This document shows, piece by piece, positions 1 to 64,000 of a stretch of DNA of 64,000 bases. The DNA is taken from contig NZ_RYFW01000004.1 of assembly GCF_004138335.1 (NCBI RefSeq), positions 1 through 64,000 on the forward strand, in the 5' to 3' direction. Each line of letters opens with the position of its first letter. Within the stretch, counting starts at the first letter, position 1. Below the pieces are notes generated by a model, which was not told the origin of the DNA, made no database searches, and saw nothing but the letters and a program-made list of their open reading frames with translations. This DNA is from Peristeroidobacter agariperforans (GTDB taxonomy: Bacteria > Pseudomonadota > Gammaproteobacteria > Steroidobacterales > Steroidobacteraceae). A program made the translations under genes and the position numbers.

Positions 1-61
1 CCTTCTTGAACTCCGGGCTATACTGCTTCCGGACCTGCTTCTCGATCTTCTTGCCTTTCAT
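1..61 (-). CDS. IS3-type transposase OrfA, 5' end only (partial)
   Basis: Reading leftward from the ATG at 61 gives 20 codons beginning MKGKKIEKQ and continuing RKQYSPEFKK, the usual opening of IS3-family OrfA helix-turn-helix proteins (K-x-YSPEFK). A purine-rich GAGGGTGAGAG lies just before the start. The rest of the gene is outside the window, so intactness cannot be judged. The family call rests on this short N-terminus only. Confidence 0.55.
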   Translation of the reverse strand, partial: MKGKKIEKQVRKQYSPEFKK

Positions 62-99
62 CTCTCACCCTCAGATAGCGATATTAACTCGCTTATCCG

Positions 100-126
100 G
101 GTGTCCGCTAAACCGGGGCAGGATCA
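100..126 (-). repeat. possible terminal inverted repeat of the IS at the left edge
   Basis: On the minus strand the stretch ending at 126 reads TGATCCTGCCCCGGTTTAGC, then GGACACC. The TG start and the CCTGCCCCGG-type core upstream of orfA look like an IS3-family terminal repeat. The matching right repeat is outside the window, so this is inference. Confidence 0.35.
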
Positions 127-296
127 TCTGCATGGTTCCGTGTCCGGCTATCATCGTCGAAACGTTTGCTCTGCTGGTCTTCGGGTAGAGATCGCCAGTC
201 GAATTCTGGGTGCCAGATGCGCGTATGATCGCGTGAGCGAATGCGGTCGGCAGACAACTTCAAGTTAAAAATGATCGTCACGCCGTCTTGGTAGAC

Positions 297-920
297 CTAA
301 ATGGTTGGCCACAATGCGCTTATTATTCTCGCATTGTTTTTGAGTGCTTTGACGGTGGTCGGTCTCCTCGTCTTCACCTGATGTAGCACTCCGGTTGCAA
401 GATCGAGGTACTCGATTTGAATTGGCTTTACGTTAATCCCGTTCTCATCTAAGACCCAATGTGCGATCTCCAGTGTTAGCTTTGCAGCTTCTTCGTCCAG
501 TTTGATTGATCGGCAGTTGTAATAGATGAAAACCGGCTTTTCACCATCCAAGGCCTGAATATCCGGTGAAAGTCGCAGTTGTAGGTCCCCGATCGCCGCT
601 GTGTACTTGGTATGTTTCATGATTGAGAGCGAGCGCAAGGCGGCTGGCGTTGTCTCAAACTTGTCGATAACCCTGATGAGATTATCTCGGCGAGATGGCT
701 GCGATGCGCTCAAGGCCTTGCTCTTGGCCGCAGAGAGCTTCGACCGGTCGTTACCGCTGGCATAGTAGGAGCGAACGCCCGCTATTGCGGGTTGATAATA
801 AGGCGTTCGGAATATTTGCGGCGCCTGCTTTGGATGCTTCTGCTCCGCCAGAATCCTTAGCTGTTCGTACGCGGGCAATCGGAGCATCTCTGCCATTGAT
901 CGAACAGTCAGGCTGGGCAT
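297..920 (-). CDS. hypothetical protein, 207 aa
   Basis: The reading frame starts at ATG 920 with AAGGAG about 11 nt upstream. I do not recognise the family. The protein is basic in its middle third (about residues 50-85, Lys/Arg/Ser rich) and mixed alpha/beta after that, with no signal peptide or membrane segment. It lies between an IS end and another unknown gene pointing the other way, so it is probably accessory cargo. Codon use is less GC-biased than in the chromosomal genes further right, consistent with transfer. Confidence 0.6.
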   Translation of the reverse strand: MPSLTVRSMAEMLRLPAYEQLRILAEQKHPKQAPQIFRTPYYQPAIAGVRSYYASGNDRSKLSAAKSKALSASQPSRRDNLIRVIDKFETTPAALRSLSIMKHTKYTAAIGDLQLRLSPDIQALDGEKPVFIYYNCRSIKLDEEAAKLTLEIAHWVLDENGINVKPIQIEYLDLATGVLHQVKTRRPTTVKALKNNARIISALWPTI

Positions 921-1133
921 AATGTCGGAATCTCCTTTGCCGCAATTGCTGTTGTTTTAGCCCGACGGTTCTTGGTTGTTTTACTGAGCTGCGTGCGCAA
1001 GCGAAGTGTAAACAACGGGTGTCGCGCCTGGCCAGTGTCGATGTTTCTGACAAAAGATGATAAGCGCGGCCGGCATGCGCACACCTCTGCGCGATTACGC
1101 TTTCCGCTTTGTGTACGTAAGGAGTTGGAGCAG

Positions 1134-2090
1134 ATGCAAAAAAAGAAGAAGGCCGCAGGGCTGTCAGTGATGGAGACGCTGCCCTCGCCTACTTCGATGC
1201 GTGGGCGGACAACCGACGAACAGATGGCGACAAGCCCTGTTCCAAAAGATCTACATGACTTGCTCGAACATCTGGAAGGCTACTACGGCGATGACGAGGG
1301 GCGATTTGACGCCACATATCTTTGGCCATGGCGCAATTTGACGTTCCAAAGGCGGAATCTGAACGAGCGAATTCTTCGTGTAATCCTGAAGCGGTTGCTC
1401 GCTCCAAAGGCTTCGCTTGAACAACACTGGGTGCGGCTCAACAAGGATGTTCAGGCACATCGGCGGCGAAGCAAGGCAAGCGGGAAGTTGGCAAGAGCCG
1501 ACGCTGCCCACATCGTGTTGAACGCAGTTGTCGACGCCTTGCTGCCAGTAAGAGAAGCGTCTGCAAAGGAAATGGCGTCTAACATGCGGAATGCGTCGCG
1601 CGCGGCGGCGGAACTAATTACCTGCCTGGCTCGGCTACGCAACGCGGGGATGAACATCGAGGAACTCCTCCCGACCGACGAAACAATCGCTCATGAGGAC
1701 GAAGAGAGCGGGGGCAGGAAGTATGGAGGGGCTTATGCGGACGCTCGATTCTTCATCTATATGAAGTTGCCCCGTTCGTTACTTCACGAACAACGAGCGG
1801 AATTAACAGACTATGCGCTAAGAGTCGTAATGGGAGATCCGTTTGTATCACTGGGAATTCTCGGGAGAATCGCGCACACGACACGGGCATACAAGTTTAA
1901 GCGTCATAACGTCTCTGGGAGACAGCGATTTGCATACGTCATGGCGACATACATGGTCCGAGACTCAGTGAGATTCTTTGGGGTGCCTCGCTATGAACGA
2001 GCAGAGGCCTTTACAAGGGCGGCTTCGGGCGTCCAGGTCAAGGGGCTGCGCCAGATGATGGAGCGCGAAAAGAAGAATCCCCGCAACTGA
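1134..2090 (+). CDS. hypothetical protein, 318 aa
   Basis: The start is the ATG at 1134, preceded by TAAGGAGTTGGAG; the frame is open further upstream but without a comparable ribosome site. The protein starts with a Lys-run (MQKKKKAAG), then a predicted all-helical body rich in Arg and Ala, with an acidic patch near residue 185-190. No catalytic motif, membrane segment or known domain is visible. It is divergent from the 297-920 gene; the intervening 213 bp probably holds both promoters. Function unknown. Confidence 0.6.
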   Translation: MQKKKKAAGLSVMETLPSPTSMRGRTTDEQMATSPVPKDLHDLLEHLEGYYGDDEGRFDATYLWPWRNLTFQRRNLNERILRVILKRLLAPKASLEQHWVRLNKDVQAHRRRSKASGKLARADAAHIVLNAVVDALLPVREASAKEMASNMRNASRAAAELITCLARLRNAGMNIEELLPTDETIAHEDEESGGRKYGGAYADARFFIYMKLPRSLLHEQRAELTDYALRVVMGDPFVSLGILGRIAHTTRAYKFKRHNVSGRQRFAYVMATYMVRDSVRFFGVPRYERAEAFTRAASGVQVKGLRQMMEREKKNPRN

Positions 2091-2403
2091 AGACCGGAAA
2101 GAACTCGCGCCCGGATGCGGGGCAACTGAAGCCCATTAGTTGGGCGCTTTCCGTTGCGGCTTGTCAGGCATCACTCCGTAATCATAATTTCCTGTCAGTA
2201 GTCATTCCTAACGGTGCTGACTGGCATGAGCTTTTTTCACTCTTCAGTTCGACAGCGCGGCTGCGAGGCGAGACCTGCTTGGGCCGTCGATACTGCCGCT
2301 ATCGCCCGCAGTTCGACGGGTTCACGGCGCACTTTCGCTCTGACCGCTGGGAGCACATTGTCCAGAGCTTGCCGGCCGAGCACTAGACCGGAGTCAAAGC
2401 ATT
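2091..2403. other. gap with no clear gene, possibly decayed coding DNA
   Basis: About 310 bp without a gene having a proper start. A weak hairpin (GCCCA...TGGGC) lies near 2,130-2,145, shortly after the preceding stop. A frame in the second half, ending at a TAG about 2,383, encodes aromatic- and Trp-rich protein-like sequence (for example YRPQFDGFTAHFRSDRWEH) but lacks ATG, GTG or TTG in a usable place. It may be the tail of a degraded gene. Confidence 0.35.
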
Positions 2404-2757
2404 GTGACTAGTGCTCCCGAACTTCTTTCGCATCTGTCGCAGCCGCTCTCTGCGATGGTGTTCGCCTTATGGTTGGTCTATCGCCTGATACGACCATGTC
2501 AGGATGCAACCCTGCGTGAACGTGCTTACCGAAGGCGGAATGAGAGTGTTTTGTTGAGTTGTGCGGCATACCTGGGACTTTTTCTGGCGGCTTCGCTTTT
2601 TCTTGTGTTTGTTATCTTTGTTGGGAATCGGATGGCGCTGCCGGTGCGGCAAGTGTCCCAACCTGTAGCTCAAGAATCTCATGGAGTATCGCCGGGTCAA
2701 TCTCCCCTGGCCGACTCTGTCTATCGGCGTCCGTCGACCCAAGCGAATCGCCCATGA
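2404..2757 (+). CDS. small putative membrane protein, 117 aa
   Basis: GTG start with GGAG ten bases upstream. Two hydrophobic stretches are visible, about residues 16-30 and a stronger one at 52-75 (LGLFLAASLFLVFVIFVG), followed by a Pro/Ser-rich tail. No family recognised. The start codon is uncertain, and overlapping frames are also open here, so the gene is tentative. Confidence 0.35.
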   Translation: MTSAPELLSHLSQPLSAMVFALWLVYRLIRPCQDATLRERAYRRRNESVLLSCAAYLGLFLAASLFLVFVIFVGNRMALPVRQVSQPVAQESHGVSPGQSPLADSVYRRPSTQANRP

Positions 2758-2929
2758 TTATGTATCGGCCAGCGTATGGAGCAGTAAGAGCGAGAGAAGT
2801 CCGAACAATGCATTGAGCCAGGCCCCACCATCGGAGCCGCTGGACTTGTCCCGAGCTATAGAGATAGTGTCGTCCTGCGGATCGCAATCCGCGTAGGGCC
2901 TAACCACAACGCCTGAGTTAGAGGCAGTT

Positions 2930-3181
2930 ATGGCTACCCATAGTATGGCGCACCCGGCGCTTGCGCGGGAGCGTGCGTGTATCTCACGCGATCAGTCGGG
3001 CCAGCGTGCCGATTCCGACCCTCGGCCCCAGCCATATCCCCCCGCGGTTTGGCAGCTTACGAGGCCATCCGAGGCAGCCGCGGCACACAGCGCGCCGCCG
3101 ACCACTCCACCCGCCATCGATCCTCGAAAGTTCCGCCGCCGATACATCCTGGCCTGGCACCAGCTGGGAGATGAGTCATGA
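2930..3181 (+). CDS. small hypothetical protein, 83 aa, first gene of the recombinase operon
   Basis: ATG preceded by GAGGCAGTT. The protein is rich in Pro, Ala and Arg and ends in a short helical segment (RKFRRRYILAWHQLGDES). Its TGA overlaps the ATG of the next gene (sequence GTCATGACC), so translation is coupled. No family recognised. Its main support is the operon arrangement. Confidence 0.4.
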   Translation: MATHSMAHPALARERACISRDQSGQRADSDPRPQPYPPAVWQLTRPSEAAAAHSAPPTTPPAIDPRKFRRRYILAWHQLGDES

Positions 3182-3519
3182 CCCGCGCCAAACGCGACGA
3201 CATGGTCGTCATCGGCATGGGACTCATTACGCTGCTCGAAGCCGTGCGGCAGACGGAGACCTGGTGGCGCATTCAGGGGAACGATGAGGCGCTTCGACAC
3301 GCTCGTGCGCTCGGCCATGCGGTCCGCGAAACCCACCGAAAGTTCTTCTCGCAAGCCTACTCAACCGATGATGACGTCGGTCAGGCACTGTTCACGGCCG
3401 AGGGTCTACGCGATGCCGCCCGACAGTGTCACGAAGGGCAGGCCGCGTTGCATGAACGATTGCTCGGCGGCGCGGAAATCATCGAACGGCTGTGTCGGTC
3501 CCGGGGTGGCCAGCCATGA
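3178..3519 (+). CDS. hypothetical helical protein, 113 aa
   Basis: Starts at an ATG overlapping the stop of the 83-aa gene by 4 bp and ends overlapping the next start by 4 bp, so it is the middle of a coupled set. Sequence is predicted almost wholly alpha-helical with many Arg, Glu and Ala, one Trp pair at about residue 29-30, and no membrane segment. I do not recognise it. The coupled position suggests it works with the 183-aa protein that follows. Confidence 0.6.
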   Translation: MTRAKRDDMVVIGMGLITLLEAVRQTETWWRIQGNDEALRHARALGHAVRETHRKFFSQAYSTDDDVGQALFTAEGLRDAARQCHEGQAALHERLLGGAEIIERLCRSRGGQP

Positions 3520-4067
3520 AGCGTACACCGCCGAAAGCGAAGAAAGGCCGTAAGTCGAGGAAGGCCGACCGGTCTCAGAGCAAGCGCGTGCGTGCCAGTG
3601 CGCCAGTTACGGTCGAGGCCAAGAGCATCACGGATCTGGTTGAAACATGCCGCGCCAAGGTCGCCAAGCTCATCAAACCCACCGAGATCACCTATCGAAC
3701 GCTATTCGAGTATTACGACTATGAGGGAGACGAACCGGAGCTGTGGCAGTGCTGCCGACTGGTGTGTCAGCTGCTGAAACAGACAGACGCCGCGCTCATC
3801 CAGCTCGGCATTACGCCCTATAAGATCTTCGCGAGCGAATGCGCTGATATCGCGACGGGATGTGAGGCGCAGCAACGATGGTTGCGCCCGGGCATACACG
3901 TAGTTCGCTCGATCATCTATGTGCTTCTCGACCAGAAGGCGGGCCAGATAGATGAGATAGTTCCACAGCTGCGCGATTTAGAGCGCGAACTCAACGGAAT
4001 CATCGGTGCACTGGGGCAGGTGATCGGGCACTGTCATCAGCTCGTTAACCAGAGGGCCGCGCGGTGA
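3516..4067 (+). CDS. hypothetical protein with a very basic N-terminus, 183 aa
   Basis: The ATG at 3516 lies inside the preceding stop (ATGA overlap), which decides the start. Residues 1-35 are extremely Lys/Arg-rich and could bind nucleic acid. The rest is helical with four Cys and a conserved-looking YYDYEGDEPELWQCC segment around residue 65-80. No known domain was recognised. It sits in the operon that ends with the serine recombinase. Confidence 0.6.
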   Translation: MKRTPPKAKKGRKSRKADRSQSKRVRASAPVTVEAKSITDLVETCRAKVAKLIKPTEITYRTLFEYYDYEGDEPELWQCCRLVCQLLKQTDAALIQLGITPYKIFASECADIATGCEAQQRWLRPGIHVVRSIIYVLLDQKAGQIDEIVPQLRDLERELNGIIGALGQVIGHCHQLVNQRAAR

Positions 4068-4243
4068 GTGCGCACTTTTCCCTAGCGAGTGGTGAGCCCG
4101 GGACGCGGACCGCGTCACCGATGATGTCGGCGCCAAGATCGTGAAGCGCCGAGCCAACATCAGACCTCGCCAACTCAATCCAAAAATCCATTGCTCCGTT
4201 CTTCGATCTCACCGCCGACCGTCGTGGGTCTACGGAGGCGCGT

Positions 4244-4609
4244 ATGGCCGATAGGCGCCAAAAGGGTACGGAGCGTCAAGACCGCGGCGGACAAGATGCC
4301 CCCGATAAGGATGTTTCAAACAGCACTGCAAGCGCGCCCAACAATTCGCCGGACCCGACCGAAGTTCTCGCGAGCTTGATCGAGGCAGAGCGTACGGAGC
4401 TCATGTACGTCCACAGCATCCTCAGGATGCTCTACGACGTGCTGCTCTACTCCGATGACGATGACGGCACGATGCACGCGGATGTGGCGCGTACATGTTC
4501 CATGCTGATCCGCGAGAGCATGGAACGGCTGGAGGTTCTCGTCAGGCGATACAAGGCTGGGGAGTTTCACACGTCGGCAGGGGCGCAGCGCCCGGCGGAG
4601 GGCGCATGA
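4244..4609 (+). CDS. hypothetical protein, 121 aa
   Basis: ATG preceded by GGAGGCGCGT, a strong ribosome site. The first 40 residues are polar and look disordered; residues 40-110 are helical with an acidic DDDDG stretch near 75. The stop overlaps the start of the XRE gene by 4 bp (ATGA). No family recognised. About 175 bp separate it from the previous gene, with no other gene visible there. Confidence 0.55.
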   Translation: MADRRQKGTERQDRGGQDAPDKDVSNSTASAPNNSPDPTEVLASLIEAERTELMYVHSILRMLYDVLLYSDDDDGTMHADVARTCSMLIRESMERLEVLVRRYKAGEFHTSAGAQRPAEGA

Positions 4610-5031
4610 GCGACGCGCCCGCCTCACGCAAGTCGACGATCAAAGCCGACAGTCGCGCCTACTTCGCCGCACTGGGGCGCCGAATCACACAGTTGCGCAA
4701 GTCACGCGGCTACACCCAAGCCGAGTTCGCCCGGGCCCTGGGCGTGTCACAACAGGCGGTCTTCGCCTATGAACTCGGCGATCGACGTGCGTCGGTCATG
4801 ATCGTGGAGCGAATCGCGACGCTGTACCGGATCTCGGTGGATGAAGTAATCGGGCGTGTGCCAGAGCGGAAGCCACCGCCGAACCGCCGGCTCTCGCCAC
4901 GAGCGATGCGGCATGCCGAGCGGCTCCAGGGACTATCCAAGACGGCGCAGCGTTTCATCATCCGACAGATCGACTGTCTGGAGGAGATAGGACGCGCAGC
5001 GAAGCGAGAGCCGCCCGGTCAAGTCAAATGA
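4606..5031 (+). CDS. XRE-family HTH transcriptional regulator, 141 aa
   Basis: Residues about 20-80 form a Cro/CI-type helix-turn-helix: LGRRITQLRKSRGYTQAEFA, then RALGVSQQAVFAYE, with the usual Gln-Ser recognition helix. The C-terminal 50 residues are basic and helical. Its start overlaps the stop of the upstream gene. In a mobile element, an XRE protein ahead of a recombinase is usually the repressor controlling excision or the element's own operon; that role is inferred from position. Confidence 0.85.
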   Translation: MSDAPASRKSTIKADSRAYFAALGRRITQLRKSRGYTQAEFARALGVSQQAVFAYELGDRRASVMIVERIATLYRISVDEVIGRVPERKPPPNRRLSPRAMRHAERLQGLSKTAQRFIIRQIDCLEEIGRAAKREPPGQVK

Positions 5032-5215
5032 TGCAGTCCGTGGCCGATGAAAGTTGAGTTTCACCGATTTATCGGCGAAATAGCGGCGACGCTAGGGGTG
5101 CCGTTATGCGCCGAATTTTCCGCGAAACAGGGTAGTGATCTTCCCGCTCGGCTGAGTAACGCTGTAGGTCGTGACAACACGTCTTCAAGCGTTCAGAACG
5201 GCGGCGGAGGTTCTC

Positions 5216-5440
5216 ATGGACGATGTACAACCCAACCCCGGCAGGCAACACGTGCAACCGCTCGCGCCCGAGTTGCTCGACGAACTCGCCACTGTTTACG
5301 CGCGAGCGGCCGCGAGGGCGTACTTCGCGAAGCATCGACAAGCACGGCGTTCGGCTTCTGGTCGCAGCGACCTGCGCACACCGGCCGAGTCGCAGACGAC
5401 CGCCCACCAAACTTCGGTCACGGGTACGCAGCTGCCTTAG
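5216..5440 (+). CDS. small hypothetical protein preceding the recombinase, 74 aa
   Basis: The ATG at 5216 follows GGCGGAGGTTCTC, better than the GTG 45 bp upstream. One predicted helix (LAPELLDELATVYARAAARAYF) is followed by a polar, Ser/Thr/Arg-rich tail. It ends 13 bp before the recombinase start. It is possibly a recombination directionality factor or regulator, but no motif shows this. Confidence 0.5.
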   Translation: MDDVQPNPGRQHVQPLAPELLDELATVYARAAARAYFAKHRQARRSASGRSDLRTPAESQTTAHQTSVTGTQLP

Positions 5441-5453
5441 TAAGGAGAGAATC

Positions 5454-7103
5454 GTGAGCGCGGTATTGCAGCCAGGATGGACGCCGCGAGTTGCCTTGTA
5501 CGCTCGCTATAGTTCCGATCAGCAACGCTCAGCGAGCATCGACGACCAGTTCAGGAACTGTCGACGCCGTGTAGACGCAGAAGGATGGCGCATCGCTGAA
5601 ACGTATGCAGATGAGGCGATGAGTGGCGCGGACAGCAATCGTCCCAGATATCAGGCCATGCTTGCGGCCGCCTCCAATCGCGAGATCGATGTTCTGGTGA
5701 TTGATGATTTGAGCCGCCTGTCGCGCGATCAGGTCGAGAGTGAACGTGTCATTCGCCGCCTCGAGTTCTCGGGTATCCGCCTCATCGCCGTCACCGACGG
5801 ATATGACTCCGAGACCAAGGCGGCGACTCGCAAGATCCAGCGCGGCGTAAAGAATCTCATCAACGAGATGCGGCTCGATGAATTGCGTGAGCAAGTGCAC
5901 CGTGGGCTCACCGGCCAGGCGATGAAGAATTTCTGGTGTGGCGGGCGGCCTTATGGATATAGCCTCAAGCCCATCCTCGATCCGTCGAACAAGGACGCCT
6001 ATGGCAATCCCGCGCGCGTCGGCACTGTTCTTGAGATCGACGAGACGCAGTCCAAGATCGTGGCTGAGATCTTCGATGGCTACGCCCGCGGTATCTCTTA
6101 TTTCACGATTGCGCGAGGACTGAACGAACGCGGCGTGCCGAGTCCCGGCTCGACGTGGAAACGAGAAGTTCGGCGCTGCCGCGGCTGGGTCGCATCGGCG
6201 ATCCGAACGATGCTTCGAAATCCACTCTACACCGGCCACGTCAGGTGGAATGTTTCGCAGTTCGTCCGAGATCCGGATTCCGGCAAGTACAAGCGGCGTC
6301 GCCGGTCGGAGGCGGAGTGGGTGAGTCACCACGACGAAAGCCTACGAATAGTCTCTGACGTTACATTCGAGCAGGTGCAGGCGCGCATGCGCGCACATAC
6401 CAATCAGGACCAGCGCCTGAAGACAGGTGGCAAGATCAAGTACCTGCTGAGCGGGTTGATGTATTGCGAGATGTGTGGCGCCAACTACGTGCTTGGTGAT
6501 CGCGTGAAATATGTTTGCTCCAGTTATCTCCATGGACGCGCCTGCGCTAACGATGTTCGTCTTCGGCGCGATACCGCAGAAGCGATCGTCCTGGCGCCGA
6601 TTCGGGAGCAGCTGCGAGAACCCCGACGCGTCCAAGCCATGGTCGCCGAGTTACAACGTCACTTGTTGCAACTGTTCAAGGAGAACGCGGCTCGGTCTGC
6701 TGAAGCGCCTCGGGAGTTGCAGGAATTGGATGCGCGGTTGGTGCGACTGCGTGCGCGTCTGCGGGACGGCGATCCAGACATGGCGCCGGATGAATTGCAG
6801 GCGGCGATCGATCGAGCCGAGATCAAGCGCCGGCAACTGTTGGCGGGTTTCAACGACGGCGAGGATGTGGCTCAGATGCTCTCGGCGGTACCGCGCACGG
6901 CGGAACTGCTGGAGGAGCGGATCGCGCTGGGCCTGCAAGGGGATCAGCAAGCATGCGAGGAGGCGCGGGCCATTCTGCGCACTCTGATTCCGGACCGTAT
7001 TCGGCTGTCGAAGAAGGCGGATGGGAGCTTATGGGCGCATTGCGCCTTTCAGCCGGCGGCCTTGTTGGCCACCGGTTCGCGTGGTCGGGGTGAAGGGATT
7101 TGA
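5454..7103 (+). CDS. large serine recombinase (resolvase/integrase family), 549 aa
   Basis: GTG start with AAGGAGAG seven bases upstream. The N-terminal resolvase catalytic domain (about 10-160) has VALYARYSSDQQ, putting the nucleophile at Ser20, and the LVIDDLSRLSRD and IRLIAVTDGYD strands. A recombinase domain (about 190-310) includes GRPYGY and RNPLYTGHVRWN. A zinc-ribbon segment follows (MYCEMCGANY ... YVCSSY ... ACAN), then a coiled-coil region around 410-480. The length fits phage/ICE large serine integrases, which cut att sites through a 5'-phosphoserine link. The last codons (GRGEGI) fall inside a tRNA-Pro-like sequence, which is unexpected for this family. The gene looks intact. Confidence 0.93.
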   Translation: MSAVLQPGWTPRVALYARYSSDQQRSASIDDQFRNCRRRVDAEGWRIAETYADEAMSGADSNRPRYQAMLAAASNREIDVLVIDDLSRLSRDQVESERVIRRLEFSGIRLIAVTDGYDSETKAATRKIQRGVKNLINEMRLDELREQVHRGLTGQAMKNFWCGGRPYGYSLKPILDPSNKDAYGNPARVGTVLEIDETQSKIVAEIFDGYARGISYFTIARGLNERGVPSPGSTWKREVRRCRGWVASAIRTMLRNPLYTGHVRWNVSQFVRDPDSGKYKRRRRSEAEWVSHHDESLRIVSDVTFEQVQARMRAHTNQDQRLKTGGKIKYLLSGLMYCEMCGANYVLGDRVKYVCSSYLHGRACANDVRLRRDTAEAIVLAPIREQLREPRRVQAMVAELQRHLLQLFKENAARSAEAPRELQELDARLVRLRARLRDGDPDMAPDELQAAIDRAEIKRRQLLAGFNDGEDVAQMLSAVPRTAELLEERIALGLQGDQQACEEARAILRTLIPDRIRLSKKADGSLWAHCAFQPAALLATGSRGRGEGI

Positions 7104-7110
7104 ACCTGCG
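7082..7110 (-). other. 3' fragment of tRNA-Pro (attachment-site-like scar)
   Basis: Read on the minus strand, these 29 bases hold a T-loop GGTTCAAATCC, the acceptor strand CACCCCG and ACCA, the 3' end of bacterial tRNA-Pro. The D and anticodon arms are missing, and the T-stem has two changes that weaken pairing. Such 3' tRNA fragments are left where tyrosine integrases recombine into tRNA genes. It overlaps the end of the serine recombinase gene. Confidence 0.6.
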
Positions 7111-7112
7111 GC

Positions 7113-8762
7113 TTACACGGCTCGCGAGTGAGCAAGCCCGTCCAAAACGGGCGTCGGAGAACCATGAATCTGTGAATCTGAGGCTGAAGGCGAGGCAACA
7201 GAATTTGGCAAATCGATGGGGGGGCGTAGTACGGCAGCGGTCGACTGCACCGGCACCCCGGTGCCGCGAATTCTCAATAGTGTCGGCAAGCCCGCCGGTG
7301 CAGGGGGCAGAGGATCGGCGCCGATGGGTTGCCCCGACTCGACCCTGGCCCAATAACCTCGGTACGGGAGTGGTATAGCCGCTCGACGGCACAGTTTCGC
7401 AAGGGCGACATCGGATACGCCGATTCGCTTGGCGACCTCGCTTACCGGTGCAGTCCAAACAAGTTCGTAGAGAGTTTCGCGCTTGAAGTAGTGTCGATTG
7501 CGGACGCAGCCAGACTCACTGGAGTCATTTGCACATACCATCCCATGAGGCAGCAAGCTTTGAGCCGATACTGCTTTCGGTGTAGCTGCCGCCCGAACGC
7601 TCGGAGCTGCATACGAAAGCACTTTGTTGGCATGGCTCGTAAGAGCATCGCGACGTTGCTGCGTCTGGAAATATGCGTAGCCGGCAGTCGTCTTAGGATC
7701 CCGGTGGTTCAAAACGTCACCAATGAGATGCAGCGTCTGGCCGCCCTGCGCGAGCCACGAACCCACCGTCCGCCGCAAGTCATGAATCGTGATGTTCTCC
7801 AGCTTGGCCCTGGCGAGGACGCGTTCCAGTACGGGACCGAGAGCTTTGAAGTGATCGCCGGGGTTTCGACCGCAAATGATGTACGGGTTGTCTGCGATCC
7901 TCGGAATCATCTGCAGCCGCGCTATGGCGGCATCACTGAGCGGCGCGAGGAGCGGGTCACCATTCTTCGTCATTCCAATGAACAGCGTCCCCATCTCCCA
8001 ATCGACGTCCGTCCACCTCGCCATCAGAAGTTCCGTGGTGCGCAGGCCCGTGAAGAGCAGGAGCCAGATGCCATGCCGACCGTACTCGCTGCTCTCCTGC
8101 TCGAGTGCTTCCACAAATCGGGGCATCTCGACCGTCGTAACGAACCGCTTTCGCTTGCGCATGGGAAAGGGGACGATTCCTACAGCTGGATTGTCATGCC
8201 CCTTTGGCAGAAGCCCGGCCGACGGTGCCCAGTTGAACATCTTGCGAACGATCTCGACGAATCGGTTCGCCTGTCTGGGGTGGGTCACACCCTTGTGTGC
8301 GTGGATTTCCTGTATTTCCGCCGAGATGATCGTGACAGCAAGGCGGGCGCCGAACTTCGGTATAAGCATGCGCTCCAGGCACGACTTGTCGTTCTTCCAG
8401 GAGCGCTTTTTGGGTTTCGCATGACCCTCGATGTACTCCGCAACCAGTTGCTTGACCGTTTGGGATGTCCGCAGATGATCGGCTTCGTCTTGGGGATCCT
8501 CGTTGCTTGCGACCTTTCCGAGATACGCGACGGCTTTCTTGCGTGCTTGGTCCAGTGCGAGAGCATCAGCGCGCCCCAGACGCGCCAGGCGCTTTCTCCG
8601 CTTCACGCGATACGCGCAGACGTACACCCGCCGGCCGCTGGGGTAGACCCGCACGCCGAAGCACTCCAACGCCTCGTCCCAATAGATGCATTGGTGCTTG
8701 CCGCCCGGCCCCACAAAGGGGAGGGTGCGCACGATGTCCTGTCGAAGTTTTAGAGTCGGCAT
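7113..8762 (-). CDS. tyrosine recombinase/integrase with C-terminal HTH extension, 549 aa
   Basis: Start chosen at MPTLKLRQD (8762). The N-terminus is a DUF4102-type arm-binding domain (about 1-90: CIYWDEALECFGVRVYPSG), followed by a SAM-like core-binding domain (about 95-200). The catalytic domain contains TGLRTTELLMARW (Arg), IHDLRRT (His-x-x-Arg), LNHRDPKTTAGYAYF (His and nucleophile Tyr). About 150 further residues include a helix-turn-helix (YELVWTAPVSEVAKRIGVSD, then VALAKLCRRAAIP and RGYWARVESGQ) seen elsewhere as a separate DNA-binding unit. The gene start faces the tRNA-Arg fragment, the normal arrangement for an element that uses that tRNA. The 3' end reaches the tRNA-Pro scar, so the final residues may be foreign read-through. 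Confidence 0.92.
   Translation of the reverse strand: MPTLKLRQDIVRTLPFVGPGGKHQCIYWDEALECFGVRVYPSGRRVYVCAYRVKRRKRLARLGRADALALDQARKKAVAYLGKVASNEDPQDEADHLRTSQTVKQLVAEYIEGHAKPKKRSWKNDKSCLERMLIPKFGARLAVTIISAEIQEIHAHKGVTHPRQANRFVEIVRKMFNWAPSAGLLPKGHDNPAVGIVPFPMRKRKRFVTTVEMPRFVEALEQESSEYGRHGIWLLLFTGLRTTELLMARWTDVDWEMGTLFIGMTKNGDPLLAPLSDAAIARLQMIPRIADNPYIICGRNPGDHFKALGPVLERVLARAKLENITIHDLRRTVGSWLAQGGQTLHLIGDVLNHRDPKTTAGYAYFQTQQRRDALTSHANKVLSYAAPSVRAAATPKAVSAQSLLPHGMVCANDSSESGCVRNRHYFKRETLYELVWTAPVSEVAKRIGVSDVALAKLCRRAAIPLPYRGYWARVESGQPIGADPLPPAPAGLPTLLRIRGTGVPVQSTAAVLRPPIDLPNSVASPSASDSQIHGSPTPVLDGLAHSRAV
7136..7152. terminator. hairpin after the recombinase gene
   Basis: Six-base perfect stem GCCCGT/ACGGGC with a five-base loop CCAAA, 33 bp after the recombinase stop. 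No T-run follows. It also lies inside the 3' end of the opposing integrase gene, so a terminator role is only possible. Confidence 0.25.
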
Positions 8763-8917
8763 ACTCGAATCGGTCCGATAAAAACGTGACCAGATCGTGA
8801 CCACGACCGCTCGGGTTCAGAGGGATTGCAGCGTAGTCAGGCGTAGGATAGCTCGCGCTAAGCCGCTGAAAAACCAGCTCCAGCGGGCTCAGTCGGGCTT
8901 GGTCGTAATTATGGCCT

Positions 8918-8966
8918 CTGCCTACGAACCATGAGGTCGGGAGTTCGAATCTCTCCGGGCGCGCCA
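8918..8966 (+). other. 3' half of tRNA-Arg(ACG): integration (att) site
   Basis: The segment contains the anticodon loop CTACGAA (anticodon ACG at 8924-8926), GGTCGGGAGTTCGAATCTC (T-arm) and CCGGGCGCGCCA. It is nearly identical to the 3' half of gammaproteobacterial tRNA-Arg(ACG). The 5' half is absent and the anticodon stem no longer pairs, so this is not a working tRNA. It lies 155 bp upstream of the integrase start, so it is the junction of the element with flanking DNA. Confidence 0.75.
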
Positions 8967-8972
8967 TTCTTC

Positions 8973-9062
8973 AAGCACTTACGACTCTCGCGCGACACCA
9001 CAGCCATGTGGTTGCGGGAGTTTGCGGGACTTTTTCACAAACATTCCGCGCGCTTGAAATCA
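8973..9062 (-). pseudogene. 3' tail of a second tyrosine integrase
   Basis: On the minus strand the frame ending at TGA 8973-8975 reads NVCEKVPQTPATTWLWC. It matches the C-terminus of the degraded integrase further right (KVCATES, then RKPPATTWL). At DNA level AGCCATGTGGTTGC is repeated at about 9,002 and 9,246. Only the tail is left, ending 7 bp past the tRNA-Arg fragment. Confidence 0.5.
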
Positions 9063-9213
9063 AGCTGTATTTCCATCCCCCGTCGATGTTTCCTATTTGA
9101 TGCCGCTCGCGCGTCGCGAAATTTATTTCGCGCACTCGTGAGAGTTTGTTTGCTGTGACTACAGATAGCCTGTTGGTCTCGCGTTTGCTGGGTTTGGCGT
9201 GCGCGTCCATCGC

Positions 9214-9860
9214 TCAAGTGTTCCCTGTGCTCACGCGCCGACGTAGCCATGTGGTTGCAGGTGGCTTGCGAGACTCCGTCGCGCAAACTTTATCCGCAGC
9301 CGCGATCAGGTTGCCGAGCTCAGCCTGTGAGTAGTGCGTGGTGATCCGCCCACTCCGGTGGCCGAGCAAGTCCTGACGATCCTCAAACGTCACGCCGGCC
9401 GCTCGCAGACGGCGACCGAACGTGTGCTTGAGATCATCGACTCGAGCCCTCCTGAAGCCATCCGATGCCGGCTCTCCGTGTCGTTTAGCCCATTTCTCGG
9501 CGGCACGCTCACGGGCTGACTTTCATGCGGTGTTGTTCATCTTCTTCACTGGTGGCGGCTCGCTCTTCTTCTTGGAGGTGTGCACGAACACGTGAGTCGG
9601 ATGTGACCGCGCAGACTCTCCACGACCGACTTCGCCACCCGATTGAGCACGACCAGGCGCTCCTCGCCGTTCTTCACGTGCTCTTTCGGAATGAGGAAAA
9701 CGGACGCGTTGAGTTCCGGTACTTTCACTTCATAGTCCCAGCGTAAACCGCAGACCTCCTGCTCGCGGCAACCCGTATTCACCTTGAACAGCGCCATGCG
9801 CGCCAGGTGATCTCGCGATCGCTCGCCGCAAGACGCCGTAACGTCTGTATCGGTCGGCAG
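9214..9860 (-). pseudogene. tyrosine integrase, inactivated
   Basis: Pieced together from minus-strand frames. RPIQTLRRLAASDR is followed by DHLARMALFKVNTGCREQEVCGLRW, with the catalytic Arg in GCREQEV. Next come KNGEERLVVLNRVAKSVVE, a one-base loss near 9,605, THVFVHTSKKK, MNNTA then TGA at 9523-9525, and in the same frame KSARERAAEKWAKR. The end is VDDLKHTFGRRLRAAGV, LLGHRSGRITTHYSQAEL with the active-site His and Tyr. Family members read NNTAWK at the stop, so this is a Trp-to-stop change. At least two frameshifts and one nonsense codon make it inactive. Confidence 0.85.
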
Positions 9861-10175
9861 AGAGTGGTTGTGAAAATCCCTCGCTCGAGCACTGGGCGCG
9901 CGGAAGCTCCAATCACATGGCCAGGTACGCCATGTGTTGCGGGACTCGCGACCGTTCGAATTGCAGGCTGCGATCGAGGGCTAGAAAGTCGAGCAGTGCT
10001 TCGGGCTGATTGCTGTGGCTGACCCACGCCTCAGGTTCACCGCCGAAGAAATCGCGGTGGTGCACCGCGCGAGCCAGTGCCGACGGTGCAGACGATATAT
10101 TTCGATCGGCGGCGGTCGTCGCAACTGCGGCTGCCGGTGCTCTGACAACGAGCCGAGCATATCGGCCGCCATCTG

Positions 10176-10979
10176 TCATCGCCGAGCGCGCAAGAAGCCG
10201 AGCACCGCCTCCATATATTCCTTCTCGAGCTCGACATTCGGCAGATGCACCGTCGGGAGCACTTTGAGTTGTGCGCCCGTAATCGTCTCCGCGATCGCGC
10301 GGCCGTGGCTTGCGGCGGTGACGGGGTCATGCTCGCCGGCGATCACTAGCGTTGGGCGGGTGATCAGCGAGATCGTCCGTCGCAGGTCCGTATCGCGGAC
10401 GACGGCGAAGTTTGCGGCCAGACCTTGGCGGCTGGTCGCCAGCACCATCGCACGGAATTCATCGATCACCGGACCGCCCGCTGCGAGCATGGGTGCCGGG
10501 AACCAATTGCGCAGAAACATCTCGGCGCGCTCGGTCATGTCCTTCGACTGCAGGACCGAGTTGATCGCCTCGTCCCATGGCTTCGCGGGCCCGAGATACG
10601 GCGACGTGTTGCTGAGGATCAACCGGTCGATGCGCTCTGGCGCATGAATGCCTAGCCACTGACCGATAAAGCCGCCGAGCGACAGCCCTAGAAAGTGTGC
10701 GCGCTGGATATTCAGCGCATCCATCAACTCAACGACATCTCGACCCAGCCGATCGATCGAGTAAGCGCCGGCCGGGACGTCGGATGCGCCATGGCCGCGA
10801 GTGTCATAGCGAATCACGCGGAAGTGGCGCGACAGCTCCGGAATCTGCCGACCCCACATGTGCAGTGTCGTCGCGATGGAGTTCGACAGGATCAACGCCG
10901 GCATGTCGCTAGAGCCGTCGATGCGATACGCGATGCGGGCGCCGTCGCCGGCGGTTACGAAAGAGAGTGAGTCGGACAT
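10176..10979 (-). CDS. alpha/beta hydrolase, 3-oxoadipate enol-lactonase-like, 267 aa
   Basis: The ATG at 10979 is preceded by AAGGAG at ideal spacing; the frame continues upstream but into the LysR promoter. The fold shows the oxyanion HG-type region, nucleophile elbow GLSLGG (Ser100), acid in IAGEHDPVT (Asp218) and His245 in PTVHLPNVE. Length and motifs fit PcaD-type lactonases, but many relatives act on other small esters or lactones, and no other beta-ketoadipate gene is present. Divergent from a LysR gene with a palindrome between, so induction by a LysR ligand is likely. First intact chromosomal gene right of the integrase relics. Confidence 0.85.
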   Translation of the reverse strand: MSDSLSFVTAGDGARIAYRIDGSSDMPALILSNSIATTLHMWGRQIPELSRHFRVIRYDTRGHGASDVPAGAYSIDRLGRDVVELMDALNIQRAHFLGLSLGGFIGQWLGIHAPERIDRLILSNTSPYLGPAKPWDEAINSVLQSKDMTERAEMFLRNWFPAPMLAAGGPVIDEFRAMVLATSRQGLAANFAVVRDTDLRRTISLITRPTLVIAGEHDPVTAASHGRAIAETITGAQLKVLPTVHLPNVELEKEYMEAVLGFLRARR

Positions 10980-11040
10980 GTGCAGCTCCTTACTTGAGTG
11001 ACAGTGAGGAGATGCTAGGGCTCGGCCGTGGCCGCAGATA

Positions 11041-11066
11041 TTACAAAGTTCAGGAGAACTCTGTAA
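11041..11066. promoter_or_regulatory. LysR operator candidate between hydrolase and lysR
   Basis: TTACAAAGTTC and GAACTCTGTAA form an 11-bp inverted repeat with one mismatch and a 4-bp centre, ending 12 bp before the lysR ATG. It includes a T-N11-A-type core typical of LysR recognition sites. It lies about 62 bp upstream of the hydrolase start, suiting both autorepression and activation. Confidence 0.6.
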
Positions 11067-11078
11067 GGTACACAGACA

Positions 11079-12065
11079 ATGACCCCATTCACTCTGCACG
11101 ACCTGCAGTGCTTCGATGCCGTTATTCGGGAAGGCGGCTTTCAGGCCGCCGCAACCGTGCTCCATCGCTCGCATCCAGCCGTATTCGCGGCGGTCGCCAA
11201 GCTCGAACGTCAGCTCGGGCTGAAGCTGCTCGACCGCGAGGGTTATCGCGTGCGTCCGACGGAAGCGGGGCTGTCGTTGCAGCGTCGCGCGCAGTCGTTG
11301 TTGCGGGAGATGGAAGGGCTGCGTGTGCACGCCAAGCAGCTCTTGTTGGGGGAAGAGACACAGCTGCGCGTCGTGATCGGCGATCTTTGTCCACGTCCGC
11401 AGTTGCTCGGATTGTTGAGCGTGTTCTTCACGAAGCGATCGGCGACACGTCTGCACCTCGACTACGAGGCGATCACCGGACCTTGCGAGCGATTGTTCGA
11501 TGACGAGGCCGACCTGATCCTGCATCGGGTCGACAAATCCGATCCACGACTGGAATGGATAGATCTCGGCACGGTGTCGGTCGTGCCGGTAGTCGCACCG
11601 GGATTTTTGCCATTCCCGATCACGCCGTCCATCTCACCGGAGAGGATGCGCGACTTCACTCAATGCATCATCCGCGACACGGCGCGTCACTCGCCTGAAC
11701 GCAGCTATTTCGTCGTCGAAGGTGCGCATCAATGTTCCGTTGCGGATCATCAGATGAAGAAGGAGCTCATTCTGCGCGGCATGGCGTGGGGTCATGTGCC
11801 GCGATTCCTGATCGAGGAAGAATTGCGAGACGGCCGCTTGCTCTGCATGCTCGGTCGTCACTTCCCTGGTGTGACCGAGGAGTTGGTCGCGGCGCGCCGC
11901 CGCGATCGGCCGCAAGGCCCGGTTGCAAATCAGCTCTGGCAATACATCGAGACGCAAGCATCGAGCTTGCGCTCGGTGCTCGATGTGACGAAATCATCGG
12001 CGCGACGGGTGCAAGCGACTGTCACCCGTCGGCCGAAGAGGAAGCAAAGTCAGCGACGCGCTTGA
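11079..12065 (+). CDS. LysR-family transcriptional regulator, 328 aa
   Basis: Residues 1-60 form the winged HTH (LHDLQCFDAVIREGGFQAAA, then SHPAVFAAVAKLERQLG, LKLLDRE). The effector-binding domain follows from about residue 90. The C-terminal 30 residues are very basic (RRVQATVTRRPKRKQSQRR), longer than usual for the family. Divergent from the hydrolase gene, which is its probable target, with a palindrome in the shared 99-bp region. Confidence 0.93.
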   Translation: MTPFTLHDLQCFDAVIREGGFQAAATVLHRSHPAVFAAVAKLERQLGLKLLDREGYRVRPTEAGLSLQRRAQSLLREMEGLRVHAKQLLLGEETQLRVVIGDLCPRPQLLGLLSVFFTKRSATRLHLDYEAITGPCERLFDDEADLILHRVDKSDPRLEWIDLGTVSVVPVVAPGFLPFPITPSISPERMRDFTQCIIRDTARHSPERSYFVVEGAHQCSVADHQMKKELILRGMAWGHVPRFLIEEELRDGRLLCMLGRHFPGVTEELVAARRRDRPQGPVANQLWQYIETQASSLRSVLDVTKSSARRVQATVTRRPKRKQSQRRA

Positions 12066-12081
12066 CGCGACGCTGCTGTAC

Positions 12082-14394
12082 TCATGGAGTGGCCTCCTGT
12101 ACGAGCGGCGGGCGATGTTTGATCCGCTCACCGAGGAACAGCAGGATCGGTGCGGCAATGAAGACTGACGAGCTGGCCGCCACCACGATGCCGAACACCA
12201 TGGGCACGGCGAAGCTGGCAACCGTTGCACCACCCCACAGGGCCATCGGCACCATGGCGAGGAAAGCGGTCACCGAGGTGAATATCGAGCGAGCCAGCGT
12301 TTCGTTGATGCTTCGATCGATGATCTGCCGCAACGGCACCTCCGGATGCAGGCGCAGGTTCTCGCGCATGCGGTCGTACACCACGACCTTGTCGTTGACC
12401 GAGTAGCCGATCAACGTCAGCAGCGCCGCGATCGCGGTCAAGTTGAACTCCAGGCCGGTGAGGGCGAAGAAGCCGATGACCTTGGTGGTGTCCAGCGCCA
12501 GCGTGGCAATCGCGCCCACGGCGAAATGCCAGTCGAAGCGGATCCAGATGTAGATGAACATCGCGACGCTGGCGAACAGCACGGCGAGAATGCCTGCATC
12601 GGTCAGCTCGCCGCTGATCTTCGGGCCGATGATGTCGACTCGATCGAAACTGGCCGTCGGCTCCGCTTCCAAGATGGCCGCCTTGGCGCGCTCGGCGATC
12701 TCGGTCTGCGCCGCCGCTCCGGCATCCGGCTGCTGTTGAATGCGGACCAGGATGGTCGTGCCATCGGCGTCGGCCTGCTGGAGACTCACCTCGCCGAGAT
12801 TGGCTCGCTCCAGTCCGGCGCGAACATCCGCCAGCTGCATGGTCGCCGGCGCAGAAGCTTCGATGATCGTGCCGCCGGTGAAGTCCACGCCGTAGTTCAG
12901 CCCCGGCTTGATGAACAGCATCAGCGAAGCAAGCGACAACACCAGCGATACGCCAAGGCCGATGAAACGCGCGCGCATGAACTGGAAGTTGGGAGTTGCG
13001 TTGCGCCAGCGCGCAGGCAGCAGCGAACGGATGACGAATTGTTTCGGTCGCCGCCATCGTACCCACACCGACATGATCGCCTTCACGACGGCGACCGCGG
13101 TGAACATCGAGATCGCGATGCCCAACGCCATCGTCACGGCAAAGCCTTGCACTGGCCCCGAGCCCAGCCAGAACAACAACGCCGTCGCAATCAGTGCGGT
13201 GACGTTGGAGTCGATGATGGTCGCGTAAGCGCGCTGAAAGCCATTAGTCAGCGCCGCCACGGCCGACTTGCCGTTACGCGTCTCCTCTCGAATACGTTCG
13301 TTGATCAGAACGTTCGCATCGACCGCCAGGCCGATGCCGAGCACGATGCCGGCGATGCCTGGCAACGTCAGTGTGACCCCGAGCAATGTCAACGCTGCGA
13401 GGGTCAGAAATACGTTCACGACCAGCGCGAGGTTGGCGACCACGCCCCAGCCTCGATACAACACCGTCATGAATGCAAGGACGAGCAGCAGGCCCGCTGC
13501 GCCGGTGACTGCGCCCATGCGGATCGCGTCGCTGCCGAGATCCGGGCCCACCATGCCTTCCTGGATGATTTGCAACGGCACAGGCAGCGCGCCTGCGCGG
13601 AGCAGAGCGGACAACGAGGAGGTTTCCGCCGCCGTGAAGTTGCCTGTGATCTGGCCCGAGCCGCCGATGATCGGCTCCTGGATTCTCGGAGCGCTGATGA
13701 CTTTGCCATCGAGCACGATGGCGAACTGTCGACCGACGTTCTCGGTGGTGATCTTCGCGAACTCCTTGGCGCCGACATCGTCGAAGCGGAACGAAACCAC
13801 CGGCTGGCTGGTCTGCGTGTCGAAGCTGGCGTTGGCTTGCACGAGCCGCTCGCCCTGGAGCATCGGCCGCTGCTGCAGGATGTATTCGATGTCTTCGTCT
13901 GCGGCGGGAACGCGGATGGTTCCGATGCGCGGCGTTCCTCGTCCGGGCACGCTCCACGATTCGACGCGATGGAACGTCAGCTTCGCCGTGCTACCGAGCA
14001 AGGTTCGAATCGATGCGGGATCTTGCATCCCGGGCAATTGCACCAGGATGCGATCGGTGCCCAGCGCTTGAACGGTCGGCTCTGCGACGCCGATGGCATC
14101 GATGCGGCGTCGGACGATCTCGATGCTTTGCTGGAGTGCCGACTGCCGACGCGCCGCTGCAGCGGCGGCGTCGAGACCCTCTTCCTCGATTTCCTTTTGC
14201 AGGGTGCGCTCGTCGATCTCGAGTACGAGGTGCGCGCCGCCGCGCAAGTCGAGGCCCAATGCGACTTGCTTGCGCGGCAGCCAGTCCGGCCATGCCGCCA
14301 GTTGTTGAGAAGAAAGCAGGCTAGGTAACGCGACAGCACTGCCAATGAGGATGATCAGCCCGTAGAGCACGAGCCGCCATTTGGAAATAACCAT
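12082..14394 (-). CDS. secDF: protein-export membrane protein SecDF (fused SecD and SecF), 770 aa
   Basis: SecD half about 1-455: a first membrane helix (15 aa from the start), the conserved GLDLRGGAHLVLEI, the P1 periplasmic domain, IVLDGKVISAPRI, and five clustered membrane helices with LGIGLAVDANVLINERIREE. SecF half about 470-770: GLNYGVDFTGGTIIE, a second periplasmic loop, helices including LIGYSVNDKVVVYDRMREN, and IFTSVTAFLAM. SecDF uses the proton gradient to help pull secreted proteins across after SecA. Most gammaproteobacteria have separate secD and secF with yajC; here they are one polypeptide and no yajC or tgt is adjacent. Intact. Confidence 0.96.
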   Translation of the reverse strand: MVISKWRLVLYGLIILIGSAVALPSLLSSQQLAAWPDWLPRKQVALGLDLRGGAHLVLEIDERTLQKEIEEEGLDAAAAAARRQSALQQSIEIVRRRIDAIGVAEPTVQALGTDRILVQLPGMQDPASIRTLLGSTAKLTFHRVESWSVPGRGTPRIGTIRVPAADEDIEYILQQRPMLQGERLVQANASFDTQTSQPVVSFRFDDVGAKEFAKITTENVGRQFAIVLDGKVISAPRIQEPIIGGSGQITGNFTAAETSSLSALLRAGALPVPLQIIQEGMVGPDLGSDAIRMGAVTGAAGLLLVLAFMTVLYRGWGVVANLALVVNVFLTLAALTLLGVTLTLPGIAGIVLGIGLAVDANVLINERIREETRNGKSAVAALTNGFQRAYATIIDSNVTALIATALLFWLGSGPVQGFAVTMALGIAISMFTAVAVVKAIMSVWVRWRRPKQFVIRSLLPARWRNATPNFQFMRARFIGLGVSLVLSLASLMLFIKPGLNYGVDFTGGTIIEASAPATMQLADVRAGLERANLGEVSLQQADADGTTILVRIQQQPDAGAAAQTEIAERAKAAILEAEPTASFDRVDIIGPKISGELTDAGILAVLFASVAMFIYIWIRFDWHFAVGAIATLALDTTKVIGFFALTGLEFNLTAIAALLTLIGYSVNDKVVVYDRMRENLRLHPEVPLRQIIDRSINETLARSIFTSVTAFLAMVPMALWGGATVASFAVPMVFGIVVAASSSVFIAAPILLFLGERIKHRPPLVQEATP

Positions 14395-14483
14395 GAATTG
14401 CTCCCGTTCGATCTGCGCGACGCACGCGCATGCCGGCCGTCACTGCACGAAGCGGTGTCGTTACCGGAACGAAATGACACCGA

Positions 14484-14819
14484 TCAGGTGTTTGCGGGAG
14501 GCGCTCGGGGTTGAGCGGGAGAGCGGATCGGCCGCGCGATCGGCCGATGAGTGGTCGCGCCGAACCATTGAGTTGGCTCGACAGAAAGATGCACGATGGC
14601 TGCCGGCGCGAGCACGGCGGAGGAACTGCCGTCACGCGCCGAGTCCGTACGCCGTCGATCGCTTGTTTGTAGCGATAGCTGCCGATCCGCCGAAACAGTG
14701 GCGGCCGGCAGCTCGAGACCATCGAAGATACCCGTCGAGAAAGTCCGCGCTTGCGACGGATTCAGCAGTGCCGCCCACCAGACCACGGCGACGAGCGCAA
14801 GCCACACGGGCCCGCCCAT
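14484..14819 (-). CDS. small hypothetical secreted/membrane protein, 111 aa
   Basis: From the ATG at 14819 the protein starts MGGPVWLALVAVVWWAALLN, a signal peptide or anchor, then a low-complexity Ser/Ala/Pro/Arg tail. No family recognised. It lies 90 bp upstream of secDF on the same strand. Coding evidence is weak because the tail could be fortuitous. Confidence 0.35.
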   Translation of the reverse strand: MGGPVWLALVAVVWWAALLNPSQARTFSTGIFDGLELPAATVSADRQLSLQTSDRRRTDSARDGSSSAVLAPAAIVHLSVEPTQWFGATTHRPIARPIRSPAQPRAPPANT

Positions 14820-14907
14820 GCTGAAATTCCGCGTCTGAGAGGTGAGTGGCATGCGCATCGGTACCGGGCAGGCTAGTTCATGTTTCGTTCTCGGGCAACT
14901 CACCAGC

Positions 14908-15822
14908 TCAACTTTGCGAGAACAACTGACGGGCGTTGTCTGTCATCGCCGCCACGGCGGGATGTTTGATCTTGCGTTCTGCGGAAATGGCATAGAACTC
15001 CGCCTTCACGCCTTTTGCGAGGCCGATGCGCACGAAACCATGCTGCCGGCGAAACGACGCTTCGAGCACCGACGGCACGGGCGCGAAGCCATGACCCTCA
15101 CGGGCAAACTCACGCAGCATCGCGTAGTCCTCGAATTCACCGAGCAGGAGCGGTCGCACACTCTGGCGATCGAGCCATTGATCGAGCGCGCGTCGAATCG
15201 CCGTGTCATCGGTGGGCAAGAGCACGGGAACTCCGTCCAATGACTTCGGAAAATCACGGCGCAGCGTCTTCGCCAGCGTTGGCGTCGCCATCCAGTACAC
15301 ATTGCAGCTGCCGAGCGGATGGCTGTAGGCGCGAACGTTGAGCGAGGGCGTCACCGGGGAATCCGACAGCACCACGTCGATTTCGTGAATTGCGAGATCG
15401 GCAACCAAACGCTCCAGCGTGCCTTCGCGACAGATGACACGCACCGGTTGCTTCAACTGCAGGCCCGGCTCGACGATTCGATAGGCGATCTCCTTGGGCA
15501 GCACGTCATCGATGCCGATCAGCAGTTTCAACGGTCGCGTCGATGGGCGTTGCTCCAGGGCTTCCATCAATTCCTGGCCGAGCCCGAAAATCTCGTTCGC
15601 GTAGCTGTAGACCAGTCGGCCGACTTCGGTCGGCACCAGCGTACGGCCAGATTTCACCAGCAGCTTCTCGCCGAGGCGCTCTTCGAGTGTGCGCAACTGC
15701 GCGCTGATCGTTGGCGCCGCGAGTGCGAGTTCCTCGCACGCGCGCGTGAGACTGCCCGTACGAACGACGGACCAGAAATAAAGCAGGTGCTGATAGTTGA
15801 GCCTTCGGATCACCGCGCTCAT
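14908..15822 (-). CDS. nhaR: LysR-family regulator, NhaR-like, 304 aa
   Basis: The N-terminus NYQHLLYFWSVVRTGSLTRA with APTISAQLRTLEERLGEKL is distinctive of NhaR, the sodium-responsive activator of the Na+/H+ antiporter gene nhaA. The effector domain keeps the NhaR pattern (REGTLERLVADLAIHEIDVV, LSDSPV, LLGEFEDYAMLREFA), and the C-terminus has YAISAERKIKHPAV. No nhaA is nearby; the divergent neighbour is an Rnk-like gene, so the regulated gene may be elsewhere. Confidence 0.88.
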   Translation of the reverse strand: MSAVIRRLNYQHLLYFWSVVRTGSLTRACEELALAAPTISAQLRTLEERLGEKLLVKSGRTLVPTEVGRLVYSYANEIFGLGQELMEALEQRPSTRPLKLLIGIDDVLPKEIAYRIVEPGLQLKQPVRVICREGTLERLVADLAIHEIDVVLSDSPVTPSLNVRAYSHPLGSCNVYWMATPTLAKTLRRDFPKSLDGVPVLLPTDDTAIRRALDQWLDRQSVRPLLLGEFEDYAMLREFAREGHGFAPVPSVLEASFRRQHGFVRIGLAKGVKAEFYAISAERKIKHPAVAAMTDNARQLFSQS

Positions 15823-15941
15823 GCTGCCTCCCGGGCAAGTAAGAAGCTTCGACCATAACGAACGAAACGCGAGAATAATTCTAATTGATCGAACTGAGCA
15901 AAGCCTGCACCATGGTCGCTGAACCTTGTAGGAGTGGAATG

Positions 15942-16343
15942 ATGCGTGATCATCCGATCGTGATTTCCGAGCCCGATGCCCGCGTGCTGCGCGGTCTGCT
16001 GTCGACTCGCGCCCCTCGTGGCCATGATCAGGAGCATCTCGAAGAGCTGAGCCTGGAGCTGGAGCGCGCGCAAGTGCTGAAGCCCGAACAGGTCGCAGCC
16101 GACGTGGTCACGATGCACAAGCCGGTGCGCATTCTCGATCTGAGCAATGGCGCGCGGCAGGAGCTGACGCTCGTCGGCCCGGCCGAGGCCAATGTGAGTG
16201 CGCGTCGCATTTCCGTGCTTGCGCCGCTTGGAACTGCGCTGCTCGGATATCGGGAAGGCGATGAAGTCGAGTGGCTCATGCCGGGCGGCGTGCGTCGTAT
16301 ACGAATCGAGTCCGTCCAGTCTGCGCACGTGGGGGCGCACTAG
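15942..16343 (+). CDS. rnk: nucleoside diphosphate kinase regulator Rnk-like (GreA/GreB C-terminal fold), 133 aa
   Basis: AGGAG ends 7 bp before ATG 15942; another ATG is 3 bp upstream. The N-terminal part is a short coiled-coil-like helix pair (EHLEELSLELERAQV). The C-terminal half has the GreA_GreB FKBP-like pattern LTLVGPAEANVSARRISVLA, LGTALLGYREGDEVEW. Rnk binds RNA polymerase through this fold but lacks the long Gre coiled coil. It is followed 26 bp later by a stress protein gene, probably co-transcribed. Confidence 0.82.
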   Translation: MRDHPIVISEPDARVLRGLLSTRAPRGHDQEHLEELSLELERAQVLKPEQVAADVVTMHKPVRILDLSNGARQELTLVGPAEANVSARRISVLAPLGTALLGYREGDEVEWLMPGGVRRIRIESVQSAHVGAH

Positions 16344-16369
16344 CGATTTCAACTGAGGAGGGCGTGCGG

Positions 16370-17251
16370 ATGCCGAGGCTGTTGTGTGCGACTGACTTGT
16401 TGCCAAAGAGCGAAGCGGCGATTGATCGTGCGGGGATGCTCGCCGAGCAACTTCAAGCACAGCTGTCTCTGTTGCACGTCGTCTCGCCGACGACTTCGGA
16501 GCTCAATCTCGAGCAGGCGCTGCAGCTGGCCATCACAGGACTCAAGTCGCGAGCTCGCGCTCCCGAATGGCGCTTCGGCCCATTGCCCGAAGTCGCGGTT
16601 CGAACCGGCGGCCCGGCCCGGTTGATTATCGATTCGATCGACAAGCATCAAGTCGATCTGGTGGTCATCGGTCCGCATCGCAAGCGTGGGCTACGTGATG
16701 TGCTCGAGGGCACGATCGCAGAGAAGATTCTCAACACGCGCCAATGCCCGCTGCTCATCGTGCGACGGCCCGCCGAAGCCGGGTACCAGCAAGTGATGTT
16801 GGCGCTCGATGTGTCGGAAGAGTCCGCTGCAGCCGTACAAGCAGCCGAGGCGCTGATCTTGAATGCTCGGACGCAGTCCATGGTGATGCACGTCTCCGAG
16901 CCTCCGTATCAAGGCATGATGCGTTCCGCCGGCGTCGGCACCGAGGAAGTCATCTCATACGTCAATCACTCGAGACGCGAAGCGGCCGCGGAGATTCGTG
17001 AGCTACTCAAACGCACGAGTGCCGATCACACTCGCTATGGAGTGGTGATCGGCGACAGCCATCCCGCACGAGCCATCCGGCGCGCCGTCGAAATGTACCA
17101 ACCCGATTTGCTCGTGATGGGAACGAACGGCGGTCGTGTGCGACGAGCCTTGATCGGCAGCATCGCGAGTCAGGTCATGGATGCCGCCGACTGCGACGTG
17201 CTGGTCGTGCCACGCGGCTCCGTGCCCGCTCGGAAGGCGAGATTGCACTGA
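16370..17251 (+). CDS. universal stress protein, tandem UspA domains, 293 aa
   Basis: GAGGAGG precedes ATG 16370. The first Usp domain (about 1-140) shows LCATDLLPKSEAAIDRA and VVIGPHRKRGLRDVLEGTIA, ending CPLLIVR. The second (about 145-290) has MLALDVSEESAAAVQAAE and LLVMGTNGGRVRRALIGSIA then CDVLVVPRG. The G-x2-G-x9-G-(S/T) ATP motif is present in altered form in each half. Such proteins help survival under energy or oxygen limitation, which fits the NO/low-oxygen genes that follow. Confidence 0.92.
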   Translation: MPRLLCATDLLPKSEAAIDRAGMLAEQLQAQLSLLHVVSPTTSELNLEQALQLAITGLKSRARAPEWRFGPLPEVAVRTGGPARLIIDSIDKHQVDLVVIGPHRKRGLRDVLEGTIAEKILNTRQCPLLIVRRPAEAGYQQVMLALDVSEESAAAVQAAEALILNARTQSMVMHVSEPPYQGMMRSAGVGTEEVISYVNHSRREAAAEIRELLKRTSADHTRYGVVIGDSHPARAIRRAVEMYQPDLLVMGTNGGRVRRALIGSIASQVMDAADCDVLVVPRGSVPARKARLH

Positions 17252-17266
17252 GCCGGAGCGGCACGA

Positions 17267-17668
17267 TCACGCCAGCAGCCGAGTGAATATTCCGGCTGGG
17301 TTATGCGCGCGAGCCACGCTGATGATGTACGCGTACACGATCAACGCTGCCACCCAGCACGCCACGCGGACTTTCCGAGTCGAGCCGCGTTTCAGTGCGA
17401 ACGTGCCCAGCACGATATAAACGACCAGCAACAGCACTTTGACGGTGAGCCAGCCGTGCACGAAGGGGTACTGATGCAGCATGGTCGCGAGCATTAGCGC
17501 GGCCGTCAGCAGTGTCGTGTCGATGGCGTAGGTCAGGTAACGAACCGGCGCCGCCATCGCCCAATTCATGCCGGCATGGAGTGAAGCGCCGCGCAGGAAG
17601 AACAGCAGGCCGCTGGCCATGACCGCTGCGATATGAACCGATTTGATCTGCGGATAGAACTCAATCAT
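17267..17668 (-). CDS. SirB2-family membrane protein, 133 aa
   Basis: Start taken at MIEFYPQIK (17668). Four hydrophobic helices are visible: VHIAAVMASGLLFFLRG, LTAALMLATML, LTVKVLLLVVYIVLGTFAL, VACWVAALIVYAYIISVA. The YPxIKxxHI opening and the Arg/Lys-G after the third helix are typical of SirB/InvA-regulator-like proteins, whose biochemical role is unknown. The gene starts 8 bp after the nnrS stop, so it belongs to the norB-nnrS operon. Confidence 0.8.
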   Translation of the reverse strand: MIEFYPQIKSVHIAAVMASGLLFFLRGASLHAGMNWAMAAPVRYLTYAIDTTLLTAALMLATMLHQYPFVHGWLTVKVLLLVVYIVLGTFALKRGSTRKVRVACWVAALIVYAYIISVARAHNPAGIFTRLLA

Positions 17669-17675
17669 CCCCAAA

Positions 17676-18911
17676 TTATCCCTGTGCACCGTCGACGCGA
17701 GGCGTCAGATAGATCCAGCTTGATCGTAACACCCACGGCACGAACGCCACGAGCCAGCCGAGGGCGGCAATTGCTTGAATGGCGAGCGAGTCCGGCACCA
17801 GTTCGGCCACGATGCGGGTGAGCGTGACCAGCTGAATGCAGATGAAAGCGAACGCTGCGACTTTGCCGAGCACCAGCGGCCTGCCCGAGTGCCCCTGGGT
17901 CACGCGAGTGACCATTGCGACCAGCAAGCTGCCGAAGAAGCCAATGAACAGCGCGTGCGCCGGCGCTCGCCCAAGGATGAACTCGCTGGTCGCTGCGAAC
18001 TGCACGCTCTGAAGGACGTATAGCACGAACGCAATTGGCAACCACGCAAAGCCAACGAACAGTACTCGAAGCAAAGCCGGCATTTGTGTTCGTCGTGGCC
18101 ACCAGCGCCACAACAGCCAGCCTGTCATTGCCGCCATCGGCACATCGACGAGCCACAGCCAGGCGTAACCGTGGCGCAGCTCCAGCCACAGGTGGATCAA
18201 TGTCAGCGGCCAGAACAGCGCGAGCGTCCACATCGGCCGCGTCGGCTGATAGTTGCGGAGCGCGGAGCCGGCAAAGAAAGGAATCATGCGATGACAGACG
18301 GTGAAGTAGATCGGCAGCAGCACGGCGAACGTACCCAGCTTGATCGCGGCGAAGACCACCCGCGGGTCGGTCACAAAGAGGAACGCTGAGTAAAGCGTCA
18401 GGCCGAGCAAACCGAAGCCGAGTGCAAAGGCGCAGCTCACGGCGTGCCAGGTGCGGCCGCCTTCCTGCGCAACGAGTCGCACCAGCCAGAGGGTTCCGAT
18501 GAGCCAGCCGCTGGTGGTGAGCACCGCGCCGACTTTCAGTAACAAGTTGGGATCGCCCAGCCCCGCCAGCGCGGCGAGTGTGATGAGTTGGCCGCCAAAC
18601 ATGCCGATGCCGACGGGAACGTAGTGCCCACGTCGCAGCGGCGGTAACGCCATCCAGCGCGGGAACACAGTCAACAAGAAACCAAACATGAAGGCCGGCA
18701 GCACCTGGTACTGCATGACGATGGCATGCAGCCATCCTGGCGGCACCATGGGTTGCGCGCTGGTTCCTCCGAGCCAGCGCGCGCTGATCAGCCACCAGGC
18801 CCACCAGACCATTGCCAGCAACGTGTTGGTTGCGCCGATGAAGAACATCAAGCGGTGGGGGGCGGCCGCGATGGTGCGCAAGGTGCTGGCGGGCAGGGTG
18901 ACTGTGTTCAT
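17676..18911 (-). CDS. nnrS: NnrS family protein, 411 aa
   Basis: Polytopic membrane protein with about 12 hydrophobic helices. Family marks are HRLMFFIGATNTLLAM near the start, YQVLPAFMFGFLLTVFPRW, VCHRMIPFFAG, and HALFIGFFGSLLVAMVTRVT followed by GHSGRPL. NnrS is a haem- and copper-containing inner-membrane protein that protects cells from nitric-oxide stress. It starts 10 bp after norB and is almost certainly co-transcribed with it under FNR-type control. Confidence 0.95.
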   Translation of the reverse strand: MNTVTLPASTLRTIAAAPHRLMFFIGATNTLLAMVWWAWWLISARWLGGTSAQPMVPPGWLHAIVMQYQVLPAFMFGFLLTVFPRWMALPPLRRGHYVPVGIGMFGGQLITLAALAGLGDPNLLLKVGAVLTTSGWLIGTLWLVRLVAQEGGRTWHAVSCAFALGFGLLGLTLYSAFLFVTDPRVVFAAIKLGTFAVLLPIYFTVCHRMIPFFAGSALRNYQPTRPMWTLALFWPLTLIHLWLELRHGYAWLWLVDVPMAAMTGWLLWRWWPRRTQMPALLRVLFVGFAWLPIAFVLYVLQSVQFAATSEFILGRAPAHALFIGFFGSLLVAMVTRVTQGHSGRPLVLGKVAAFAFICIQLVTLTRIVAELVPDSLAIQAIAALGWLVAFVPWVLRSSWIYLTPRVDGAQG

Positions 18912-18920
18912 GGTCCTGTC

Positions 18921-21197
18921 TCAACGTTTCGCGACTTGCGCTCCTTCCGGCACCACCAGCTTCGATTGCTTGGGCGCGATCCACAGGCGGAGCACGAACC
19001 AGGCGAGTGACAAAGCACCGACGCTGAAGATCGTGTCGCCAGGAACGCGCATCCACACCAGCAGCTGGATGATCGGCTTCTGCATCAACTCGGCAGAGCG
19101 TGCGTACCAGTAGCCATGCTCGATCGCCGCGTTGAGCTGAATCACGCCGATGGGCAGCAAGGTGAACGCAGCCATGCAAGCGAGCCCGATGTTGAACGCC
19201 CAGAAGCTGGTCTTCAGCACGCGCTCCTCCCAAACCACGTTCGGCTTCAAACCGCGCAGGCAGAACAACATCAGACCGACGCCGAGCAGGCCATACACAC
19301 CGAACAAGGCGGTGTGTCCATGCAGCGGGGTGAGATTCAGACCTTGCATGTAGTACAGCGGCAGCGGCGGATTGATCAGGAAGCCGAACAGTCCGGCGCC
19401 GACCAGGTTCCAGAACGCCACCGCGGTGAAGAACAGGATCGGCCAGCGATAACGCTGCATCCACGGGGTCGCGGAGCCGAGCTTGAATGTTTGATAGGCC
19501 TCGAAGCCGACGAACGCGAGCGGCACCACCTCCAGCGCGGAGAAGCTGGCGCCGAGTGCGATGACGGCCGTTGGCGTGCCCGTGAAGTACAAGTGATGCA
19601 GAGTGCCGAGCACGCCGCCGCTCATGAACACGATGGTCGCGAACAACACCGCCGCAGTCGCTGTGCTAGTGCGCAGCAGTCCCAGGCGTGTGAAGAGAAA
19701 CGCAATCACTGCGGTCGCGAACACTTCGAAGAAGCCTTCGACCCACAGGTGCACGACCCACCAGCGCCAGTACTCGACCATGGACAGGTGCGTGTGCTCG
19801 CCCCACATCAAGCCGGCGCCGTAGAACAGGCCGATGCAAACCGTGGACAGAAACAACAGCACGATGATGGACTTGGATTCGCCGCCCTTGCGGATCGCCG
19901 GCCACAGCGCGCGGCCCACCAGCGTCAGCCACAGGCCCAGGCCGATGAACAGGAAGATCTGCCAGAAGCGGCCCAGGTCCACGTATTCCCAGCCCTGGTG
20001 GCCGAACCAGAAGTTCTTGTCCAGGCCGAGCTTCTGCATCACCGCCAGCCACTGTCCGGTAAACGCGCCGACCACGATGATGATCAAGCAGGTGAACAGG
20101 AAGTTGACGCCGAGCCGCTGATACTTGGGCTCGTGCCCGGAGATCGCGGGGCCGATGTACAAACCCATGCCGAGCCACGCAGTCGCGATCCACAGCACGG
20201 CGAGTTGCGTGTGCCAGGTGCGACTGAGCGAATAAGGCAGATAGTTGGCAAGCGCAAAGCCGTACGCTTCCTGACCTTCCACTTGATAGTGCGCCGTGAT
20301 CGCGCCCAGCAGGATCTGCGTCAGGAACAGCGCGACCACTAGCCAGAAGTATTTGCCGGTGGCCTTCATGGAAGGCGTGACACGGATCATCGCCAGCGGG
20401 TCGGTCGCAGGCAGTTCGGGCGGCGCCTCATCCTTATGGCGAGCGTGATGCCAACCGAGCAGCGCGATGCCGGCGATCAGGAACAACACGCTGAACACGG
20501 TCCACATGAACAGGTGGCCCGGCGGTTCATTGCCGACCAGCGTGTCATGCGGCCAGTTGTTGGTGTAAGTGATGGCTTTGCCCGGCCGCTGCGTAACAGC
20601 CGACCACGCAGACCACCAGAAGAACGCCGTCATGGCGGTGCGATTCTCGGCGGACAACACTGTGTTGTCCTTCATCGCATAGGCTTTGCGCAGCTCCAAT
20701 GTTTGCGGATCGTTGCTGAACAGCGATTCGTAATGAGCCGCGACCTGCGCCATTGCGAGCGCCCGGTCCTCTGGGATCGTGACCGTGTCCGTATTCGCGT
20801 CGTAAGTGTTCTTGCGAATGCGAGGTTGCAGGCGCGCGGCAAACGCGGCCTGAGTGTCTTCGGGCAATTGTGAGTAACGCTGCGACGTCTCACGTTGTGC
20901 ATCGATATCCAGCCACGCGACAGCTTCGCGACGTAACCAGTCCGCGGTCCAATCCGGAGCGACGTAACCGCCGTGGCCCCAGATGGAGCCGAGCTGTTGG
21001 CCACCGATGGATTGCCATACCTGCCGACCCTTCTGAATATCGGCTCGGGTGTAGATCGTCCGGCCATTCTCGGTCACGACTGCCGATGGCACCGGTGGCA
21101 TCTCTCGATGGATTTCGCCGCCCACCCATAGCAGGACGGCAAAGGAAAGCAGCAGCAGGACTCCTAGTCCCACCCACAACCTGCGACTCGCGTTCAT
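18921..21197 (-). CDS. norB: quinol-dependent nitric-oxide reductase (qNOR), 758 aa
   Basis: The ATG at 21197 follows GGGAGAGGG; an ATG 18 bp upstream has no ribosome site. The N-terminal extension typical of single-subunit qNOR is present: a membrane anchor, then the cytochrome-c-like region without a haem CxxCH (QKGRQVWQSIGGQQLGSIWG, HGGYVAPDW). The catalytic 12-helix part follows, with HTQLAVLWIATAWLGMG, HLWVEGFFEVFATAV carrying metal-ligand His/Glu, and TPLHGHTALFGVYG near the low-spin haem site. It reduces NO to N2O with quinol. Preceded by an FNR-like box and followed by nnrS. No nitrite or N2O reductase gene is here, so detoxification is as likely as full denitrification. Confidence 0.96.
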   Translation of the reverse strand: MNASRRLWVGLGVLLLLSFAVLLWVGGEIHREMPPVPSAVVTENGRTIYTRADIQKGRQVWQSIGGQQLGSIWGHGGYVAPDWTADWLRREAVAWLDIDAQRETSQRYSQLPEDTQAAFAARLQPRIRKNTYDANTDTVTIPEDRALAMAQVAAHYESLFSNDPQTLELRKAYAMKDNTVLSAENRTAMTAFFWWSAWSAVTQRPGKAITYTNNWPHDTLVGNEPPGHLFMWTVFSVLFLIAGIALLGWHHARHKDEAPPELPATDPLAMIRVTPSMKATGKYFWLVVALFLTQILLGAITAHYQVEGQEAYGFALANYLPYSLSRTWHTQLAVLWIATAWLGMGLYIGPAISGHEPKYQRLGVNFLFTCLIIIVVGAFTGQWLAVMQKLGLDKNFWFGHQGWEYVDLGRFWQIFLFIGLGLWLTLVGRALWPAIRKGGESKSIIVLLFLSTVCIGLFYGAGLMWGEHTHLSMVEYWRWWVVHLWVEGFFEVFATAVIAFLFTRLGLLRTSTATAAVLFATIVFMSGGVLGTLHHLYFTGTPTAVIALGASFSALEVVPLAFVGFEAYQTFKLGSATPWMQRYRWPILFFTAVAFWNLVGAGLFGFLINPPLPLYYMQGLNLTPLHGHTALFGVYGLLGVGLMLFCLRGLKPNVVWEERVLKTSFWAFNIGLACMAAFTLLPIGVIQLNAAIEHGYWYARSAELMQKPIIQLLVWMRVPGDTIFSVGALSLAWFVLRLWIAPKQSKLVVPEGAQVAKR

Positions 21198-21254
21198 GGA
21201 CCCTCTCCCACTCATTGGTGGAGGGATGATGCGGCCGGGCCGGCTTCGCTCGCC

Positions 21255-21268
21255 CTGATCTAGGTCAG
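21255..21268. promoter_or_regulatory. FNR-type box upstream of norB
   Basis: CTGATCTAGGTCAG matches TTGAT-N4-ATCAA at 11 of 14 positions counting the free centre, keeping TGAT and TCA. It is centred about 64 bp upstream of the norB ATG and just after the stop of the FNR-like gene. Confidence 0.6.
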
Positions 21269-21275
21269 GTGCGGG

Positions 21276-22025
21276 TCAGGTGTTCCGGAGCACGTCTTCG
21301 GCCAGCTTTTCCAGGCGCTTGCGATCCTTCAGCTCGATCTCGCGCCGTTCGACGTGGATCATGCCGTCGTCCTGGAAGCGCCGGAACACACGGCTGACCG
21401 TCTCGGATGCCAGACGCAGATAGTTGGCGATGTCCGTCCGCGTCATGGTGAGCAAGAAGCGATTCGGCGAAAAGCCGCGCGCTGCATAACGCCGCGACAA
21501 TGTGGCCAGGAATGCCGCCATCCGCTCATCGGCAGAAAAGTTTCCGGACAGCAGCGCGGCCTTGCCGATGTCCAGGCTCAGCAGCCTGAACAGCTGCTGC
21601 TGCAAGCCGGGCACGCGCGTTGCGAGCGCGGCTATGTTTGGAAAGGAGAAGCGACACAGCATGACCGAGTCGAGCGCGACGGCGTTGCTGGGGTAGCGGG
21701 CCTGCGAGATGGCGTTGAGTCCGATGACCTCGCCGGGCAGGAAGAAGCCTTGTACGTGCTCGCGCCCTTCATGATCCGTCACGTATGTTTTGACGGTGCC
21801 GGAGCGCACCGCTGCGATCGCCGTGAACGGATCGCCTTCACGAAAGATGTGCTCGCCTTCGTGGAACGGTCCGATGTGCTCGACCAGCACGTGCAGATCC
21901 CGCAGCAGGCTCTTGTCATAGCCGCTCTCCAGACAGGCTGCCGAGAATGCGCAGGTGCTGCAGAAATGGAATTCGTCGCCGTCGTCAGCGATGCCGGGAG
22001 TGGGGCGGCGGCTCGCGTCACTCAT
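21276..22025 (-). CDS. fnr: FNR/Anr-type oxygen-sensing regulator, 249 aa
   Basis: Crp-Fnr family. Three N-terminal cysteines (Cys22, Cys25, Cys31 in CSTCAFSAAC) and Cys124 in VMLCRFSF match the four ligands of the oxygen-labile 4Fe-4S cluster of FNR. The cyclic-nucleotide-binding fold spans about 50-150. The winged HTH near the C-terminus has LASETVSRVFRRF, whose Glu-x-x-Ser-Arg reads TTGAT half sites. Two such boxes lie in front of norB and hemN on either side. No box is seen before its own start. Confidence 0.93.
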   Translation of the reverse strand: MSDASRRPTPGIADDGDEFHFCSTCAFSAACLESGYDKSLLRDLHVLVEHIGPFHEGEHIFREGDPFTAIAAVRSGTVKTYVTDHEGREHVQGFFLPGEVIGLNAISQARYPSNAVALDSVMLCRFSFPNIAALATRVPGLQQQLFRLLSLDIGKAALLSGNFSADERMAAFLATLSRRYAARGFSPNRFLLTMTRTDIANYLRLASETVSRVFRRFQDDGMIHVERREIELKDRKRLEKLAEDVLRNT

Positions 22026-22061
22026 GGCAGCACACTCGCGCTGCCGACGGGAAACGGCAGG

Positions 22062-23456
22062 TCAGATCGCGCTGGAATAAGTGGCTCCGCCGGGGAGCCG
22101 ATGATTGAGGTATCGATCGAAACACATTGCGATGATACGCAAGAGCAGTCGCCCGCGCGACGTCGCAGAAATGCGCAGCCGTTCCAACGTCACCAAACCA
22201 TCCTTCGCCAGCGGCTGCACGTGCGCCAGGGCGTCGGCGAAGTAACGGTGAAAGTCGATATCGTAGCGCCGTTCCACGGCCGCGATGTCGATCGCGCCCC
22301 GGCACATCAGCTGCTGGATCACGTCGGCGCGCACCTGATCGTCCAGATCCAAATGACGGCCGCGCCATACAGGCAGGTGATCCGAGTCGAGCGCCTTTTC
22401 CCACGAGGGCAGATCCCGCGGATTCTGACTGAAGCTGTCGCCGATGTGACTGATGGCGCTGACGCCCAAGCCAACCAGGTCGCAGTTGGCGTGCGTGGTA
22501 TAGCCCATGAAATTTCGCTGTAACGTTCCGGCATCGTAGGCGCGCGTCAGGTCGTCATCGGGAACAGCGAAATGATCCATGCCGATATAGACATAGCCTG
22601 CAGCGGTGAGCTTGTCGATGGCAAGGGACAGGAGTGCGATCCGTTCGCCGGCATTCGGCAGGGCGCTGGCGTCGATGCGCAGCTGCGGCTTGAACACGTG
22701 AGGCATGTGCGCGTACCCATACACCGCGAGCCGATCGGGCCGGAATTCGAGCACGGTGTCGAGTGTGCGGCCGAAGCCATCGAGCGTTTGATGAGGCAGG
22801 CCGTAGATCAGATCGACGTTGACCGAACGAAAGCCATTGCGGCGACATGCGTCGATGACAGTCTGCGTGAGCTGCGCACTTTGGATGCGATTGACGGCCC
22901 GCTGCACGGTGGGATCGAAATCCTGCACGCCCAGGCTGGCGCGGTTCAGGCCCATCTGCGCGTAGGCCGCGACATCCGCTGTGTCGATGAAACGTGGATC
23001 GATCTCGATCGAGAAATCGCGAATCGCGGCGTTGCTGAGCTGAAATTGCCGGCCCAGGGCGCGCATGATCTCCCCCAGCTCTTCTGAGCGCAGGAAGTTC
23101 GGCGTGCCGCCGCCGAAGTGCACCTGGATCACCTCACGGTCACGATCGAACAGTGGTCCGGCCAGCGAGATTTCCCGAATCAACCGTTCGACATAGCGCG
23201 TGCCGGCGGTGCGATCGCGCGTGATGACACGATTGCAGCCGCAGTACAGACACGGACTCGAGCAATAGGGAACGTGCACATACAACGACAGCCGGCGTGG
23301 AATCAGCTCTTCGTTGCTACGGCGTATGTACTCCCGCAGCATTTCTTCCTTGAAATGCGGCCCGAACTGCGGCGCCGTTGGATAAGACGTGTAGCGCGGT
23401 CCGGGCTGGTCGTAGCGGCGGAGCAGGTCGAGATCGCACGTCAGGCATTGGCTCAT
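22062..23456 (-). CDS. hemN: oxygen-independent coproporphyrinogen III oxidase, 464 aa
   Basis: Radical-SAM enzyme. YVHVPYCSSPCLYCGCN carries the Cys-x3-Cys-x2-Cys cluster ligands and the following HemN-specific Cys; VHFGGGTPNFL is the SAM-binding GGTP loop; the N-terminal RYTSYPTAPQF and the C-terminal HemN domain (about 370-450) are both present. It decarboxylates coproporphyrinogen III to protoporphyrinogen IX without oxygen, supplying haem for NO reductase. Preceded by a near-perfect FNR box; 36 bp upstream of the fnr-like gene start. Confidence 0.96.
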   Translation of the reverse strand: MSQCLTCDLDLLRRYDQPGPRYTSYPTAPQFGPHFKEEMLREYIRRSNEELIPRRLSLYVHVPYCSSPCLYCGCNRVITRDRTAGTRYVERLIREISLAGPLFDRDREVIQVHFGGGTPNFLRSEELGEIMRALGRQFQLSNAAIRDFSIEIDPRFIDTADVAAYAQMGLNRASLGVQDFDPTVQRAVNRIQSAQLTQTVIDACRRNGFRSVNVDLIYGLPHQTLDGFGRTLDTVLEFRPDRLAVYGYAHMPHVFKPQLRIDASALPNAGERIALLSLAIDKLTAAGYVYIGMDHFAVPDDDLTRAYDAGTLQRNFMGYTTHANCDLVGLGVSAISHIGDSFSQNPRDLPSWEKALDSDHLPVWRGRHLDLDDQVRADVIQQLMCRGAIDIAAVERRYDIDFHRYFADALAHVQPLAKDGLVTLERLRISATSRGRLLLRIIAMCFDRYLNHRLPGGATYSSAI

Positions 23457-23490
23457 GGCGCTACCGTATCCCGGCGCGCGATCTCGAACC

Positions 23491-23504
23491 TTGATCTAGA
23501 TCAG
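23491..23504. promoter_or_regulatory. FNR box upstream of hemN
   Basis: TTGATCTAGATCAG differs from the consensus TTGAT-N4-ATCAA only at the last base. It is centred about 41 bp upstream of the hemN start codon, suited to activation of a short-leader transcript. Confidence 0.8.
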
Positions 23505-23517
23505 CTGGGTTGGTCGC

Positions 23518-24978
23518 TCACAATGGCCACTCCCGCAGACGGCGGCTTGCCGCCACGCTGAACAATGCAACTAGGGCCGCAAGATAGAGGCATGTCCAGG
23601 CGCTCCATCGCAGGCCCGCGCCGACGCTCATATCTGGCTCGAACACGGGCACGTCCTCGTATCGAGTGAAGTTGAGCCGGCCGGGGCATTGATCGCAGCT
23701 GCGCCGCGGGTTGGCTGCATTCGCAAGCGCGAGCGGTTCAAAGAATCTTCGCAGTCGTTCGCTGTACGCGTCGGCTGAAGCAAGGAAGTTCGCGTGCCGC
23801 CGAATGTCTGTGCCCGCAGCCGTCTGCAGCATGTTGTCCAACATCATTGCCGGCGACAGCAGACGCAGCCAGTCGCCGGTTGTCAGTACGGCTTGTGTGC
23901 GCGTCTCGAACTGCTCGCGTTGCGGCAGCAGTGAGCGTCGATAGTAGTCGTCGCGCGCGAAGCGCTTGACTTCCGCGCTCTTCACCGCCTCGGGAGCCGA
24001 CGTAGCAAAGTCAGGGAAGCGCGAGAACCATGCAGCATGTACCTCGGCTTCGTCCCCGTAGAAACCATCCATCGCCTCGCGGCTCGAATCGATATAGGCG
24101 ATGCGTGATGGTGCAGGATGGGTGACTTCGACGAGCAGCGCCGCGCCGGCGGGTAGCAGCACGGTCATCGTTGCCCACAACAACACCAGAGTCACGATGG
24201 AACCGATGGCGCCGCGCCAGAACGAGGCGGTCCACGCGGCCAAGGCGATCCACAGCAATACCCACAAACAAATCGAGATCGCGATCAGACCGAGCGGCGG
24301 CTCGAAGATGAGTTGGCTCTGAGCTGCCAGTGCCAATGCCGCGCCGCCGACTACGACTGCCACCGAAACGATCGCAATGGCCGAGTACTTCGCAGCCGCG
24401 ACCAATCTTGGCCCGATCGGCTGGGCGGCGATCAGGCGCAGAATTCCGCTCTCCTGCTCGCCGGTCAGGCGAGTCGCGGTCAGCGCGATCAAGGCGAGTG
24501 GCGACAGATAGATAAGTACGAAGGCCAGGTCGAAAGCACCCAGCTTCAGCTCGTGCGGATTGCCGGGATCGTAAGCAGCATCGGGAAAGATCGAGTTGAA
24601 GTCGATCCTCACGTGGCTGGGATACAGATCTGACTGGCCCAGCGCGAGCGCGCCCAGTGGCAAGGGCGGCTTCACAGCATGTGTCACCAGGAACCAGTTC
24701 ATGTAGCCGAACGCGTCGGTGGGATCGCGGTGGTATTCGATTTTCAGATCCGATGGAACCGCATAGCGTTCGGCGGCCGCTTTCGCTTCACCCAGCGCCG
24801 CCGCTTGCTCGGTCGCGATGACTTGTAGCAGGCGGCGCTCGTGTTCGACGTGCGTGGCGCCAGTGGCTGCTCCGATGAACATTGCGAGGAGTAGTGGAAC
24901 GAACACAGCCCACGTCAAAGGCTGTCGAAGTGTTTCGCGAAGCTCCAGCAACAGCAGTCGTCGGAAAGTCGCACTCAT
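23518..24978 (-). CDS. ABC transporter permease, DUF3526-type, 486 aa
   Basis: ABC-2 type membrane protein: one helix at about 22-42, a large extracytoplasmic domain (about 45-165), then helices including LGAFDLAFVLIYLSPLALIAL, and a second outside domain (about 290-440) before the last helix. The segment LTGEQESGILRLIAAQPI after helix 2 is the usual coupling helix. The CDQCPGRLNF patch near residue 430 might bind metal. Its ATG overlaps the upstream permease stop by 4 bp. The two permeases likely form a heterodimer with the ATPase encoded upstream. Confidence 0.85.
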   Translation of the reverse strand: MSATFRRLLLLELRETLRQPLTWAVFVPLLLAMFIGAATGATHVEHERRLLQVIATEQAAALGEAKAAAERYAVPSDLKIEYHRDPTDAFGYMNWFLVTHAVKPPLPLGALALGQSDLYPSHVRIDFNSIFPDAAYDPGNPHELKLGAFDLAFVLIYLSPLALIALTATRLTGEQESGILRLIAAQPIGPRLVAAAKYSAIAIVSVAVVVGGAALALAAQSQLIFEPPLGLIAISICLWVLLWIALAAWTASFWRGAIGSIVTLVLLWATMTVLLPAGAALLVEVTHPAPSRIAYIDSSREAMDGFYGDEAEVHAAWFSRFPDFATSAPEAVKSAEVKRFARDDYYRRSLLPQREQFETRTQAVLTTGDWLRLLSPAMMLDNMLQTAAGTDIRRHANFLASADAYSERLRRFFEPLALANAANPRRSCDQCPGRLNFTRYEDVPVFEPDMSVGAGLRWSAWTCLYLAALVALFSVAASRRLREWPL

Positions 24979-26375
24979 GGCTTCACTCGCTGTGCGGTAA
25001 AGGTAACGGCCATGGCTGCTGCCGCCACCCAGATGGCCAGCAGCGCCAATGGAGTGGCGATTTCACGTAACGATTGCGTGAATGGCGCGGGCTGGTAGAC
25101 GAACGGCGGAACCTTCTCCCACACATCGCGAGCTGCGAGGTAGGCCACGCCGCCTTGGGTGGGATGAGCGACCAGGTCCAGATTTATCGTGTCGGAAAGA
25201 ACGCGGCGGTAGTTTTCGGCCGCCCGCAGAAAGTCGCTGTGACGACGGAAATCGCTGCCGGCCAGGCCTGCCGACGCCGCTTGGATAGCGAGCAGCGGCG
25301 ATGCGAGCCCCGCCCAGCCTTGCAAGCGGTCCTGCCGTACCAGGCGAGCGAAGAACTCACCTAGCTCGCGGTCGAAGACGGAATAATCGTGCTGCTCGCG
25401 ATCGTGCATCATCGCGCCACGCAGATCGATCGGCAGCTCGGCAGCGTTCGCGACGCCGTAGCGCTGCAGGAGGTCGTTCTGACGCTCCTGGTGCAGGTCG
25501 GCGCGGTTATAAAGTTTGATCTGTTGTTCGATCTTCGCGCGCGTCGCTGCATACGAAGGCGTTGGCGCTACAGACTCAATTGCGGCCGTCGTAAGTCGGG
25601 GCAGCACGACGCAAAGAGCGACCCAGCTGAGCAGTCCGATTGTCAGCGCCGCGCGCGAGGTCTTCGCTACCAGCGATGCCAGCAAGCCGACCAGCAGAAA
25701 GAACACGGCGTAGCCAACTTGGGCGAGCGTCCACAGCATCAAACGTGGCCATGAGTGCCAGCCCGCGCTATCCAGCGCCGCAATGGAGATTGCGCCCAGC
25801 AGGAGCGCGGGCACGCCGACAATCAACGTCGTCGTCACGGCCAGTGCGCCGAAGCGTGCGGACAACAAGCGTCCCGGAGCAATGCCATTGCCGAGTGCAA
25901 GACGCAACGTGCCTCGTTCGCGGTCCGCCGCAAAGATCGCGAAGCTCAGCAGGAGTGCGGCCAAGGGAACGAGCAATTGCGTGACGTCCGCGACGGTCGA
26001 AAGGCCGGCTCTCGATAGCGGCGAGCGCTCCTGCGCCGATCGATACAGCGCATCGTTGTAGCGATGCGCCTCGATGCGAATCATTCGTCCGACGTAGGGC
26101 TCGATTCCCGGGTCCAAGGTTGCGAGCGGCGACGCCGGCTTGAACACCCACACGCCATAGTGAGCGGCACTGTGGGGATTCTTCGGATCCTGATTGAGCC
26201 AGCGGGCGCGCTCGGTGGTCGTCATGCGCGCCGCTTCATCGGCTGTGCGCGTCGCTTCTTTGAAGGAGATGCCGAAGGTCATCGCCATCAGCGCGCAGAG
26301 TGCGGCGGCAATCCATTTCACTCGTCGCTCTCGAAGCAACAAAGAGCATTCCAATCGAATCAATGACAGCATCAT
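24975..26375 (-). CDS. ABC transporter permease, DUF3526-type, 466 aa
   Basis: Same architecture as the following permease: an N-terminal helix (IAAALCALMAMTFGIS), outside domain to about 165, the coupling segment ADRERGTLRLALGNGI, a bundle of helices, a second outside domain and a final C-terminal helix. ATGATG start overlaps the ATPase stop. Substrate unknown; tandem DUF3526 permeases with a TonB receptor suggest coupled movement of one substrate or signal across both membranes, which is inference. Confidence 0.85.
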   Translation of the reverse strand: MMLSLIRLECSLLLRERRVKWIAAALCALMAMTFGISFKEATRTADEAARMTTTERARWLNQDPKNPHSAAHYGVWVFKPASPLATLDPGIEPYVGRMIRIEAHRYNDALYRSAQERSPLSRAGLSTVADVTQLLVPLAALLLSFAIFAADRERGTLRLALGNGIAPGRLLSARFGALAVTTTLIVGVPALLLGAISIAALDSAGWHSWPRLMLWTLAQVGYAVFFLLVGLLASLVAKTSRAALTIGLLSWVALCVVLPRLTTAAIESVAPTPSYAATRAKIEQQIKLYNRADLHQERQNDLLQRYGVANAAELPIDLRGAMMHDREQHDYSVFDRELGEFFARLVRQDRLQGWAGLASPLLAIQAASAGLAGSDFRRHSDFLRAAENYRRVLSDTINLDLVAHPTQGGVAYLAARDVWEKVPPFVYQPAPFTQSLREIATPLALLAIWVAAAAMAVTFTAQRVKP

Positions 26376-27079
26376 GTGGAGAGCCGCTCCATGTAGATCT
26401 GTTCCAGCGCGACATGATCGAGCGCAGCCGGATCGATGTCTTCGGCGACGCGCCCTCGATGCAGTACGCCGACGCGATCGGCCAGCTCTTTGATGCGATA
26501 CAGGTCGTGCGTCGCCATCAACACGGCGGTGCCTCGATCAGCCGCTGCTCTGACGACTCGAGAAAACTCCGCCGATGCGCTCGGGTCCAGCCCGGAGGTG
26601 GGCTCATCCAGCAGCAACAGTTTCGCCGAGCGCGCCATGGCGATTGCAATGCCGACCTTCTGTCGCATGCCCTTCGAGTAGGATTGCGCGGGGCGATGCT
26701 GTGCTTCGGCCGTCAGCCCCGCTTCTGTGAGCAATTCGCTCGAGCGTTCGGCGTCGAGCGTCAACCCCGCGAGGGTCGTGAAGTAACGCAAGTTGTCGAG
26801 TCCCGACATCGTCGCGTACAGCGCAACCTGTTCCGGGATGTAAGCGATGTGTTGGCGCGCTCGCAGTGGTTCGAGTGCGGCGTCGATCCCGCACACGTCT
26901 ACGAGGCCAGCGTCCGCCTTGAGGAAGCCGAGGATCAGATTGATCGTCGTGGTCTTGCCTGCGCCGTTCGGCCCGAGCAGCGCGAAGACTTCACCAGACG
27001 ATAGTTTGAGATCGAGGCCGTCGAGCGCCGTGCGCGCGCCGAATTTCTTTTGCACGTTGGTCATGGCGAGTACGTTCAT
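26372..27079 (-). CDS. ABC transporter ATP-binding protein, 235 aa
   Basis: Start placed at ATG 27079, within TGATG shared with the TonB receptor stop; GTG codons 6-12 bp upstream are less likely. The ribosome site GGAGG lies in the last codons of the receptor gene. Walker A is LLGPNGAGKTTTIN, the Q-loop region is YIPEQVALY, the signature is QSYSKGMRQKVGIA (a YSKGM variant of LSGGQ common in ABC-2 drug/NosF-like ATPases), Walker B is LLLLDEPTSGLDP and the switch His is in MATHDL. It powers the two DUF3526 permeases encoded next. Confidence 0.93.
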   Translation of the reverse strand: MNVLAMTNVQKKFGARTALDGLDLKLSSGEVFALLGPNGAGKTTTINLILGFLKADAGLVDVCGIDAALEPLRARQHIAYIPEQVALYATMSGLDNLRYFTTLAGLTLDAERSSELLTEAGLTAEAQHRPAQSYSKGMRQKVGIAIAMARSAKLLLLDEPTSGLDPSASAEFSRVVRAAADRGTAVLMATHDLYRIKELADRVGVLHRGRVAEDIDPAALDHVALEQIYMERLST

Positions 27080-29388
27080 CACATCCTCCACCGCAGCGAT
27101 GCGCTGTACGTGCGGCGTGGGTAGGGGTGGTAGTAAAAGACGAGCTCGTCAGTGACGTTGTCGATGCCGAGCGATGCCTCGACGTTGCCGGCGAACCGAT
27201 AGCTCGCCTTCAGGTCCACCAGGAAGTATTCGCTCATGTAGCCGTAGCCACCGGAGCGGTCATCGCTGTTGTCGATGAGGTTGTACTGCTTGCCTTCGTA
27301 AGCGAGGCCGACGCTGGCCGACAGCAGCCCGAGCGGTCGCCAGGTCGCGAGCAGCTTGCCGCGCCAGTTCGGAATTCGCGGAAAGTCATTGCCGACCGTG
27401 GCCGGGTTGTTGGCGTTGTCGCGAATTTCGCTGTGCTGATAGACCAGATTCGCATCCAGGTCGAAGCGCTGCACGAGCATGCCGAACGCGGCCAGGTTCA
27501 GCTCCAGGCCCTGGGTCAGGACGCGGCCGATGCTGGTGTTGAACGTGGCCTGTTGAAACACGTTGTACTGATTGAAGATCGCGTCGCTCACGTCTTCCGA
27601 GAAAATGGCCGCAGACGCCTTGGCGCGGCCGCCCGCCAAATCGAAGCGACGCGTGAGCGAGACGTCGAACGTCGTCGCGTCCTCGGGCTTCAAGTTGGGG
27701 TCGCTTTGCACCAGGTAGCCGCCGGTGGTGCGCGATTGAAACAACTCGGTGACGGTCGGAAAGCGATACGCCTTGGCCGCGCGTGCCTGAAAGGTGAGCT
27801 CGGGCGTCGTGCGCCAGGTCAGCGTCGCTTTCGGCGACCATTTCTGATCGCTGCGCTCTGGATAGTCGATGGACAGTGCACCGAGCGTGCGCAGGCCGTC
27901 GCTGGCTTGCCAGTCTTCGTAGCGCAACCCCAATGTCACATCGACGTTCGAGCCGAGGCCCCAGGTGCTTTCGCCGAACAGGGCGGTCTGGCGTGTCTCG
28001 CCACGATTGCGTTCGGCGAGCGCGCCGTGAGTGCCGGCGCGCCAGTTCGGTGACTGATAGGCGCTGTTCTGATTCCAGTAACGTCCGTAGTCGGCGCCGA
28101 ATACGATGGTCTTGCCCAACCAGTTTGCCATTGCGGGCGTGTAGATCGCGCGCACAGCCCCATTGCGCCAGCCTTGATCGTCCGTTTCGTTGACCTGGCC
28201 GTTGGGTGCATTGGCCATCGTGGCCGTGCGAATGTCGCCATCGAGCACATCGAATCCCGATGCCGAGGCTTCGATCAGCCAATGCGGGTCGAAACGCTTC
28301 TGCAGAGTCGCGCCCGCGAGCAGATTGCGACTCGCGGTCACATTCAGTTGCAGGATCGACAAGTTGTTCAGATTGAATACACGGTCGTCGATCCGCACGC
28401 GGCCCCGCAGAATGGGATCGCCCGCGGCGTCGCGCAAATACGATTCGTGATTGAGCAACTTGGAGCTGACCTCCTGGTAGGCCAGCGTTGCGAACAGCCG
28501 GGTGTCTGCGTCGATGCCCCACTTCAGCTTGCCTTTCACCACGTCGGTGGTGTCGTCGAAGGTGCTGCTGGTTCCGAAGAGATAACGATCGATGCCGCCG
28601 GCGTCGGTCTCGCGGATCGCGCCGCCGACCGCGGTCGAGTCGACCGGCGTTGTGGCGGTGACGGGCGTGCCCGTGCTCACAGGGAGAGTCAGGAAGTTGG
28701 CCGGATTGCCTTCGGCCTTCAGATGATTGGCGTAGACCGCCCAGGACACGTTGCCGAGGCGCGAGCCGATCGATGCGTCGTAACGCTGACTGTTGAGGCT
28801 CAGATCGGAGTCATAGCCACGGAAGTTTTGGTACGCATCGAGCGCGCCGAGCGACATTTCGAAGTCGTCGGGCATATGCGTCGTGACGAAGATGCCCGTG
28901 CCCAGCGTGTTGCCGCTGTACAGCGCCGAGAACGGACCGTACATCACATCGATGGATTCGATCTCGTCGGGCGCCAGCAGTCCCCACTTGGGCGCAAACA
29001 GAAAGCCGGAGCCGAGCAGGTTGGAAATCGGAATGCCGTCCATTAGCACGTGGCTGCGCGCCGCCTGCGGAGCACTGGTCCCGCGCGAGGCGGGAGCGCC
29101 GTTCGCATCGCCGATGTAGCGTTTGCGGATCTGCACGTTGGAGACATAGCGCAGGGCATCTTCGGCGTTGATCACATTCATCGCCTCGATCTGACTGCGC
29201 TCGACCGAGTCTGCCGCCACATTGATGGGCAAGGCCGCGGTGGCGCTCTTGCGAGCGGTCACCAGCATTTCCTCGAGGTGGGAGTCCTCGGGTTGCAGAA
29301 TTGTTTGCGCCGGCGCCGGGCCGGCGAGAGCCAAGGGTGTCAGCAGCAAAGATCTGCCGACGAGAGTTTGCAAAGAACGAGTAGGCAC
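27079..29388 (-). CDS. TonB-dependent outer-membrane receptor, 769 aa
   Basis: Start assigned to GTG 29388, which gives a good signal peptide (SLLLTPLALAGPAPAQT); the frame is open to an ATG at 29469. After a short linker comes EEMLVTARKS (TonB-box-like), the plug domain (about 45-155, with DALRYVSNVQIRKRY and IESIDVMYGPFSALYSGNTLG) and a 22-strand barrel. The C-terminus NVEASLGIDNVTDELVFY ends in SLRWRM; the terminal Met comes from the overlap with the ATPase start, where an aromatic residue is usual. Substrate unknown; placement beside a DUF2946-like gene makes copper or another metal complex a fair guess. Confidence 0.92.
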   Translation of the reverse strand: MPTRSLQTLVGRSLLLTPLALAGPAPAQTILQPEDSHLEEMLVTARKSATAALPINVAADSVERSQIEAMNVINAEDALRYVSNVQIRKRYIGDANGAPASRGTSAPQAARSHVLMDGIPISNLLGSGFLFAPKWGLLAPDEIESIDVMYGPFSALYSGNTLGTGIFVTTHMPDDFEMSLGALDAYQNFRGYDSDLSLNSQRYDASIGSRLGNVSWAVYANHLKAEGNPANFLTLPVSTGTPVTATTPVDSTAVGGAIRETDAGGIDRYLFGTSSTFDDTTDVVKGKLKWGIDADTRLFATLAYQEVSSKLLNHESYLRDAAGDPILRGRVRIDDRVFNLNNLSILQLNVTASRNLLAGATLQKRFDPHWLIEASASGFDVLDGDIRTATMANAPNGQVNETDDQGWRNGAVRAIYTPAMANWLGKTIVFGADYGRYWNQNSAYQSPNWRAGTHGALAERNRGETRQTALFGESTWGLGSNVDVTLGLRYEDWQASDGLRTLGALSIDYPERSDQKWSPKATLTWRTTPELTFQARAAKAYRFPTVTELFQSRTTGGYLVQSDPNLKPEDATTFDVSLTRRFDLAGGRAKASAAIFSEDVSDAIFNQYNVFQQATFNTSIGRVLTQGLELNLAAFGMLVQRFDLDANLVYQHSEIRDNANNPATVGNDFPRIPNWRGKLLATWRPLGLLSASVGLAYEGKQYNLIDNSDDRSGGYGYMSEYFLVDLKASYRFAGNVEASLGIDNVTDELVFYYHPYPRRTYSASLRWRM

Positions 29389-29533
29389 GTCGCACCGTTG
29401 TAAGTATCGAGGCCACGGGCGGACGTTCCCGAAGACGGCTGTTTGTCTTCGGAGGCGCGCCAATGGCATGGCCAGGCGGCTCAGGTGCCCACGGGCACGC
29501 CAAGCTGCGGATTCGAATTGGAATCAGCGACGG

Positions 29534-29854
29534 TTAAACGAAGGGAGGTGCGCGGCTGCGATACGACGCAGCGGCAACGGCCGGAACGGCCGGCAGGATC
29601 TCGGCGGGCGCCAGCACGAACTGGCGATGTTCCGTGGGAACGAAAGTCCACACCGTGGGCGCGGCGCCGCCGGCCGGAAGAGAGGCGCAGAATCCGCACA
29701 ACTCTTTCGCGCCGTGATGGGTGTCGACATCATCCAGCGGAGTGTGGAAGTGAGTGGCTGTCGCCAACATCCACACGCAAATCACCATCGACAGCACGAC
29801 GCTCAGGCGTCGCTGCAGGCGATGAGGATGAGATGTGAAGAACGACAGTGCCAC
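29534..29854 (-). CDS. DUF2946-like small exported protein, 106 aa
   Basis: N-terminal hydrophobic segment LSVVLSMVICVWMLATATHFHTP serves as signal or anchor. It is followed by VDTHHGAKELCGFCAS, a His-His/Cys-x2-Cys group that could hold copper, and a Pro/Ala tail. Size and layout resemble DUF2946 proteins, often found next to TonB-dependent copper receptors. Same strand and 145 bp upstream of the receptor. The name is by resemblance only. Confidence 0.6.
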   Translation of the reverse strand: MALSFFTSHPHRLQRRLSVVLSMVICVWMLATATHFHTPLDDVDTHHGAKELCGFCASLPAGGAAPTVWTFVPTEHRQFVLAPAEILPAVPAVAAASYRSRAPPFV

Positions 29855-29934
29855 GGCCAGGGTCTATAACAACCAAGTCGGCCCGCACAATATCACAATG
29901 TTTGTATTGCGCTAGCCCCTGGCCGTGGCTGCGT

Positions 29935-30342
29935 TCAGCCGCCGTCGAGCGGACGCGTCACCGGCTTGCCTTGATCCTTGACCACGAACACCACGAACTT
30001 GGCCGGCTCGGTCTTGCTCGCGTTCATGGACTGACGGTGAATGTCCTTGGGGCTCTCGCGGAACGTTTCACCTTTGCGCACGGTGACCGGCTCTTTGCCA
30101 TCCACTTGCATGACGACCGCGCCTTCCAGCACGTAGACGAACACATCGGCGTCATGCCGATGCGGCGCCGACGCGCCACCGGGCAGATATTCGACGGTGA
30201 GGACGGTGACTTCCTTGCCCGGAACGCCAGTGAGCGGCTCGGTCAGCAGCGGCTTGACGACCGCGGGCTTGGGGTCCGCGGCCTGACTGGTTGCGCCGAG
30301 CACGGTCATGACGAGCGCGGCGCCGATTGCGAATTTGTTCAT
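29935..30342 (-). CDS. exported cupin-domain protein, 135 aa
   Basis: Start at ATG 30342 gives the signal peptide MNKFAIGAALVMTVLGATSQA. The single cupin barrel has GGASAPHRHDADVFVYVLEG, holding the His-x-His and Glu metal ligands of motif 1, and ESPKDIHRQSMNAS with the second-motif His. Periplasmic small cupins of this sort have no settled function. Divergent from a MocR regulator across 84 bp, so probably its target. Confidence 0.85.
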   Translation of the reverse strand: MNKFAIGAALVMTVLGATSQAADPKPAVVKPLLTEPLTGVPGKEVTVLTVEYLPGGASAPHRHDADVFVYVLEGAVVMQVDGKEPVTVRKGETFRESPKDIHRQSMNASKTEPAKFVVFVVKDQGKPVTRPLDGG

Positions 30343-30393
30343 GGGAATGGCTTGTTCAGAGTGGCTGACAACGCCCAGAATGCGCTCGAAACC

Positions 30394-30410
30394 GGCTCCC
30401 CTAAAGAGCC
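30394..30410. promoter_or_regulatory. short inverted repeat between cupin and mocR genes
   Basis: GGCTC-CCCTAAA-GAGCC, 5-bp arms with a 7-bp centre, 16 bp before the mocR ATG. It is the only symmetric element seen in the 84-bp divergent region and a candidate for regulator binding. Confidence 0.3.
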
Positions 30411-30426
30411 AAAAAGGCGAACTTCG

Positions 30427-31884
30427 ATGGATCCAATTCTCGAGCTGCCGATCCGCATTCCGCCGCGCAAATCGGGTGAGCGCTTGCGTGCGCTGCATGG
30501 GCAGTTGAAGGCTGCCATTCTGGAAGGCCGTCTGCGCCCTGGTCTGCGTTTGCCGGCGACGCGCGTACTCGCTAGCAACTATGGCGTCTCACGGAACACA
30601 GCGATTGCGACCTACGATTTGTTGCTGAGCGAAGGGTACATCACGACGAGGCACGGAGCAGGCACCTACGTGGCGGATGTCGTGCCTCGGGTGACTCGCG
30701 TCGCAAATCAACAGAAGTCCGATGTGAAACGCGCGCGTCAACTCGGTGAGTTCTGGCAGCGGCCAGCGTTGTTCGACGGTTCGCCGGCGCCAGGCACGGT
30801 GCGCTATCAGTTTCGCCTGGGCTTGCCCGATGTTTCCAGGTTTCCCATGGCGACGTGGCGCCGCCTGTCCGCCAGAGCGTTGCGTACCTTTGCCCGTCAG
30901 GCGGCGGTCGATGAGACATCGGCCGGGCGAATGTCGCTGCGCGAAGCGATCGCCAAGCATGTTTCGTTTGCACGGGCCGTTGCCTGCGATTCAGCCGACA
31001 TCGTCGTAACGAGCGGCGCGCAGCAGGCATTCGATCTGCTCGCGCGAATTCTGCTCGCGCCGAAGCGCAATGTCGTCGCGATGGAAGATCCGGGTTATCA
31101 GCGGGCTCGCATGGCGTTCATGGCGGCAGGCGCAAAGATCGTTCCGGTCCCGGTGGACGAGGAAGGCTTGATCGTCGAGAAACTGCCGCCTACGGCCAGC
31201 CTGATCTATGTGACGCCGTCGCACCAGTTTCCGACGGGCGCGGTCATGTCGCCGCGCCGTCGAGCGGAGCTGCTGGCTTTAGCGAGTGCGAACAACGCCG
31301 CGATCATCGAAGACGATTACGACGCCGAGTTTCGTTTCGGGGCACGGCCGCTCGACGCTTTGCAGACACTGGATGGGGCCGGCTCGGTGTTCTATGTCGG
31401 CACGTTCTCCAAAAGTTTGTTTCCGGACCTGCGCCTGGGATTCGTGGTGGCGCCGTCGTGGGCACGCCCGGCGCTGGTGGCGGCAAAACACTACGCCGAT
31501 GGGCAGTGCTCGCCGCTGCTGCAGGAAACGTTGGCGAGCTTCATCAGGGAGGGTCATCTGGCGCGTCACGTGCGTCGCATGCGGCAGATCTATAGCGGCC
31601 GGCGCGAGGCGCTGCTCGATGGACTGCAGAAGTATCTGCACGCCGATTTGACTCCCGTGCCCTCGGCTGCGGGCTTGCACCTTGCGGCGTTCACTCAATC
31701 GCCAATCGATGCTGACACCATCGTCGAGCGGGCCAGTCGTCTCGGCGCCGGCGTATATTCGCTGCGCCGATTTCAGATCGGGCGAGCCGGGCGCGGCGGG
31801 TTGGTCTTTGGTTACAGCAGCCTGGGCGAGCGCGAGATCCAGGAGGGGTTGGTCCGGCTGGCGCGTGCCTTCGGCGGCCGATGA
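30427..31884 (+). CDS. MocR-type PLP-dependent GntR regulator, 485 aa
   Basis: ATG 30427 chosen because the GntR wing begins at once: residues 15-80 show LRALHGQLKAAILEGRLRPG, LRLPATRVLASNYGVSRNT and GYITTRHGAGTYV. The aminotransferase class I-like domain fills about 110-480, with TSGAQQAFDLLARIL, IEDDYDAEFRF, and GTFSKSLFPDLRLGF carrying the PLP lysine. MocR proteins regulate vitamin B6, GABA or amino-acid genes; the only likely target here is the divergent cupin. Confidence 0.93.
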   Translation: MDPILELPIRIPPRKSGERLRALHGQLKAAILEGRLRPGLRLPATRVLASNYGVSRNTAIATYDLLLSEGYITTRHGAGTYVADVVPRVTRVANQQKSDVKRARQLGEFWQRPALFDGSPAPGTVRYQFRLGLPDVSRFPMATWRRLSARALRTFARQAAVDETSAGRMSLREAIAKHVSFARAVACDSADIVVTSGAQQAFDLLARILLAPKRNVVAMEDPGYQRARMAFMAAGAKIVPVPVDEEGLIVEKLPPTASLIYVTPSHQFPTGAVMSPRRRAELLALASANNAAIIEDDYDAEFRFGARPLDALQTLDGAGSVFYVGTFSKSLFPDLRLGFVVAPSWARPALVAAKHYADGQCSPLLQETLASFIREGHLARHVRRMRQIYSGRREALLDGLQKYLHADLTPVPSAAGLHLAAFTQSPIDADTIVERASRLGAGVYSLRRFQIGRAGRGGLVFGYSSLGEREIQEGLVRLARAFGGR

Positions 31885-31961
31885 TTCCCTGAAGTGGATC
31901 CGTGAGGTTGCGCCGAAGTGGTTCTTTTTGAGAGCCAGTCGCGGCGTGACAGTGCGCGTCT

Positions 31962-33062
31962 ATGATGTCATCAACCTCCCGCCTGCTTCGCGTCGCAGCT
32001 GTCGCTGTCGGCGCAGCGCTTGCTCTCATTGCACAAGCATCCGAGCTGCCAGCCAAGGGACGCAAGATCGTCGTCGAGAAGAGCGGTGAGCGCTATGAAT
32101 GGAAGTTGGTTCAGGCTCCGCTGCCGACCCTCGGCGATGAGCAGGTGCTGGTGCGCGTGCATGCGATCAGCCTGAATCGCGGCGAGCTTTCGCGTCTGGA
32201 TCGACAGTCATTCGATGATGCAGCAAAGACGCCCGTATCCGATGCGGCAGGCGAAGTTGTTGCTGTCGGCCGTGCAGTGAAAGGTGTTCACCAGGGTGAC
32301 CGCGTCACTGGCACGTACTTCAGAAACTGGATGGACGGCCCTTATCGGGAACGATATCTCGACGACGTGTACGGCTGGACTATCGAGGGGGTCGCGGCTG
32401 AATACATTGCGCTCGATGCAAGAGCGGTCGTGCCGATTGCGAAGGACTTCAGCTACGAAGAAGCCTCGACGCTGCCGACGGCAGCGCTCACAGCGTGGAG
32501 TGCAGTCATCGGTCGCGCCAACACACAAAAGGACGACGTGGTGTTGGTGCAGGGAACGGGTGGTGTGTCGACGTTTGCACTCCAGTTCGCGGTTGCCGCG
32601 GGTGCACGCGTCATTGTCACGAGCAGCTCGGATGAAAAACTGGCGCACGCCTTCAAACTCGGTGCGCGTGATGGGATCAATTATCGGAAGGAGCCGGAGT
32701 GGGCCAAGGCTGTGCTGCGTGTTACCAACGGCCGCGGTGCAGATCTCGTGCTCGATGTGGTAGGTAAGAGCACGCTCGTGCAGTCAGTGGACAGCCTCGC
32801 CGATGGCGGCTCGCTTGCCATCATTGGCGGAATCACCGGCTATGACGGTTCGCTGCCCGCCTGGGGAATACTGAAGAAGTCGGCGACGGCCGAGGGAATA
32901 TTCGTGGGATCGCGCGCCGACTATGTGCGAATGAATGCGTTCATGGCGCGGCATCGCTTGCGCCCGCTGATCGATCGGGTCTATCCCATCGAGCAGTATT
33001 CCGAAGCGTTGCGAGCAATGGCGTCAGGCGGCTTCATGGGCAAGATCGTGCTGACGTTCTGA
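31962..33062 (+). CDS. zinc-independent MDR alcohol dehydrogenase/quinone oxidoreductase with signal peptide, 366 aa
   Basis: N-terminal GroES-like domain (about 30-160: VLVRVHAISLNRGELSRLD) and Rossmann domain (about 165-330: DVVLVQGTGGVSTFALQFAV, a GTGGVS NAD(P) motif). The Cys/His zinc ligands are absent, as in quinone oxidoreductases. Residues 1-27 read like a signal peptide (LLRVAAVAVGAALALIAQASE), odd for a nucleotide-dependent enzyme. An internal start could remove it, but no ATG follows until deep in the fold. Substrate unknown. Confidence 0.85.
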   Translation: MMSSTSRLLRVAAVAVGAALALIAQASELPAKGRKIVVEKSGERYEWKLVQAPLPTLGDEQVLVRVHAISLNRGELSRLDRQSFDDAAKTPVSDAAGEVVAVGRAVKGVHQGDRVTGTYFRNWMDGPYRERYLDDVYGWTIEGVAAEYIALDARAVVPIAKDFSYEEASTLPTAALTAWSAVIGRANTQKDDVVLVQGTGGVSTFALQFAVAAGARVIVTSSSDEKLAHAFKLGARDGINYRKEPEWAKAVLRVTNGRGADLVLDVVGKSTLVQSVDSLADGGSLAIIGGITGYDGSLPAWGILKKSATAEGIFVGSRADYVRMNAFMARHRLRPLIDRVYPIEQYSEALRAMASGGFMGKIVLTF

Positions 33063-33082
33063 CCGGGCCCTCCGTGGCCCGG
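33063..33082. terminator. bidirectional hairpin between convergent genes
   Basis: CCGGGCC-CTCCGT-GGCCCGG, a perfect 7-bp GC stem immediately after the dehydrogenase stop and 24 bp past the stop of the opposing membrane-protein gene. No T-run. Confidence 0.5.
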
Positions 33083-33105
33083 CGCGAGCTGACGCTCGAC
33101 CGCAA

Positions 33106-33696
33106 TCAGAACTTGAACAGTCCGTTCACCGACAGCAGGGTGAAGTCGCCGTCGGACAAGGAAATGGCTTCGTATTCGGCGCGTAGCTCGAACTGCGAGC
33201 CGATGTTGAACGAGGCGCCGACGCCGTAAGCCACGTCGTCGTCGCTGCCGTCTTCCTCGAACACCACATCGCCATTCACGAGGGTCTTGATTTCGGCGTC
33301 ATATGAAGCGAAGCCAAGCTTGCCGTACAGAGAAAAGAGATCGCCGAGGGGCACGCGGCCGATGGCCGACGCAATCAGGCCGCTGGTGCCGACTTCGATC
33401 GAGCTATTGAAGCCGGGGAAGCTGATGATGGTCTCTTCCTGCTCGCCGCCGTCATAGTATGTGGCCTCGATGGCGAAGTACTGGTTGAAGTTGTAACCGC
33501 CGAACACTTTGAACGCCGTGTCGTCCGCGTCGAATTTGAAATCGAAATCGTCGTCGACTTCGATGGTGTCGAGCTCGATCGTGGCCGTGCCGACGCCCAC
33601 GCCGGCGTAGAAGCCCGGCTGAATTTCGGCAAGAACGTTCGTGCTCGCGAGCAAGCCGAGCAGAGCCAATCCGTTCAAAGCCATTCGCTTACGCAT
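33106..33696 (-). CDS. outer-membrane beta-barrel protein (OmpA/Ail-like), 196 aa
   Basis: Signal peptide MRKRMALNGLALLGLLASTNVLAE. The mature part has alternating-hydrophobic strands with aromatic girdles (GFYAGVGVGTATIEL, FKVFGGYNFNQYFAIEATYYD, FSLYGKLGFASYDAEI) and acidic loops, ending in NGLFKF with the terminal Phe that the barrel-insertion machinery recognises. Eight strands would fit the length. Role unknown. Confidence 0.88.
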   Translation of the reverse strand: MRKRMALNGLALLGLLASTNVLAEIQPGFYAGVGVGTATIELDTIEVDDDFDFKFDADDTAFKVFGGYNFNQYFAIEATYYDGGEQEETIISFPGFNSSIEVGTSGLIASAIGRVPLGDLFSLYGKLGFASYDAEIKTLVNGDVVFEEDGSDDDVAYGVGASFNIGSQFELRAEYEAISLSDGDFTLLSVNGLFKF

Positions 33697-33976
33697 TTAG
33701 AAACTCTCCTTGATGCGCCCCAGGCGTGAGCACCCGCTCTGCGCTGCTGAGGCGGGCGGAGTATGCCGACGGCTTTTGCTCACAGTCGCATGCGAGGGCT
33801 GTCAGCGTTTTCAAACTGAGAGGCGCATCACGAGTTGCGCAGGGTGAACGACTGCATTCGACTGCATGCAGCTGTGCACCAATACTGGCAGAGCCCGGCG
33901 GGCACTGAGGTCCAACTTCGCCTGCCGCGTGCTATCGCCTATGATCGGCGCGAGAATGGGACGTGGAGAACGTCGT

Positions 33977-34177
33977 ATGCAGCGCTCACTGATCGTTCTG
34001 GGCTTGATCATTGCCCTGGTCGGCCTCGCCTGGCCGTGGATCTCCAAGCTGCCCATCGGCCGCCTGCCCGGCGACTTCATGATCGACCGGCCGGGTTTCA
34101 AAATGTTCTTCCCGCTGACCACCATGATCATCGTCAGCGTGCTGATCTCGATCATCCTGATGTTCTTCAGAAAGTAA
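33977..34177 (+). CDS. DUF2905 family small membrane protein, 66 aa
   Basis: Two membrane helices (LIVLGLIIALVGLAWPWI and FPLTTMIIVSVLISIILMFF) flank the conserved loop LPIGRLPGDFMIDRPGFKMF. This loop and length define DUF2905, a widespread family of unknown function. ATG 33977 has GGAG about 12 bases upstream. Convergent with the next gene. Confidence 0.85.
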   Translation: MQRSLIVLGLIIALVGLAWPWISKLPIGRLPGDFMIDRPGFKMFFPLTTMIIVSVLISIILMFFRK

Positions 34178-34193
34178 TCTGTTCCCCGTTGCT

Positions 34194-35138
34194 TTATTCC
34201 CTGACGGCTGGCGACCATGAGACCGAGAGCAGCCAGTTGCTCTCGATGCCGCGATGGATCTTTTGCTCCAGGTACGCCTGTGTAAAGAACGTGCCCGCAT
34301 CGATCGACAGATGCGCCGGCAGGTAAGTGATCGTCAGGCCCAGGGTGACGGACGGATCGCCGAAGTGCTTGCCATTGCCGGCGCTCGCGGTGTTGCCGGA
34401 AATATCGAAGCCAGGTCCGGTGATGTGTCCCTGGACGCCGTGTCTGGGCATTGGGTATGCGATCAACGCATGGGGAGTGAATAACCAACCGCCTCGTGCG
34501 CGCGGCAGTTCGATGCCCATGAACGGCGTGAAGTGATCGTAATGCGTGTCGAAATCGATCTGCCCCCGCAGTCCCGATTGCGGGCCTGCGGTGACGAGAT
34601 AATCGAAACGATAGTCCCGCAAGTCGACTCGCTGCCAGAGCAAGCCGGCGACCCAGCTGTGTTCGCCGAGCCAACCCGCTGCTCGATGCCGGGACCAGAA
34701 CAGGCCGGCGCCGAAGTCGACCGCGGTGCCGTCGAGGTTGGTGAACTCCGCGTCTACCGGGCGTGCGATCGGCGTGTCCGGTGCAAACAATGTTTGCAAG
34801 GGACGGCTGTCGTGGGTCGTGCGCAGACGCAGGGGATCGTAGAAACCGAAGGCCCCCAGTCGGGTTTCGCCACTCGTGGACCGGCTGGCCGATAAGGAGA
34901 GCAGGGGCCCTGCGATACTCAGGTCCTCCGCAGTCGTGGATGAATAAGCGGCTTGAAGCTGATACGCAGTGTTCTCAGTCGCGACGCCGAGATCCCACAC
35001 CGGGAGCGCTGCGTACCGATTGCCCATCATGGTTTCGGGCAGATGCTCTTGGACGAATTCGATGTCGTGCTCCGCAAAGGCGGGCACAGTGACGCCGAAC
35101 GCCATTGTTCCAAGCAGCACGGTGCATTGGCGGTTCAT
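34194..35138 (-). CDS. hypothetical outer-membrane-like protein, 314 aa
   Basis: From ATG 35138 a signal peptide is seen (MNRQCTVLLGTMAFGVTVPAFAE). The rest alternates polar and aromatic/hydrophobic residues in a beta-barrel manner (AAGWLGEHSWVAGLLWQRVD, FTPHALIAYPMP, WLLSVSWSP) without a recognised family. The C-terminus lacks the usual final Phe. It may be an outer-membrane porin-like or MetA-pathway phenol-degradation-like protein; not certain. Confidence 0.65.
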   Translation of the reverse strand: MNRQCTVLLGTMAFGVTVPAFAEHDIEFVQEHLPETMMGNRYAALPVWDLGVATENTAYQLQAAYSSTTAEDLSIAGPLLSLSASRSTSGETRLGAFGFYDPLRLRTTHDSRPLQTLFAPDTPIARPVDAEFTNLDGTAVDFGAGLFWSRHRAAGWLGEHSWVAGLLWQRVDLRDYRFDYLVTAGPQSGLRGQIDFDTHYDHFTPFMGIELPRARGGWLFTPHALIAYPMPRHGVQGHITGPGFDISGNTASAGNGKHFGDPSVTLGLTITYLPAHLSIDAGTFFTQAYLEQKIHRGIESNWLLSVSWSPAVRE

Positions 35139-35232
35139 GAGAGAATGCACGCGGGTTTAGTGACGGGTGCTTGCGGGCCGTAGGACGCCGCGCCCGGCCG
35201 AAACCAATCGCACTCACAGTCGTTATTCCACA

Positions 35233-37779
35233 ATGAAGAAGACCGATTCACGCCTGGACGGGATGGTCCGTGTCCGCGGCGCGCGAGAGCACAACCTCAA
35301 GAACGTCGATGTAGAGATTCCACGCGATGCGCTGGTGGTGTTCACCGGTGTGTCGGGGTCGGGAAAATCCTCGCTCGCGTTTGGCACGCTGTACGCCGAG
35401 GCGCAGCGGCGTTATCTGGAGTCGGTCTCGCCGTATGCGCGGCGGTTGTTTCATCAAATGGGCGTGCCGCAGGTCGATGAAATCGACGGCTTGCCGCCGG
35501 CCGTCGCCCTTCAACAGCAACGAGGCTCGCCGACGACTCGCTCTTCGGTAGGCAGTGTGACGATGCTGTCGAATCTGCTGCGCATGTTGTACTCGCGAGC
35601 CGGCGATTATCCGCGCGGCCAGCAGCTCCTGTACGCTGAATCGTTCTCGCCGAATACACCGCAGGGTGCGTGTCCGACATGTCATGGACTGGGCAGAATT
35701 TACGATGCCACCGAGGCATCGATGGTCCCCGATCCTTCGCTCAGCATTCGCGAGCGAGCTATCGCCGCGTGGCCGCCGGCATGGCACGGACAGAACTTGC
35801 GAGACATCGCGGTTACGCTCGGCTTCGACATCGACAAGCCCTGGCGTGAGCTGGCGAAGAAAGATCGCGACTGGCTGTTGTTCACGGACGAGCAGCCGAC
35901 GGTGCCGGTATATGCAGGCTACGAGCCGCACGAGGTGCGTCGCGCTTTGAAGCGTAAGGAAGAGCCGAGCTATCAAGGAACGTTCACTGGCGCGCGGCGC
36001 TACGTCTTGCACACGTTTGCGAACACGGAAAGCGCGCTGATGAAGAAGCGGGTGTCGCAATACCTGGTCAGCACCGACTGTCCGCTCTGCAAAGGTAAAC
36101 GGCTGAAGCTCGAAGCCTTGTCGGTGAAGTTTGCCGATCTGGATATCGCGCAGATGTCCGGCCTGCCGCTGAAGGAGCTGGCGAAGCTCCTGCAACCGTA
36201 CGCGTCGGGCACGGCGCCGCGCTGGCGCAAGCTCGAGGCGGAGCATCCGGAAAAAGCGCTGGTCACCCAACGCATCGTCCAGGATCTGGAAGCGCGCGTC
36301 GCCGTGATGCTCGACTTGGGGCTCGGTTATCTGTCGCTGGAGCGCAGTACGCCCACGTTGTCGCCCGGGGAGTTGCAACGGCTGAGGTTGGCCACTCAGG
36401 TGCGGTCGAATCTGTTCGGGGTCGTGTACGTGCTCGATGAGCCATCTGCAGGTCTGCACCCGGCGGATACGAAAGCATTGCTGGCGGCGCTGGACCAGTT
36501 GAAGCGGGCCGGAAACTCGCTATTCGTCGTCGAGCACGAGCTCGATGTGATTCGCCATGCCGATTGGATCGTCGATGTGGGGCCAGCGGCGGGTGAGCAC
36601 GGCGGACAGATCTTGTTCAGCGGTCCACCCAAGGGTCTGGCGTCGGTCGAGGCATCGCACACGCGTCGCTTCTTGTTTTCCGAGTTCAAACTGCCGCCGC
36701 GCGAGCCAAGAGGGCCGGGCGAATGGTTGAAACTCAGCGGCGTGTCGCGAAACAACTTGCAGGAGCTCGATGCGCAATTCCCCCTGGGCCTGTTGACCAG
36801 CGTCACGGGAGTGTCGGGTTCAGGCAAGTCGACGCTGGTGAGTCAGGTGTTGGTTGAGTTGGTTGCCACGCATCTCGGCCAGGCAGTTGCTCCCGACGAA
36901 GAAGAAGGCAGCGAGCTGGAGCGCACGGTCGTGCACACGCTGGGCGGCACGATCACGGCCGGCATGAATCGGATCAAGCGACTGGTGCGTGTGGATCAGA
37001 AGCCGATCGGCCGTACGCCACGGTCCAACCTCGCCACTTACACTGGATTGTTCGACTACGTCAGGAAGCTGTTCGCAGCGACCAAGACCGCGCGCTCGCG
37101 TCGTTACGACGCTGGTCGCTTCTCCTTCAATGTCGCGAAAGGGCGCTGCGAGACGTGCGAAGGCGAAGGCTTCGTGATGGTCGAGCTGCTGTTCCTCCCG
37201 AGCGTGTACGCGCCGTGTCCGACGTGTCATGGGGCCCGCTATAACGCGCAGACGCTGGAGGTCCGATATCGCGACAAGAACGTTGCCGAAGTGCTGGCGA
37301 TGACGGTCGATACGGCGTGGCAGTTCTTCGAGGACGAGCCGCACATCCATCGCTCGCTGGAGGTGCTTCGCGAAGTCGGGCTGGGGTATCTGCGACTCGG
37401 CCAGGCGGCGACCGAGTTGTCGGGCGGCGAAGCTCAGCGCATCAAGCTGGCTACCGAGCTGCAGCGCCTGTCCAAGGGCGACACATTATATGTGTTGGAC
37501 GAGCCGACCACCGGCTTGCACCCCTCCGATGTCGAACGACTGGTCGTGCAGCTCGAGCGCCTGGTCGAGGCCGGCAACACTGTAGTCGTCGTCGAGCACG
37601 ACATGCGCGTGGTCGCGGGCAGCGATTGGGTCATCGACATGGGCCCCGGCGCGGGCGATGAGGGTGGCTCCATCGTCGCGACCGGCCTTCCCACACATAT
37701 CGCCAGATCGAAGCGTAGCCGGACTGCGCCATACCTCGCGGAGTTCCTGAAAGAAGCGAGCAGCCAACCTCAGTCCTGA
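35233..37779 (+). CDS. uvrA: UvrA-like ABC ATPase (UvrA2 class), 848 aa
   Basis: Two ABC modules: the first Walker A is [15 protein letters not shown] near residue 40, the second [13 protein letters not shown] near 535. Signatures [14 protein letters not shown] and [15 protein letters not shown], Walker [15 protein letters not shown] and [13 protein letters not shown]. Zinc-finger pairs [36 protein letters not shown] are present. At 848 residues it is shorter than housekeeping UvrA (about 940), and the region between the first Walker A and its zinc finger is reduced, which in UvrA2 reflects loss of UvrB-binding parts. No uvrB nearby. Probably a paralogue used in damage tolerance or drug resistance. 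Confidence 0.92.
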
Positions 37780-37819
37780 TACGACCTGGTGTTCGAGAGG
37801 CTCTGCCTGCGAGGTGTAC

Positions 37820-38377
37820 CTAGAAGCGCAGCTGCCGCGAGCTAATGACTTTGGCCATCAGCGCGTGAGAAAAGATATACAGCGCATGCTTGGTGTCCGC
37901 CGCTGCGCCCGCGCCAAGGCAGTCGGCGGGAATGATCATCTCGAACTCGCGAACGTGCGCATCCATGGCGGTAAACAACACACATTGATGGCTCGTGATG
38001 CCGGTGGCGATGAGCCTGTCGATCTTCAGTCGCTGTAGCAGCGTGTGCAGGGGCGTGCCGAAGAAAGCGGAGTGCCTCGGCTTGAACATGAAGTAGTCCT
38101 CCGGCGTCGGCGCCAGCAGCTGGACGATCTCGCGCCCGCGCGACTCGGGCTGCATGCAACGATCGATGAAGGCTTTCTGGTCTGATTCCCACTTGCCCGC
38201 AGTGTCATTGACATAGATCACAGGAGCGCCGGCCGCGTGCGCACGCTCTCGCAGTCGGGCAATGTTCGGCGCTGCCTTGCGTGCGCTACGCACGATGCGT
38301 TCGCCGTGCGGGTAGCGAAACTCCGAGATCATGTCCAGGATCAGCAGCGCGGTGGCGGAATTGCGTCGTTTGGCCAT
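37820..38377 (-). CDS. isochorismatase-family cysteine hydrolase, 185 aa
   Basis: Start taken at ATG 38377. ALLILDMISEF holds the catalytic Asp, KPRHSAFFGTPL the Lys region, and ATGITSHQCVLFTAMDA the nucleophile Cys in the typical GITSHQCV setting with a cis-peptide before it. These enzymes cleave amides or vinyl ethers (nicotinamide, ureidoacrylate, isochorismate); the sequence does not tell which. Convergent with uvrA. Confidence 0.88.
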   Translation of the reverse strand: MAKRRNSATALLILDMISEFRYPHGERIVRSARKAAPNIARLRERAHAAGAPVIYVNDTAGKWESDQKAFIDRCMQPESRGREIVQLLAPTPEDYFMFKPRHSAFFGTPLHTLLQRLKIDRLIATGITSHQCVLFTAMDAHVREFEMIIPADCLGAGAAADTKHALYIFSHALMAKVISSRQLRF

Positions 38378-38471
38378 GTGCAAAGAATGTGGCAGCGGCG
38401 TGATGGTTCCTGGGCAGGGAACCGGATCGATACGGGAAGAATTTCATGCATTGCGGTTGCGGAGCGTGGCC

Positions 38472-39038
38472 ATGGGCCTGCAAGCCTTGCTGGAAACATT
38501 GTTGTGGTGGGGAATTTATCCGCTCTGGCTGCTGGCGGGCGCGGCCGACTATCTGTGTCATCGCCGGACCGACATCGAGCACACCTCGGGCAGCGTCGAA
38601 TCCTGGTTTCATCTGCTGCAGTTCCTGACCTTGCTGATCGCAATCGCGGCCGGTGCGCTGCTGGAGCCGAACGCGCTAGTCTTCGGCGTGATGCTCGTGG
38701 CGGTGTTGGCGCACTCGGTGCTGGCGCACCTGGATGTTTCCTACACGGATGGGCAGCGTTACATTTCGCCGTTTGAACAGCTCGTGCACGGCTTCATGGA
38801 CGTGCTGCCGCTCGTGGCGCTGGCGATCTTTGGCGTGTTGAATTGGCAGGAGATCAGCGCAGGGCTGAGTGGCGCCTCGTTGACGCTGCTGCGCGCGGAC
38901 TCCACTCGCCTGTGGCTGCTGGCTAGCTTCATCACACTCGCGGGTTTGCCCATCCTCGAAGAGTTGGCGCGAACGCTGCGATATCGCGGCGAGCGCCAGC
39001 AACAGCGCTATCAGGCCGGCTTGGCCACCATCAAATAG
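38472..39038 (+). CDS. integral membrane protein of unknown function, 188 aa
   Basis: ATG 38472 with GGAG 8 bases upstream; longer forms have no ribosome site. Four helices: LLETLLWWGIYPLWLLAGAADYL, FLTLLIAIAAGALL, ALVFGVMLVAVLAHSVLAHL, VLPLVALAIFGVLNW. Between helices 1 and 2 the motif YLCHRRTDIEHTSGS(V)ESW contains His/Asp/Glu that could bind a metal. The last 28 bp overlap the opposing DUF2269-like gene. Confidence 0.75.
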   Translation: MGLQALLETLLWWGIYPLWLLAGAADYLCHRRTDIEHTSGSVESWFHLLQFLTLLIAIAAGALLEPNALVFGVMLVAVLAHSVLAHLDVSYTDGQRYISPFEQLVHGFMDVLPLVALAIFGVLNWQEISAGLSGASLTLLRADSTRLWLLASFITLAGLPILEELARTLRYRGERQQQRYQAGLATIK

Positions 39039-39475
39039 AACACGACGACCAGCGCCGCGAAGGCGACGATTCCCAGCGCCACCCACCACTTCAGGAAGGT
39101 CCAGTAGCGCTGTGGCAATTCGGTGCCACTTGCGGCTGCGGCGATGGCCATGTCGCGCATCTTGATCTGCATCCACACCACCGGTAGCCACGCCGCGCCG
39201 GCGAGGAAGTACAAACCGATCGAGACGGCGATCCAGGTGCTCGACAGCGGAAAGCCGGCCAGATGAATCAGGTACAGACCCGTCAGAGGTTGGATGATGA
39301 TGGTCGGCGTCGTGAACGCGTAGTCCGCGATGACCACATAGCGCACGACGGTGGCGACGACCCGGGCGTCGCGCGTCAGGCTGGTAAAGAACATATAGAA
39401 CGCCGAGCCCAGCCCCGTGCCGAACAGCAGCGTCGAGGACAGGATGTGCAGCCACTTTACGACGAGGTATTCCAT
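39011..39475 (-). CDS. DUF2269-like membrane protein, 154 aa
   Basis: MEYLVVKWLHILSSTLLFGTGLGSA starts the first of four helices; the KWLHI-S-T-LFG-G pattern and the later PxTG-LYL segment (IIQPLTGLYLIHL) are marks of DUF2269/CopD-like proteins of unknown function. Starts inside the end of the SDR-DoxX gene (19-bp overlap), so the two are co-translated. Confidence 0.8.
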   Translation of the reverse strand: MEYLVVKWLHILSSTLLFGTGLGSAFYMFFTSLTRDARVVATVVRYVVIADYAFTTPTIIIQPLTGLYLIHLAGFPLSSTWIAVSIGLYFLAGAAWLPVVWMQIKMRDMAIAAAASGTELPQRYWTFLKWWVALGIVAFAALVVVFYLMVAKPA

Positions 39476-40731
39476 CGACGCGATTCCAGCGTGTACAGCA
39501 GATAAATGGCGGCGAGCATCACCAGGTTCTTGCTCAGCGGCCCGTACGGGTGCAGCCAGAACTCGGGCAGCTTGAAAGTAATGATCACCGTGTAGCCGCC
39601 GATGACCGCCAGCTGCAACAGCCACAACCATCGTCGGCGGCGCAGGACCATTGTGCCAATGCCGACCAGCAGATCGAGCACGGCGGCGCCGTAGAGCATC
39701 ACGGGCGCCAGCACACCGGTGATGCCGACGCGAGCCAGCAGTTCGTAGCTGTCCTGTGTAGGGTACAAACCGAGCGATACGATGCCGGTCCAGATCCAGA
39801 CCAGCGCGATGCTGAATCTCAGCAGCGGCAGCAACCAAGCCAGCTGAGCAGCCATCAGCAGTGCATCGCGTTGCTCGTCGCCGATCAATTGTTCGGTCGC
39901 TCGTGGCGGTCGACCCAGCAGCCGCTGTGTGTCGTCGGGCGGAGCCGTGTTGCCGGCATTGAGCATGGACAATGTTTCTCGATCCAGTAGCGAACCAGGC
40001 AGGTACTCGGCCACCGCCGCGGACGCGCGCATTATGCCGGCGGGAATGCTCATGAATCTTGCGCTAGGCAATTGTAGCCGCGCGCGTAGACGTTGCAGAA
40101 AATCTTTCAGACTGATCGGCGCTGGCCCGACCAACGCGATGCGCCGCTGCTCGATGGCAGAACTTTCGATGATTTCCTGGATCGCCGCGATGGCGTCGTC
40201 GATGTGAATCGGCTGAACCTGCTGATGTCCGCCGCCGGGCAGCGGCACGATGGGCAGGCTGGCGAGCAGTGTGAACAATGTGGCGCTCGAGCCGCCCGCG
40301 CCGAAGACGAGCGACGGCTGAACGATGGTCCAGGGGATCGGCAGCGACGCCAGATACTGATCCGCCGCATGTTTGCTCGTGAAATATCCGGTGCTGCCGT
40401 GGTCAGCACCTAGCGCCGAGATTTGCACGATCTTCTTTACGCCGGCCGCCTCACACGCGGCGAACAAAGCTTGTGGGGCTCGCGTGTGAATACTTTCAAA
40501 AGTCTGATGGCCGTGCTCTCGGAGAATACCGACGGCATTGACCACCACGTCGACGCCAGCGAGGCGAGGCGCCCAGATGGCCGGGGTCAAATCACGAGTG
40601 AAGTCCGCGGCGATTGCGTCTGCTCCGGCAGCGTGACGTCCGATAGTAACAACCCGATGGCCAGCCGCACGCAGTGCTCCGGTCAGTCGGCGTCCGATGA
40701 ATCCTGTGGCGCCGGTGATGAGGATGACCAT
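39457..40731 (-). CDS. NAD(P)-dependent epimerase/SDR fused to a DoxX-like membrane domain, 424 aa
   Basis: Residues 1-290 form an atypical SDR of the NDUFA9/NmrA kind: ITGATGFIGRRLTGAL nucleotide loop, VVNAVGILRE, and YFTSKHAADQYL with Tyr and Lys. Residues about 295-420 contain four helices in the DoxX-like order (LRFSIALVWIWTGIVSL, GVLAPVMLYGAAVLDLLVGIG, LQLAVIGGYTVIITF, LVMLAAIYLLYTL). It is co-translated with the DUF2269-like gene, so a small membrane redox complex is possible. Confidence 0.88.
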   Translation of the reverse strand: MVILITGATGFIGRRLTGALRAAGHRVVTIGRHAAGADAIAADFTRDLTPAIWAPRLAGVDVVVNAVGILREHGHQTFESIHTRAPQALFAACEAAGVKKIVQISALGADHGSTGYFTSKHAADQYLASLPIPWTIVQPSLVFGAGGSSATLFTLLASLPIVPLPGGGHQQVQPIHIDDAIAAIQEIIESSAIEQRRIALVGPAPISLKDFLQRLRARLQLPSARFMSIPAGIMRASAAVAEYLPGSLLDRETLSMLNAGNTAPPDDTQRLLGRPPRATEQLIGDEQRDALLMAAQLAWLLPLLRFSIALVWIWTGIVSLGLYPTQDSYELLARVGITGVLAPVMLYGAAVLDLLVGIGTMVLRRRRWLWLLQLAVIGGYTVIITFKLPEFWLHPYGPLSKNLVMLAAIYLLYTLESRRWNTSS

Positions 40732-40766
40732 GACGGAACCCGGAAGCTGCTTGCGAGGTTGAACTG

Positions 40767-41303
40767 ATGATGTTCAGCAAGGTTCCGTATCGTAAGCCGA
40801 TTCGCCGGCTCGCCCAGTGGCGCAACCCACAACGTTCCATGGTGAAACGAGTGGTAAGCGACGCTGTCGTTTCTGGAAGTGCAGCGAGTGTGGCTTCCGC
40901 GGCGACGCTGATGGCATGCAGTAAGCTGCACGAGGGCAGTGCTGCCGGCGGATTGAATGGCCCGAGTCAGTGGCTGTGGGGCGAGTCCGAGGCTTATACC
41001 CGCGAGACCAGCTTGCGTCACACAGCGGCTGGCTATGCAATTCATCACGCCACTTCGATCTTCTGGGGTGTGTTGCACGAGGTCGTGTTCGGCGGCAGCA
41101 GGCGCAGGAAGCCTGCGCTACAACACTGCGCCGAAGCCGCAGCCAGCGCGGCCACAGCTTATTTCGTCGATTATCACTTAACGCCGCGCCGGCTTCGGCC
41201 GGGCTTCGAAAAGCACGTGAGCTCGAAAGGAATGGTTGCGGTGTACGCTGCCTTTGCAGCCGGCCTTGCCCTCACGGCGATCGCACGCGACCGGCGGCGA
41301 TGA
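40767..41303 (+). CDS. hypothetical membrane-associated protein, 178 aa
   Basis: ATGATG start; divergent from the SDR-DoxX gene by 35 bp. Ala/Ser-rich hydrophobic stretch at about 30-50 (VVSGSAASVASAATLMA), another near 95 (IFWGVLHEVVFGG), and the last at 155-172. His-rich HTAAGYAIHHATSIFW and YFVDYHLTP are notable. Family not recognised. Confidence 0.65.
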   Translation: MMFSKVPYRKPIRRLAQWRNPQRSMVKRVVSDAVVSGSAASVASAATLMACSKLHEGSAAGGLNGPSQWLWGESEAYTRETSLRHTAAGYAIHHATSIFWGVLHEVVFGGSRRRKPALQHCAEAAASAATAYFVDYHLTPRRLRPGFEKHVSSKGMVAVYAAFAAGLALTAIARDRRR

Positions 41304-41428
41304 CTTCGCGCCAGATCCGCCTGTACAACTTCAACCTGCGCGACATCGTCGCTCTCTGACAGCGCACGTTCCTGGAACAATGCGCGGCGACTCGTGCATT
41401 GCTGACAGACGAGCCGAAGGAGATTCTC

Positions 41429-43186
41429 ATGAGCAATGCGGCCGACCTGCTGATCCAAACGCTGGCGAACTGCGGTGTCGACACGATCTATGGCCTGCCC
41501 GGCGATGGCATCAACGGCATCATGGAGGCGATCCGTACGCATCCGGACAAGATGCGCTTCATCCAGGTGCGGCACGAGGAGTCGGCAGCCTTCATGGCCA
41601 CGGCGCATGCCAAGCTCACGGGTCGGCTCGGCTGTTGTCTGGCCACCAGCGGCCCGGGCGGCGTGCATTTGCTCAATGGTCTCTACGACGCGAAGGGCGA
41701 CGGCGCCGCCGTCATTGCGATTACCGGTCTGCCGTATCACGATCTCATCGACACCTATACACAGCAGGATGTGGATCAGTCGCGCTTGTTTGCTGACGTG
41801 GCGGTCTACAGCACTCGTGTCATGAGTGCGGCGCACGTCGAGAACGTCGTGACGCTTGCGTGTCGTTCGGCACTGTCGAAACGCGGCGTCGCGCACTTGT
41901 CGATTCCGGTCGATGTACAAGAGGAGAAGCTGGAAGAAGCTGAGCCGTCTGCGCGCAACAAGCCGCATCACACATCCGTCGTGGCTGCTGAAGGGATGCA
42001 GTTGCCACAGCTCGACCAGGTCAAGCGTGCGGCCGAAGTGTTGAACTCGGCATCCAGAGTCGCGATCCTGGCCGGTCGAGGCGCGGCGGGTGCGCAGGAG
42101 GAGTTGCTTCGTACCGCAGACTTGCTCGGTGCGCCGATCATCAAAGCGCTGTTGGGCAAGGCCGTGGTGCCGGACACGCACCCGTTGACCACGGGAGGCA
42201 TCGGATTGCTCGGCACGCGTCCTTCGCACGAGGCCATGGAACAATGCGACGCGCTGCTGATCGTCGGCTCGACCTTCCCCTATATCGAGTACTACCCAAA
42301 ACCGGGTCAGGCGCGCGTCGTGCAGATCGACTGCGACGCTGCTCGCATTGGCCTGCGTGCGCCGGCCGAAGTTGGATTGGTCGGCGATGCGCGTGCGGTG
42401 CTGGAAATGCTCAACGCGCAATTGCAACGGAAGCAGTCGCGTGAGTTCTTGCAGCGAGCTCAGGATGGGATGAGGGAATGGCGTCGCGTGTTGCGCGAAT
42501 CGGCGATGGCCGATCAGCATCCGATGAAGCCCGGTCGCGCTGCCATCGAGTTGAGCGAGCGACTCGCCGACGACGCCATCGTCGCTTGGGATTCCGGCCA
42601 CAACACCGGCCTGTGCGCACGTTATATCGACGCCGTCGGCGAGCAGATATTCTTTGGCTCGGGAATGATGGCGTCGATGGGCTGCGCCGTGCCCTATGCC
42701 ATCGCGGCAGCGCTGCTCCATCCGCAGCGTCAGGTCGTCGCGTTCGTCGGTGACGGCGGCTTGAGCATGCTGCTGGGTGAGCTGGCCACGATCGTACGCT
42801 ATGGCCTGTCGATCAAGGTGGTCGTGATCAAGAACAACACGCTCGGCCAGATCAAATGGGAACAAATGATGTTTCTGGGCAACCCCGAGTATGAGTGCGA
42901 CCTGCAGCCCATCGATTTCGCCGCCGTCGCAGATGCCATGGGCATCAAGGGCTATCGGGTCGTGCTGCCGGAGGACTGCGGTTATGTGCTCGAGCAGGCT
43001 TTGTCACACCCCGGGCCGGCGCTGGTCGAGATGAACGTCGATCCGAACGAACCGCTATTGCCACCCAAGCGCGTCGCGAAGTATGCGGACAATATGGAAC
43101 ATGCGCTCGCCCAGGGCACGCCCGGTGCTCACGAGATTCGCCAGTCCTTGCAAGAGCAGCCTTCCCGTAGCATGTTGCAGTCATAA
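41429..43186 (+). CDS. thiamine-pyrophosphate-dependent enzyme, pyruvate oxidase/acetolactate synthase-like, 585 aa
   Basis: AAGGAG precedes ATG 41429. The PYR domain (1-170) has GVDTIYGLPGDGINGIMEA and VRHEESAAFMA with the cofactor-activating Glu. The central domain (190-320) includes AILAGRGAAGAQEELL. The PP domain (355-550) has the ThDP motif GDGGLSMLLGELATIVRYGL ending in KNN. The closest pattern is pyruvate:quinone oxidase (PoxB) or the related YdaP group. The C-terminus lacks a clear PoxB amphipathic membrane helix. Substrate therefore open. Confidence 0.88.
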   Translation: MSNAADLLIQTLANCGVDTIYGLPGDGINGIMEAIRTHPDKMRFIQVRHEESAAFMATAHAKLTGRLGCCLATSGPGGVHLLNGLYDAKGDGAAVIAITGLPYHDLIDTYTQQDVDQSRLFADVAVYSTRVMSAAHVENVVTLACRSALSKRGVAHLSIPVDVQEEKLEEAEPSARNKPHHTSVVAAEGMQLPQLDQVKRAAEVLNSASRVAILAGRGAAGAQEELLRTADLLGAPIIKALLGKAVVPDTHPLTTGGIGLLGTRPSHEAMEQCDALLIVGSTFPYIEYYPKPGQARVVQIDCDAARIGLRAPAEVGLVGDARAVLEMLNAQLQRKQSREFLQRAQDGMREWRRVLRESAMADQHPMKPGRAAIELSERLADDAIVAWDSGHNTGLCARYIDAVGEQIFFGSGMMASMGCAVPYAIAAALLHPQRQVVAFVGDGGLSMLLGELATIVRYGLSIKVVVIKNNTLGQIKWEQMMFLGNPEYECDLQPIDFAAVADAMGIKGYRVVLPEDCGYVLEQALSHPGPALVEMNVDPNEPLLPPKRVAKYADNMEHALAQGTPGAHEIRQSLQEQPSRSMLQS

Positions 43187-43200
43187 CGGATCCGCGATGG

Positions 43201-44814
43201 CGCGATCGGGATTTTCGTCGCTATGGCGGTCGGGGCCCGAGTCCGGCGGGCACGGGCAATCCATACAATCCTTTCGGTCGAACCGTGGCGGTCAATCGGT
43301 TGCTCACGGAATATTCGTCGCAAACGCAGTGGGTCGATTCGGAGTGGCTGCGCTGGGCTGTGGCCCTGCACGGCGACTGGAATCGTTGGAGCTGGGAACT
43401 GTCGGCGCTGCGCTCGGATGAGCAAGCGACAGCTGCGCTCAACAATGCGCTGGTGGCGGCAATGCGCGCGTCAGCCAATCCCGATCCATCGCAGGCCTTG
43501 AATCCTTTCTCCTCCGGCCCGATTGGCGATGCGAGGTTGTCGGAGAGCTTGCGCTTGCCGCCGGACGTGGACGAGTTCAGTTCCGGCGGTCAGCAGTTCT
43601 CGGGATTCGTGCAAGGTCCGATCTGGACTTTGCCAGGCGGTCCCATCACTGCTGTGTTGGGCGGCGAATGGCGCTCCGAGATGATGCGAGCTTCGAATGA
43701 ATTCGCTGGCTCGTTCGATCGCGATCGCGACATGGTCTCGGGCTTCGCCCAACTGCGCGTGCCTTCGTCAGCGACAAGCTGCGCGCGACATTGCCCGGTT
43801 TGCGGGAGGCTTACGGTCACCGCCGGCACTCGCCTGGACGATTACAGCGAGTTCGGCCGAGTGCTGCGCTCACAGATGGGCTTGATATGGAAGCCGCACC
43901 GTGACTTCAGCGTGCGCGTGTCTGGCGGCAGCAGCTTCCGCCCACCGTCGTTGTATGAATTGTATCTGCCGCGAATTTCGACGGTGGCGGCCGTGACAGA
44001 TCCGGCACGCGGCGAATTGGCCGCCGTCACATTGACCATGGGTGGTAATCGCGAACTCGAGCCGGTCACGGCACGATCCCTCACGGCCGGCGTGGTGTTC
44101 AGTCCGGACTCGGCGTGGAATTGGAATATCTCGGCCGACTGGTGGCGCATCGATATGAAGAATCGTGTGGATTCGTTGTCGCCGCAGCTGATGCTGGCCA
44201 ACGAGGCACTGTTCCAGGACCGTATCGTGCGCGATCCACCCACCGAAGCCGGTCGGGCTGGCGTACTGCGATCCATCGATTCGTCGCGCATCAATATCGG
44301 TGGCGTGAAGACTGCCGGCGTGGATCTCGGCATCAAAGCCGATTTCCTGACCGAGCTCGGACGCTTCACGCCGGAACTGCAAGCGACGTGGTTCGATCGG
44401 TTCGAGTCCACCGATGTGCCGGGCCAGGCGCCAGTGGACCGTGTCGATCTGGCTAGCGAGCTCGGCTCCATTCTCGACTGGCGCGCCGTCCTGTCATTGA
44501 GATGGAAGCGCGGAGCATTCGGCGCCGCCATGTTCGCGCGATACATCCCCTCTTATGACGATGCCATTGCCGGCGTGCGCACCGGCCGAACCATTGAGGC
44601 ACAGACTTTGTTCGATCTGCAGGGGGCGCTGGACTTCGGGCTGTTGTATGCCGGCGAGTCGCGACTGCAAGGACTGAAGCTTTGGGCGGGGGCGGTCAAC
44701 ATGTTCGATGAACAGCCGAGCTTTGCCGATATCGGCGCCGCCGGCGGCTTTGACTCGTCACAGGGCGAACTGAAGCAGCGCTCTTACTACATCCGCCTCG
44801 AAAAGGAATTCTAG
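43201..44814 (+). pseudogene. TonB-dependent receptor, N-terminal half missing
   Basis: Open from about 43,201 to TAG 44812-44814 with no start, signal peptide or plug domain. It opens mid-barrel (NPYNPFGRTVAVNRLLTEYS), a stretch normally about 350 residues into such receptors. Downstream barrel marks are SFRPPSLYELYLP, NRELEPVTARSLTAGVVF, VKTAGVDLGI and a normal end SYYIRLEKEF. Residues encoded at 43,771-43,805 are out of frame: the other frame gives FVSDKLRATLPGLRE, the expected text, so a one-base loss and a nearby one-base gain cancel. A GTG at 43285 could start a 509-residue product, but it would lack the plug. Confidence 0.85.
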
Positions 44815-44900
44815 GCGCCTTGCCGAAGTTCGGATGGAGCACGCATAGACTGCTGCTTTGCTCGATTCGACCCTGCTGTTTGGCTCGGGCGGTCACATAT

Positions 44901-44928
44901 CCGGGTGCATTCGGCCGCATGCACCCGG
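44901..44928. terminator. strong hairpin between the receptor relic and the small peptide gene
   Basis: CCGGGTGCAT and ATGCACCCGG form a perfect 10-bp stem with an 8-base loop. It begins 18 bp past the stop of the minus-strand peptide gene and 87 bp past the stop of the receptor relic, so it can serve both directions. No T-run. Confidence 0.5.
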
Positions 44929-44946
44929 ACGGTCGCGTTGCAGCCC

Positions 44947-45072
44947 TCAGCCAATCTCCGGCACCAGGCCCAAGCCAAAGACATTGTCAAAAAAGACCGG
45001 ATACGGCAGGAACTGCTTTGTTTCTTGCGTGGCATCGCCCAGATCGACCAGCTCGATGGGATCCGTCTTCAT
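44947..45072 (-). CDS. 41-residue peptide with lasso-precursor-like leader (candidate RiPP precursor)
   Basis: ATG 45072 has AAGGAG 7 bases upstream, stop TGA at 44947-44949, and a hairpin follows. The N-terminal half reads MKTDP, then IELVDLGDATQETKQ. The E-L-V-D-L-G-x-A-x-x-E-T-K order closely matches leaders of proteobacterial lasso-peptide precursors, where cleavage falls two residues after the Thr. The rest (FLPYPVFFDN, VFGLGLVPEIG) is hydrophobic, without Cys. A lasso core usually starts with Gly; here Gln follows the Lys. No lasso cyclase, B protein or other maturation gene is in the window, so this would be an orphan precursor or a related non-lasso peptide. It was too short for simple gene callers. 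Confidence 0.65.
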   Translation of the reverse strand: MKTDPIELVDLGDATQETKQFLPYPVFFDNVFGLGLVPEIG

Positions 45073-45425
45073 TGCCCTCTCCTTGAGATGCACGTCGAAC
45101 AACACGGGATGTATTGACCGGTGCGTTCAGGACCCTGCCATACCAACTTGGGATTGGAATTAAGGGACTGGCCGAGGGCGGGGCGGCCGCATTGCGATGG
45201 TCCGCGTCCTCCCTGGAGTTGTTGCCGATGCGTGCCCGGCGACCGATTGGGTGACAGACATTGAGTTATTGGTAATCGCGCGGTGTGATCTGCATCACTG
45301 TCTGCGCCAGGGTTGCACCGCAGGCGAGATGCGGTAAAGCCTGAAATCGGCTGTCCGGCGTCATGCCGGTCGCGGGCATGCCGATGTATCGGCCGATCGG
45401 CGACGGGCCGATATGAGGCTGCTGC
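45073..45425. other. divergent promoter region between the small peptide and porin genes
   Basis: About 350 bp with no gene. It contains a CRP-like palindrome at 45284-45299 and must hold the promoters of the minus-strand peptide gene and the plus-strand porin gene. No other clear structure was seen. Confidence 0.5.
45284..45299. promoter_or_regulatory. CRP/Clp-type site upstream of the porin gene
   Basis: TGTGATCTGCATCACT matches TGTGA-N6-TCACA at nine of ten defined bases. It lies about 130 bp upstream of the OprB-like start, in keeping with catabolite control of a sugar porin. Confidence 0.55.
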
Positions 45426-46625
45426 ATGAGCTGGGCGATATCGAAAAATCTTACCTTGATCGGTGCAGGCATCTGCGTCGCGTGCGCAGCCATGTCCGTG
45501 CAGGCGGGCGATCTCGCATCGAGCATGGAATTCAACGCAAGTTACACGAGTGACTTCTTTTCCAATCGCCGCGGCGGATTGCATCGTGGCGATCGCCACC
45601 TGGCCGATCTCACTGTTGCCGTCACGCTCGATATGGAGGAGCTGTGGGATATCCGGGGATTGAAGCTGTTTGTCTCCGGGCAGAGTAACGATGGCGGCGG
45701 CTTCTCGGACCGGTTTGTCGGCGACTCGTTCGCTGTCTCGAGCATCGACGCAGCGACGGCGTCGCGCTTCCTCGAAGCGGGTGCGGAGTGGGGATTGGGC
45801 GAAGACGGCGAGCATGGCTTGCGCGTCGGTCTGCTCGACTTGAATGCCGAGTTCGATGCGAGCGCTCTGCGCGCCTTGTACGTCAACTCGGTGTTCGGCA
45901 TCGGTCAGGATTTGAGTCAGAGCGGCGAGAACGGTCCCTCGATCTTTCCGACCACGGCCTTGGGCGTGACTTTGAGTTTGCAAGTTGCGCCTCAGTGGCA
46001 TTGGCTCAGCGCTGCCTTCGACGGCGTTGCTGGCGATCCGAACCGTCCCAAGACGACAACCGTGCAACTCCACGGACACGATGGTCTGTTGTTGATCTCG
46101 GAACTGCAGCGTCTCAGCGACGGTCGCGTGGAGAAGATGGCCTTCGGTGTGTGGGGCTACACGCAGGCGGCGAAACATTTGACCGCTGAAGGCGTGGAAC
46201 CGACGGGTTCAGGTCATAACCATGGGTGGTATGTTTCTGCGGACTCGCGTCTCGGTGCGCTGGATGAAGTGCGGCCCTGGCGCACCTCGCTGCGCATCGG
46301 TCACGCTGAGGAGGTCGTGAACGATCACGACTGGTCCGTGATCGCCGCTTTGAATTACGACGTGTCGCGTCCCATCGGGCGAGAACAGAGCTTCGGTATT
46401 GGCGCGGCCTGGATCAAAACATCATCGGCGCTGCGTGCGAGCGCGGAAGGCGTGGATGACTACGAGACAGCTGTCGAGCTGACTTGGCGCGCGGCGGTCA
46501 CCGATTGGCTGACGTTGCAGCCCGACGTTCAATACATCATCAATCCCGGATCACAGCGTTCGCTGCGCAACGCTGTGGTGGTGGGATTGCGCTTCGATAT
46601 TGCCGCACCGACGTTCAGCTGGTGA
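45426..46625 (+). CDS. OprB-type carbohydrate porin, 399 aa
   Basis: Signal peptide LTLIGAGICVACAAMSVQAGD. The body has OprB marks: EFNASYTSDFFSNRRGG, DLTVAVTLDMEELWDIRGLKLFV, GLRVGLLDLNAEFDAS and NSVFGIGQDLSQSG, and the end TLQPDVQYIINPGSQRSLRNAVVVG with VGLRFDI. OprB porins form 16-strand barrels that let sugars through the outer membrane. Next to a tonB gene and a receptor relic, so the locus may once have served carbohydrate or glycoside uptake. Confidence 0.9.
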   Translation: MSWAISKNLTLIGAGICVACAAMSVQAGDLASSMEFNASYTSDFFSNRRGGLHRGDRHLADLTVAVTLDMEELWDIRGLKLFVSGQSNDGGGFSDRFVGDSFAVSSIDAATASRFLEAGAEWGLGEDGEHGLRVGLLDLNAEFDASALRALYVNSVFGIGQDLSQSGENGPSIFPTTALGVTLSLQVAPQWHWLSAAFDGVAGDPNRPKTTTVQLHGHDGLLLISELQRLSDGRVEKMAFGVWGYTQAAKHLTAEGVEPTGSGHNHGWYVSADSRLGALDEVRPWRTSLRIGHAEEVVNDHDWSVIAALNYDVSRPIGREQSFGIGAAWIKTSSALRASAEGVDDYETAVELTWRAAVTDWLTLQPDVQYIINPGSQRSLRNAVVVGLRFDIAAPTFSW

Positions 46626-46629
46626 GCGC

Positions 46630-46655
46630 AGTGCCGGCGCGTGGGCGCCGGCACT
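46630..46655. terminator. strong bidirectional hairpin between porin and tonB genes
   Basis: AGTGCCGGCGC-GTGG-GCGCCGGCACT, a perfect 11-bp stem with 4-base loop. It starts 5 bp after the porin stop and ends 11 bp before the end of the convergent tonB gene. Confidence 0.7.
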
Positions 46656-46665
46656 ACTATCGACA

Positions 46666-47331
46666 TCACATCCTGGTGTTGAGGCGGAAGGTCACGGGCA
46701 ACTGCTTCCACATCGCCATCGGCTTGCCATCGCTGGTGCCGGGGACGAAGCGCCATTTCTTCGCTTCACGCATCGCCGACTGATCGAGCTTGGCTATGCC
46801 GCTGGAGCTGATCAATCTCACATCGCCGACGCGGCCGTCAGCAAGAATATAGATCGACAACACCACCGTGCCTTCGCCGCCGCCGCGGATCACATCGGGC
46901 GGATAATACGGCTCGCTCAAGCCACGACGCGCATCGATGCGCGGCTCGACGACCATCGGCACCGGCGGCGCCACGCCGCCACCCTCGTCGACGAAGCTGT
47001 TCGGCGGCGTCGGGATGGGATCCACGATGGGCGCGCGATCCGAGGGCTCCGTGAACACATCGATCGGCGGCAGCGTGTAGGTAGGCGTGAGTTCCTTGAC
47101 GTCGATCCTGGCGTCCTTGATATCGACCGGTTTCGGCGGTTGGGGCTGCTGCGGCTGAGGCAGCAGAACCGGCGCCTGTGGCACGAATATTTTGGTGATT
47201 TTCTGAGTCATGCCATTGGTCAGCGCCCAGAAGAACCCCAGATGTAACAGCACGATGATCGCCAGCGCCCACGCGCGCGGCGAATTCCAGTTGTGCATCG
47301 ATGGAAAACTGTTAACCGTCATCGCAGACAT
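46666..47331 (-). CDS. TonB-family energy transducer, 221 aa
   Basis: ATG 47331 preceded by GGGAG. Single N-terminal membrane helix (AWALAIIVLLHLGFFWALTNG), containing the His found in TonB anchors; a Pro-rich spacer (PQPQQPQPPKPVDIKD and more); and a C-terminal domain (about 140-220) with GEGTVVLSIYILADGRVGDV and AKKWRFVPG. It carries proton-motive energy from ExbBD to outer-membrane receptors. No exbBD is adjacent, so it would borrow them. Confidence 0.92.
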   Translation of the reverse strand: MSAMTVNSFPSMHNWNSPRAWALAIIVLLHLGFFWALTNGMTQKITKIFVPQAPVLLPQPQQPQPPKPVDIKDARIDVKELTPTYTLPPIDVFTEPSDRAPIVDPIPTPPNSFVDEGGGVAPPVPMVVEPRIDARRGLSEPYYPPDVIRGGGEGTVVLSIYILADGRVGDVRLISSSGIAKLDQSAMREAKKWRFVPGTSDGKPMAMWKQLPVTFRLNTRM

Positions 47332-47494
47332 TCGTTTTGCTCCCACGTGTTTGTTTGATTCCCACCCGTGCGCATTACGCGCCTGTAAGAATCTGCTCCC
47401 GCGCGGTATACACCCGGAAGTAAGCACATTCCGGTTGCCCGGTTGGGGAATCTTTTGTGAGTTGGCGATGTCTTATTGGGCTGGAACGCGAGGC

Positions 47495-48355
47495 CTATCG
47501 AGCCGCCGGTTCCGCCAGGCGAAGGCGCTGTTCGAACTCGCGGACCAGCGCGCCGTCATCGTGATCCCAGGGATGGAAGCCGGGTCGGAAGAAACTGAGA
47601 TACGGCACCAAGACTTTGCGCATCATGCCGGGCTTGAACGACAAATAAGTAAACACGCGCCACCAGGTGCGCGGCGTATTGATCCCATCCTGGCGGAAGA
47701 AGTCCGCCATGCGCTGGAAGTTCGAGTACCAGAACTGCGCGCTGATGAACAACATCACCTGGCATCGGATGGACCAGCGTTTGAACGCCGACAGCTCGCG
47801 CGTGACGGCGAGATAGGTATCGAACGCCACCGCCTTGTGCTCCACTTCCTCGATCGCGTGCCATTGCCACAGCCGCAGCACTTCGGCGGGCGCGCCTGGC
47901 AGCGGATCTTTCTCAGTTAGCAAGCTATGCGCCATGATCGCCGTGAAATGTTCCAGCGCCACCGTGATCGCGAGTTGCGCGACGGGATGACGTGAGCGCG
48001 CGATGTCGAGCCGACGACGCGTCTCCGCGTCCATGGTGGTGGTGTCGTAGCCCGCGCTCTTGATGAGCTTGTTGAACACCACGTGCTCGCGGGTGTGCGC
48101 GGCCTCCTGCTCGACGAATGCTTTGATCTGTTCCTGCAGCCGGCCGTCGACCCAGTCCCGGAAGCGCCGGACCGACTCGATGAAAAACGTCTCGCCCTGA
48201 GGAAATGAGACCGACAGAGCGTTGAAGTACGCGGTCGCCACCGGGTCGCCGCCATGCCACCATCGGGCGCTGAGAGCATTGCGATCCAGGCGCAGATCTC
48301 GCGGAGTGATCGTGAGGTCGGCGGGCGTGCCGGTGACGGGGGTGTCCATGGCCAT
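47495..48355 (-). CDS. PF10118-type metal-dependent hydrolase, 286 aa
   Basis: All-helical ferritin-like protein: EQEAAHTREHVVFNKLI and ALEHFTAIMAHSLL, with WQWHAIEEVEHKAVAFDTYLAV giving Glu-Glu-x-x-His clusters for a di-iron-type site. These match the family named predicted metal-dependent hydrolase (PF10118), commonly beside TetR regulators, as here (divergent). Real substrate unknown; may act on lipids or hydrophobic compounds. Confidence 0.88.
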   Translation of the reverse strand: MAMDTPVTGTPADLTITPRDLRLDRNALSARWWHGGDPVATAYFNALSVSFPQGETFFIESVRRFRDWVDGRLQEQIKAFVEQEAAHTREHVVFNKLIKSAGYDTTTMDAETRRRLDIARSRHPVAQLAITVALEHFTAIMAHSLLTEKDPLPGAPAEVLRLWQWHAIEEVEHKAVAFDTYLAVTRELSAFKRWSIRCQVMLFISAQFWYSNFQRMADFFRQDGINTPRTWWRVFTYLSFKPGMMRKVLVPYLSFFRPGFHPWDHDDGALVREFEQRLRLAEPAAR

Positions 48356-48400
48356 ATCCGTGGGAAGCGGGCGGGTCGGGCTGGCCTATTAAAAATTCTT

Positions 48401-48418
48401 ATTGAGAGTATTGTCAAT
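48401..48418. promoter_or_regulatory. TetR operator candidate
   Basis: ATTGA-GAGTATTG-TCAAT, 5-bp perfect arms over 18 bp in the AT-rich 64-bp divergent region, ending one base before the GTG start of the tetR gene. Binding here would cover both promoters. Confidence 0.45.
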
Positions 48419-48419
48419 A

Positions 48420-49103
48420 GTGACTCAGCCGAAGAAAGCAACGCGGTCGGCCGGCAAAAACCCGGTCAAAGCCCCCGGAAATGTCAAAAGTCCGAGGGTG
48501 CGACGCACTCCTGAGGAAGCGCGGACCCTGGCGCTGGCCTCGGCGCGCCGGCTGCTGCTGGCCGAAGGGCCGGACGCCATTACCCTGCAGTCGGTGGCCA
48601 ACGACTTGGGCATGAGCCATACGAACCTGATTCATCATTTCGGCTCGGCGGCCGAGCTGCAGTCGGAATTGATGCGGCAGATGGTCAGCGAGCTGACGAC
48701 CACCATCGAATCGGCTGTCATGCGGCTGCGCGCCGGCAAGGGGGAAGTGAAGGATTTCGTCGATATCGTGTTCGATGCGTTCGACCGCGGCGGCGCCGGC
48801 CGGCTGGCGGCGTGGATGGCGCTGACCGGCGAATCCATGCACCTGGCCCCGATCGGCGAGGTTGTACGAGACTATATCGACAGCGTGGAGCGCGGCGCCG
48901 ACGGCGAGGGCGCTGCGGCTGCGATCCACGAACGTGTGACATCCGCGACTTTGTTTGTGACGGTCGCGGCGCTGGGCGACGCCATCATCGGCAACGAGCT
49001 GCGCAAGATGGTGGGCCGGGAGCGTGAAGCAGTGCGCAAGCTGATGGGCGCATTACTGCCGGCGGTGCTGGCCGCCCAGCCGAATGGGAGCGGCCATTCG
49101 TGA
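48420..49103 (+). CDS. TetR-family transcriptional regulator, 227 aa
   Basis: Start at GTG 48420, as the upstream TTG lies in the putative operator. A basic lead (about 35 residues) is followed by the TetR HTH: ALASARRLLLAEGPDAITLQ, then SVANDLGMSHTNLIHHFGS. The ligand domain spans about 90-220. Divergent from the PF10118 hydrolase gene, presumably its target. Confidence 0.88.
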   Translation: MTQPKKATRSAGKNPVKAPGNVKSPRVRRTPEEARTLALASARRLLLAEGPDAITLQSVANDLGMSHTNLIHHFGSAAELQSELMRQMVSELTTTIESAVMRLRAGKGEVKDFVDIVFDAFDRGGAGRLAAWMALTGESMHLAPIGEVVRDYIDSVERGADGEGAAAAIHERVTSATLFVTVAALGDAIIGNELRKMVGREREAVRKLMGALLPAVLAAQPNGSGHS

Positions 49104-49247
49104 CCAACAAGTCCTGACCAAAGACAGTGCAACCAAACGCCACTTGAACGCAGCTTGCACGCAGCAAATACTCCGCTCATCAACCGCGCGCAGAACCCTC
49201 CCGTGAGCTCCGGAATACTGCGAATCGAAGGCCGCGACGTGCCCGCA

Positions 49248-50909
49248 ATGAGCGAGCCTTTCAACTCCATTCTGGAGGAAATCGCCAGTGAGCTGGAGCT
49301 GCGCCCGTTGTTGACCAGCATCATCACGCGCGCTTGCGAGCTGCTCGGCGCGGACGGCGGGTCCATCGGTTTGTATGTGCCGCGTCGGCACACGGTTCAG
49401 GTCGAGGCCATTCATCAGCTGCCCCTGACCGAGCTGGGCATGGAGTTCGAGCCTGGCGAGGGTTTGATCGGCAAGGTGCTCGCGACGGGCCGGCCCGTGA
49501 TCCTCGACCGTTACGGCGAGCTGCAGCGCATTTCGCTGCCCGAGATGCGGGATTACACCGTGATTGGCGTGCCGATTCCGGGGCCGGGCGGCGGTTTGCT
49601 CGGCGTATTCGGTATCGGCGCGCCGCCGCCTCGCAAGTTTGGGGCGTCCGATCTCGATACATTGCGTCTGTTCGCGCGGCACGCCGCGATCGCAATTCAA
49701 AACGCCATGCGCTACGAGCGCGAGAAACGACGCACCGAGCGCATGACGTTGATTGCTCACATCGCTCGCGTCATCACCGCCGGCCTGGACGCAAACGAAC
49801 TGGTGGCGACCGCGGCGCAGGTGATTCATGAACATCTGGGTTATCCCAATGTCGTCATCCCGCTGCTCCATCGCGATGAGGATGGGGAATATCTGATGTT
49901 CGACGGGCACGCCGGGAACTACGGCGACATCATGGATCTGTCGCACACCATGCCTGTGACCAAGGGAGTCACCGGCACGGCGGTACTGACGCGCACGCCG
50001 CAGATCGTCAACGATGTTCGCAAGGATCCGCGCTATGTGCCGCCGCCGATTCCCATCAACGTTCGCACTGAGCTGGCCATGCCCATCGTGCTCGGCGAGG
50101 AAGTGTTTGGCTGTATCAACATCGAAGGCCTGAACCCTTTCGATGAGGACGATGTCGCGAGCATTCAGATCATCGCCGACCACCTCGCCGTCGCGATCAA
50201 GAACGCCAGCTTGTCACGCGAGGCTCGGCTAGCGGCGGTGATGCGCGAGCGTCAACGTTTAGCGCGCGATCTGCACGATGCAGTGAGTCAGGCCTTGTCC
50301 TCGATCAGCTTGATGTCGCAGTCCATCGTGCCGGCGTGGCGTCGCGATCCGGCGGAAGGCGAGCGTCGGGCGCGTCGCATCGAAGAGCTCGCACGTCTTG
50401 CTTTCGCGGAGATGCGGGCGTTGCTGCGGGAGCTGCGACCGGATCCGTCGGCTGGCGTGAGCTCAGTGGAGAATGCCGGCGTCGGTGACGTGAAGAAGAT
50501 GGGGCTCGCGGCAGCGTTGCAACGATTCGCGTTCATCCTGGCGCCGCAGACGCCGAGCATCCGGCTGGACTTCGCCGCGTATCGTTCACAGTCGCCGTCG
50601 CTGGAAGAGCGGTTGTATCTGATCTGTCGCGAGGCGCTGTCGAACGCAATTCGCCATTCCGGCGCGGATAAGCTGGATGTGAGCGCCGCCGTGAATGACG
50701 ACGTGCTGATGTTGAGCATTCAGGACAACGGCCGCGGCTTCGACGTCGCTGCCCGCGCCGAAGTCACCGGAGATTCTCCCGAACAAGGCATCGGCCTGCA
50801 GACTATGAGCGAGCGCGCCGCCGCGCTCGGCGGCGTCTGCGAAGTTCAATCGCAGTCTGGACGAGGGACGACCGTATGCATTCGCATTCCACTGCTGGCG
50901 ACACCATGA
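49248..50909 (+). CDS. sensor histidine kinase with two GAF domains (NarX/LiaS type), 553 aa
   Basis: Start uncertain; ATG 49248 leads straight into the first GAF domain (about 10-160: LLTSIITRACELLGADGGSI, then LYVPRRHTVQVEAI). The second GAF covers about 185-330 (MPVTKGVTGTAVLTRTPQIV). HisKA_3 phospho-acceptor: RQRLARDLHDAVSQALSSIS with His in DLHD. The HATPase domain has LSNAIRHSGA and SIQDNGRGFD. No membrane helices, so it senses a cytoplasmic ligand. Its stop overlaps the response-regulator start (ATGA). Confidence 0.93.
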   Translation: MSEPFNSILEEIASELELRPLLTSIITRACELLGADGGSIGLYVPRRHTVQVEAIHQLPLTELGMEFEPGEGLIGKVLATGRPVILDRYGELQRISLPEMRDYTVIGVPIPGPGGGLLGVFGIGAPPPRKFGASDLDTLRLFARHAAIAIQNAMRYEREKRRTERMTLIAHIARVITAGLDANELVATAAQVIHEHLGYPNVVIPLLHRDEDGEYLMFDGHAGNYGDIMDLSHTMPVTKGVTGTAVLTRTPQIVNDVRKDPRYVPPPIPINVRTELAMPIVLGEEVFGCINIEGLNPFDEDDVASIQIIADHLAVAIKNASLSREARLAAVMRERQRLARDLHDAVSQALSSISLMSQSIVPAWRRDPAEGERRARRIEELARLAFAEMRALLRELRPDPSAGVSSVENAGVGDVKKMGLAAALQRFAFILAPQTPSIRLDFAAYRSQSPSLEERLYLICREALSNAIRHSGADKLDVSAAVNDDVLMLSIQDNGRGFDVAARAEVTGDSPEQGIGLQTMSERAAALGGVCEVQSQSGRGTTVCIRIPLLATP

Positions 50910-51547
50910 CCGCCACCATCAAGCTGCTGCTCGTCGACGATCACGGCATCGTTCGCGAAGGACTCCGCGCACTGCTCGATGACGGCGAGGAATTCGTCAT
51001 CGTCGGCGAAGCGGGCAATGGCGATGAGGCGTGCGATGCCGTGCGCCGCCTGCACCCCGACATCGTGCTCATGGATTTGAAGATGCCCGGCATGGCTGCC
51101 AGCGATGCCATTCGGGTCATCCGTGCGACATCACCGTCCGTGAAAGTCATTGCATTGACTTCGTACGCCGAAGACGGCCAGGTCCGCGAAATCATGGCCG
51201 CGGGTGCTGCCGGTTATATATTGAAAGACGTCACCAAGTCCGACTTCGTCACCGCGCTTCGCACAGTCGCCGGCGGCCAGACGTGGCTCCACCCGTTGGC
51301 TCAGCGCTCACTCGTCGAACAGCTTCGCAACCGCCAGGCCGACCCGTTGGCGCTCCTCACTCAGCGCGAGCGGAGCGTGCTCGATCTGATTGCTCGCGGC
51401 ATGAGCAATCGCCAGATCGGCGATGAGCTGCACCTCACGGAAGGGACGGTGAAGGGGTATGTGAGCACGATCTTGGCGAAGCTGAAACTGGAAGATCGCA
51501 CTCAGGCGGCGCTGTTTGCGGTTCAGCGCGGCTTGGGGCGGCGCTGA
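50906..51547 (+). CDS. NarL/FixJ-family response regulator, 213 aa
   Basis: ATG 50906 overlaps the kinase stop. The receiver domain has LLVDDHGIVREGLRALL and IVLMDLKMPG with the phospho-Asp, and LTSYAEDG with Ser/Thr and Lys at KDVTKSD. The LuxR-type HTH (about 148-210) shows LTQRERSVLDLIARGMSNRQ, IGDELHLTEGTVKGYVSTIL. Partner of the GAF kinase; target genes cannot be read from here. Confidence 0.95.
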   Translation: MTATIKLLLVDDHGIVREGLRALLDDGEEFVIVGEAGNGDEACDAVRRLHPDIVLMDLKMPGMAASDAIRVIRATSPSVKVIALTSYAEDGQVREIMAAGAAGYILKDVTKSDFVTALRTVAGGQTWLHPLAQRSLVEQLRNRQADPLALLTQRERSVLDLIARGMSNRQIGDELHLTEGTVKGYVSTILAKLKLEDRTQAALFAVQRGLGRR

Positions 51548-51561
51548 CCCTCGAGAAAGAC

Positions 51562-52476
51562 ATGAAAGGCTGCGCTTGCGTGCCGGTCACTCTTGCGGCG
51601 CTGTTACTCGCCGCCGCTGCATCGGCCGGTGCAGCGACGCCCAGCCGCATCACCAACCTTTACGATGCGTTTGGCGCGCCCTCGACTACGCTCGTCAAAG
51701 ACTGGGGCTTCGCAGCTCTGGTGGAGTACGACGGCAGAAGGATTCTTTTCGATACGGGCAACGACGCCGGCACATTCGAACGCAACGTCAAAGCTCTCGG
51801 CGTCGACTTGACCCGACTCGATGCAGTCGTCATCTCTCACCGCCATGGCGATCACACGAGTGGCCTCGCTTATCTGCTGACGGTGAATTCCAGCGTGCCG
51901 ATCTATGTACCGCAGGAGGGCGCGTTCTTCAAAAGCGCGCTGCCGGAGGACTTCCTGCAGCGGCAGCCCGGGTTGCCAGTGCGACTGCAGTACTTCGAGG
52001 GCAAGAAGCCGCAGCGTTGGACCACGGGCTCACCTTGGGAACAGGCGAACTTCCGCATCGTTACCAAGACGACGGAAATCCTTCCGGGATTTCACTTGCT
52101 CATCACTCAGTCGCAGAAGACCGGCACCGTCGAGATGAACGAGCTGTCACTCGCAATCGACACACCGCGAGGTCTCGCGCTCGTCATCGGCTGTTCTCAT
52201 CCCGGGGTCGAGAAGATTCTCGAGCAAGCGATCGGCATCGATCCGCAGCTCTACACGGTGACCGGCGGCTTCCATCTCGTGCGCACCCCCGAGCCAGAGA
52301 TCCGTCGCGTAGGGTTGCTGCTTCGGGATGCGCTGAAGCTGGAGCGCGTCGCGCCCGCGCACTGCACGAGTGAGCCGGGATTTGCCGTGCTGATGGAGAT
52401 CTTTGGCAAGCGCTTCGATGAAGCCGGTCTCGGCGCGACAATCGCACTGCCCAAGGCAGAAGCGCGCGCCCCCTAA
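51562..52476 (+). CDS. exported metallo-beta-lactamase-fold hydrolase, 304 aa
   Basis: Signal peptide VTLAALLLAAAASAGAATP. The metal site is HRHGDHTSGL (His-x-His-x-Asp-His), with further ligands in VIGCSHPGVEKI and PAHCTSEPG. The domain order matches the group related to MptA/DHPS-like proteins (7,8-dihydropterin phosphoribosyl synthase-like). Function in the periplasm unknown. 14 bp after the response regulator, so could be in its operon. Confidence 0.85.
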   Translation: MKGCACVPVTLAALLLAAAASAGAATPSRITNLYDAFGAPSTTLVKDWGFAALVEYDGRRILFDTGNDAGTFERNVKALGVDLTRLDAVVISHRHGDHTSGLAYLLTVNSSVPIYVPQEGAFFKSALPEDFLQRQPGLPVRLQYFEGKKPQRWTTGSPWEQANFRIVTKTTEILPGFHLLITQSQKTGTVEMNELSLAIDTPRGLALVIGCSHPGVEKILEQAIGIDPQLYTVTGGFHLVRTPEPEIRRVGLLLRDALKLERVAPAHCTSEPGFAVLMEIFGKRFDEAGLGATIALPKAEARAP

Positions 52477-52525
52477 CTCTCGTGGATGCGAATCGCTGCG
52501 GCTACCACGGGCCTTTGCCCACCGG

Positions 52526-53068
52526 CTACGAGATCGCATCCATGACGTGCAGCACCACCTCGCGGTCCAGCGTCGTGAATGTGCGGCCACTGCTACATAT
52601 ATCCGTGAAGCGATCTAGTTTGACCTGCGTCAGTTCTATGTTGGAGGCGGGATCGGTGACGGACGCTTTGCCTTCTTGCAGGAGTTTTGCGTAGGCGTAG
52701 CGCAATCTGTCATTGGTTCGCATCGCAACCCAGCGCTGCTTTTCCGGGTCGGAAGTCAGGGCGTTTATCAGATCCCGTGTATCGAAGTCTTCGCCGAGCG
52801 CCATCTTGGCGCGCACCGCTTTGGTCAGATCGCGCGGGGCTACTATCGACTCCTGGGAGAGCAATGGCAGCAGGTCAGTTGCGAGTACGCGCACCGCATA
52901 GCCTTTCGACTCGAGCACGACACCAACTCCGATCGCTTTTCGAGGCAGGTCGACGACACTGATCTCGTGCGTCGGCCTGGCGCCGGGCGAGGGGAAGCAA
53001 GCCCAGGCGGGGAGGGCAAAAGCCGTAATGCTGAATATCGCCATCCAGCGGAGCAACGCGTCGACCAT
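52526..53068 (-). CDS. hypothetical exported protein, 180 aa
   Basis: Signal peptide MAIFSITAFALPAWACFP, with a Cys near the cleavage point that might make it a lipoprotein, though the preceding box is not ideal. The rest is mixed alpha/beta with no known motif. It lies 61 bp after the IorB-like gene on the same strand and could be part of that operon. Confidence 0.65.
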   Translation of the reverse strand: MVDALLRWMAIFSITAFALPAWACFPSPGARPTHEISVVDLPRKAIGVGVVLESKGYAVRVLATDLLPLLSQESIVAPRDLTKAVRAKMALGEDFDTRDLINALTSDPEKQRWVAMRTNDRLRYAYAKLLQEGKASVTDPASNIELTQVKLDRFTDICSSGRTFTTLDREVVLHVMDAIS

Positions 53069-53129
53069 GGTCTACTCCTTGTGACCCGCGTGGCTGGAGG
53101 CGCCTGCACGGCGCCTCCATGAAACATCC

Positions 53130-55388
53130 TCAGACCGAGTAGCCTTCCTTCGTAAACGGCATCGAGCGTACGCGATGTCCAGTTGCCGCGAAGATGGCAT
53201 TCGCAATCGCCGGCGCGACCGGGGGCAGGGCGGGCTCGCCGATGCCGGTCGGGGTGAAATCGCTCTCGATGAAATACGACTCCACCTTCGGTGCGTTCGG
53301 CATGCGCAGGATGGAGTAGGTGTCGAAGTTGTTTTGTTTGATGCGGCCGTTCTCGAAATCGATCTGCTGGCCGAGCGCCGCGCTGAAGCCGTCGACGACG
53401 GCGCCTTCAGTCTGATTCTCGGCGCCGCTCATGTTGACGATGGGCCCCACGTCGCCGGCGACGACGATGCGATGGATGGTGAGTTTGCGATTGGCGTCGA
53501 CGCTCACGTCGGCGACTTCGGCGAAGTGGCCGGCGTGGCTGAAGTGGAAGGCCAGGCCGAGGCCGCGACCTTTGGGCAGCGGCTTGCCCCAGCCTGCCTT
53601 CTCGGCAGCCAGCTTGATAACGGCGGCAGCGCGACCCGTGTTCAGCGCGAACTCGTTGCCTTGTTGCAGCCAGCGCGGCTCGCCCATGATCTCCAGCAGG
53701 AATTCCAGATGGTCGCGCTTCGCGGCGACGGAGCACTCGTGCAGGAATGATTGCGTTGCGAAGGCGATCGAGCACGAACGCGGTGCGCGCCATGGGCCGG
53801 TGGGAATCTTCAGCGGCAGCTTCGTCTGAGTGAGACGAGCATTCGGCAGCACCTGAGCTGGGAACTCATCCGGCGACAGGTCGCCGCCGCTGGTCGGGCG
53901 CTGTCCGTCCTGCGTGAAGGTGATGAAATGATCCTGCCACGCGATCAGCTTGCCGGCCTTGTCCAAGCCGCCTTTGAACGAATGGAAGCCGCCGACGCGA
54001 TAGAAGTCATGGTGCATGTCGTCTTCGCGCGTCCATTGCAACTTCACCGGCACGCCGGCTTGCTTGGCGATCGCAGCGGCTTCGCACATGTAGTCGTTCA
54101 TCAAGCGACGGCCGAACCCGCCACCGACGCGCGTCTGATGCAATGTGACTTTGTCCTGCGCAATGCCGAGCACATCGGACACCAGCTTCAAGCCGGCTTC
54201 GGGTGTCTGTGTCGGCGACCAGATCTCGATCGCGCCGTCTTTGAAAACAGCGGTCGTGTTCATCGGCTCGAGCGGGGCGTGAGCGATGAACGGATAGGTG
54301 TAGAACGCTTCCACCGGCTTCGACTCGGCGAACACCTTGTCGACATCGCCGGTGTTACGAATCGAATCCGGACCCGACTGAGCCGCGAGCTTTTTCGCCT
54401 GTTCGACGTACCCAGTCCAGCTGTCCTTGGAAGCCGCCGATTCGTCCCACTTCACTTGTAACTTCTGGCGCGCACTGAACGCAGCCCACGTGGACTTGGC
54501 GAGGATCGCCACGCCCGGCATGACTTCGGTGGGCTTGCCGGTGCCATTCAACACGAACGCCTGCGTCACGCCGGGCAGCTTCTTGATCTCTTCGAGATTC
54601 GCTTCAACCACCTTGCCGCCAACCGCGGGGCACTTCACGAACACGGCGTACTGCATGCCCGGCAACACTTGGTCGATGCCGAACAGCGGCTGGCCCGTCA
54701 CGATGGCGCGATTGTCGACGCCCGTGATGCGCTTGCCGAGCAGCTTGTATTCGCTGCGAGACTTGAGTTTGACGGTTTTCTCATCGGGCACCGGCAACGA
54801 AGCCGCCGCAGTGGCCAGCGAGGCATAAGTCGCTTTGCGATTGCTGGCCTTGTGGAACACGGTGCTGTTCTCGGTCGTGAGTTCGGCTTCGCTCACATTC
54901 CACAGTTTCGCAGCGGCGCCGACCAACATCGCGCGACCCACCGCGCCCGCGCTGCGCAGCTGATTCCACGATGTAGGAATGGAACGCGAGCCGCCCGCGC
55001 TCTGACGGCCATACACGGCAGGATTGATTGCAGCTTGCTCGACCTTAACTTGCGCCCAGTCCGCATCGAGCTCTTCGGCGATGATCATCGGGAAGGCGGT
55101 CTTGATACCCTGACCGATTTCCGGCGCCTTGGAATACAGCGTGATCGGACCTTCCGGCGAAATGCGCAGGAACGCATTGGGCGCGAAGTCCGTGCTCTTG
55201 GCATTGGCGAGTGCCACACCTTTGTCGCCGACGTAGAACGCCAGCACCAGACCGCCGCCGACGAGTCCGGTGACTTTCAGGAACGTGCGACGGCTGACCG
55301 TGCCGATCGCGGACTGCGCTTCGGCGGCGCGAAGCATGTCCTGCACATAGGCATCGGCGGACAGAATCGAAGATTCGATAGCGCTCAT
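53130..55388 (-). CDS. molybdopterin-binding subunit of an IorB-like xanthine-oxidase-family enzyme, 752 aa
   Basis: N-terminal SRRTFLKVTGLVGGGLVLAF is a twin-arginine signal, as in IorB-type and aldehyde dehydrogenases of this group. The Mo-cofactor regions include APEIGQGIKTAFP, AHAPLEPMNTTAVF, HQTRVGGGFGRRLMNDY and TGPWRAPR. The catalytic Glu is in TGIGEPALPPVAPAIANA near the end. With the adjacent 2Fe-2S subunit it would hydroxylate an N-heterocycle or oxidise an aldehyde. No FAD subunit or cytochrome c gene is beside it. Substrate not readable from the sequence. Confidence 0.92.
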   Translation of the reverse strand: MSAIESSILSADAYVQDMLRAAEAQSAIGTVSRRTFLKVTGLVGGGLVLAFYVGDKGVALANAKSTDFAPNAFLRISPEGPITLYSKAPEIGQGIKTAFPMIIAEELDADWAQVKVEQAAINPAVYGRQSAGGSRSIPTSWNQLRSAGAVGRAMLVGAAAKLWNVSEAELTTENSTVFHKASNRKATYASLATAAASLPVPDEKTVKLKSRSEYKLLGKRITGVDNRAIVTGQPLFGIDQVLPGMQYAVFVKCPAVGGKVVEANLEEIKKLPGVTQAFVLNGTGKPTEVMPGVAILAKSTWAAFSARQKLQVKWDESAASKDSWTGYVEQAKKLAAQSGPDSIRNTGDVDKVFAESKPVEAFYTYPFIAHAPLEPMNTTAVFKDGAIEIWSPTQTPEAGLKLVSDVLGIAQDKVTLHQTRVGGGFGRRLMNDYMCEAAAIAKQAGVPVKLQWTREDDMHHDFYRVGGFHSFKGGLDKAGKLIAWQDHFITFTQDGQRPTSGGDLSPDEFPAQVLPNARLTQTKLPLKIPTGPWRAPRSCSIAFATQSFLHECSVAAKRDHLEFLLEIMGEPRWLQQGNEFALNTGRAAAVIKLAAEKAGWGKPLPKGRGLGLAFHFSHAGHFAEVADVSVDANRKLTIHRIVVAGDVGPIVNMSGAENQTEGAVVDGFSAALGQQIDFENGRIKQNNFDTYSILRMPNAPKVESYFIESDFTPTGIGEPALPPVAPAIANAIFAATGHRVRSMPFTKEGYSV

Positions 55389-55401
55389 GGTGAACCTCCG
55401 A

Positions 55402-55896
55402 TTAGTTCTGGCTAATCATTTCGCCGTTCGCGCCTTTCGCAATATTGGCGGCGGCGGCGTGAATGGCTTTGCGGATGCGGATGTATGTGCCGCAGCGGCA
55501 CAGATTGCCGGCCATCGCAGCGTCGATGTCGGCATCGGTGGGCTTGGGATTGCTCTTCAGCAATGCGGTCGCGGTCATGATCTGGCCCGCCTGGCAGTAG
55601 CCGCACTGAGCCACGTCGTGCTCGATCCATGCGGCCTGCACCGCATTCAATTTGCCGTCCTTGCTGGCCAGGCCTTCGATCGTCGTGACCTTCTGGCCGG
55701 CGACTGCGCTCGCCGGGACGGAACAAGAGCGCATCGGCGCGCCGTTGATGTGCACGGTGCAGGCACCGCACTGAGCGACACCGCAGCCGTACTTGGTGCC
55801 CACCAAGCCGAGGTGATCGCGGAGGACCCACAGCAGTGGCGTGGTCTCGTCGACGTCGGTCACTTCGACATCTTTGCCGTTGATGTTCAAGCGCAT
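55402..55896 (-). CDS. 2Fe-2S subunit of the IorA type, 164 aa
   Basis: ATG 55896 with AGGAAG before it. First cluster: [20 protein letters not shown]; second: [10 protein letters not shown] and [13 protein letters not shown]. Both cluster patterns of the xanthine-oxidase small subunit are complete. 13 bp upstream of its molybdenum subunit; transfers electrons from it to an acceptor. Confidence 0.95.
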
Positions 55897-56117
55897 AGGG
55901 ATCTTCCTGGCTGCGAGCTGGATGACGGTCGATTCTTTCACGGCCTCCGGTCGTGAACAATGCAGGCGGCCGCGCGCCGCCGGCGATTTATCAATACTTT
56001 TCGCCGGCTGCCTGACAATGCGCTGACTCGCGCCTGACAAGGTCAATGCGCACTGTGGAACTGACGCAACGGAGCGCTTGTGTAGAATCCCCGCCGGGCA
56101 CTCTCGGGAGAGCAGTT

Positions 56118-57194
56118 TTGAGCACCAATGTGAGTGATAGCGCCACAGCCGCCGGCGTCGACGGCGCCATTCAGGCCGATGCGGTCATCGTCGGGGCGGG
56201 GCCGTGCGGCCTGTTCCAGATCTTCGAGCTGGGATTGCTGGGCATTCGCGCCCACATCATCGATTCGCTCAAGCATCCCGGCGGCCAGTGCAGCGAGCTG
56301 TACCCCGAGAAGCCGATCTACGACATCCCGGCGCTGCCCGTGTGCGGCGCGCAGGAATTGGTCGACCGCTTGTTACAGCAGGCCAAGCCGTTCAACGCGC
56401 AGTTTCATCTGGGGCAGGAAGTCACCGAGCTGCAGGTGCTGCCGGACCATACATTCCTGTTACGCACCTCGCTCGATACGCGCTTTCATGCGAAGACCGT
56501 GATTATCGCAGGCGGCCTCGGCTCGTTCCAACCGCGTCGACTCGGTTGCGAAGGCGTCGACGCGTTCGAAGGCACGAGCATTCATTACAAAGTGAAGAAC
56601 TCGGCCGAGTTCACCGGCAAGCATCTGCTGATCTTCGGCGGCGGCGACTCCGCGCTCGACTGGACGCTGGAATTCGCGGGCAAAGCGCGCAGTCTCACGC
56701 TCATCCATCGTCGTCCGGATTTTCGCGCGGCGCCGGCTTCAGTCGCGAAGATGCACGACCTCGTCAACTCGGGAAGCATGCGCTACGTGGAAGCGATCGC
56801 GCAGTCGCTCATCACGGACGGCGGCGAGTTCAAAGGCGTGCGTGTGAAGAAGAGCGATGGTGCGGTCGAGGAACTGCACGCCGAACGTGCTTTGGTGTTC
56901 TTCGGGCTGCACCCGAAGCTGGGGCCGATCGCGGAGTGGGGTCTGGGGCTCGACAAGCGCGCCATCCTGGTCGACACCGAGAAATTCCAGACCAATATTC
57001 CCGGCATCTTCGCGGTCGGCGATATCAATACCTATCCCGGTAAGAAGAAGCTGATCCTGTCGGGTTTCCACGAGGCAGCACTCGCGGCGTTTGCGGTCGC
57101 CGCGCACTTGAATCCCGCCAAGAAAATTCCACTGCAATACACGACCACCAGCCCCATCATGCAAAAGCGGTTGGGGGTCGCGGGAGAGCAGTAG
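56118..57194 (+). CDS. ferredoxin-NADP reductase, thioredoxin-reductase-like (type 2), 358 aa
   Basis: Start chosen as TTG 56118 after GGGAGAGCAG. FAD motif [17 protein letters not shown]; the FNR2-specific [21 protein letters not shown](P) motif [17 protein letters not shown]; and the FAD tail [18 protein letters not shown]. The redox CxxC of true thioredoxin reductases is missing, which indicates YumC-type ferredoxin/flavodoxin reductase. It may feed electrons to the nearby sulfite reductase. Followed 2 bp later by tesB. Confidence 0.9.
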
Positions 57195-57196
57195 TC

Positions 57197-58057
57197 GTGA
57201 ATGCGTTGTTGGCGGATCTGCTCCAGGTGCTGAAGCTGGAGCGATTGGAAATCGATTTGTTTCGGGGGCAGAGTCGCAAGCTCGCCGGCGGACGCGTGTT
57301 CGGCGGGCAGGTGCTGGGTCAGGCGCTCGCTGCGGCGTACGCGACCATCGAAGGCCGTGAGGCGCACTCACTGCACGCGTATTTTTTGCGGGCGGGCGAT
57401 CCCGATCATCCCATCGTGTACGAAGTGGACCGCAGCCGGGATGGTCGCGGTTTCTCCTCGCGTCGCGTCGTCGCCATTCAGCACGGCGAGCAGATCTTTC
57501 ACATGTCGGCCTCGTTTCAGATTCCCGAGGCGGCCATCGATCGTCAGGCCGACATGCCCGAGGTGCCGGCGCCTGAGTCAGTGCCCGACTTGGCCACCGC
57601 CGTGGCGGAGGCAAAGCGCAAAGCACCGGATCGGCCGTCGCCTTTCAGGATTCACGAGCATCCGTTCGAATTCCGGCCTGCGGAGCTGCCCGATCCGCTC
57701 GGGGAAGTGCCGCGCGAGCCGCGGGTCAAAGTGTGGATCCGCCTGGTGGAGCGTGTGCCCGACGATCCCATACTGCATCGCTGTCTGCTGGCCTACACCT
57801 CGGATTACTTCCTGCTCGGCGCGGCCAGCATGGATGCCCGGATGTCGAGCGAACGGGAGCAATTGCAGATGGCCAGCATCGACCATGCGATGTGGTTTCA
57901 CCGTCCGGCGCGCCCGGACGAGTGGCTGCTCTACGTGCTGGATAGCCCGACGGCGTCCGGGGCTCGCGGGTTCGCGCGAGGCAGCCTGTTCACCCGGGAT
58001 GGCCGGCTGGTCGCATCGACTGCTCAGGAGGGCTTGGTCCGACGCCTAAGTTCTTGA
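57197..58057 (+). CDS. tesB: acyl-CoA thioesterase II, 286 aa
   Basis: Double hot-dog protein: FRGQSRKLAGGRVFGGQVLG opens the first half, HSLHAYFLRAGDPDHPI and SFSSRR-like segments follow; the second half has MASIDHAMWFHRPARPDEW with the active-site Asp, and ARGFARGSLFTRDGRLVAS with the Gln/Thr region. Hydrolyses medium- and long-chain acyl-CoA. GTG start, coupled to the flavoprotein gene. Confidence 0.94.
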   Translation: MNALLADLLQVLKLERLEIDLFRGQSRKLAGGRVFGGQVLGQALAAAYATIEGREAHSLHAYFLRAGDPDHPIVYEVDRSRDGRGFSSRRVVAIQHGEQIFHMSASFQIPEAAIDRQADMPEVPAPESVPDLATAVAEAKRKAPDRPSPFRIHEHPFEFRPAELPDPLGEVPREPRVKVWIRLVERVPDDPILHRCLLAYTSDYFLLGAASMDARMSSEREQLQMASIDHAMWFHRPARPDEWLLYVLDSPTASGARGFARGSLFTRDGRLVASTAQEGLVRRLSS

Positions 58058-58141
58058 TTCCCGTGACCCCTTTCTAACCGGCATCTGGTCATATCCAAGT
58101 CGAATTTCTCCCTTCATGGCGCGGGCTTAGAGTCCCCGACC

Positions 58142-59800
58142 ATGTATCAGTACGACCAGATCGACCAATCGCTCGTGGATCAGCGCGTCGCCCAGTACCG
58201 GGACCAGACGCGGCGCTTTCTCGCGGGCCAGCTGTCCGAGGACGATTTCCGTTCTCTGCGACTGCGCAATGGCCTCTACATACAGAAGCATGCGCCGATG
58301 CTGCGCATTTCGATTCCGTATGGCCTGTTGCGGCCCGCGCAGGTTCGCATGCTCGCCCGCGTCGCGCGCGAGTACGACAAGGGCTATGGCCACTTCTCCA
58401 CTCGTCAGAACATGCAATTCAACTGGCCGAAGCTCGAGCTGGTGCCGGATATTCTGGCGTTGCTCGCAACGGTTCAGCTGCACGGCATTCAGACCAGCGG
58501 TAACTGCATTCGCAACGTGACGGCAGACCATCTCGCCGGCGTTGCCGTCGATGAGTTGGAAGATCCGCGTCCGTGGTGCGAATACGTCCGCCAGTGGGCG
58601 ACGCTGCATCCCGAGTTCTCGTATCTGCCGCGCAAGTTCAAGATCGCGGTCACCGGTTCGCCGGCGGATCGTGCCGCTTCCCGCGTGCATGACGTGGGTC
58701 TGCACCTGGTGAAGAACGAGCAGGGCGAAGTCGGTTTCGAAGTGCTGGTCGGCGGCGGCCTCGGTCGCGCGCCGATGATCGGTCACGTCATTCGCGAGTT
58801 CCTGCCGAAGAAGGATCTGCTCGCGTATCTCGAAGCCATCCTGCGCGTCTACAACCTCGAAGGTCGTCGCGACAACATTCACAAGGCGCGTATCAAGATC
58901 CTGGTGAAGGCGATCGGCCCTGAGAAGATGCGCGAGTTGGTCGAAGAGGAATTCGCGGCTGCCAAAGACACTGCTCCGGTGTTCGACGCTGCTGAGTTCG
59001 AGCGCATCAAGGCGTTCTTCGCGCCGAAGACTTACGAGTCGCTGCAGGACCAGGATGTGGTTTCCGGCAAGCCGCAGGAATTTCGTAACTGGTTCCAGTA
59101 CAACACCCGCAAGCACAAGGTCGCGGGTTATCGTGCTGTGTTTCTGTCGCTCAAGTCGCCGAAGCGTCCGCCGGGCGACATCACTGCCGACGAGCTGGAT
59201 CGGGTTGCCGATCTGGCCGAGCAATATTCATTGGGCGAGATCCGCTCGACGCACGATCAGAACGTACTGTTCGCGCACGTGAAGCAGAGCGATCTGTTCG
59301 CGTTGTGGCAGCAGCTGAAGCTGATCGACCTGGCGACGCCGAACATCGGCACGCTCACCGACATGATCTGCTGCCCCGGCGGCGACTTCTGCGCGCTGGC
59401 CAATGCACGCTCGATTCCGCTGGCCGAGCAGATCAACGAACGTTTCGACAGCCTCGATTACCTCTACGATCTGGGCGAGATTCAGCTGAAGATGTCGGGC
59501 TGCATGAATGGCTGCGGCCACCACTCGGTCGGCCACATCGGCGTGCTCGGCGTCGATAAGGACGGCGAGGAGTGGTATCAGATCACTCTGGGCGGCTCGA
59601 CCGGCGGTCACGACGCATCGCTGGGCAAGGTGATCGGCCCGTCCGTCGCGCACGACGACGTTGCCGAGACCATCGAACGCATCATCAATGTTTTCGTCGA
59701 GCACCGGCAGGAAGAGGAACGTTTCCTCGACACCTTCCGTCGCATCGGCGTCGCTCCCTTCAAGGCCAAGGTTTATGCGCCAGCTCATCAAGCAGCGTGA
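58142..59800 (+). CDS. ferredoxin-type nitrite/sulfite reductase, 552 aa
   Basis: Two ferrodoxin-like half-domains: YDKGYGHFSTRQNMQFNWPK and SGNCIRNVTADHLAGV in the first. The 4Fe-4S/siroheme ligands are in MICCPGGDFCALANARS and LKMSGCMNGCGHHSVGHIG (Cys-x5-Cys, Cys-x3-Cys). Six-electron reduction of sulfite to sulfide (or nitrite to ammonia). Co-translated with a DUF934 gene, an arrangement typical of cysteine biosynthesis, so sulfite is the likelier substrate. No FNR box is seen before it. Confidence 0.93.
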   Translation: MYQYDQIDQSLVDQRVAQYRDQTRRFLAGQLSEDDFRSLRLRNGLYIQKHAPMLRISIPYGLLRPAQVRMLARVAREYDKGYGHFSTRQNMQFNWPKLELVPDILALLATVQLHGIQTSGNCIRNVTADHLAGVAVDELEDPRPWCEYVRQWATLHPEFSYLPRKFKIAVTGSPADRAASRVHDVGLHLVKNEQGEVGFEVLVGGGLGRAPMIGHVIREFLPKKDLLAYLEAILRVYNLEGRRDNIHKARIKILVKAIGPEKMRELVEEEFAAAKDTAPVFDAAEFERIKAFFAPKTYESLQDQDVVSGKPQEFRNWFQYNTRKHKVAGYRAVFLSLKSPKRPPGDITADELDRVADLAEQYSLGEIRSTHDQNVLFAHVKQSDLFALWQQLKLIDLATPNIGTLTDMICCPGGDFCALANARSIPLAEQINERFDSLDYLYDLGEIQLKMSGCMNGCGHHSVGHIGVLGVDKDGEEWYQITLGGSTGGHDASLGKVIGPSVAHDDVAETIERIINVFVEHRQEEERFLDTFRRIGVAPFKAKVYAPAHQAA

Positions 59801-60269
59801 AGTCATCGTCGATGAGTGGCGTTACGCCGACGAAGATCCGGTCGGCCGCGAACGCGCGCTGATTCTGCCTTTCGCCCGCTGGAAGGCGGAGCGCGAGCAG
59901 TGGTGGCTGTGGGACGGCCGCCTCGGCGTGCGCATCGGACCCACCGATCCGATTGCGGAGCTGAAGAACGATTTCACTCGCATCGGCCTGGTCGCTATCG
60001 AATTCGGCGGCCTGGCCGAAGGTCGCGGTTACAGCCAGGCGGCGCTGCTTCGCTCGCGCTACAAGTTCACGGGCGAGCTGCGTGCCGTGGGTAAGATCCA
60101 GCGCGATCAGTTGTTCTATATGGCGCGCTGTGGCTTCGATACGTTCGAGCTGCCCGAAGGCGCCGATATGAGCGTCGCGCTCACGGCGTTCGATGACTTC
60201 TCTGTCGCATACCAGGGCGCGTTCGACGCCGCTGGCGTTCACGTTCAGCGTCGCGCGGTCGCGGTTTAG
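59775..60269 (+). CDS. DUF934 family protein, partner of sulfite reductase, 164 aa
   Basis: ATG 59775 lies 26 bp inside the end of the reductase gene. Conserved elements: FTRIGLVAIEFGGLAEGRGYS, AALLRSRYKFTGELRAVG, and DQLFYMARCGFDTFELPEGA. DUF934 proteins occur almost only beside cysI or cysH and are thought to be an oxidoreductase partner in sulfate assimilation; mechanism unknown. Confidence 0.93.
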   Translation: MRQLIKQREVIVDEWRYADEDPVGRERALILPFARWKAEREQWWLWDGRLGVRIGPTDPIAELKNDFTRIGLVAIEFGGLAEGRGYSQAALLRSRYKFTGELRAVGKIQRDQLFYMARCGFDTFELPEGADMSVALTAFDDFSVAYQGAFDAAGVHVQRRAVAV

Positions 60270-60310
60270 TACAAACAATAAATTCGTCTCGCCAGCGTTA
60301 GGGGTAGACC

Positions 60311-61198
60311 ATGGAGTGGCGGCCCAAGCGCTGGCTCGCGACCTTACTCAGCCTGCTGTTTCCGCCGTTGGGCATGCTGTATGTACAGCGCCCGCGGCTC
60401 GCGCTCGTCTATCTGCTGGCCTCGCTGATTCTTCAGTCAGCGACGATCGTCGGCGTGGTCTTGCTGGGCGGGTCCGCAAAGGCGGCAGTGGCGCTCGCTG
60501 GCGTCGGCGTGAACGTCGTGGCCGCGATCCACGCCTTTCGCATCGCCGGCGCGGCTGCGCTCACGACCGAGCGTCACTGGTATTCGCGATGGTACGGCCT
60601 GATCTCGACGTATGCGATGTACGGCTTGTTCGCGCTTCTGTTCCGATCGTTTCTGTTCGAGCCGTTCAATCTGCCGTCCGATTCGATGTACCCGACGCTG
60701 ACCGGCGGCTCGTTCATCATCGTGAAGAAATGGGGTTATGGCGACTACCAGTCGCTTGGCGTACGGCTCCTGGATACAGAGCCCAGGGTCCCCGTGTCGC
60801 GTGGCGAGTTGCTTCTGTTCAGGCTGCCCAATGATCCAGAAACCGTCTATCTGAAACGCGTCGTTGGGCTGCCGGGCGATCGCATTCAGTGTTTGCCAGA
60901 GCGCCTCATCATCAATGGCGCAGCAGTCCCGAGTGGGTCAGCGAATCCCCGCGGCGCTTTTGTGCTTGCGAACGAAACGCTCGATAGCGTCACTTACACG
61001 GTGGCGCGTCTGCCGAGTCGACCCGCGAGTCGTTGCGACTTGGTCGTTCCGGAAGGTCATTACTTCATGTTGGGCGACAGCCGAGACAATTCGCGTGACA
61101 GTCGATACATTGGCCCCGTACCGAGTGGGAATTTGGTCGGACGCGTCGCCTTCGCGATCCGCGCGGCGGATTCCTACGGAGAGTCGGAGGGGGAATGA
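60311..61198 (+). CDS. lepB: signal peptidase I, 295 aa
   Basis: An unusual N-terminal part with three or four helices (to about residue 80), then a helix and the catalytic region: FNLPSDSMYPTL with Ser125, and VYLKRVVGLPGD with Lys182, plus YFMLGDSRDNSRDSRYIGPV. It removes signal peptides from exported proteins at the outer face of the inner membrane. No ribosome site better than GGGGTAG is seen at 60300. The extra membrane helices at the N-terminus are more like a DUF5683/TM2-type start than E. coli LepB. Confidence 0.92.
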   Translation: MEWRPKRWLATLLSLLFPPLGMLYVQRPRLALVYLLASLILQSATIVGVVLLGGSAKAAVALAGVGVNVVAAIHAFRIAGAAALTTERHWYSRWYGLISTYAMYGLFALLFRSFLFEPFNLPSDSMYPTLTGGSFIIVKKWGYGDYQSLGVRLLDTEPRVPVSRGELLLFRLPNDPETVYLKRVVGLPGDRIQCLPERLIINGAAVPSGSANPRGAFVLANETLDSVTYTVARLPSRPASRCDLVVPEGHYFMLGDSRDNSRDSRYIGPVPSGNLVGRVAFAIRAADSYGESEGE

Positions 61199-61971
61199 TG
61201 GCCGCGGGCAATGTTTGTATCGTTACCGGTTCTGCCACGGGCATCGGCGCAGCCTGCGCCGTGGAACTAGCGAAGCGCGGCTGGCGCACTGTTATCAACT
61301 ACACGAAGAGCGAGGCTGAGGCTCAGCAAACCGCGCGTGAATGTGAGAAGCACGGCGGCGAGACGTTGCTGGTGCGCGCGAGCGTTGCTGAAGACGCCGA
61401 TTGCCGTCGCATGGCCGATGCTACGTTGGAGAAGTGGGGCCGCATCGATGGCCTCATCAACAACGCCGGCACCACCAAGGTCGTGTTCAATCACGCCAAC
61501 CTGGAGGCGTTGTCGGCGGAGGATTTCCAGAAGATCTATTCGGTGAACGTCGTCGGCGCTTTCCAGATGATCCGCGCCGTCGAGCCCACGATGCGGAAGC
61601 AAGGCCGCGGCTCCGTCGTGAATATTTCTTCCCGCGCGGGGATCGATAGCACCGGCACTTCCATCGCCTACGCCGCTTCCAAGGGCGCTTTGAACACCAT
61701 GACGATGGGCTTGGCGCGCGCGCTCGGCCCGCACATTCGTGTCAATGCCGTGTGCCCCGGCTTCGTCGAAACGCGCTGGCTGCAGGAAGCGATCGGCGAA
61801 AAATACGAAATGGCCCGCGCCCGCTGGGCGAGCAATTCACCGCTGCAAAAAGCCAGCACCCCCGAAGACATCGCCGACGTCGCCGTCTGGCTCCTCACCG
61901 GCGGCCCCACCGTCACCGGCGAACTCATCCTCGTCGACGGCGGCAACCGCCTCGGCGCTCCACCTCGGTGA
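61195..61971 (+). CDS. SDR-family oxidoreductase, 258 aa
   Basis: Classical short-chain dehydrogenase: CIVTGSATGIGAACAVELAK nucleotide loop, LINNAGTT, catalytic Ser in VVNISSRAGI, Tyr and Lys in IAYAASKGALN, and a C-terminal GGPTVTGELILVDGG. Similar to 3-oxoacyl-ACP reductases (FabG group), but many of these act on other alcohols. ATGATG start overlaps the lepB stop. Confidence 0.9.
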   Translation: MMAAGNVCIVTGSATGIGAACAVELAKRGWRTVINYTKSEAEAQQTARECEKHGGETLLVRASVAEDADCRRMADATLEKWGRIDGLINNAGTTKVVFNHANLEALSAEDFQKIYSVNVVGAFQMIRAVEPTMRKQGRGSVVNISSRAGIDSTGTSIAYAASKGALNTMTMGLARALGPHIRVNAVCPGFVETRWLQEAIGEKYEMARARWASNSPLQKASTPEDIADVAVWLLTGGPTVTGELILVDGGNRLGAPPR

Positions 61972-62031
61972 GCGGCTGCGCGGCAGTTCCGTCAGTGGCC
62001 CGCGTCCGCGACCGCTTACCGGTCACTTTGA

Positions 62032-62890
62032 TCAAGCCGCAAGTCTCGAGAGCAACGGGATTACGAAGAGACGCAGATCCGCCACGATCTCGCCGAACCT
62101 ATCTCTGAAGTGTTTCTCGCCAATCTTTCTCGCGAACGCATTCCACTGAAGCCGATGGCCGTCAACGAAGCTTGGCGAAAGTGCCTCGAAGTCGTCCGCG
62201 GGTAAAGGCGTTCCTCGATTCTCGAACGTAGCGACGATGGCCTTGAGAAGTACATCCTTGTCGAGATTGAGGTGCCGCGAGCAAGTCCATACATCGTAGA
62301 AGTCCTTCATTCGGCTGTTGGCGTTGCCAAGAGCTGCCATTGCCTCGATCTTTCGGCGATCGCGGTCTCGATTGGATAGGCAAGTAGCTGGAATGTGCCG
62401 CCGTCCAGGAGCGCTGGATATTCTATTTCTCGGGGTCCCGGCACCATGATGTCGCCCACGCCGAAATCGACCTGAATGCGAAGACGCACATTATCCATAC
62501 GCGCTTCCATCAGAACTCGCGTGCCCGTGTACTCGGAATCCTTGGTAATTTCCTCAGCTATGACGCTGTCCGCCAGGAATGTCAGGCCGTCCGGCTCCAC
62601 CGGGATGGCCGCACAGTCCTTCACGATTGCCATCAAGCTTGCCTGATCGGCCTTCCCCCTGCGAAGCATGTCGATGCCATAGTAGGGCGCGCGCGAGGGA
62701 TGCCGATCGTCCTCAGCAAGAGTGCACCTTTGAGGATGACGGTTTGCGCATGCTGCGATTTGGATACGCGATAGAGGAATCGCTCCATGGCGTACTGCTG
62801 AAGGGTCTGCTGAAACGGCGCATCGTTTGATTTCGCGGTGTTGCGCAGACGCGCAAGCACGGATGCCACGATATTTTTCTTGTCGGTCAT
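62032..62890 (-). pseudogene. abiEii: AbiEii-type nucleotidyltransferase toxin, two frameshifts
   Basis: Starts at ATG 62890, overlapping the antitoxin stop by 4 bp. Frame 1: MTDKKNIVASVLARLRNTAK to VILKGALLLRTIGIPRARP. A base is lost near 62,680, after which YGIDMLRRGKADQASLMAI continues in a new frame through LRIQVDFGVGDIMVPG. A second loss near 62,352 (one A of an A-run) is followed by EAMAALGNANSRMKDFYDVW and the end LFVIPLLSRLAA. The 859-bp length is two bases short of 287 codons, matching two single-base losses. AbiEii toxins transfer nucleotides onto tRNA or other targets; this copy would not make the whole protein unless the gaps are sequencing errors. Confidence 0.85.
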
Positions 62891-63492
62891 TCGATTGCCT
62901 GCAGGTACGGTGACATAAGCTTCTCGACGCGAAGCATTCGTGCATAGTGCAGCAGGTCCCGGTTTTGAACGTGCTTTCGCTGTCGCGCCAGTCGCAGCGC
63001 TTCGAGTGCGACGTCCAGCCCGATTTTGTTTCTGAACTTGAAGCAATCCACGACGGTGCGTGCCGGGCTGTAGATCTTCAGCGGCATGCCGCCGACACGA
63101 TGTGTTTCAAGGCCTTCCTCGAATGTTTTCGGGTCGAAGCGATAGACGGTCACGGGAGTCGATAGCTTGATGCCGTGATAGCGTCCTCGCGGCACAGCCA
63201 CGTGGACGGAAGACGGAATCTGGGTTGTGATCTCGTGATACGAGAGGGCGCTGATCAGACAGACAGCCGCGTTAGGTGCGCGCGCGGCGACCACGGCCAG
63301 ATCCGGTTGCTCGGCTTCATTCATTTCAGCCAGACGGTAGAGTCCGCGATCTAGTTCGACAATTTGGCCGCCCTCGCGCAGAGCATAGAGGGCGTCGGTG
63401 TGTACACCGCGCGCGATCAAATCGCGAGTGCGCATAGTGCCGCCCTGGTCGCGGAAAGCCTGAAGCGCAGCCTCGAGGTCTCGGGTTCTCAT
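62887..63492 (-). CDS. abiEi: AbiEi-type antitoxin/transcriptional repressor, 201 aa
   Basis: Start taken at MRTRDLEAALQAFRDQG (63492). The N-terminal winged HTH (about 1-75: TMRTRDLIARGVHTDALYAL, LDRGLYRLAE) binds DNA; the C-terminal domain (about 80-195) carries the conserved AAVCLISALSYHEITTQIP, RTVVDCFKFRNKIGLDVALEAL. AbiEi neutralises AbiEii and represses the operon by binding inverted repeats. A perfect inverted repeat starts right at the start codon. The frame is intact. Confidence 0.9.
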   Translation of the reverse strand: MRTRDLEAALQAFRDQGGTMRTRDLIARGVHTDALYALREGGQIVELDRGLYRLAEMNEAEQPDLAVVAARAPNAAVCLISALSYHEITTQIPSSVHVAVPRGRYHGIKLSTPVTVYRFDPKTFEEGLETHRVGGMPLKIYSPARTVVDCFKFRNKIGLDVALEALRLARQRKHVQNRDLLHYARMLRVEKLMSPYLQAIE

Positions 63493-63544
63493 GCTGGGTA
63501 ATAATAGCACCATTTATTTACAAGTGGCCTGATTATTACCCAGC
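63493..63544. promoter_or_regulatory. perfect 13-bp inverted repeat: AbiEi operator
   Basis: GCTGGGTAATAAT (63493-63505) and ATTATTACCCAGC (63532-63544) are exact reverse complements separated by 26 bp. The left arm touches the antitoxin start codon. The AT-rich centre likely holds the promoter. AbiEi antitoxins bind inverted repeats in their own promoter, which fits. Confidence 0.75.
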
Positions 63545-63677
63545 CCTCAACCTAAGGTATTGATTTGGCGGTATGACCGGAGATGGTCTGGAGCCGGACT
63601 CCACCTGCAGTCACGGCTCTTCCAATAGTCCTGGCAGGATTGGGGCTGGCAAATCGATCAATCCTGGATGCCTCCAC

Positions 63678-64000
63678 ATGCCCGAGATCTACATCAGCAC
63701 CGACGTCGAAACCGACGGTCCGATTCCCGGTCCCCACTCGATGCTCAGCATCGGATCGGCGGCATACACCAGCGAGAAGGTGCTCGTCTCCACCTTCTCC
63801 GCAAACTTAGAAACATTGCCGGGCGCGCAGGCGCATCCGAAGACAGCGGAGTGGTGGGCGACGCAGCCGGAGGCGTGGGCGGCGTGCCGGAAGGATCTCG
63901 AGCCGCCCGAGCAGGCGATGACGCGCTATGTGAATTGGATCCGCTCGCTCGAGGGGAAGCCGGTGTTCGTTGCCTATCCCGCGGGATTCGATTTCCTGTT
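63678..64000 (+). CDS. DEDD-type 3'-5' exonuclease, N-terminal part (partial)
   Basis: ATG 63678, open to the right edge (107 codons). [20 protein letters not shown] carries the exonuclease I Asp-x-Glu motif; [14 protein letters not shown], then [15 protein letters not shown] follow as in RNase T/ExoI-like small exonucleases. The YPAGFDF near the edge is the ExoII-type segment with an Asp. The third motif lies outside the window. Confidence 0.8.

Follow-up and report, generated by a model that had tools for sequence, protein, structure and literature searches.

Mining for lasso peptides usually starts from the maturation enzymes and seeks the precursor beside them. In the prochlorosins, one enzyme serves many cores. 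The gene described here has a leader that resembles those of the isopeptidase-type lasso clusters (astexin, benenodin, sphingocin and relatives), as can be seen from the sphingocin precursor, ELIDLGSVTEETKG, in the accessible part of PMC11006600. In such clusters precursor, enzymes, isopeptidase and receptor stand together, and TonB-dependent transporters and sigma/anti-sigma pairs belong to them according to the accessible part of the review PMC9266682. Our locus, in contrast, consists of a precursor and a receptor gene alone, the core starts with Gln and places its acid at position 10, and no isopeptidase gene was found in the orphan loci of its family, that is, in those precursor loci that have no adjacent enzyme genes.

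Metanodin is a lasso peptide from a Steroidobacterales soil metagenome (PMC12670498). As described in the accessible part of that paper, it comes from the same order as our gene, its precursor gene was missed by antiSMASH, and it carries Thr at -2; unlike our gene, it is accompanied by its own B, C and isopeptidase genes. Its first ring residue is unusual, being Asn1 in metanodin and Gln in its second closest match, and the Gln1 of our peptide is thus already foreshadowed in print. The same accessible text makes no mention of orphan precursors or of cassettes composed of a precursor and a receptor gene. For lanthipeptides with unclustered proteases, a precursor far from its maturation enzyme is described in the accessible part of PMC8960859. 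These RiPPs share the separation of precursor and enzyme with the orphan loci reported below, but they are lanthipeptides, and we found no case of a lasso peptide with remote enzymes in the accessible parts of the open-access literature searched.

The precursor gene and its family

The window, i.e., the whole stretch of 64,000 nucleotides of Peristeroidobacter agariperforans DNA that was analysed, contains a short gene with the following elements.

44947..45072, minus strand: predicted lasso precursor gene A, 41 codons plus stop, translation MKTDPIELVDLGDATQETKQFLPYPVFFDNVFGLGLVPEIG
45016..45072, minus strand: leader of 19 residues with Thr at -2 and Lys at -1 (predicted cut site; T18 is invariant in the family rows)
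44950..45015, minus strand: core of 22 residues with the predicted ring pair Q1 and D10 (from the acid positions in 26 family members)
45079..45084, minus strand: Shine-Dalgarno sequence AAGGAG in the upstream sequence, ending 6 bases 5' of the ATG
44899..44930, minus strand: hairpin 3' of A (from alignment and folds of four orthologous loci)

The original prediction had proposed a 41-residue gene at this place with a strong ribosome site, a proteobacterial lasso-type leader, a core that starts with Gln and holds one Asp at about position 10 and a late Glu, and a following 10-bp hairpin. Our analysis bears this out: the ORF runs on the minus strand from 45072 to 44947 behind the AAGGAG, the leader carries the motif D-L-G-D-A-x-x-E-T-K, which recurs in relatives inside lasso B/C operons, the core reads Q1...D10...E20, and the hairpin is present with 12 pairs, 11 of them Watson-Crick and one G-U. 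Comparable purine-rich stretches were seen by eye upstream of the 23 other family genes that were printed. The leader pattern occurs once in the six frames of the window and in none of 40 Markov-shuffled windows, a count that serves as a sanity check only, the pattern having been derived from the family itself.

When 98 genomes (own genome, genus, family and order) were searched with the single sequence, 13 matches, including the window gene itself, were obtained in six genomes, all of the same genus. With a 24-row profile, 28 matches were obtained in 10 of the 14 genus genomes (Steroidobacter group), of which 26 were accepted, again counting the window gene; two (G010:C1:2389606 and G008:C3:756726) were dropped as weak and, by eye, not precursor-like. 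The same profile matched 10 of 150 family genomes, all within the 14 genus genomes, and had no match in the remaining 136 genomes drawn. A 12-row profile matched 3 of 369 genomes of the class, two of the genus and one (G165) weakly, at core positions only (E 0.0024). Throughout the family the leader D-L-G-D-A-x-x-E-T-[K/R] is near-invariant, with T18 present in all 24 aligned rows, while the cores vary, and in 10 of the 26 members a B gene and an Asn_synthase-like cyclase gene follow the precursor. The homologous short ORFs, conserved leader, variable core and nearby asnB-like cyclase by which the original prediction proposed to check itself are all found in relatives, and a check for conservation confined to a longer protein or a promoter left the precursor reading standing.

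The window peptide matches the benenodin model NF033522 (E 0.0055, 16.6 bits, cut-off 33) and the Subterisin model PF24178 (E 0.0022, 18.4 bits, cut-off 27), both below cut-off and over the leader part only; at E <= 1, 23 of 24 family members match the former (best 4.8e-6) and 19 of 24 the latter (best 3.9e-6). Precursors and PF13471, the lasso leader-peptidase (B2) domain, occur together in 10 of the 14 genus genomes and are both absent from the other four, one of which is 75% complete (Fisher P 0.001, with genomes counted as independent despite kinship). An invariant Thr at -2 is stated for lasso leaders in the accessible part of PMC10885120, and the window peptide has it at the predicted cut, T18-K19-Q20. 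The family itself, its co-occurrence with PF13471, a paralogue in a lasso B/C operon of the same genome and a cyclase gene directly downstream in two orthologues together support membership of the window gene in a lasso precursor family. We call it a variant rather than a canonical proteobacterial lasso precursor, since its predicted ring acid, D10, falls outside core positions 7-9.

For the 66 nt that hold the hairpin, the predicted fold has an energy of -33.2 kcal/mol (z -3.64), which 1 of 200 shuffles equals; stem and loop are identical across the four orthologous loci, and in two of these (G003 and G009) the hairpin lies between A and the cyclase gene. Between the window and its orthologue in Steroidobacter agaridevorans SA29-B (G001), 113 of 126 positions of the gene are identical, which does not exceed the conservation of the 128 bp directly upstream (114 of 125). 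The identical hairpin and the conserved upstream flank would be in keeping with an ORF that arose by chance over a promoter or hairpin element, but this reading has next to no probability given protein-level relatives with a conserved leader and a varying core, and it is contradicted by those relatives that lie inside enzyme operons.

Ring size and first core residue

If the cut falls after T-[K/R], 21 of the 26 members start their core with Q, 3 with E, 1 with G and 1 with C. D10 is the sole acid at core positions 7-10 in 16 of the 26, including the window gene and six members in complete operons; among the other cores, five have D9, one has D8 and four have acids at both 7 and 10. The window peptide thus has no acid at core 7-9, only D10, and the D10 cores would predict a 10-residue ring, which exceeds the 7-9 residues that the accessible part of PMC9266682 states for lasso rings. 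We found no 10-residue lasso ring in the literature searched on ring size.

The same enzymes might also make a different product: the core may begin after the Gln and form a 9-residue ring, or the peptide may be branched or linear, perhaps in pyroglutamyl form, instead of a threaded lasso. Counting the ring from residue 2 would bring our peptide back into the 7-9 range of that review's accessible part, and threading lies beyond what a sequence can tell. This outcome, which is compatible with the other readings of the locus, appears distinctly unlikely to us: a later cut would place Thr at -3, and a cut directly after T-x fits all 26 rows because of the first-residue counts and because six members carry their acid at 9 or 8.

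Loss of the cyclase gene and of half the receptor gene

The window locus is syntenic across four genomes, those of the window, S. agaridevorans, Peristeroidobacter soli JW-3 (G003) and a Steroidobacter MAG (G009). In P. soli and the MAG, precursor and receptor gene are separated by a cyclase gene, with longest ORFs of 630 aa and 634 aa, respectively, which follows the precursor at a distance of 26 bp. S. agaridevorans has lost the cyclase; precursor and receptor gene are 64 bp apart, and the receptor keeps plug and barrel. Downstream of the hairpin, the window contains two remnants.

44818..44895, minus strand: relic of the cyclase gene C, 78 bp of its early codons, the remainder deleted (local alignment)
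43198..44814, plus strand: 5'-truncated TonB-dependent receptor gene, convergent with A (PF00593 only)

The relic aligns with the P. soli cyclase gene at a score of 71 (best of 300 shuffles 31) and with that of the MAG at 70 (29). The receptor's open frame, 43285-44814, keeps the barrel and has lost plug and N terminus, and about 1.17 kb and 330 bp of the 5' half are missing relative to the S. agaridevorans copy. As judged from this alignment, the window copy is an orphan created by deletion, since only the 78-bp relic remains of the cyclase gene and the adjacent receptor gene is without its 5' half. That no cyclase, B or isopeptidase gene lies within the window, as had been noted before, holds for intact genes: no match of the own genome to PF13471 or PF00733 falls inside it, and none of the window ORFs of at least 110 aa was hit by phmmer when one B, one C and two isopeptidase sequences served as queries. 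The earlier statement missed the relic and the truncation of the adjacent receptor gene.

Upstream of the precursor, Pfam identifies an OprB-family porin gene (45426-46622, plus strand) and a TonB energy-transducer gene (46669-47427, minus strand), and similar ORFs are found at the corresponding places in P. soli and the MAG.

Orphan precursors beside receptor genes across the genus

The orphan state by deletion, its frequency in the genus and the receptor gene beside each orphan go beyond the original prediction. By adjacent enzymes, the 26 members comprise ten with B and C, two with C only, thirteen with neither, and one (L105) left outside these classes because it lies 417 bp from a contig end; its receptor gene is 280 bp off and runs in the same direction. 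All 13 orphans converge tail-to-tail on a TonB-dependent receptor gene at distances of -57 to 132 bp (for L104 taken from coordinates), a count that we give as raw 13/13 since neither orthologous loci nor related genomes can be counted as independent. Pfam finds plug and barrel in 12 of these 13 receptors and the barrel only in the window copy; among the 117 barrel-domain matches listed, at least the receptors of L017 and L064 do not appear. The contigs that carry L104 and L070 are 7.7 and 8.4 kb long, and enzymes could thus be located farther away; in both loci the receptor gene adjoins the precursor.

One enzyme-free cassette (L063, L066, L065 and L067) is kept in four species, in each of which the precursor lies about 16-21 kb from the nearest set-1 enzyme match (set 1 is described below); it is thus outside the operon, yet in the same neighbourhood. 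Sigma and FecR genes were both found by Pfam near L063 and L105, FecR near L065 and L022, and sigma near L066 and L067, where for L065, L066 and L067 the search covered the named gene only. Orphan or A-C loci occur in the six genomes that have a complete cluster of the D10 type and in none of the four with other clusters (Fisher P 0.005, genomes counted as independent despite kinship).

Constraint was assessed for the window pair and three orphan pairs. Two of the latter are constrained, L063/L066 with 9 nonsynonymous codons against 15.7 in neutral simulation and L022/L080 with 25 against 36.5 (0 of 2000 simulations as low in either case), and in L017/L081 a count of 19 against 17.4 (P 0.84) gives no sign of constraint. 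Between the window and S. agaridevorans, 6 nonsynonymous codons stand against 9.0 expected, a marginal result (P 0.046). This marginal constraint, DNA that is no more conserved than the immediate flank, the deleted cyclase and the truncated receptor gene would all suit a dead relic, a gene merely undecayed in a species that makes no mature peptide from it. We nevertheless consider a relic rather unlikely: the family-conserved residues, the Shine-Dalgarno sequence and the hairpin are all intact, the 126-bp gene and the next 48 bp have no indels against S. agaridevorans compared with 9 in 353 bp upstream, S. agaridevorans itself is also without the cyclase and yet keeps plug and barrel of its receptor, and further enzyme-free precursors persist across species.

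Several orphans have features of their own. L022, L080 and L104 form a sub-group with an extra acid at core 7, a long C-terminal extension and a gene end that overlaps the 3' end of the receptor gene. In L017, L064 and L081, Cys11 stands just after Asp10 and a second Cys at or next to the C terminus, which would permit a disulfide bridge.

We make no claim of an STN signalling domain in the orphan cassette receptors; matches in L016 and L067 are weak and below cut-off. The own genome has 15 STN matches, two of them in lasso loci, namely the receptors of set 1 (L016) and set 2 (L062).

Lasso enzyme sets elsewhere in the genome

The own genome (G000) carries two lasso B/C sets, both on contig C9. 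Set 1 adjoins a paralogous precursor, G000:C9:2576979, whose leader is near-identical to that of the window gene, and set-1 clusters, too, have a convergent receptor gene at their end. The set-2 enzymes lie at C9:2205515-2207758. Both B proteins exceed the lasso_biosyn_B2 cut-off of 33, with 59 bits for set 1 (L016) and 60.5 for the other; the PqqD-like part of the set-1 protein matches weakly, and the cyclases of both sets match lasso cyclase models below cut-off only. Set 2 (L062) includes an isopeptidase (NF033523, 521 bits against a cut-off of 400), as do clusters of G010 (183 bits, below cut-off), G002, G008 and G013; neither the window nor any orphan or set-1 locus gave a phmmer hit to an AtxE2-like isopeptidase.

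Maturation in trans by set 1 is favoured because the leader of its precursor, IELLDLGDATIETK, closely resembles the orphan leaders, unlike the leader of set 2. Service by set 2 is less likely; its own precursor has the leader LGKVSKETK and a core with G1 and E9.

In set-2 clusters of P. soli (L068) and G011 (L074), putative precursors that read ...ETRDTKFLTDPE and ...EATRTGKDSIFTE lie upstream of B; their first core residue would be Asp or Thr, which would add further odd ring-forming residues in the genus. At L026 (G006:C93, 13735-17263), two cyclase-like genes stand face to face beside one precursor and a B gene, and a run of N divides the plus-strand copy into two ORFs.

In a cyclase tree, the enzymes of the P. 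soli and MAG loci (G003:C7 and G009:C49) fall on the set-1 side as a pair of their own (100/99, 13/21 rows, midpoint root). Since the two pair with each other, the tree neither establishes nor rules out their descent from set 1. Possible stages would lead from A-B-C converging on a receptor gene, as in set 1, to A-C (P. soli and the MAG), then to A with an intact receptor gene (S. agaridevorans) and finally to A with a truncated one (window).

Discussion

The sequence comparisons establish that the leader belongs to a family, that C has been lost and the receptor gene truncated, and that the genome contains an intact B/C set at another place, next to a paralogue with nearly the same leader. 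The window gene is probably a lasso precursor left behind after its neighbouring C was deleted and its receptor gene truncated, with a peptide that would still be made and matured in trans by set 1 on C9. In this process, two steps could be expected: First, the set-1 B protein would cut after Lys19. Second, the set-1 cyclase would join Gln1, through its amine, to the Asp10 side chain. Such products could then be ligands that are taken up or sensed via TonB-dependent receptors. The window copy itself may already be fading, as its own receptor is broken.

In our reading, the family consists of A-B-C-receptor units from which B and C have been shed, with a remaining set shared among them, and we infer that the dispersed precursor-receptor cassettes are matured in trans by one B/C set. 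In its full form, the view that cassettes with hypervariable cores, scattered over the chromosome, share one such set, that every peptide is paired with a TonB-dependent receptor of its own, in some cases along with sigma/anti-sigma genes, and that most products are Gln1-Asp10 rings of 10 residues, beyond the 7-9 of the review, is possible, and we hold it tentatively.

If precursors indeed reside in receptor cassettes away from their enzymes, many of them would be missed by enzyme-first mining. A ring of ten, if true, would extend the range of rings that lasso cyclases are known to form. One variable peptide per receptor would make the assignment of ligands to receptors, and the role of TonB-linked lasso peptides, directly testable.
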